IMG/VR virus record: IMGVR_UViG_3300035698_004019
Span: 1 to 23,898 of that record
DNA from: a virus
Length of the DNA stretch: 23,898 nucleotides
Direction: 5' to 3' (one strand)
The notes under the pieces were generated by a model, which was given only the letters and a program-made list of their open reading frames with translations, was not told the origin of the DNA and searched no databases. Shown here in pieces: positions 1 to 23,898 of the stretch. Within the stretch, counting starts at the first letter, position 1. Each line of letters begins with the position of its first letter. A program made the translations under genes and the position numbers.

Positions 1-210
1 GAAGCCTGCAAAGTTTGGTGGAATGAAAACGAAGATAGACACGATGATTTTATCAATTTACCAAATTTCAATATAGATACCTTCAAAGAAATTACAGGAA
101 TAGACACAGAAGAAAAAGAAGAAAAAGAAGAAAAAGTAACTATTAAAATCAGTAAGAAATCTTTAGAAGCACTAAAGGAAAGTGGTATTGAGATTGTAGA
201 GAAGAAATAA
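1..210 (+). CDS. C-terminal end of an acidic protein of unknown function (5' truncated)
   Basis: Frame 1 is open from the first base to a TAA at 208-210, giving 69 residues with no start inside the window, so this is the tail of a longer gene. The visible part starts with a Trp-rich stretch (CKVWWNENEDRHDDF), then an LPNFNIDTF segment, then a Glu/Lys run near residues 37-46 that is probably a charged linker or helix. It ends in a short amphipathic KISKKSLEALKESGIEIVEKK segment. I do not recognise a family. The gap to the next gene is only 71 bases and the strand is the same, so the two may be co-transcribed. Coding is supported by the uninterrupted frame and by codon use like its neighbours. 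Confidence 0.7.
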   Translation, partial: EACKVWWNENEDRHDDFINLPNFNIDTFKEITGIDTEEKEEKEEKVTIKISKKSLEALKESGIEIVEKK

Positions 211-281
211 CAGCTTGGATTATTGGTGATATAGAAAACTCATTAAAAGAATAACCCCCTACAAGCTAAACTAATAAAATT

Positions 282-503
282 ATGAAAAAATATAAAGACT
301 TTTTAAAAGAATGGGGTGAAAAAGAGGATTTTTACCTTGACCCAGCAGAATTACTAAACAAACCAAGAAGGCTTTTTACAGGATTACAAATAAGATTATA
401 CAAAACTTATGTTAAAGGTGAAATAACAAAAGCAGATGTAGAAAAAGTTGAAAGTTACTTAAAAGAAATGGAAAAGGATTTTTATAAAAAACTAGATAAA
501 TAA
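282..503 (+). CDS. Small hypothetical protein, 73 aa
   Basis: ATG start after an A/T-only leader (aaaatt before ATG), no SD, as in most genes of this window. The product is charged and predicted helical: Lys/Glu-rich at both ends with a central LLNKPRRLFTGLQIRLYKTYVKGEITKAD-like stretch that could form a short helix-turn-helix or helical hairpin. There is no membrane segment and no Cys. I do not recognise a family. The 11-base string ACAAGCTAAAC occurs both just upstream (261-271) and just after the stop (503-513), so this small gene is flanked by a short direct repeat. It lies between an acidic protein tail and a DNA methyltransferase, in what looks like an accessory block. Confidence 0.6.
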   Translation: MKKYKDFLKEWGEKEDFYLDPAELLNKPRRLFTGLQIRLYKTYVKGEITKADVEKVESYLKEMEKDFYKKLDK

Positions 504-569
504 CAAGCTAAACATTATAAATTAATTAATAGAGATAAGGAAATATTTAGAAGCTAATTTATAGAAATT

Positions 570-1172
570 ATGAGTAAAAAATATAACATTATATATGCAG
601 ACCCTCCTTGGACATACAGTAATAGAATGGCGAATGGTAATAAAAAGAATGGAATTGTAAATTTAAAGAGAATTAGGATATCTGATATATATGATACTAT
701 GACTATAAAGGAAATATGTAATCTACCTGTAAAAAATATATCTCATGAAGATTGTATTTTGTTTATATGGACAACTGATGCCCATTTAGAAGATTGTTTA
801 AAAGTTATAAAAGAATGGGGTTTTAAATATAAGACAGTAGGATTTAATTGGCTAAAGAAAGAGAAGTCTGGTATTCAATCTTGTTATATGGCACCTTGGA
901 CTTTAAAAGGTAGTGAATTATGTTTATTGGCTACTAAAGGAACTATGAATAAATATATGAAGTCAAGAAATATTAGGCAATTAGTAGAAGCTGAAAGAGG
1001 AAGACATTCTGAGAAACCAAAAGAAGTTATAGAAAGAATTTATAAAATGTTTGGAGATTTGCCTCGTATAGAATTATTTGCAAGAGAAAAAACAGAAGGT
1101 TGGGATTGTATTGGAAATGATATAAGCGGAAAAGATATAAAACAAGAATTAGAAGAATTATGCCGAAACTAA
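570..1172 (+). CDS. MT-A70 family adenine-N6 methyltransferase
   Basis: 200 aa. The catalytic motif DPPW is at residues 11-14 (preceded by YNIIYA), which is the signature of the MT-A70 / Ime4-like family of S-adenosylmethionine-dependent N6-adenine methyltransferases. A central CILFIWTTDAHL strand, an ELCLLATKG strand and a C-terminal SEKPKEVIERIYKMFGDLPRIELFAR segment also match the family layout. The length is typical of the small phage and prophage members, which methylate DNA and are often thought to protect against host restriction; that role is inference. ATG start with an A/T leader and no SD. A NUMOD3-like reading frame overlaps its last 13 bases. No cognate restriction gene is visible. 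Confidence 0.9.
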   Translation: MSKKYNIIYADPPWTYSNRMANGNKKNGIVNLKRIRISDIYDTMTIKEICNLPVKNISHEDCILFIWTTDAHLEDCLKVIKEWGFKYKTVGFNWLKKEKSGIQSCYMAPWTLKGSELCLLATKGTMNKYMKSRNIRQLVEAERGRHSEKPKEVIERIYKMFGDLPRIELFAREKTEGWDCIGNDISGKDIKQELEELCRN

Positions 1173-1315
1173 GCAAACAACATAAAAAGAATATAAGTAA
1201 AGCAATGAAAGGAAAAATGCCAAAATTTATTCCAAATAATAAAGGTATAATCAGAAGTGAAGAAAATAAGAATAAGATTAGTAAAACTTTAAAAAAGAAT
1301 TGTAGATGTAGATAA
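1160..1315 (+). CDS. Short NUMOD3-like protein, possibly a fragment of a homing endonuclease
   Basis: 51 aa reading frame that begins inside the last codons of the methyltransferase (13-base overlap, ATG at 1160) and ends at TAA 1313-1315. The product is very basic and contains two imperfect copies of the NUMOD3 DNA-binding motif: one around KNISKAMKGKMPKF and a second around EENKNKISKTLKK. NUMOD3 repeats normally sit next to an HNH or GIY-YIG nuclease domain, which is absent here, so this is either a stand-alone DNA-binding peptide or a decayed remnant. A complete NUMOD3/HNH-type endonuclease is present at 10229. It may be translationally coupled to the methyltransferase. Coding status is moderately supported. 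Confidence 0.5.
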   Translation: MPKLSKQHKKNISKAMKGKMPKFIPNNKGIIRSEENKNKISKTLKKNCRCR

Positions 1316-1358
1316 AGAAGGAAATGTAATTGGTATAGAATTTATAGAAGTTCTTTAA
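1293..1358 (+). pseudogene. Frame-shifted remnant resembling a DUF2283-type C-terminus
   Basis: In the +1 frame relative to the preceding NUMOD3-like ORF, 21 codons are open up to TAA 1356-1358 and read KRIVDVDKEGNVIGIEF followed by IEVL. The pattern 'D-x-(D/E)-G-x-(V/I)-x-G-(I/F)-E' is the usual ending of DUF2283-like proteins. There is no start codon, and an in-frame TAA lies just upstream at 1290-1292. A six-A run at 1291-1296 lies at the crossing point, so a one-base indel there would fuse it to the NUMOD3-like frame. It may be a fossil, a recoded extension or a chance resemblance over a short stretch. Confidence 0.3.
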
Positions 1359-1370
1359 AATAAGTTTATA

Positions 1371-1591
1371 GGGTGAGTTGAGAATGTGTGGCGGAATAGG
1401 TAACCGCTTAGGCTAGTCCGACTTGTGAGGAGGTATGGGGGTGCTATTAGGCTAGAAATCAACCCCCTTCGCAAACCCTACCCACATATTATAAGGTGAC
1501 TATACTAGTATTGGGCGATAGAACGCCTCTAAAATATATCAGACCCTTTATAGGGAACTAGGCAAATCCTTATCGCATTCTCAACCCACCC
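1371..1591 (+). ncRNA. Large structured RNA candidate closed by an 18-base-pair-long helix
   Basis: The arms 1371-1388 and 1574-1591 pair at 17 of 18 positions (one A-C mismatch at 1376/1586, one G-U at 1387/1575) and enclose about 185 bases. Directly inside, 1491-1496 (ATAAGG) pairs with 1568-1573 (CCTTAT) and could stack on the closing helix. Further hairpins are 1390-1394/1404-1408 (GGCGG/CCGCT), 1437-1442/1462-1467 (GGGGGT/ACCCCC), 1514-1517/1524-1527 (GGCG/CGCC) and 1544-1547/1552-1555 (CCCT/AGGG). A 9-base direct repeat TTAGGCTAG occurs at 1408-1416 and 1447-1455, and CTAGTCC (1413-1419) could pair with 1554-1561. G/C content is clearly higher than in the flanks. The SD of the next gene starts 11 bases after the closing helix, so it could be a leader element or a separate ncRNA. 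I recognise no known RNA family. Confidence 0.6.
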
Positions 1592-1601
1592 CGTAAACAA
1601 A

Positions 1602-1608
1602 AAGGAGG
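1602..1608 (+). promoter_or_regulatory. Strong Shine-Dalgarno site (AAGGAGG)
   Basis: A full anti-SD complement lies 5 bases before ATG 1614. Such sites are absent before nearly all virion genes in this window. It decides the start of the 46-aa microprotein. Confidence 0.8.
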
Positions 1609-1613
1609 AAATC

Positions 1614-1754
1614 ATGTTTACAAAAACAGGTGCATCAATAGTTTGGTTTATTTGTTTCTGTTTATTAACAGAATTTGTAGTTAATATCATTATTATTTGG
1701 GACAAAATCATTGTCCTTTGTAAAATCATTTGGAATATATTTTTTGGAGGATAA
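1614..1754 (+). CDS. 46-aa hydrophobic membrane microprotein
   Basis: ATG 1614 with a perfect SD (AAGGAGG) 5 bases upstream; stop TAA 1752-1754. The product is mostly hydrophobic: one segment from about residue 8 to 28 (ASIVWFICFCLLTEFVVNII) and a second from about residue 31 to 44 (KIIVLCKIIWNIFF), ending in Gly-Gly. It is very likely an integral membrane peptide. The SD of the next gene (GGAGG, 1746-1750) lies inside its last codons and the two genes are separated by one base, so they are almost certainly translationally coupled. It directly follows the structured region 1371-1591. The function is unknown; small phage membrane peptides can be holins, superinfection-exclusion factors or toxins, but nothing here selects among these. 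Confidence 0.65.
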   Translation: MFTKTGASIVWFICFCLLTEFVVNIIIIWDKIIVLCKIIWNIFFGG

Positions 1755-1755
1755 T

Positions 1756-1899
1756 ATGGAAAAATACTTTTATGTATTACTACTATGTCCTAGATGTGGA
1801 AGCACTTCAAATCACATGGTAATAATGAACACACAAGGTGTAATTATGGTAATGTGTGAGAAATGTTTTTTAGTTTATAACTGGGGAAGTGCATTATGA
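1756..1899 (+). CDS. 47-aa zinc-ribbon microprotein
   Basis: I choose ATG 1756 because GGAGG (1746-1750) is 5 bases upstream; a longer frame reaching back to 1711 would overlap the preceding gene with no ribosome site. The product has two CxxC knuckles: C11-P-R-C14 and C34-E-K-C37, spaced 19 residues apart, the classical layout of a single zinc ribbon. Between them is an HMVIMNTQGVIMVM beta-strand-like stretch. Coupled to the membrane microprotein before it. Small zinc ribbons in phages often bind nucleic acid or transcription or translation machinery; that is inference. A tandem pair of hairpins ending in a terminator follows (1910-1975). Confidence 0.7.
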   Translation: MEKYFYVLLLCPRCGSTSNHMVIMNTQGVIMVMCEKCFLVYNWGSAL

Positions 1900-1909
1900 C
1901 TAACCTCCA

Positions 1910-1931
1910 AAGCTCTTTACTAGGAGAGCTT
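1910..1931 (+). other. Intergenic hairpin upstream of terminator
   Basis: AAGCTCT (1910-1916) and AGAGCTT (1925-1931) are perfect inverted repeats with an 8-base loop. It sits 11 bases after the zinc-ribbon stop and 16 bases before the next hairpin; no T-run follows. It may protect the 3' end or assist the terminator. Confidence 0.5.
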
Positions 1932-1947
1932 AAACAAAACCTAGTCC

Positions 1948-1976
1948 AAAGGATAGTGTAAAAGCTATCCTTTTTT
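1948..1976 (+). terminator. Rho-independent terminator
   Basis: AAAGGATAG (1948-1956) pairs with CTATCCTTT (1965-1973) across an 8-base loop, followed by TTTTTT (1971-1976) and an A/T-rich stretch. It ends the accessory transcript and separates it from the chaperonin promoter 10 bases downstream. Confidence 0.8.
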
Positions 1977-1985
1977 AATTTGGTA

Positions 1986-1994
1986 TGTTATAAT
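1986..1994 (+). promoter_or_regulatory. Extended -10 promoter of the chaperonin gene
   Basis: TGTTATAAT: consensus TATAAT at 1989-1994 with the extended TGn element. No clear -35. It lies 29 bases before ATG 2024, giving a predicted leader of about 22 bases without an SD. Confidence 0.65.
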
Positions 1995-2023
1995 TATAGT
2001 ATATAAATTAACTAATTTTTGGT

Positions 2024-3703
2024 ATGAATAAAAACACAAAAACACTCTTAGGGGTAGAAGCTAGAAAAAAAATAATTTCTGGCGTTAATAAAGTTTATGA
2101 ACCAGTAGCTAAAACACTTGGACCAAAAGGAAAAAATGCTTTAATTCCAAGAACAATGAATCGAGGACCAAGAAACACAAATGACGGTGTTTCAATTTCT
2201 GAAAATATTATATTAAAAAATCCACATGAAAGATTAGTGGCTGATTTCTTTAAAGAAGGAGCTTTAAAAAATAAACAAGTAGTCGGAGATGGAACAACAT
2301 CAACCACAGTAATAGGTGGTCATCTTATAAATACTATCCTTAAAAAGTTATCCAATGATGATTCCCCAGAACTAGGAAAATCAAAAACAGACAATGATGT
2401 AATGGAAACTAGAAGAAAACTTAAAGAAGCTAAAAAACAAGTAATTGAAGAAATAGATAAAAGAAAAAAAGAGGTTAAGACTTTAGAAGAATTAAAGAAA
2501 ATTGCTTTTATATCAGTAGAAGACAAAGAACTAGCTAATGTAATAGCTGAAATGGTTTGGAAGTTAGGAGTAGATAACTATATTGATGTAGTAGAGGGTT
2601 ACAAAGGAGAAATAGAAACAGATACAACTTCTGACATGAGATTCCCTGCTAGAGTAGGAGCAAGAGCTTTCATTAACAAACCAGAAATCTATTCAATGGT
2701 AGCAGAAGAATGTCCTATTTTATTGACTAACTATAAATTAGATAACCCAACATTAGTAGCACAGGTTATAAATACTAATCTACAAATCAAGAGTAAAGTA
2801 GTTGTAATGGCTACAAGTTTCTCTGATAGTGTATTGATAATGTTTCATAAAGCGATTCAAAATGGATTGTTTGTTTATCCAGTTAAAGTGCCTTCACTTA
2901 AAACAGATGAATTTGAAGATTTAGCAGTATATACAGGAGCAAGATTTGTCAACAAAGACACAGGAGGTAAATTAGAAAATACATCTCCAACTGATTTAGG
3001 ATATGCTGATAAAATAATTGTAAAAGATACAGACAATAGAGATTATGCTTCTCTAATTGGAGGAAAAGGCGAAAAGATTAAAAGAGGTAAAGGAAATGTT
3101 GTTACAGAAAGATGTGAAATGCTTAAAAAACAAATAACAGAAGCTAAAAACAACCTATCCAAAGAAATACTAAAGAGAAGAATAGCTAACATGGCTTCAT
3201 CAGCAGGAGTGATAAGAGTTGGAGCATCAACTGATGCAGAGATTCTATATTTAAAACTAAAAATAGAAAATGGAGTAAATTCTTGTAAAGCTTCTTTAAA
3301 GGGTGGATATGTAAAAGGTGGAGGACTTTGCTTAAAAGAAATAGCAGAAGAACTACCAGAAAACATCTTAACTGAAACTCTAAAAGAACCATATAATCAA
3401 ATTCAGAAAAATGCAGGAGGAACACTTAAAATAGATAAGAATGTAATTGACCCAGCAGAAGTAGTTAAACTTACAGTAGAACACGGAGTATCAATCGCAC
3501 AACAACTTATAACAACAGATATAATCACAGCCGAAGTAGAAGAAATGACAGATGCAGAAGGAAATATGAATATTGCAAAAGCATTAGGAACTTTAACTTA
3601 CTTCTGGGCTAAAGAAAGAGGAATGATGAAAGAAAGCGATCAAGAAATGGAACTAGACCAAGCAAAAGCTTTTGAAGAAGCTATGTTTAAAGATATTGAT
3701 TAA
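2024..3703 (+). CDS. groEL-like: Phage-encoded GroEL-like chaperonin, divergent, catalytic Asp replaced by Asn
   Basis: 559 aa against about 548 for E. coli GroEL. Equatorial-domain motifs are visible: TLGPKGKN (31-38), NDGVSIS (D54, equivalent to Asp52), VGDGTTST (87-94; D89 equivalent to Asp87), YVKGGG (429-434) and NVIDPAEV near the C-terminus (equivalent to the adenine-contacting Asp495 loop). Intermediate and apical regions follow the GroEL order. An ungapped alignment of residues 397-434 with E. coli places N416 (in KIENGV) at the catalytic Asp398 (RVEDAL). The C-terminal GGM tail is missing; the protein ends acidic. No GroES gene is visible, so it may use a host co-chaperonin or none. 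It has its own extended -10 promoter and is followed by the packaging genes, so folding of virion proteins is the likely job. Confidence 0.93.
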   Translation: MNKNTKTLLGVEARKKIISGVNKVYEPVAKTLGPKGKNALIPRTMNRGPRNTNDGVSISENIILKNPHERLVADFFKEGALKNKQVVGDGTTSTTVIGGHLINTILKKLSNDDSPELGKSKTDNDVMETRRKLKEAKKQVIEEIDKRKKEVKTLEELKKIAFISVEDKELANVIAEMVWKLGVDNYIDVVEGYKGEIETDTTSDMRFPARVGARAFINKPEIYSMVAEECPILLTNYKLDNPTLVAQVINTNLQIKSKVVVMATSFSDSVLIMFHKAIQNGLFVYPVKVPSLKTDEFEDLAVYTGARFVNKDTGGKLENTSPTDLGYADKIIVKDTDNRDYASLIGGKGEKIKRGKGNVVTERCEMLKKQITEAKNNLSKEILKRRIANMASSAGVIRVGASTDAEILYLKLKIENGVNSCKASLKGGYVKGGGLCLKEIAEELPENILTETLKEPYNQIQKNAGGTLKIDKNVIDPAEVVKLTVEHGVSIAQQLITTDIITAEVEEMTDAEGNMNIAKALGTLTYFWAKERGMMKESDQEMELDQAKAFEEAMFKDID

Positions 3704-3719
3704 AATATGGTATAATATA
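3699..3719 (+). promoter_or_regulatory. Extended -10 promoter (copy 1 of a 21-base repeat)
   Basis: TGGTATAAT with TATAAT at 3711-3716, just after the chaperonin stop and 31 bases before ATG 3748. All 21 bases of this stretch recur unchanged at 5890-5910 before the portal gene. A second TATAAT at 3730-3735 lies closer to the start but lacks the TGn element. Confidence 0.65.
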
Positions 3720-3747
3720 TATATATTATTATAATCCAAATAAAATT

Positions 3748-4002
3748 ATGTCAGGAATAAAAAGATTAACACAAAGTTTAATAGCAAAAAGTAAGAATCT
3801 ATTATCAGATAAAATAATTTATAAAAAAGATAAAGGGAAACTTGCAAAAGAAATATCACAAGCAAGAAAGAGTGGAGCAACTAAACTTTATAGAGATAAG
3901 ATTAAAGAGGGTTATGCTTCACTAGGAAAATCTGCACCAAAGAGAGTAGATAAAAGAAAACAACAATCTAAACCAAGTAGTGGTATAGGAGTAGGATTTT
4001 AA
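3748..4002 (+). CDS. Small basic protein of unknown function, 84 aa
   Basis: ATG 3748, A/T leader, no SD. The product is strongly basic (many Lys and Arg, especially in the second half, APKRVDKRKQQSKPS), predicted helical in the first 60 residues and with a flexible Ser/Gly-rich end (SSGIGVGF). There is no membrane segment and no Cys. It stops 5 bases before the small terminase gene, so it belongs to the packaging operon. A nucleic-acid-binding role is plausible from charge and position but I recognise no family. Confidence 0.65.
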   Translation: MSGIKRLTQSLIAKSKNLLSDKIIYKKDKGKLAKEISQARKSGATKLYRDKIKEGYASLGKSAPKRVDKRKQQSKPSSGIGVGF

Positions 4003-4007
4003 ATATT

Positions 4008-4388
4008 ATGGCTACACAGAAACAAATGAAACTAATAAAACTAATCATTGAAAACCTTGGTAGTAAGAAATCTACTAAGTCAATGGGGGAGTTAATGTTA
4101 GAAGTTGGTTATTCACAAGCACAAAGCAAAAATCCACACGAAATATTTTATTCAAAAGCAGTCCAAGAAGGAATAGGAGATTTTGTTAAATCATTAGATG
4201 ATAAAAGAAGAATGGCTTTGACAAAGATAACAGAAGCAAAGTTAGAAACATCATCAGCTAGAGAACTAGCAGGTATAATGGACACTCTAAACAAAGCACA
4301 CGAACTCCTTTCAGGTAAACCAACAGAGATAACAAAATATACTTTAAGTAAGGCAGAACAAGAGAAAATAGATAATTTATTAGAGTAA
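4008..4388 (+). CDS. terS: Terminase small subunit (TerS)
   Basis: 126 aa. The N-terminal half reads like a DNA-binding helix-turn-helix of small terminases: KLIIENLGSKK, then MGELMLEVGYSQAQSKNP, the 'GYS-x-A-x(3)-NP' turn seen in Terminase_2-type proteins. A helical central part (KSLDDKRRMALTKITEAKLETSS) would form the oligomer core and the C-terminus (SKAEQEKIDNLLE) would contact the large subunit. Its stop and the start of the large terminase gene overlap by one base (TAATG), typical of a coupled TerS-TerL pair. ATG 4008 without an SD, 5 bases after the previous stop. Confidence 0.8.
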   Translation: MATQKQMKLIKLIIENLGSKKSTKSMGELMLEVGYSQAQSKNPHEIFYSKAVQEGIGDFVKSLDDKRRMALTKITEAKLETSSARELAGIMDTLNKAHELLSGKPTEITKYTLSKAEQEKIDNLLE

Positions 4389-5875
4389 TGACAATACAAG
4401 AAGCATTAAGCAAAAAAGAAACTCGTAAATACTTATGCGAGAAGTCGTTAATGTATTTCAGTATATATTACTTCACAAAGTTTCACTTCTTTAAAATGCC
4501 ACAATTCCATAAGGATTGGTATAAAGATTTAATGTTTACAGACTTAACAGGATTGATTCTTGTTACATTCAGGGAGAGTGCTAAAACAAGTATTGCCAAG
4601 ATTAAACTAATTCATAACATATGTTATTCTAAAAAGAAGTTTATGATATGGACTTCTTATGACCAAGGGAAAGCAGAAGCTAACCTTTACGATGTAGCAC
4701 TAGAACTACAAACAAATAAAAAGATAATAGCAGACTTTGGTAATCTATTCTTTGAAGAAAAGAGTATTGAAAAGTTTACTAAGAAGAAAAGCATAGGCGA
4801 GTTCATTACAACAAATAAGATAAAGGTAAAAGCATATTCAACAGGTCAATCTCCTCGTGGTGAAGTCTATGGAGAGTTTAGACCAGACTTTATTATCTTG
4901 GACGATATAGAAACTCTTAAAACAATAGAATCAGAGCCTAAGACTTATGAAGTGATGCAATACATTGACGAACTCTTTTCAGGATTAAGTGGTAATGCTA
5001 ATGTTTTAGTTCTAGGTAACAGACTTTTAGATGGTGGAAGTATCTCTTATATGGAAGACAAGGTTAAAAACAATCCTAAATGGAAACTACACGATATTCC
5101 AGTTATAATCGATGGAGAAATAGTTTGGAAAGAAAAATATACAGAAACAGATTTTGAAGCTGAAAGATATAACAAAAACATAGAAGATGAATTACAACAT
5201 AAAGTATCACTAGAAACTAAACAGGAGCTTTTGGGTTATCAAGCCTATAACAGAGAAATGCTTAATACTCCTATTACTGATGAAGAACGAGAATTTAAAA
5301 AGAACTGGTGGCAATACAGAGATGCAAAAGATTTAGAATTTAAGAAAGTTAGAAGATTTTTAACAATAGACACAGCTATAAGTGAGAAAGCTAGTGCAGA
5401 TAGCACAGGGATTATAGATAACTCGGTTGACAGTGAGGGGTTTTGGAACTTACGAGCCTATAAATACAGAATAAACCCTAAAGAATTGATTGATTTACTG
5501 TTTACTTGGCACAAAGACAGGAACTTTGAAGCCATAGGGATAGAGAAAACAATTTACTTACAAGCTATAAAGCCATTTTTGGACGATGAAATGAGGAAAA
5601 GAAACACTTTCTTGCCGATTGTAGAATTAATGCACAACTCTACTGCCAAAGAAACGAGAATAAGAGGGCTAATACCAATCTATCAAAGCAAGTCAGTATT
5701 TCATATCAAGGGAGAATGTGAAGACTTAGAAAAAGAAATGTATGTATTTCCTAAAGGAATGCACGATGATGTCCTTGATGCACTTGCTTATCAACTACAA
5801 ATAACAACATCAAATAGCAGTGGAATGTCCCCAGTAGTATCACAACCAAACTGGAAAGGATTTAACAAAAGGTAA
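4388..5875 (+). CDS. terL: Terminase large subunit (TerL), packaging ATPase-nuclease
   Basis: 495 aa, normal length. ATPase domain: adenine-contact region near residues 40-52, Walker A FRESAKTS (61-68, a phage-type deviant P-loop with K66), Walker B FIILDD (168-173), and coupling motif LGNRLLDGG (209-217, N211). RNase H-like nuclease domain: FLTIDTA (D328), IGIEK (E386) and HDDVLDALAY (D460, D461, D464) supply acidic metal ligands. It translocates DNA into the prohead through the portal and cuts concatemers. It overlaps terS by one base and is followed by a new promoter before the portal gene. The second acidic ligand being Glu rather than Asp is normal in several TerL families. Confidence 0.95.
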   Translation: MTIQEALSKKETRKYLCEKSLMYFSIYYFTKFHFFKMPQFHKDWYKDLMFTDLTGLILVTFRESAKTSIAKIKLIHNICYSKKKFMIWTSYDQGKAEANLYDVALELQTNKKIIADFGNLFFEEKSIEKFTKKKSIGEFITTNKIKVKAYSTGQSPRGEVYGEFRPDFIILDDIETLKTIESEPKTYEVMQYIDELFSGLSGNANVLVLGNRLLDGGSISYMEDKVKNNPKWKLHDIPVIIDGEIVWKEKYTETDFEAERYNKNIEDELQHKVSLETKQELLGYQAYNREMLNTPITDEEREFKKNWWQYRDAKDLEFKKVRRFLTIDTAISEKASADSTGIIDNSVDSEGFWNLRAYKYRINPKELIDLLFTWHKDRNFEAIGIEKTIYLQAIKPFLDDEMRKRNTFLPIVELMHNSTAKETRIRGLIPIYQSKSVFHIKGECEDLEKEMYVFPKGMHDDVLDALAYQLQITTSNSSGMSPVVSQPNWKGFNKR

Positions 5876-5877
5876 AA

Positions 5878-5910
5878 TTGTATTGTTTTATTAAAATATG
5901 GTATAATATA
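5878..5910 (+). promoter_or_regulatory. Promoter of the portal gene (-35 plus extended -10)
   Basis: TTGTAT (5878-5883), 18-base spacer, then TATAAT (5902-5907) with TGG before it. The -10 half, 5890-5910, is identical over 21 bases to 3699-3719. The portal ATG is at 5945, giving a leader of about 30 bases. Confidence 0.7.
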
Positions 5911-5944
5911 ATAAAGGTTAGGGTATTAATCTATCACATAAAAA

Positions 5945-7879
5945 ATGATAAGTAATCTAAATGCAAAAAAAACAATTTCAAGGTATCAGCCAAGCAAAGA
6001 AGTGGCTGATTTTACTGCGTTAGTTAAAAAAGATTATCAAGTAGGATATGAGATACTTAACAAACCATTTACAGAACTAAACGACAGAACAGTTTTAAAT
6101 GATAAAGACCGAGGACAAAAGACTTTCAATGCTTATGTAAATGAAAACATAGAGAACCCAGCAGAACAATGGAAATGGGTTGGAACAAGGAGCAAGGCTA
6201 GAAACAAAGCTTTAGCACTCCACGCACAAATCACAGCAGGTTATATTGTGCCTATGTTTATGGCTCAAAATGAAGACGGAGAAGAAGACCAAGACTTTTC
6301 AGATATAATGCGAGATGTAGTTGATTGGATGATTCACAATTCAGAGTATAAAACATCTTTCTTAATGGTAGTAATGGGAATGTTAATGAATCCTGTAACC
6401 TATTTAGGAGCAGAGTATTTAGAAGTTTACCAAACTATCAAAGAAAGACTTGATACAGGTGGATATTCAAAGAAAGAAGTATTAGATGAAGTCCTTTCAG
6501 GATTTAATGCTCCTGTTTATTCAGCCGACCAGATATTGATAATGAATGCCTATGAGCAAAACATTCAAAGACAAAGAGCTATATTCAAACGAAGATACAT
6601 TGATTTTGAAGAAGCCAGAGCAGTTTATGGAGAACATGCTAACTTTGAATTTGTGCAAGCAGGACAAAAAACACTCTACGATAACAACGATGAAATGTTT
6701 TATGATACTAAAGATGACGACCATAGCTTGTTAGTAGAAGAATGTATTTATATAAATAGAATGGAAGATATAGAAGCTCCTTTTGTTGGAGGTATTTATT
6801 TAGGAGAAGAAGATGTAACAGGTAACAGAATACAACACAGAGATAATCAAAACAGACCAAAGTATAATGTTGTGCCTTTTGGTTATCAAAGAATCACAGA
6901 ACACTTTTATTTTTACAAGTCTTTAATGAATACACAGTATTGGGATAACCTTTTATTAGATGCAACCTATGAACTAGGAATGAATAGAATGTTTTTAGAT
7001 ACTAATATGCCAGTAGCTATTTCAGGAGTAGATAAAGTAGATAGCGAGGTAATATTCCCTTCATCAGTTGTTGCCCTTACAGATAAAGATTCAAAAGTAA
7101 CTCCACTTCTTCCGTCAGCTAATATGGGTAATGTTTTTGGAGCTATGAATGTAGTTGAAAACTCAATGGACGAAAGTTCTGTATCAAACCAAACTGCAGG
7201 ACAAATTGGCGACCCTAACCAAAAAGCCACAGCTATAGTAATAGCAGACCAAAATGCTAAGAAGATGTTGCAAGGAGTAGGTAAAACTTTAGGAGAAAGT
7301 GTAGTCCAATATGGAGAGTTGATGTCAGACATTGCTATTAATCATTTAGCTATACCAGAGATAGGAGAAATGATAGGCGACCAATCACAACTTAAATACA
7401 GAACTCTTATTTTAGATAAAAGAAATGTTGGAGGTAAACAAGTTAGCAAGGTATTAAAATTTGATGCTGGACTTCTAGGAAGTGAAATGACAGACGAAGA
7501 AAAGACCAAAGAAGAACTTAAAATGCTAACAGATATTAAATATCCTAAACACAAACAGCATTTATGGAGAATCAACCCAGAGTTATTTGCCAAGAGAAGA
7601 TACCTAACAAGAATAGAACCAGGTCTATTATTCCCAAAGAATGAAGAATATATCCAAAATGTAGCTACACAAATGTATGGATTATTAAGACAAGACCCAT
7701 TAGTAGAGCCAGAAGCACTTGTTAGAGAAGTAGTCCATTCTTTCTATCGTGGTAGAAGTGAAGAATTTATATCAAAACAGACACAGAATGTAATGGGACA
7801 AGTAGAACAACAACAAAAACAACCAATACCAGTTAAGAATGACAATAAACAACGAACTATTGCTGGAGTCGGACAGTAA
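5945..7879 (+). CDS. Portal protein
   Basis: 644 aa, in the size range of P22-like portals (about 725 aa). It lies immediately after TerL, as expected. Features that fit: an N-terminal clip/wing region with QWKWVGTRSKARNKALALHAQITAGYIVP; the hydrophobic segment SFLMVVMGMLMNPVTYLGAEY; and a C-terminal helical region containing SNQTAGQIGDPNQKATA and GVGKTLGESVVQYGELMSD, the long stem and crown helices of portals. The C-terminus is Gln-rich and flexible (GQVEQQQKQP). It forms the dodecameric DNA channel at the head vertex and the docking site for TerL and the adaptor. No SD; the leader is A/T-rich with its own promoter. The family assignment rests on position, length and overall pattern. Confidence 0.82.
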   Translation: MISNLNAKKTISRYQPSKEVADFTALVKKDYQVGYEILNKPFTELNDRTVLNDKDRGQKTFNAYVNENIENPAEQWKWVGTRSKARNKALALHAQITAGYIVPMFMAQNEDGEEDQDFSDIMRDVVDWMIHNSEYKTSFLMVVMGMLMNPVTYLGAEYLEVYQTIKERLDTGGYSKKEVLDEVLSGFNAPVYSADQILIMNAYEQNIQRQRAIFKRRYIDFEEARAVYGEHANFEFVQAGQKTLYDNNDEMFYDTKDDDHSLLVEECIYINRMEDIEAPFVGGIYLGEEDVTGNRIQHRDNQNRPKYNVVPFGYQRITEHFYFYKSLMNTQYWDNLLLDATYELGMNRMFLDTNMPVAISGVDKVDSEVIFPSSVVALTDKDSKVTPLLPSANMGNVFGAMNVVENSMDESSVSNQTAGQIGDPNQKATAIVIADQNAKKMLQGVGKTLGESVVQYGELMSDIAINHLAIPEIGEMIGDQSQLKYRTLILDKRNVGGKQVSKVLKFDAGLLGSEMTDEEKTKEELKMLTDIKYPKHKQHLWRINPELFAKRRYLTRIEPGLLFPKNEEYIQNVATQMYGLLRQDPLVEPEALVREVVHSFYRGRSEEFISKQTQNVMGQVEQQQKQPIPVKNDNKQRTIAGVGQ

Positions 7880-7881
7880 TG

Positions 7882-7890
7882 TGATATAAT
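7882..7890 (+). promoter_or_regulatory. Extended -10 promoter
   Basis: TGATATAAT with TATAAT at 7885-7890, 22 bases before ATG 7912. A possible weak -35 is TTGCTG at 7860-7865 (19-base spacer). Predicted leader about 15 bases, no SD. Confidence 0.55.
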
Positions 7891-7911
7891 TATAAGTAAT
7901 AAATTAAATAT

Positions 7912-8292
7912 ATGAAAATAAAAAAATACATTTTGTTAAATGAAGTTAAAGTTGAAAGAGCATTAGCAGGTAATCCTAATTCATCAGGAACAGCAACTAC
8001 AAAAGTAGTTAGAAAAGCAGACGGAACTTATGATGAAGCAGAGTTATTAGCTTACTACGATAGATTGGGAGGAGCTATTAAAACAATCAAGGAAGATAGT
8101 GATGTAAAAATGGGTTCTTTCTGGGATTTTGAAAACAATAAAATGTTTGAAAAGCCAGTAGTTAAATTAACTTTCAGAATCAACGGTAAAGTAATAGACA
8201 CCGAAGAAGAAGGAGAGTTACCAGCTATCGTTAAAGCAAAACAAGAGTTAGACAAAGAAGAGAAGAAATTAAAAACAATTAACAAGAAATAA
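7912..8292 (+). CDS. Hypothetical head-region protein, 126 aa
   Basis: ATG 7912 below an extended -10 element. The product has a short N-terminal KIKKYILLNEVKV strand, a Ser/Thr/Gly turn region (residues 20-30), a central MGSFWDFENNKMFEKPVVKLTFRINGKV beta-rich part and a charged C-terminal helix rich in Lys and Glu (KAKQELDKEEKKL). No Cys, no membrane segment. I recognise no family. Lying between portal and scaffold, and 2 bases before the next gene, it is probably a minor head or head-completion protein, but this is inferred from position only. Confidence 0.65.
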   Translation: MKIKKYILLNEVKVERALAGNPNSSGTATTKVVRKADGTYDEAELLAYYDRLGGAIKTIKEDSDVKMGSFWDFENNKMFEKPVVKLTFRINGKVIDTEEEGELPAIVKAKQELDKEEKKLKTINKK

Positions 8293-8294
8293 AG

Positions 8295-8693
8295 ATGAAA
8301 AATTGGATAATTAAAAAACTAGGTGGTTTTACTTCAACAGATGATTTTATTGAAAGAGTAAACGAATTAGATTACTCTGACAAGCACAAAATCCTCACTA
8401 GAGCAGTAAAAAAGAGTTTTACAGCAATAGATGAAGATGACATCTTAACCTCTGTTACAGACCAGAAATGGATTTATGCAGGAAGAGAATTAACCCAATT
8501 AGAAATCAATTCTTTGAAAGAGTTTGCCGAAAGTTTCAAGAATAGTTTATTATTCCAAGTTTTAGATAAAGATTTAAAGTATCAAGCTAATCGGAAGATG
8601 TTTATAGAGAGTAAAAACACCGAAGATTTAATAGCTGGTAAATTACTTCTTTATTTGTGGGATGTTGTGAAAACACGACTTAAAAGAATTTGA
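8295..8693 (+). CDS. Hypothetical head-region protein, 132 aa
   Basis: ATG 8295, 2 bases after the previous stop; ends in TGA (8691-8693), one of the genes showing that UGA is a stop here. Predicted mostly alpha-helical: FTSTDDFIERVNELDYSDKH, TQLEINSLKEFAESFKNSL, TEDLIAGKLLLYLWDVVKTRL. There is no recognisable motif. The helical content and the position between portal and scaffold are compatible with an adaptor, assembly factor or small structural protein. It is the last gene before the structured leader 8701-8806. Confidence 0.65.
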   Translation: MKNWIIKKLGGFTSTDDFIERVNELDYSDKHKILTRAVKKSFTAIDEDDILTSVTDQKWIYAGRELTQLEINSLKEFAESFKNSLLFQVLDKDLKYQANRKMFIESKNTEDLIAGKLLLYLWDVVKTRLKRI

Positions 8694-8700
8694 AAATTTA

Positions 8701-8806
8701 ATATAAAAATACTTGCTGGGTATGGCAATTTTGAGCGGCTTGATTGAGTTGTAAATGATACCCCGTTTACGACTCGTTCATACCGCTTAAAGCGGTATTT
8801 TTATAT
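8701..8806 (+). ncRNA. Structured leader with alternative terminator and antiterminator folds
   Basis: Two mutually exclusive structures are visible. Fold 1 is a terminator: ATACCGCT (8780-8787) / AGCGGTAT (8791-8798) plus T-run. In fold 2 the 5' strand ATATAAAAATAC (8701-8712) pairs perfectly with GTATTTTTATAT (8795-8806), trapping the terminator's 3' arm and T-run; GCT (8715-8717) with AGC (8791-8793) extends it, and GGTATG (8719-8724) pairs with CATACC (8779-8784). In both folds the central hairpin GAGTTGTAAATG (8746-8757) / CGTTTACGACTC (8764-8775) remains, 12 pairs including two G-U. It precedes the scaffold, decoration and capsid genes, so an attenuator or riboswitch-like control of head genes is a reasonable inference. 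Confidence 0.6.
8780..8802 (+). terminator. Rho-independent terminator within the structured leader
   Basis: 8-base perfect stem (8780-8787 with 8791-8798), 3-base loop, then TTTTT (8798-8802). It would end transcripts from the portal promoter or give partial read-through into the scaffold gene. Confidence 0.7.
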
Positions 8807-8813
8807 ATATACG

Positions 8814-8825
8814 GATTTATCCGAT
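8814..8825 (+). other. Short hairpin in the leader of the scaffold gene
   Basis: CGGAT / ATCCG with a 2-base loop in the 75-base stretch between the terminator and ATG 8883. No T-run and no SD follow; the role is unknown. Confidence 0.3.
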
Positions 8826-8882
8826 TGCTCACACATTAGCATTAAGTGATACCTGACGAGGTTACAAAAAATACGATAAAAC

Positions 8883-9581
8883 ATGACAGAAAAAGAAACT
8901 ACTGAAAAAGTAGATACAACTGAAGAAGTTGTTGAAGAATCGGTTGAACCTATTGAAACCAAAGAGGAAGAAGTAGAGGAAACCACAGAAGAGGAGATAG
9001 ATTATGACGCTATAACAGCCGAAGAGGAAAAGAGAGCAGACCCAATCAAGGCACAAGAGGCTTTCAAAAAACGAGAAGAGAAAAGGGAAACCGAAGCTCC
9101 TATTGTTGATGAAGATAAGCCACTTACAAATGCCGAGGTTAAGGAAATGCTTAAAGATAATCGTCAAGTTGTTAGAAAGGAGTTTGAGCAAGATAGGGCT
9201 ATGGAAATTGCCAAAGCTAACACTTCATCAGAAGCAGAAGCTAAAGCAGTTATCGCCTTTTGGAAGAATCGAGTAGTTCCAACAGGTAACCTTGAAGAAG
9301 ATGTTTTATTCGCACTAGGAGGATTAGACCGTAAAAAGTTAATTTCTAAAAATAAAGAATTATCTAGGGCTTTGAATTCTAAGGACGGAGTTAAAAGAAC
9401 ATTCGCTACAACTCATAGGGAAACACCAGAAGGTAGTAAACCTAAACTTTCATCAGCAGATGCCGAAGGTTTGAAATCAGCAGGATTTACATGGGACGGG
9501 AAAAAGAGACTTTATAAAAAAGCTCTTCCTAAAGGTAAATTCTTATGGAAAGAACCAAACGGACAATCTTGGGTAGCATAA
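8883..9581 (+). CDS. Probable capsid scaffolding protein
   Basis: 232 aa. The first ~50 residues are extremely acidic (repeated EE, VEE, TEE), followed by a charged helical part (EEEKRADPIKAQEAFKKREE, TNAEVKEMLKDNRQVVRKEF) and a basic, aromatic C-terminus (GFTWDGKKRLYKK, FLWKEPNGQSWVA). Acidic and helical with a basic C-terminal capsid-binding tip is the general design of tailed-phage scaffolds, and the position just before the decoration and major capsid genes is the canonical one. It is preceded by the structured leader and has no SD. No protease motif is seen, so any scaffold removal is probably by exit rather than self-cleavage. The family call is by composition and context. Confidence 0.65.
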   Translation: MTEKETTEKVDTTEEVVEESVEPIETKEEEVEETTEEEIDYDAITAEEEKRADPIKAQEAFKKREEKRETEAPIVDEDKPLTNAEVKEMLKDNRQVVRKEFEQDRAMEIAKANTSSEAEAKAVIAFWKNRVVPTGNLEEDVLFALGGLDRKKLISKNKELSRALNSKDGVKRTFATTHRETPEGSKPKLSSADAEGLKSAGFTWDGKKRLYKKALPKGKFLWKEPNGQSWVA

Positions 9582-9620
9582 AAATCTAAACTCCTCAATT
9601 TATCAAAGTAATAATACGAA

Positions 9621-9642
9621 GACAATCAATAAATAAATTGTC
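9621..9642 (+). other. Hairpin in the leader of the decoration-protein gene
   Basis: GACAAT (9621-9626) and ATTGTC (9637-9642) are perfect inverted repeats with a 10-base loop, 11 bases before ATG 9654. It could influence initiation of this gene, which lacks an SD. Confidence 0.35.
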
Positions 9643-9653
9643 GGCGATAAATT

Positions 9654-10184
9654 ATGATAGGAGATTTAAGAGTAATTGGACCAAATGCAGTTATTAAGAG
9701 AAATATTGCTGCTGGTGGAACTGCTATTTCAACAGGAGAACCACTTCAAGCCGCTATTACTTCCAGTTCTGGTGTAGCATCAGCCAATGTTATGGCTTTA
9801 GCAGCAGCAGACTTTCCAGTAGTTTCAAGTGGAAACTATAGATTTGGAGGTATTGCAATTAAGAATTCACTTAATGTAGCCGCAGGAACAACCAAAGCAC
9901 AACTTATTCCTTGTGCTTGCCCAGTGCCTTTTATTGGAAAAATAAGAGCTAAGGCAGAAACAAAAGCGAGTATTGATACCGCAGCAGAATTGTTAGCAAT
10001 CATAGGCGACTATGTTTTAATTGACTATAATTCAACTGGAGGTTCAGATGGTGGAGAACTTTACACCATTAAAGAAACTGCTTCAGCAGATACATCAGGA
10101 TTAGAAATCGTTGGTGGAAATATTTCTAGAGGAACTCTAGATGTTGTTTGTGATGGAGATATTTACAGATTTGACAGAAGTTAG
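9654..10184 (+). CDS. Probable capsid decoration (cement) protein
   Basis: 176 aa, Ala/Gly/Ser/Thr-rich and beta-structured, with few charged residues: AVIKRNIAAGGTAISTGEPLQ, FPVVSSGNYRFGGIAIKNS, VAAGTTKAQLIPCACPVPFIGKIRAKAET, GDYVLIDYNST. The layout resembles small DUF2190-like or lambda gpD-like head decoration proteins, which sit just before the major capsid gene in many phages. It contains a CAC cysteine pair near residue 88. ATG 9654 with no SD. The next sequence is a G-tract repeat and then an HNH gene, which separate it from the capsid gene it would normally adjoin. Confidence 0.6.
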   Translation: MIGDLRVIGPNAVIKRNIAAGGTAISTGEPLQAAITSSSGVASANVMALAAADFPVVSSGNYRFGGIAIKNSLNVAAGTTKAQLIPCACPVPFIGKIRAKAETKASIDTAAELLAIIGDYVLIDYNSTGGSDGGELYTIKETASADTSGLEIVGGNISRGTLDVVCDGDIYRFDRS

Positions 10185-10204
10185 GGGTTAGGGGTAATAA
10201 GGGG
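10184..10204 (+). repeat. Telomere-like G-tract cluster (three GGGG runs)
   Basis: GGGG at 10184-10187, 10191-10194 and 10201-10204 inside an otherwise A/T-rich region, reading TTAGGGGTTAGGGG then TAATAAGGGG. The first run begins in the stop codon of the decoration gene. Only three four-G runs are present, so a complete intramolecular four-tetrad G-quadruplex is not possible from this strand alone. Confidence 0.6.
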
Positions 10205-10228
10205 TTAAACTTACTAATCATTTATATC

Positions 10229-10774
10229 GTGATAAATTCAACTAAAAGAGTCCCTTGGAATAAAGGATTAAAAATAAAAGACACCCATCCACAAATGGGT
10301 TTCAAGAAAGGAAATAAATTGTGGGATAATCCAAAATCTACTGTAAAACAGTTTCCTAAAGGAAAAAGTTTTTCTGAAGATACTCAATTCAAAAAAGGTG
10401 ATACTTCATTAAGAAAAGGTGTTGTATTACCAGACGAAATGAAAGGAGAAAATCATCATTGGTGGATTAAAGACAGAAGTAAGTTGAAAAAGAGTGAGAA
10501 AAAGCATTTATGCACTCGATACCGTCAGTGGATGTTTGCAGTTAAAAATAGAGACAACTGGAAATGTAAAATCACAGATGAAAATTGTAGTGGTCGAATA
10601 GAAGCACATCACATTCTTAATTGGGTAGATTACCCTGAATTACGATATAATGTTAATAATGGTATCACACTATGCCAAGCCCATCATCCAAGAAGTAGGG
10701 CTAAAGAGAAACGGCTAATTTCTAAATTTAAGGAATTAGTGTCAGTATCAAGTGTCTTAATTTGCAAAATATAG
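10229..10774 (+). CDS. HNH homing endonuclease with NUMOD3-like N-terminus
   Basis: 181 aa, starting at GTG 10229 (no ATG is available; in-frame stops lie upstream). The N-terminal ~65 residues carry repeated 'P-x-N-K-G' and 'F-K-K-G' motifs (VPWNKGLK, MGFKKGNK, TQFKKGDT), as in NUMOD3-type DNA-binding arms. The nuclease core is C-terminal: CKITDENCSGRIEAHHIL (H127, H128), NVNNGITLC (N143/N144) and AHHPRSR (H152/H153), giving the His-Asn-His ribbon-beta-beta-alpha-metal fold. Free-standing HNH enzymes of this type spread by cutting phage DNA lacking the insert. It sits between the decoration and capsid genes and its last 13 bases overlap the capsid frame, suggesting it inserted at the capsid gene start. 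Confidence 0.88.
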   Translation: MINSTKRVPWNKGLKIKDTHPQMGFKKGNKLWDNPKSTVKQFPKGKSFSEDTQFKKGDTSLRKGVVLPDEMKGENHHWWIKDRSKLKKSEKKHLCTRYRQWMFAVKNRDNWKCKITDENCSGRIEAHHILNWVDYPELRYNVNNGITLCQAHHPRSRAKEKRLISKFKELVSVSSVLICKI

Positions 10775-11724
10775 GAGGACACACAACTCAACTTTCTCCA
10801 GATGCTTGTCAAACAGCCATTGATGGTGTTGCTTGGGAAGAATACATGAGAGAACAACAACCTTCTTATCTTTCCGCTAGAGATGAATTCTTTTTCAATC
10901 AAAGTGGAGATGATAAAATGGTTTATATTTGGGATGAAGATTCAAATGTAGGTTCTTTTGATGAAACAGGAGAACAAGAAGATATTACTGATTCAGATAC
11001 AAGAATTGGTAATCAGACTTCAAAAAGACAAGTAAAATGGACTAAACAAGTTCCAGTTTCTTTTGAAGCATTTAAGACCGACCAAGTAGGAAAACGACAG
11101 AGAATTGGTAACCAAATTGGAGACAGAGCAAGATTAACACAGGACAAGAGGACTATTCTTGATACCTATGGAGATGCTTTCGATGGTTCAATTAATACCA
11201 CTCCTGGCGGAGATGCTTGGGCTTCAGCAACACATACAACTTTACAAGGTTATACAGTAGATAACCTTGAAACAGGAGCAATGAGTGCTGACAATATGTG
11301 GACACAAGTTCAAACACTTACAGACCAATTAGCACAAGACGGTGAATTGGGAGGTCAAGTATTTGAAGGACTTGTTGTGCCATTTATCCTTTACAAGACA
11401 GCTAAAGAAACAATGAATTCTCAACTAGCACCATTTTCAGCAGAAAATCAAATCAACATATTTGATACTGACTACGGAACAGTTAGAATCGCTGCTTCAG
11501 CATTTTTGAATTCTTCACAGAATACAAACTCAAATGCAAACACTTCTTACCACATGGTTTCAAGAAATCACATGGCACAGAGAAAAGTTTTAGCAGATCT
11601 TTCTTCTTCAATGATTGAACCTAAATATACTAGAAATGATAACTATGTTATGAGGTCTAGATTTATGGAAAGTCATTTCGTTGAAAGTTGGACAGGATAT
11701 GTCGGAATAAACGGAACATCTTAA
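10762..11724 (+). CDS. Major capsid protein
   Basis: 320 aa from the TTG at 10762, the only conventional start in this frame; the frame is open back to 10732 but with no ATG or GTG. The body reads like a HK97-fold capsid protein of the P22-like or related group: an N-terminal arm (SPDACQTAIDGVAWEEYMRE), then a beta-rich P-domain (RQVKWTKQVPVSFEAFKTDQ), an A-domain with GQVFEGLVVPFILYKTAKETM, DTDYGTVRIAASAFL, and a C-terminal VMRSRFMESHFVESWTGYVG. It overlaps the HNH gene by 13 bases and has no SD for this TTG, so the native N-terminus may have been lost, displaced or supplied in another way. Position after scaffold and decoration supports the call. Confidence 0.8.
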   Translation: MQNIGGHTTQLSPDACQTAIDGVAWEEYMREQQPSYLSARDEFFFNQSGDDKMVYIWDEDSNVGSFDETGEQEDITDSDTRIGNQTSKRQVKWTKQVPVSFEAFKTDQVGKRQRIGNQIGDRARLTQDKRTILDTYGDAFDGSINTTPGGDAWASATHTTLQGYTVDNLETGAMSADNMWTQVQTLTDQLAQDGELGGQVFEGLVVPFILYKTAKETMNSQLAPFSAENQINIFDTDYGTVRIAASAFLNSSQNTNSNANTSYHMVSRNHMAQRKVLADLSSSMIEPKYTRNDNYVMRSRFMESHFVESWTGYVGINGTS

Positions 11725-11748
11725 TTATTACCTAATCAATCAAATATT

Positions 11749-12378
11749 ATGAATACAAAAAACATAATTATAGGAATTCTTACAGCAATATTATTGTTTG
11801 TTGGAATTCAAAGTTTGGTTGGTAAAATTAATCAATCAGACGGAGTAGGAGGTGGGAGTCGTTATCCTAGTGGTTTAAGTGCAGATAGCACTTCGCCATC
11901 AACAGGAGAAGTTAGAGGAACAACCTTTACTTCAACAGGAGCGGCAACACTTGGAGGTTCACTATCTGCTGGAGCAACTTCAGTAGAAGGATTCACACAA
12001 GGTGGAACAGCTACAATATTAACTGATGTTAATGGGGGAACTTATACCCTTACACAAGCAGAGTTAGTTGCAGCAGGAACACTTGAATTCACAGCCAGTG
12101 GTGCAGGTATGGAAGTTATTGCTTTAACAATGCCAGCAACATCAACCATGACTACATTAATCCCCAATGCGGGAGATTGTAGAACTTGGTTGTATGATGC
12201 TAGTGGTTTAGCAGCAGCTACAACTACAACAATGACAGCAGGAACAGGACATAATATTATCGCTTACACAACAGATGATGATGTTATAGACGGAGCAGAA
12301 TTTTCACAAATTCAAATGTGTAGAAAAAACGATGGAGATGTTAATACTATCGTTACAGAACTACTACATGCCGACTAA
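11749..12378 (+). CDS. Membrane-anchored Ser/Thr-rich virion-operon protein, 209 aa
   Basis: ATG 11749. An N-terminal hydrophobic segment (about residues 5-24, NIIIGILTAILLFVGIQSLV) is preceded by a single Lys, so it is a signal anchor or uncleaved signal. Then comes a Gly/Ser linker (GVGGGSRYPSGLSADSTSPS) and a Ser/Thr/Ala/Gly-rich beta domain (TGAATLGGSLSAGATSVEGF). There are exactly two Cys, C144 (AGDCRTW) and C191 (QMCRKND), able to form a disulfide outside the cytoplasm. It directly follows the major capsid gene, where a tail or decoration protein is expected, yet the sequence predicts export. Such proteins are familiar in Patescibacteria-like genomes. It may be a surface-exposed decoration or adhesin; no family recognised. 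Confidence 0.7.
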   Translation: MNTKNIIIGILTAILLFVGIQSLVGKINQSDGVGGGSRYPSGLSADSTSPSTGEVRGTTFTSTGAATLGGSLSAGATSVEGFTQGGTATILTDVNGGTYTLTQAELVAAGTLEFTASGAGMEVIALTMPATSTMTTLIPNAGDCRTWLYDASGLAAATTTTMTAGTGHNIIAYTTDDDVIDGAEFSQIQMCRKNDGDVNTIVTELLHAD

Positions 12379-12424
12379 TGTTCTAACTCAGACCTTCTTC
12401 AAAAGGAGGTTTGGGATTAGAACA
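12379..12424 (+). terminator. Long intergenic hairpin (possible terminator or processing site)
   Basis: Starting at the last base pair after the stop codon, 12379-12399 folds on 12403-12424 with a CAA loop: about 21 pairs with one bulge and three G-U pairs (outer arms TGTTCTAA / TTAGAACA). It is not followed by a T-run, so it could be an RNase III-type processing site or 3'-end protector. Its 3' arm contains AAGGAGG but no start codon lies at the right distance. Confidence 0.6.
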
Positions 12425-12453
12425 TTAGAATTATTAACTTATTAAAAATTATA

Positions 12454-12864
12454 ATGGAAAAATTTAAAACAATATTTTATACAACACTTATAGTAGTAGG
12501 AGTTATCTTTATAGGATATTCCGTAAAAACTAAAAATGTCGGTGGTGGAGTGAGTGTAAACAGATCTTGCACAACTTATTCTTCAACATCAGCAGTAATA
12601 GGAAATGACTTGTCTTCAACTCTTTTAACAGCCTATTCAAACAGAGCCTATGCAAAGATTGAAGTATTAGATAACTCAACAGATATATTTAATCTTTCTT
12701 TTGATGAAGGAGCGAGTGCAGAAGTAGGAAAAGGAATGTCAATCTCATCTTCAACACCATTTGTAGAATTTGGACTAAACACAGACTTCCCCTATGTAGG
12801 AGCAGTAACAGGAATTACAACAACAGCCTCAACAACAGTTCAAATCACTACCTGCCGTTATTAG
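12454..12864 (+). CDS. Membrane-anchored small beta protein, 136 aa
   Basis: ATG 12454. The N-terminal hydrophobic segment is at about residues 6-22 (TIFYTTLIVVGVIFIGY), followed by KTKNVGGGVSVNRS, a linker that shares the VGGG element with the preceding gene. The rest is a compact Ser/Thr-rich beta domain (AYAKIEVLDNSTDIFNLSF, FVEFGLNTDFPYVGAVTG, TTASTTVQITTCRY). It has exactly two Cys, C39 just after the linker and C134 three residues from the end, so a disulfide could close the whole domain. It looks like a one-domain anchored surface or virion protein and the paired partner of the gene at 11749. No family recognised. No SD. Confidence 0.7.
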   Translation: MEKFKTIFYTTLIVVGVIFIGYSVKTKNVGGGVSVNRSCTTYSSTSAVIGNDLSSTLLTAYSNRAYAKIEVLDNSTDIFNLSFDEGASAEVGKGMSISSSTPFVEFGLNTDFPYVGAVTGITTTASTTVQITTCRY

Positions 12865-12879
12865 TAAAAAAATAAAACT

Positions 12880-14043
12880 ATGTCTATATCAATACTAAAT
12901 ATAAAAAATAGTCTTTCTCCAATGATACATTCAGGAACACTTAATAAAGTGCGAAATGTTTATGATTTAATGGGAAGAGTAGCTAATGTAGTTACAGCAA
13001 AAATAAAACCCATAGAAACTATGAGAGTAATTGGATTATCTGATACAGTGCATGATGTTTTATATAAATATTCTTTACCTAGTGATTTTGGCTCTCTAAT
13101 AGACATTTACCCACAAGCTAATAGAAACAGTAGTGATATGAGTAGGAGAGTGTTAGCACAGAGTTTTGACCTTAGAAAAGCCCTTACAAACAAGACTGTA
13201 TCGGTAGAAGGCAGTGAAGGTTCTAAAATAATCAAAATTGACTGGAATATAAGAAGTGCAAAGACTTTGCATAATATGAATACTTATGACGGAAATGGAA
13301 CTTGGGAAGCAGTGGGAACAGCCAGCAATATAGTTACAGATATAATTTATAAATATTCAGGTGGTGGTTCTGTTAGATTTGACATCGCAGCCGATGGAGA
13401 TGGAATCCAATGTAATGATATGAATAAAACTGATTTATCTGACGAAGACGAAGTAGCAGATATGATAATACCAGTTTACTTACCTTCAATCACAGGATTA
13501 ACAAGTATTACTGCTTTATGGGGAAATACTTTAACCACAGCTTATTGGTTAGGAGTAGCTCAAACAACACAAGCAGACGGAACATCATTTAGAATAGGTT
13601 GGAATATAATAAAAATACCTTGGTCAACAGCCACAGAAACAGGCACAGTTGACCCAACAGAAATAGACACAGTTAAATTAACCTTTCAAACAACAACAGC
13701 CATTTCAGATATACGAGTAGATAATATCCAATTCGCTATTGGTTATCCTTTTGATATTAAATATTATTCAAAGTTTTTGTTTAAAAATTCAGCAGGAACA
13801 TTTATAACTCAACCAACTTCTGATGATGATGTTTGTGTTTTAGATAATGATGCAATTCAGATATTCAATTTAGAATGTTTAAAGGCAATGGCTCAACAAA
13901 TGCAGGGTTCAGATTCAGCTTTTGATATGAATTACTCAAATGGAGAGTTAAAAGACTTAATTGACGGATATAACGGAGAATACCCAGACCAAACTAAAAA
14001 AGCCATACAAAGTTATGGAGGATTACCTAGATTTAATAGATAA
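12880..14043 (+). CDS. Head-tail adaptor/connector-like protein with inserted carbohydrate-binding-like domain
   Basis: 387 aa. N-terminal (VYDLMGRVANVVTAKIKPIETM, VLYKYSLPSDFGSLIDIYPQ) and C-terminal (FKNSAGTFITQPTSDDDVCVLD, NLECLKAMAQQMQGSDSAFD) parts look like tail-tube or connector proteins that follow the capsid gene in short-tailed phages. Between them, about residues 120-285, is a beta-sandwich-like stretch with YDGNGTWEAVGTASNIVTD, GGGSVRFDIAADGDG, TAYWLGVAQTTQADG and IRVDNIQFAIG, a pattern typical of jelly-roll carbohydrate-binding modules. An inserted sugar-binding module on a connector ring would be exposed on the particle. The gene stops 2 bases before the nozzle gene. The function is inferred from gene order and pattern, not from a diagnostic motif. 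Confidence 0.5.
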   Translation: MSISILNIKNSLSPMIHSGTLNKVRNVYDLMGRVANVVTAKIKPIETMRVIGLSDTVHDVLYKYSLPSDFGSLIDIYPQANRNSSDMSRRVLAQSFDLRKALTNKTVSVEGSEGSKIIKIDWNIRSAKTLHNMNTYDGNGTWEAVGTASNIVTDIIYKYSGGGSVRFDIAADGDGIQCNDMNKTDLSDEDEVADMIIPVYLPSITGLTSITALWGNTLTTAYWLGVAQTTQADGTSFRIGWNIIKIPWSTATETGTVDPTEIDTVKLTFQTTTAISDIRVDNIQFAIGYPFDIKYYSKFLFKNSAGTFITQPTSDDDVCVLDNDAIQIFNLECLKAMAQQMQGSDSAFDMNYSNGELKDLIDGYNGEYPDQTKKAIQSYGGLPRFNR

Positions 14044-14045
14044 TT

Positions 14046-15884
14046 ATGCAAAAATTCAAACTTCGTAAAGAAATAACAGGATATGTAACAAATGAGGAAT
14101 CTACAAGCGAAAAAGCTTTAGCTCATCTTGTTTCAGGTTCTCAAAATGTTTTAACTGACCCTCGCTTCGGTAAATTCGGTAGCAGAGGTGGTTATTCTTT
14201 ACTTGGAGCTTTAAATACAGCATTAAAACCTGTAAGACAAGAATTTGACTGGATTACAACTGACGGAGCAGAAAGAAGTTTAAGGTGGTATGACGATGAA
14301 CTAGAAGCCTATTTAGGAACGATCGACGGAGTAAAATTAAATGCTTGGACTAGAATTGCTAACAGTTTATCCACAACTGCTACACCTAGAGCAACAACTT
14401 GGTGGGATAACACAGAAAAGATTAAATTAATGTTATTCGTTCAGGGAGATGATAATATTTATTCTTGGAGTGGAGCTATTACAACTCTTAAAAGTGTTAC
14501 TTCAAATACAATTACAAAAAATGGAACAGATACTTTTGCACAAGCAGGTTTTTTAACAACAGGTAAAGTATTAATCAACGGAACAGAATATACATACACA
14601 GGAGGAACAGCTACAACAACTTTAACAGGAGTTACAGCAGACCCAAGTAGTGAAGCATTAAATAGTGTAGCTTCTCAAACAGTAGATACACAAGCTAACG
14701 AACCAACAGCCGATAGAATAAACGATTATATAATGGAGTTTGAAAATCAAATTTATCTTGGTTCAGCTGACGATAACCTAGCTTATATTTCAAAGAATAG
14801 TGATTACAAAGACTTTTCAGAATCAACACCAAGACTTGCAGGAGAAGGAGCATTGCTAACTTTAGAAGGAGCTTGTAAAGGTTTCGGTGTATTATCAAAA
14901 ATACCTGTTATATTTTCAGGTAAAGATTCACTTTACACAGTGGAATTTACAGACATAGAAATAGGCACAACCCTTTCAGAACAAATCAAGATTAAGAAAC
15001 TAAAAACAGGTTCTAACCAAGGACTTTATAATCAAGAAACAGTAGTGCCAATAGGAGATTCACTTTTATATCTTTCAAATGAGCCAGCTTTAAGAATGTT
15101 AGAAACAACAAGTCAAGCAAATCAACCACAATTAAAGGCTTTATCTAATCCAATTAAACCAGACTTTGATGCAGAAGATTTCACAAATGCAAATGCAGTA
15201 TGGCATAGAAATAGATATTACCTATCAGCACCCAATAATTCAAAAGTTTATATATTAGAATATGTAGAAACAGCAGACGGAACATTAAAGAGATTTTGGC
15301 AAACACCACAAATTCTACCAGTTAGATGTTTTTCAGTAATAGACCAAACACTTTATGGACATTCAAATGCAGTGCCAGAGAGTTATTTATTATTCAATGG
15401 AACATCAGACAAAGTTTATGACAATATGGCAGTGAAAGATAAACTTTCAATTAATGCAATCGCTAAACTTTCATACAGAACCTACGGGGATAGAGTAAAT
15501 TTAAAAACACATGATGAATTTTATTCAGAAGGTAATATTGCAGGTAGCACAGATGATTTAAAGTTAAAACTAAAATACGACTTTGGAGGAGCTACACAAG
15601 ATAATGAATTTACAATAGACGGAACAGATAATGACATAGTATTCCAATCAATAGAAGATACTGCTTTAGGACAACAACCTTTAGGCTCACAGCCTTTAGG
15701 TGGTGCAGTTCAAGATACACCAGACCTATCAAGATTCAGAACAATCTTTGAAATGCCAAAAGAAGATTTTCACGAATTGCAAGAAATTTATGAAAGTAAC
15801 GGAATAGATAAGGCTTGGGAAATTATTAGTTCAGGAGCTAACACTCAAATATCTCCAAACAGGGACACAATTATTCGTCAATAA
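14046..15884 (+). CDS. Tail nozzle / hub protein, beta-propeller-like (P22 gp10 / T7 gp12-like)
   Basis: 612 aa, mainly beta with repeated W/Y-D/N-x-x blades: SLRWYDDELEAYLG, ATTWWDNTEKIKLMLFV, DNIYSWSGAI, DYIMEFENQIYLGSADD, VIFSGKDSLYTVEF, ALRMLETTSQ, AVWHRNRYYLSAPNNSKVYIL. This serial 'value displayed, label, value' pattern is characteristic of tail nozzle/hub proteins of short-tailed phages (P22 gp10, T7 gp12). The N-terminus (ITGYVTNEESTSEKALAHLVSGSQNVLTDPRFGKFGSRGGY) resembles the anchoring region of that family. A TNTITKNGTDTF, GTEYTYTGGTATTTLTG insertion (about residues 155-200) looks like a small Ig- or fibre-type domain. It follows the connector gene by 2 bases and precedes a new promoter. 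Confidence 0.6.
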   Translation: MQKFKLRKEITGYVTNEESTSEKALAHLVSGSQNVLTDPRFGKFGSRGGYSLLGALNTALKPVRQEFDWITTDGAERSLRWYDDELEAYLGTIDGVKLNAWTRIANSLSTTATPRATTWWDNTEKIKLMLFVQGDDNIYSWSGAITTLKSVTSNTITKNGTDTFAQAGFLTTGKVLINGTEYTYTGGTATTTLTGVTADPSSEALNSVASQTVDTQANEPTADRINDYIMEFENQIYLGSADDNLAYISKNSDYKDFSESTPRLAGEGALLTLEGACKGFGVLSKIPVIFSGKDSLYTVEFTDIEIGTTLSEQIKIKKLKTGSNQGLYNQETVVPIGDSLLYLSNEPALRMLETTSQANQPQLKALSNPIKPDFDAEDFTNANAVWHRNRYYLSAPNNSKVYILEYVETADGTLKRFWQTPQILPVRCFSVIDQTLYGHSNAVPESYLLFNGTSDKVYDNMAVKDKLSINAIAKLSYRTYGDRVNLKTHDEFYSEGNIAGSTDDLKLKLKYDFGGATQDNEFTIDGTDNDIVFQSIEDTALGQQPLGSQPLGGAVQDTPDLSRFRTIFEMPKEDFHELQEIYESNGIDKAWEIISSGANTQISPNRDTIIRQ

Positions 15885-15903
15885 CCATTTAAAATGGTAT
15901 AAT
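15884..15903 (+). promoter_or_regulatory. Extended -10 promoter overlapped by an inverted repeat
   Basis: TGGTATAAT with TATAAT at 15898-15903, 10 bases before ATG 15914, so the transcript would be almost leaderless. ACCATTT (15884-15890) and AAATGGT (15892-15898) form a perfect 7-base inverted repeat that runs into the -10 box, as an operator or small hairpin would. It lies directly after the nozzle gene stop. Confidence 0.55.
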
Positions 15904-15913
15904 GTAAACAACT

Positions 15914-17260
15914 ATGAAAAATCTATTAAAAAAGTCAATAATTCCAGTAATAACACTTATTTTATTATTAGGAGGAGCATACCAATATTTTTACGAAAAA
16001 CCTGTTGAATTAATTTCTTTGGGTTCGCCTGTGATTAAAACAGCAGGATTAGGAGTTTATAGAATCGCTGGAAGTGGTATTTCTTCAAGTGCTACTTCTG
16101 TAACTCTAACATCATTGACTTTAACCCAAAACGATTATCCTATTCAAGATAGTGATTTATCTGATACTTTTTATATGACATTAGAGCCAGGGGACACCAA
16201 TAGACAAGAATTTGTATCCTGCACCACTGTTGGAACGAATACTGGAGGGAATGTAACCATTTCAGGTTGCACCCGTGGTATAAGCCCAATTTCGCCTTAT
16301 ACAGCTAGTTCTACACTACAATTTAGCCATTCAGGAGGAGCTAAAGCAATATTCTCAAACTCTCCTAGTTTATACGACCAAGCAACCTTTAAAGGAAATG
16401 CAGAAACTATTTCAGGACTTTGGACTTTCGCTTCAACAAGTATTCCAACTTTAGATGTTTATGTAGCACCAACTTTAGACGCACAACTTGCACCTAAAAA
16501 ATATATGGACGATGCAATCATAGCAGGAGGAACAGACGGAGGATTTGCAACTAAAGGAATTTACGAACAAGCCACTCAAATTGAAATGGCTTCTTCAACA
16601 GGAGCAATAGGAAGTCAAAAAGCATTAACTGCTTTATATGCAACATCAACACCAACAGTAAGAGGACTTTATATCCCAGTTTCAGAAAATGACGGATTTT
16701 TAAGCCAATTATGGTTAGACCTTACAGAAAACTTTGCTTTTAGTGGAACTAATACATTTTCAGGAACACAAACATTTTCAGGAGAAAATACATTCACAGC
16801 AACTTCAACAATGGCAACAACAACGGTTACTGATTTTACAGCAAGTGGAGATAGTTCATTACAAACAGTAACATCAACAACACTAACTAATTCAGGCACA
16901 GCTTCAACTACTGATATGATTATTAGTGGAACACAAACAGGTGGAGCAATGACTTATACAGCTTCTTCAACAGCATTCACAGTAGCATCAGGGACAGCAA
17001 CATATACAGGATCAATTCCAACAACAGCTAATAATGGTATGGGAAAATGGAAAGTTAATAACTCTATTGATGGCGATTACAAGCAAGGAACTTTTGTTAT
17101 AAATCGAACTGGCTTAACAACATTCCAATTTGAAAGTAGTGAATCTAATAATAATTACATATACGCAGTAACTTGGAGTGGGGCTAATTTTGTCGTTCAA
17201 GAAAATTCTGACTCATCAACTTTAATGTCGTTATCAGGGACAGTTTACTGGTATAAATAA
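15914..17260 (+). CDS. Membrane-anchored fibre-like protein with TFSG repeats
   Basis: 448 aa. Basic N-terminus MKNLLKKS, then a hydrophobic segment (about residues 8-25, IIPVITLILLLGGAYQYF), so a signal anchor. A beta domain with GSGISSSATSVTLTSLTL and FVSCTTVGTNTGGNVTISGC follows; C103 and C119 are the only two Cys. The rest is fibre-like: a LAPKKYMDDAI segment (as in tail-fibre shafts), then FSGTNTFSGTQTFSGENTF, a 6-residue T-F-S-G repeat, then long Ser/Thr stretches and a compact C-terminal domain (GKWKVNNSIDGDYKQG ... TVYWYK). The nearly leaderless promoter upstream is distinctive. Likely a trimeric adhesin or tail-side fibre that is exported; the export signal is odd for a virion protein. 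Confidence 0.65.
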   Translation: MKNLLKKSIIPVITLILLLGGAYQYFYEKPVELISLGSPVIKTAGLGVYRIAGSGISSSATSVTLTSLTLTQNDYPIQDSDLSDTFYMTLEPGDTNRQEFVSCTTVGTNTGGNVTISGCTRGISPISPYTASSTLQFSHSGGAKAIFSNSPSLYDQATFKGNAETISGLWTFASTSIPTLDVYVAPTLDAQLAPKKYMDDAIIAGGTDGGFATKGIYEQATQIEMASSTGAIGSQKALTALYATSTPTVRGLYIPVSENDGFLSQLWLDLTENFAFSGTNTFSGTQTFSGENTFTATSTMATTTVTDFTASGDSSLQTVTSTTLTNSGTASTTDMIISGTQTGGAMTYTASSTAFTVASGTATYTGSIPTTANNGMGKWKVNNSIDGDYKQGTFVINRTGLTTFQFESSESNNNYIYAVTWSGANFVVQENSDSSTLMSLSGTVYWYK

Positions 17261-17270
17261 AAATAATATT

Positions 17271-17339
17271 ATGGCAGAAAAATCACAACAACAAATAGTA
17301 GACGAAGTAAACATCGCAGGAACAAGAGTTAATAAATAA
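17271..17339 (+). CDS. 22-aa micro-ORF
   Basis: ATG 17271 after an A/T leader (like its neighbours) to TAA 17337-17339. It reads MAEKSQQQIVDEVNIAGTRV plus NK. It fills the gap between the fibre gene and the next large gene and ends 5 bases before its start. It may be a real microprotein, an upstream peptide or the decayed start of a longer gene; there is no homology I recognise. Confidence 0.35.
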   Translation: MAEKSQQQIVDEVNIAGTRVNK

Positions 17340-17344
17340 ATAAT

Positions 17345-19576
17345 ATGCCTTTAACAAAAGAACTAACAGAAAAATATTTTGAAACACAAAGCGGACTAGC
17401 AAACCCAGCTTCTCCTTTAGCTTATGCAAAATCACTAGAACCTAAAAATGAGGTTAGTGTTTTATCAACAGATAGTGGAGAAAATGCAAAAATAAAAGCA
17501 GATGAAACTAAAGCAAGATTAACTCCAGAAGAAACCCTAGACCAAGGAGGAGCTTTAATCAACGGGCAAACACCAACAAACAAAGCAACACAAACACAGA
17601 CAAATCAACTAACTGGAGAAGTAAGGGAAATACAACCTTTAACTATTGTGAACCCAGAAACAGGTCAAGAAGTAACTTTCAACAATCCAGATGTTAATTA
17701 CCAAAATATACAAAACTATATTAATAAAGGTTTTGAAGTCGTTGAAGGTGCTTTACCTAGTGGAGTATCATCAACACCAATAAGTGAAACAGAACAAAAT
17801 CAATTAAATCAATCACAACAACAAGTAGCCACAGCTAGAAAAGATTACGAAACAGCAGTATCTAATTTGCAAAACTTAGACATTTCAGCAGACCCTCAAT
17901 TCCAAGCAATATCAAAAGGGATTACTTCAATGTGGGATACTAGAATAACAGAAATGGAAAATGCTAACGAAAGCAGACAAGCCAGTTTATCTAAAACAGG
18001 TATTCGTTTAGGAAGTCGTTTTGTAGCTAGAGGAGAAACTTTTGGAGGTTTAATCTCACAGGAAGAAAAAGACGGTATTACTAGAGTTACAGAATACGAA
18101 TCACAAAAAGCCACTGCTTTAGCTAATGCAGAAATAGCCTATAGAAATGATAAATGGGACGAATATGTTGATTTAGTAACTATTGCAGAAAGTAGCTATG
18201 AAAAATCTATCACAGAAATGGAGAAATTAAATGAGATAGCGATAGAGAAGAATAAAGCGATTGCAGAAGAAAATCAAAAATCATTAGTAGATGATGCAGT
18301 TTATAATATTCTAGCAGAAGGAGTTACAGACACAGCAAGTGTATTCGCTAAATTAAGAAATCAAGGAATAAAAACAACAGCCGAAGATGTAAAAAGTATT
18401 ATAAGTTCGTTCATACCAGAACCATCAAAAGATACTACAAAGAGTGCCTTTGAATTTAGCTCAACTAATGCTTCTAAATTAGTAGCTAGTGGAATGAGTG
18501 GGGAAGATATACAAGCCACACAAGATGTAATTAATAAACATGGACTATATGGAAGTGTTCCTGAATTAGAAGGAAAATCACTTGCAGAATTTGTAGGAGA
18601 TAAACAACTAAAAACAATTAAAGATATTTTATATCCAAAGAAAGAAACAGGAGCTACTGCTGGAACAGGGGATTATAAAACTAATATTCTTATTCCTAGA
18701 ATTGGTAAACAAATATATGGAACTAGAATTTCAGACCTTGAAACAAAAAGAGTAGAAGGATTCGTAACACAAGGAATGTCTTTAGGCAAAGACCAATATG
18801 AAATTATTGATGATGTCCTTGGTTATCAAGTAGAAAGAAACAAACCACTAGCAGATGGATTAAGAAATACTTTACTAGCAACAGTTGGAGAAAATGGTTT
18901 ATTCGGGTTTGATATGCTTGGACTAGCACGACTTATAAATATGGGAGAAGATATGGCGGCGGTTAGAAAAGTTGAAAATTCAAAGATGTTAGAAGCAAAA
19001 AACTTAGTAGGTAACGATAGTTTTGTTGCAGAAGCAGATGTTAGTTACATTAATAATAAAGTAAATGATATTACTGATTTATTAGGAGAAGGATTCTTTA
19101 ATGAAGTTGGAGCTTTCACAGGAACATTTAATGCTTGGTTAAACAAAAAAGGATTTAGTAGAGGTCAAGCAACTAAAATTAAAGCAAAAGTAACAGCAAT
19201 AATAGCCGATATGGTAAACAAGAGAGCTGGTTCAGCTATTACAGAAGAAGAATGGAATAGAATTGTCGCACCAAATGTTCCTGATATGGGAGATAGTGCT
19301 AAAGCATTTAATGAAAAGTTAGGAGAATTAGTAGGAGATACTTTGGAACGATATAATTCACAAAGAAAAATGGTTGTGTTACCAGAACTTTCAAGAAACA
19401 ATATAAATAATCCTGAAACAAGGATTGATTTATATGGAGGAGGAGATAATGAAGAAGCAAATAAAAATTCAATTATAGAATATGGACAAAACAACCCAAC
19501 AGCACAAGCAAGTATTACAGGAATGATTGCTGATGGTAAAAATTATTCAGAAATTAAATTAATATTAGGATTATGA
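17345..19576 (+). CDS. Large internal/ejection-type virion protein, 743 aa
   Basis: ATG 17345, 5 bases after the micro-ORF. The N-terminal ~150 residues are Gln/Asn/Thr-rich and flexible (NKATQTQTNQLTGEV, SETEQNQLNQSQQQV). Residues ~155-320 form a long charged coiled-coil region (QVATARKDYETAVSNLQN, MENANESRQASLS, SYEKSITEMEKLNEIAIEKN). Later parts are helical with motifs such as FIPEPSKDTTKS, VENSKMLEAKNLV and EEWNRIVAPNVPDMG. It ends with NPTAQASITGMIADGKNYSE and IKLILGL. Large size, coiled coils and position among tail genes match proteins that short-tailed phages inject with their DNA. It overlaps the next gene by ATGA. No enzymatic motif is seen. Confidence 0.5.
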   Translation: MPLTKELTEKYFETQSGLANPASPLAYAKSLEPKNEVSVLSTDSGENAKIKADETKARLTPEETLDQGGALINGQTPTNKATQTQTNQLTGEVREIQPLTIVNPETGQEVTFNNPDVNYQNIQNYINKGFEVVEGALPSGVSSTPISETEQNQLNQSQQQVATARKDYETAVSNLQNLDISADPQFQAISKGITSMWDTRITEMENANESRQASLSKTGIRLGSRFVARGETFGGLISQEEKDGITRVTEYESQKATALANAEIAYRNDKWDEYVDLVTIAESSYEKSITEMEKLNEIAIEKNKAIAEENQKSLVDDAVYNILAEGVTDTASVFAKLRNQGIKTTAEDVKSIISSFIPEPSKDTTKSAFEFSSTNASKLVASGMSGEDIQATQDVINKHGLYGSVPELEGKSLAEFVGDKQLKTIKDILYPKKETGATAGTGDYKTNILIPRIGKQIYGTRISDLETKRVEGFVTQGMSLGKDQYEIIDDVLGYQVERNKPLADGLRNTLLATVGENGLFGFDMLGLARLINMGEDMAAVRKVENSKMLEAKNLVGNDSFVAEADVSYINNKVNDITDLLGEGFFNEVGAFTGTFNAWLNKKGFSRGQATKIKAKVTAIIADMVNKRAGSAITEEEWNRIVAPNVPDMGDSAKAFNEKLGELVGDTLERYNSQRKMVVLPELSRNNINNPETRIDLYGGGDNEEANKNSIIEYGQNNPTAQASITGMIADGKNYSEIKLILGL

Positions 19577-21333
19577 CACCAGAACAAATAGCATTAGAAA
19601 GAGAAAAATATGGATTACCAGCAGAAGGACTTGGTAGCAATACACAGACAAATGATAAATTGTCTGAACTTAATCGTGCTTGGGGTATTTCTGAACAAGT
19701 TGAACAACCACAAGAACAAGAAGGATTTTTACAAACAGTTGGTAAAGGTGTAGATAAATTAAAACAATCAATAACTCAAAGAGGTGGAGAAGCTGTGCAA
19801 AATATAAAAGACTTTGAACAACCAACAGCACCAGTTTCTATTTTTGGTAAAAAAGAAGAAGGAGAAGGTCAAGGTATTGCTAGAACAGGATTAAGAGCTT
19901 TAGGTTCTGTTGCTAAAATAGGAACTGACTTTTTAGGTGGAGCTATCGGTGGTGCTACTGAAAAAATATTTTCAAGTTTAAGTCCAGAAAAACAACAATC
20001 TTTAAAGGATATAGGAAGTGAATTATTACAAAGTGAAGCTGGTAAAACAGCTATTATTGCAGTTGAAGGTGGTATTGATACTTGGAAAAAATTTGAGGAA
20101 GCAAACCCTGAATTTGCAAAAGACTTGAAAGATTTAACTGTAATAGGAGATGTAGTTTCTACATTTGTTGGTGCTGGAGCATTAAAAAAACCCATTGAAA
20201 CAGGAATTAAGAAATCACTAGGGAAAGTAGGTCAGATTGTTTCAGAAGCACCACAAGTAATTAAAAATTTAAACCCAACAGAGTTTTTACAAAAGTTTAG
20301 ACCTTCTGAACTTATAGAAAATACACAAAATTATCTTTCAAGAAAAAATGTTGGAGAAAACTTCGAACAATCTATAACTAGATTAGCACCAGATGAACCA
20401 CTAAAAAAATATAATGAGTTTTTTGAACAAGAAGTTAAATTTAAAGGAGATATAAAACAAGATACATCTATTGGAGTTGTTGGTAGTAGAATTGGAAATG
20501 CTTATGATAAAGTTATAAATATCAGAAGAGCATCAGGACAAAAGATGGGAGATTCTCTTAAAGAAATTGCAGATATTAAAACAGAAATAACAGACACTTT
20601 TACAAAATTTGAAAGTGAATTGTTAGAGAATGGAGTGAACTTTACAGATGGTAAATTAACTCTTTCAAGAACATCAAAGATAACACCACAAGACAAAACT
20701 TTAATTGAAACTTATGTAGAACAATTAAATCAATTAGGAGACACACCGACAGTTGGCGAGATTGATGCTTTCTTGAGTAGAGTTAGAGGTGAAATTGATA
20801 TTTTCAAAGGTAAAAATAATATAACTAAAACTACTAATGGAGAAAGACTTGTTAAAAGTAATTTAAGTGCTATTAGGAACGAACTATCTCCAACAAAAAA
20901 TCCTCTATTCGATGATTACTTTAAAGCACGAACTGATTATGCTTCTCTTTCTAATTTCTTAGATGAAGGAGCTTCTTTCTTAGGAAAGAAAACACAAACA
21001 GGAGATTTTGCAAAAGATGCTTCACTTGCTAAGAGTTCAGTTCAATCAATATTAAACCAAGGGAAGAAAGATTGGTTATTAATATTAGAAGATTTAACTG
21101 GTTATCAAGCACTTGATGAATCAGTATTAGCATTACAAGCTATGCAAGATGCAGGAAACTTCAGAGGAAGTTCACTACTAGAATTATTGACAGAAGGTTC
21201 AAAAGTTCCAACATCAGCAAAAGACATTCCAACAAAAGTGTTAGAAGCTAGTTCTAAGTTTGCTAGTAAAAAGTTTGCTGGAAGTCCAACAGAACAGACA
21301 AAGAGAACCATTGAAGAAATCCTTAAGCAGTAA
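19573..21333 (+). CDS. Second large internal/ejection-type protein, 586 aa
   Basis: ATG at 19573 overlaps the previous stop (ATGA), so translational coupling is clear. The N-terminus contains a YGLPAEGLGSNTQTN start and charged stretches. Residues ~110-150 hold a Gly/Ala-rich amphipathic segment (GTDFLGGAIGGATEKIFSSL) that could insert into a membrane, followed by helical parts (EGGIDTWKKFEEANPEFAKD, VVSTFVGAGALKKPIETGIKK). The C-terminal half is helical and charged (TEITDTFTKFESELLENG, YFKARTDYASLSNFLDEG, LVLALQ-like LEDLTGYQALDESV). It is followed by oppositely oriented genes, so the transcript ends at 21333 or shortly after. It is probably an ejected or internal virion protein partnered with the previous one; no family recognised. 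Confidence 0.5.
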   Translation: MTPEQIALEREKYGLPAEGLGSNTQTNDKLSELNRAWGISEQVEQPQEQEGFLQTVGKGVDKLKQSITQRGGEAVQNIKDFEQPTAPVSIFGKKEEGEGQGIARTGLRALGSVAKIGTDFLGGAIGGATEKIFSSLSPEKQQSLKDIGSELLQSEAGKTAIIAVEGGIDTWKKFEEANPEFAKDLKDLTVIGDVVSTFVGAGALKKPIETGIKKSLGKVGQIVSEAPQVIKNLNPTEFLQKFRPSELIENTQNYLSRKNVGENFEQSITRLAPDEPLKKYNEFFEQEVKFKGDIKQDTSIGVVGSRIGNAYDKVINIRRASGQKMGDSLKEIADIKTEITDTFTKFESELLENGVNFTDGKLTLSRTSKITPQDKTLIETYVEQLNQLGDTPTVGEIDAFLSRVRGEIDIFKGKNNITKTTNGERLVKSNLSAIRNELSPTKNPLFDDYFKARTDYASLSNFLDEGASFLGKKTQTGDFAKDASLAKSSVQSILNQGKKDWLLILEDLTGYQALDESVLALQAMQDAGNFRGSSLLELLTEGSKVPTSAKDIPTKVLEASSKFASKKFAGSPTEQTKRTIEEILKQ

Positions 21334-21436
21334 AAGTAATTCCAATTACAATAATATAAATTAGTATCATTGGAGGGAATACTACAGCAAGTCCTATAAG
21401 CCCACCAAATAATAATATGTTTCCAAAGTTTTCCAT
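21323..21436 (-). CDS. 37-aa single-pass membrane peptide
   Basis: On the complement, ATG 21434-21436 to TAA 21323-21325. It reads MENFGNILLFGGLIGLAVVF then PPMILIYIIVIGITFTA: almost entirely hydrophobic after residue 6, with a Pro-Pro kink in the middle, so one or two membrane passes. It starts 29 bases after the end of the zinc-ribbon gene in the same direction and overlaps the last 11 bases of the convergent large gene. No SD. Codon use fits, but short hydrophobic frames also arise by chance, hence moderate confidence. A role in lysis or membrane perturbation would be speculation. Confidence 0.45.
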   Translation of the reverse strand: MENFGNILLFGGLIGLAVVFPPMILIYIIVIGITFTA

Positions 21437-21465
21437 AATAGTTCTTTTAAAGTTAAATAATAAGT

Positions 21466-21828
21466 TTAGTGCCACTTCACGACCCCCTTACATTTAGGGT
21501 AAAGTGAACAACCTAAAAAGTCTCCGTATTTGCTTTGTCTTAAAACAAGCTTTCCCTTTTTGCAAAATGGACATATATCATTGTCTTTTGCTTCAGGGAT
21601 AGTCTTTGCTTTACTTTTAAGCTTCGGTGTATGTATTCTCATTGATGTTCCAATACTTCCTTTCATAGTTTTTCTTAATTTAATTAATAACCAGTTTGGT
21701 AGTTCTTCGTAAGAGTTACATATATTACAATATAACTTTAATTCTTTAGTAGCATCTCTTTTAAAGAGTAACATACTTAATTTACATTTACTGCATATCT
21801 TTTCAATTTTGTATTTCTTGTAATTCAT
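21466..21828 (-). CDS. Double zinc-ribbon protein with topoisomerase-type zinc finger
   Basis: 120 aa on the complement, ATG at 21826-21828. The N-terminal zinc ribbon has C12-S-K-C15 and C34-N-I-C37. The C-terminal finger has C86-P-F-C89 and C107-x(5)-C113 with the context KGKLVLRQSKYGDFLGCSLYPKC, the classic zinc finger of the C-terminal part of type IA topoisomerases (zf-C4_Topoisom). The basic linker between (residues 46-80, Lys/Arg-rich) would bind nucleic acid. There is no topoisomerase catalytic domain, so it is a stand-alone DNA- or RNA-binding protein. The upstream complement reads AAAGGG about 10 bases before the start, a weak SD. It is the only clear gene in the window transcribed against the virion operon, and the opposite orientation hints at separate expression. 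Confidence 0.82.
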   Translation of the reverse strand: MNYKKYKIEKICSKCKLSMLLFKRDATKELKLYCNICNSYEELPNWLLIKLRKTMKGSIGTSMRIHTPKLKSKAKTIPEAKDNDICPFCKKGKLVLRQSKYGDFLGCSLYPKCKGVVKWH

Positions 21829-21867
21829 AAATGGTTACCCTTTCTAAGATTGTTTTAAGTAGGCTTT

Positions 21868-21934
21868 TCTATCAGTAATGTTTTCCTTTAGGAAAACTTA
21901 CATTGGTATTATTGGTGTAAGGATACTAGATAGA
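21868..21934. ncRNA. Three-way-junction structured element
   Basis: Outer arms TCTATC-AGTA (21868-21877) and TACT-A-GATAGA (21924-21934) pair with one bulged A. They enclose two hairpins: GTTTTCCT / AGGAAAAC (21880-21887 / 21890-21897, 2-base loop) and TTACA / TGTAA (21898-21902 / 21916-21920). The strand is not certain: it could be in the 5' leader of the zinc-ribbon gene on the - strand, about 40 bases from its start, or in a + strand transcript. Confidence 0.45.
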
Positions 21935-22145
21935 ATATCAAAAAAAGAAATTATGTAATTGTCTGAATATTAAACGGTATTGATTTAGAAATAGTTTTAC
22001 AATGCATTACTGCCTATTAGCCATCGTTAAAGTTTAATTAGCGGTATTTGTTTACCATGTTCTTGAGTTGGTATCTATTTAAAGGCGATACACCCCGTTA
22101 TAATCATTATTGAATAGTGGATTATATAAGGCTCACTATATAAAA
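21935..22145. other. Non-coding stretch with scattered inverted repeats
   Basis: No convincing ORF on either strand. Visible are GGTATC / GATAC-A-CC (22070-22075 / 22087-22094) with an 11-base loop, and ATAGTG / CACTAT (22114-22119 / 22134-22139). TTGAGTTG followed by GATACACCCCGTT (22063-22099) resembles TTGAGTTG followed by GATACCCCGTT in the 8701-8806 leader. A TATAAT at 22099-22104 lacks a TGn element and has no gene nearby. Confidence 0.4.
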
Positions 22146-22202
22146 CAAAAGTGCAACACTTGATTAAGAAGCATTGCACTTTTGCTACCAGCTCTTAATC
22201 AA
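22146..22202 (+). ncRNA. H-type pseudoknot candidate / overlapping inverted repeats
   Basis: Stem 1: CAAAAGTGCAA (22146-22156) with TTGCACTTTTG (22174-22184), 11 perfect pairs. Stem 2: TTGATTAAGA (22160-22169), which lies in the loop of stem 1, with TCTTAATCAA (22193-22202) downstream, 10 perfect pairs. The arms interleave (1-2-1'-2'), so they form either an H-type pseudoknot with connecting loops of 3, 4 and 8 bases, or two mutually exclusive hairpins. On the - strand, stem 1 is followed by TTTTGTTTTAT and could act as a terminator. It sits 86 bases before the promoter of the next + strand gene. Confidence 0.6.
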
Positions 22203-22287
22203 CTGATGAATTTTTTATTTGTCTTAACTGGAATTATACACCAATCACTTATTATTTGCAAACTTTATTTATAAAATCATTAAAAAA

Positions 22288-22296
22288 TGTTATAAT
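22288..22296 (+). promoter_or_regulatory. Extended -10 promoter of the repeat-fibre gene
   Basis: TGTTATAAT with TATAAT at 22291-22296, 13 bases before ATG 22310, so a very short leader without an SD. Same form as the chaperonin promoter (1986-1994). It excludes the longer frame starting at 22256. Confidence 0.6.
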
Positions 22297-22309
22297 AGAA
22301 CAAAACAAT

Positions 22310-23158
22310 ATGTCAACCGAAAAACTAAAAAAAATAATAGCACAAAGAAAAGACCCAAATCTTGCCATTTTAAGCATGGTAGAAGACATCAAGCAAGAAG
22401 CTATGCAAATAGCAAAAGAATCAGTTAAAGAACAGTTTTCAGCCTTAGAAGACAAACTACAAAGCATAGTAGATAAGAAAGAACCTACATCTAATATGGA
22501 TTTAGTAAATAAGATTACTAGAAATGTTTTAGCAGATATTAAAGGAGAACAGGGGGATAGTGTAAAAGGAGATGATGGACTTACTCCAACTGATGAAAAA
22601 TTACTTAGTTTAATAGAACCATTAATCCCAGAAGTAGAAAATGGTAAAACACCAACTAAAGAAGAAATACTTGATTTAATAAAACCTTTAATTCCAGAAG
22701 TAACAGACGGAGCAACTCCAACAACAGAAGAATTAATTTATTTAATAACTCCATTGATACCTACATTTGACATACCAAAAGACGGAAGCCCAGATAAACC
22801 AATAGAAATTTCAGATAAACTAAACACCTTAGAAGAAAAGGTAGAAGTAAAAGTAATCAAAGGATTAAAAGCAATACTACAAAAATTAGAAAACGGAATT
22901 AAAACAGTCGGTCAAAGACAAGGTGGTGGAGGAGGTGGAATGGGACTACCAGTTCATCAAAGTTTTAGTGTAGGAAGCACAACGACTACCGTAACACTTT
23001 CAAACGAAGTTGCAGCTAATGGAAATGCTATTTGGGTATTCTACAACGGGCAATTTTTAGTTAAAGGAACACACTATACAATATCAGGAAAAACATTAAC
23101 ATTTAACGATGCATTTACAGACTCAACATTTGTAGATATCACCTTTATAAGGACTTAA
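22310..23158 (+). CDS. Tail-fibre protein with three 22-residue repeats and a C-terminal tip domain
   Basis: 282 aa from ATG 22310 (chosen because the promoter TATAAT lies at 22291-22296). Residues 1-75 are a charged coiled coil (KLKKIIAQRKDPN, EQFSALEDKLQSIVDKK). Residues 78-90 are short collagen-like (GEQGDSVKGDDG). Residues 90-154 are three tandem repeats of period 22: G-x-T-P-T-x-x-x-(L/I)-(L/I)-x-L-I-x-P-L-I-P-x-(V/F). Residues 165-200 form a second coiled coil, then a Gly hinge (GGGGGG, 205-210) and a C-terminal beta tip domain (211-282) with WVFYNGQFLVKGTHYTISG, the pattern of tail-fibre receptor tips. The layout suggests a trimer. It is followed after 1 base by a secreted fibre-like gene. 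Confidence 0.72.
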   Translation: MSTEKLKKIIAQRKDPNLAILSMVEDIKQEAMQIAKESVKEQFSALEDKLQSIVDKKEPTSNMDLVNKITRNVLADIKGEQGDSVKGDDGLTPTDEKLLSLIEPLIPEVENGKTPTKEEILDLIKPLIPEVTDGATPTTEELIYLITPLIPTFDIPKDGSPDKPIEISDKLNTLEEKVEVKVIKGLKAILQKLENGIKTVGQRQGGGGGGMGLPVHQSFSVGSTTTTVTLSNEVAANGNAIWVFYNGQFLVKGTHYTISGKTLTFNDAFTDSTFVDITFIRT

Positions 23159-23159
23159 T

Positions 23160-23898
23160 ATGAAAAAAATAATATTTACAATTTTAGCGATACTATTACT
23201 ACCAACAATAACATTTGGTGCCTTTAGATTATTACAGGTCGGACAAGGAGGAACAGGTGCAGGAACTCTAACACAAGACGGTTTCTTAGTAGGTAATGGA
23301 ACTAACCCAATAACATCAAGTTCAACACCTCACTTTGTAGGGGCAACATTTGAGAATCTAACAGGAGGCGATATAACTGCCGACAACATAACCACAGGAA
23401 CTATAACAATAACAGGAGTAGTAGCAGGAGATATAGATATGGGAGGTTTTGACATAACAAACGGAGGAACAGCTACCTTTGAAAACTTCCAAGCTACATC
23501 TACAACAGCTACTAATTACTTTATGGGGAATGTGGGGATTGGGACAACGACTCCAGAAAGGTTGCTTACTGTATATGCAAATGATGCTTTAACTTCTTCT
23601 CATATTTTAATTGACCAAGATGGTGCGGGGGATGCAGGTATTGGATTTAGAAACAATGATGCGGCTTGGGGAATTGGTGTAGATAATAGTGATGGTGATA
23701 AGTTTATAATTGGACAATCAAGTTCCATAGGTTCAAATCCAATGGTAACGATTTTACCAATTTCAGGCAAAGTCGGCATCGGGACGACGAGTCCAGACGA
23801 AAAGTTATGTGTGGTTGGCAACGTAGTTGTAGGCGACGCAACCGTAGGCACAAGCGGAACAAGAGTTTTAATGTTAACTAATGGAACAATACCTTCCA
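23160..23898 (+). CDS. Secreted fibre-like protein with GIGTT(T/S)P repeats (3' truncated)
   Basis: ATG 23160, one base after the previous stop, and open to the window end (246 codons visible). A clear signal peptide: MKKIIFTILAILLLPTITFG followed by A21 (probable cleavage after G20). The mature part is beta-rich and Ser/Thr/Gly-rich. A GGTGAGTLTQDGFLVGNGTNPI segment resembles the N-terminal modules of tail-fibre and chaperone-of-endosialidase shafts. Two NVGIGTTTP / KVGIGTTSP motifs (125-132 and 205-212) flank a YANDALTSSHILIDQDGAGD domain and lead into EKLCVVGN, a single Cys so far. Base composition rises around the second repeat (about 23768-23870). The end of the protein, including any intramolecular chaperone, lies outside the window. 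Confidence 0.7.
   Translation, partial: MKKIIFTILAILLLPTITFGAFRLLQVGQGGTGAGTLTQDGFLVGNGTNPITSSSTPHFVGATFENLTGGDITADNITTGTITITGVVAGDIDMGGFDITNGGTATFENFQATSTTATNYFMGNVGIGTTTPERLLTVYANDALTSSHILIDQDGAGDAGIGFRNNDAAWGIGVDNSDGDKFIIGQSSSIGSNPMVTILPISGKVGIGTTSPDEKLCVVGNVVVGDATVGTSGTRVLMLTNGTIPS

Follow-up and report, generated by a model that had tools for sequence, protein, structure and literature searches.

A conserved structured RNA of bacterial viruses whose core very probably corresponds to the tRNA elbow

The DNA analysed here, a stretch of 23,898 nucleotides from IMG/VR virus record IMGVR_UViG_3300035698_004019 (hereafter, the window), carries at positions 1364–1598 an element that is almost certainly a conserved structured RNA and whose core can be equated with the elbow of tRNA with high confidence. 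Its family is large, widespread in bacterial viruses and apparently unnamed. Our favoured interpretation, held with moderate confidence, is that the element is a phage-encoded tRNA-mimic non-coding RNA, probably a stable molecule presenting its elbow in trans. A preliminary description had proposed either a new phage non-coding RNA or a large cis-regulatory leader; the claim of a structured RNA stood, the evidence favours the non-coding RNA of these two, and the tRNA-mimic character had been missed. The parts of the element and of its transcription unit are as follows.

1364–1598, plus strand: whole element, 235 nt, putative tRNA-like non-coding RNA with insert (class B); fold z score, covariance model R1 and covariation in 52 homologues
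1364–1388, plus strand: P1 5′ strand, extended acceptor-like closing helix; covariation in 52 sequences
1389–1390, plus strand: UG, two-base linker corresponding to tRNA U8 and R9; conserved in the members
1391–1407, plus strand: P2, a tRNA-Leu-type D-arm, GCGG-AAUAGGUAA-CCGC, with G18 and G19 in the loop; alignment A5, columns 20–36
1408–1490, plus strand: V1, variable domain in place of the anticodon arm and variable loop; P3 helix, possible pseudoknot
1491–1496, plus strand: T-stem 5′ strand, ATAAGG; 99.4% of cells paired, 5 of 6 pairs changed on both sides
1497–1504, plus strand: U54, then the conserved insert GACUAUA; invariant in A5 and used in selection
1505–1508, plus strand: P4 5′ strand, CUAG (usually CGAG); 98.6% paired, 4 of 4 pairs changed on both sides
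1509–1557, plus strand: V2, variable domain within the T-loop; alignment A5
1558–1561, plus strand: P4 3′ strand, CUAG (usually CUCG); covariation
1562–1567, plus strand: 3′ part of the T-loop, GCAAAU, positions 55–60; A57, A58, A59 and U60 in 64/64 members
1568–1573, plus strand: T-stem 3′ strand, CCUUAU, with C61 first; covariation
1574–1598, plus strand: P1 3′ strand, contiguous with the T-stem; helix score and covariation
1614–1754, plus strand: microprotein 1, 46 aa, hydrophobic, with Shine-Dalgarno sequence (SD) AAGGAGG; ORF and SD inspection
1756–1899, plus strand: microprotein 2, 47 aa, zinc-ribbon-like (CPRCG...CxKC), with SD GGAGG; sub-cutoff zinc-ribbon matches only
1948–1973, plus strand: predicted intrinsic terminator closing the unit of RNA and microproteins

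The closing helix had been given as 17 of 18 pairs between 1371–1388 and 1574–1591, which is exact, and it reaches further outward, to 1364–1388/1574–1598, where the 25 columns hold 21 Watson-Crick pairs, two G-U pairs and two A.C oppositions. It was the top-scoring long-span helix of the window (score 45, against 40 for the runner-up) and had rightly been called unlikely by chance, its score being reached anywhere in 0 of 300 locally dinucleotide-shuffled windows. The fold of 1364–1598 was calculated at −79.9 kcal/mol (z −3.8). The minus strand folds as well as the plus strand (z −4.25), and the interior, 1389–1573, showed no excess of stability over shuffles on either strand (z +0.3 and −0.2), so that strand and interior had to be assigned via homologues; by itself, the window sequence lends significance to the inverted repeat only. 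Among the local hairpins described earlier, the first one (1391–1407) is genuine, and neither the true T-stem (1491–1496/1568–1573) nor P4 (1505–1508/1558–1561) appears in the minimum-energy fold. The lack of an ORF within the element was borne out, none of 40 aa or more being present on the plus strand. Two features formerly pointed out, the direct repeat TTAGGCTAG and the CTAGTCC string shared with the flank of the terminator, are not conserved across the family in alignment A5 and look incidental. Strong SDs are indeed restricted to 1614 (AAGGAGG) and 1756 (GGAGG), the other checked starts having 2–5 matching bases without the core GGAGG. Microprotein 1 had no match among protein families, and the region 5′ of the element yielded no scored promoter. 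Just 5′ of the RNA, positions 1160–1355 hold an ORF of 51 aa that contains a NUMOD3 motif and is followed out of frame by a DUF2283-like tail (KRIVDVDKEGNVIGIEFIEVL); the whole looks like a decayed homing endonuclease.

Sequence searches did not lead to the family: blastn found no direct homologues in phages and plasmids, nhmmer and microprotein tblastn against groEL loci returned nothing, the closing-helix sequence as a query had no match, and an 18-base exact pattern gave a single chance match in coding DNA. This is expected, because P1 is hypervariable. The window also encodes a phage GroEL (2024–3703) with close relatives (41–56% identity) in at least 15 IMG/VR phages, and groEL phages form a sizeable family. 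Fifty-seven phage GroEL loci were fetched and scanned for long closing helices, and the first homologue was found in L018, a phage contig of 42.8 kb; its GroEL and that of the window are 47% identical. There, an element of 231 nt (minus strand, 4034–3804) has a 25-bp closing helix of unrelated sequence, within which the TGG.GGAATAGGTA hairpin and the GTGACTATAC motif of the window recur; this comparison fixed the strand and showed that the closing helix is conserved as structure, not as sequence. The L018 element lies in about 800 nt without long ORFs (3430–4220), flanked on both sides by long-stem elements, a region rich in non-coding RNA.

From the window and L018 we built the pattern GGAATNGGTA-N58-88-GTGACTATA, in which GGAATNGGTA is the D-arm pattern used for member selection, and scanned IMG/VR with it. 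At least 80 stretches were retrieved, and about 67 of the 80 listed were true members, the rest being chance matches. Full members consist of P1, U8-G9, the D-arm, V1, the T-stem 5′ strand, GACUAUA, P4 enclosing V2, [G/U]CAAAU, the T-stem 3′ strand and, without a linker, the P1 3′ strand. Covariance model R1 located the window copy, one of its 52 training sequences, at 1372–1590 with 102.1 bits (E 1.5e-21); class B members scored 87–128 bits, against a tRNA-Leu background of about 29–34 bits. The family is biased towards phages: bacterial genomes seldom gave strong matches (4 contigs from a scan of 84,980 species), and 150 sampled bacterial genomes yielded one match, the seed itself. No match to the window RNA was found in the closest terL relative, L003/L004, and groEL-adjacent structured stretches in L020, L066 and L014 were rejected as members by the covariance model (L066:4876–4991 scored 24.9 bits, under the tRNA-Leu background). 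In an Rfam search of the window, 8 loci and 10 cultured phages, a comparison that the preliminary description had proposed, the RNA matched no family at gathering score, which is consistent with a new RNA; a literature search covering part of the journals found no description of the family.

The fold was evaluated on alignment A5, comprising 52 members and 31 scored pairs. Standard pairs filled 88.5% of cells, against 63.7% in shuffled alignments and 39–47% in slid controls, and the covariation score was 0.657 against 0.183 for shuffled alignments; on each measure, none of 500 shuffles came up to the observed value. In P1, both partners vary in each of the 17 aligned pairs, and all four Watson-Crick types occur at the inner ones; the compensating changes in the closing helix across related phages, which the preliminary description had named as the support to look for with a covariance model, are thus decisively present. 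P1 and P4 played no part in the selection of members, and the T-stem was partly involved (5 of its 6 pairs were required). Without guidance, RNAalifold recovered the same fold, with 27 of 29 pairs covarying. In most members a helix, P3, closes V1 and ends 2 nt 5′ of the T-stem (score 11.3 observed and 7.2 shuffled, 74 sequences), and a pseudoknot in V1 is weakly supported (Fisher p 0.007, 74 sequences). Four otherwise diverged class B RNAs (L070, L105, L108 and L116) have a near-identical V2 (AACAAAUUGAUAGC...GGCUGGCGC.CCAU), the pattern that exchange of V2 as a module would leave.

Numbered as in tRNA, the core comprises U8, G9, A14, A15, G18, G19, A21, U54, C56, A57, A58 and U60, each present, like the G53-C61 pair, in 63–64 of the 64 members. 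The bases that mark a tRNA elbow (U8, A14, R15, G18, G19, A21, G53, U54, C56, R57, A58 and C61) are all found. Those within GGAATAGGTA and GTGACTATA served in selection; U8, R9 and C56 did not, and they are conserved all the same (U8, G9 and C56 in 63/64 each). Position 55 is U in 38 members and G in 24, the latter departing from the canonical U55. Like its tRNA counterpart, the T-stem abuts P1 without a linker, but it consists of 6 pairs. An anticodon stem-loop (5 bp and 7 nt) is absent, its place being taken by V1, which varies in length and sequence, and neither ARAGORN nor Rfam RF00005 recognised the RNA as a tRNA. With tRNA-Leu the RNA shares a nearly identical D-arm, the D-stem being of the G10-C25 type with the G13.A22 mismatch, and a two-base linker between acceptor and D-arm; it differs in the missing anticodon arm and CCA, the 6-bp T-stem and the frequent G at position 55.

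Searches of cultured phages with the D-arm and T-arm consensus returned 161 and 202 records, respectively; the D-arm matches included some tRNA-Leu genes, and nearly all listed matches were otherwise unannotated. Eleven cultured-phage copies were read in detail and represent a class A, with a plain T-loop UGCAAAU without insert and, in 8 of the 11, a P1 of exactly 7 contiguous acceptor pairs; in class B, to which the window copy belongs, P1 extends up to about 32 bp and the T-loop carries the insert. Model R1 detected the class A copies with E values from 1e-12 to 1e-6, and the class B motif had no match in cultured phages. Class A occurs in cultured phages of Gram-positive hosts, often adjoining tRNAs or upstream of terminase genes, and the family is unannotated there, including in Bacillus phage SBSphiJ7 (host BEST7003) and Lactobacillus phage LP65. 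Copies were located between an ArpU-like regulator and terS (Brochothrix phage BtpYZU01 and Lactobacillus phage JNU_P10), between ArpU and tRNA-Arg (VEsP-1), inside tRNA arrays (Lenus and LP65) and directly 3′ of the phage tmRNA (EFDG1). In L162 and L159, further odd tRNA-like sequences follow 3′ of the class A RNA, with a T-arm and acceptor and without a normal middle; phage tRNA arrays may contain several unrecognised tRNA-like RNAs.

Listeria phage P100 (L170, 41394–41554, minus strand) has an RNA that resembles class A but is diverged, its T-loop reading UGAAAAU and its D-loop being degenerate. It is conserved within the tRNA cluster in 46 Listeria phage records, at about 28.8–29.4 kb in sister phages, and scores weakly with R1 (22.2 bits). 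A 2025 article (PMC12282133) describes very abundant unannotated RNAs near the tRNA genes of another Listeria phage, CKA15, and its authors suggest that these may be Y RNAs. The present family may account for some such RNAs near phage tRNA clusters, CKA15 being a tentative example, because a coordinate range published there (26,236–26,727) does not coincide with the P100-like copy.

Whether the RNA acts by itself or as the leader of the next gene was judged from its genomic context. A cis-acting leader, in which a tRNA-like fold in the 5′ UTR controls transcription or translation of the following gene, here the two SD-bearing microproteins, would suit the window copy, which lies in the leader of their operon and ends 4 nt 5′ of AAGGAGG. 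An SD with ATG within 30 nt of P1 accompanies 15 of 64 class B copies, that of the window included, the next gene is co-directional in 44 of 61 scored copies, and the several cultured-phage copies between ArpU-like late regulators and terminase genes also fit; regulation of translation by a tRNA-like fold in a leader is reported for the yjdF riboswitch (PMC9142559). The genes downstream of class B, however, have no common function, encoding HNH, TerS/TerL, head protease, portal, Erf/RecT, SSB and lysozyme, so the consistent neighbour expected of a leader is missing, and a conserved alternative pairing with the SD was not seen. Such diversity would be less expected of a regulator dedicated to one gene than of an RNA carried along in a range of transcription units. 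As, in addition, L096 and L152 have an intrinsic terminator directly 3′ of the RNA, the copy in L018 is not directly followed by an ORF and other copies sit within tRNA arrays, a non-coding RNA is favoured, its action in trans appears probable on the strength of this context, and we regard the leader as rather unlikely.

Among known RNAs, the nearest kind are Y RNAs of the YrlA type, tRNA mimics tethering the Ro60/Rsr protein, which are likewise non-coding, combine D- and T-arm features with a long stem of paired ends and occur in phages. Bacterial Y RNAs, those in phages included, were reportedly recognised as tRNA mimics with D- and T-arm features by Chen et al. in 2014. To our knowledge, the T-loop insert and the conserved GACUAUA are not features of YrlA. 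The CKA15 article mentioned above (PMC12282133) also describes Y RNAs as tRNA mimics occurring in phages, and its suggestion for the abundant RNAs would agree with such an identity. As, however, Rfam YrlA (RF02553) does not match the RNA, its lone sub-threshold match (28.4 bits) lying elsewhere in L158, and TROVE/Ro60 (PF05731) was absent from 49 records with members or relatives, the window record being possibly incomplete and a control genome positive, we did not file the RNA under Y RNAs and consider that identity very unlikely. Still less probable is a packaging RNA serving the terminase motor like phi29 pRNA, with which the element shares a long closing helix constrained in pairing and not in sequence, as well as packaging genes nearby in some phages: several copies stand just before terS or at genome ends, and that of the window lies 2.4 kb upstream of a putative terS. 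Other copies, however, have genes for recombination, SSB, lysis or tRNAs as neighbours, conservation falls on the bases of the tRNA elbow, no core is shared with the described pRNA, and the carriers have both terS and terL. A decayed tRNA-Leu gene or MITE-like mobile element without RNA function would explain the tRNA-Leu-type D-arm, the folding of both strands and the 25-bp terminal inverted repeats; it is refuted by the covariation across 52 sequences, and with no second terminal-repeat copy in the window, no common terminal sequence among members and one strong copy per genome, it has a negligible probability.

The resemblance to tmRNA (RF00023) lies in a tRNA-like domain and a large domain in place of the anticodon arm, whereas the D-arm of the present RNA is a real stem; ARAGORN and the Rfam tmRNA models were negative, matching only the separate tmRNA of EFDG1, and no tag ORF was seen. 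Group I introns, retrons, tmRNA and MITEs were dropped for want of Rfam support and in view of the covariation, and no reverse transcriptase was present among the scanned window proteins. The stable RNAs species 1 and 2 of phage T4 (rnaC and rnaD) are similarly unexplained and encoded in a phage tRNA cluster; they were rejected as relatives, as the family motifs are absent and R1 finds nothing in T4.

In the proposed model of a tRNA-mimic non-coding RNA, P1 would stand for the acceptor stem and U8-G9 would lead into the class-II (tRNA-Leu-type) D-arm, whose G18-G19 would dock on C56-A57-A58 of the T-loop, forming the elbow, with the T-stem stacked on P1 without a linker. With V1 in place of the anticodon arm, such an RNA could not decode. 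In class B, the T-loop would be opened between positions 54 and 55 by the insert of GACUAUA, helix P4 and the variable V2. We infer that the RNA is discrete and expressed, in the window by release from the leader of the short operon with the two SD-bearing microproteins, and that it acts in trans on an elbow-binding partner: as a stable RNA it would expose its elbow to those factors of host or phage that recognise tRNAs at the elbow, and it would serve either as a scaffold or as a decoy that engages, for instance, tRNA-cleaving defences or enzymes handling tRNAs. The decoy role specifically is tentative. Similarly speculative is the wider suggestion that these are new, widespread viral tRNA mimics, reduced to the elbow, which capture a host tRNA-binding factor, for example by decoying tRNA-targeting antiphage nucleases, and whose T-loop insert and V1 are tuned to different targets. 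A decoy would tie in with phage tRNAs that help to evade tRNA-cleaving immunity, as described in another report (PMC11555353). A new phage non-coding RNA of this kind would follow a clear structural logic, in that the elbow of a tRNA is kept and the anticodon is not, and would enlarge the small set of known tRNA mimics; the family is easily recognised once seen.

Several minor observations concern the surroundings of the RNAs. In the 5′ flanks of several class B copies (for example L116, L125, L136 and L018), strings similar to GTTCTTTGAA, which recall the boxA antitermination signal, occur in the P1 5′ strand. The window has a second intergenic structured element at 8701–8813, made up of two hairpins, one small and one long, and a closing helix of 13 bp, and its fold (z −6.4) is stronger than that of the tRNA-mimic element; a long hairpin of other sequence is found at the same place, about 6.3–7.1 kb after the groEL start, in most groEL-phage relatives examined. 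A free-standing HNH endonuclease (10229–10774) is situated between a putative decoration protein and a putative major capsid protein, and a near-perfect 18-bp hairpin (AAAAGTGCAA...TTGCACTTTT) lies at 22147–22190, near the right-hand end of a 400-nt non-coding stretch.
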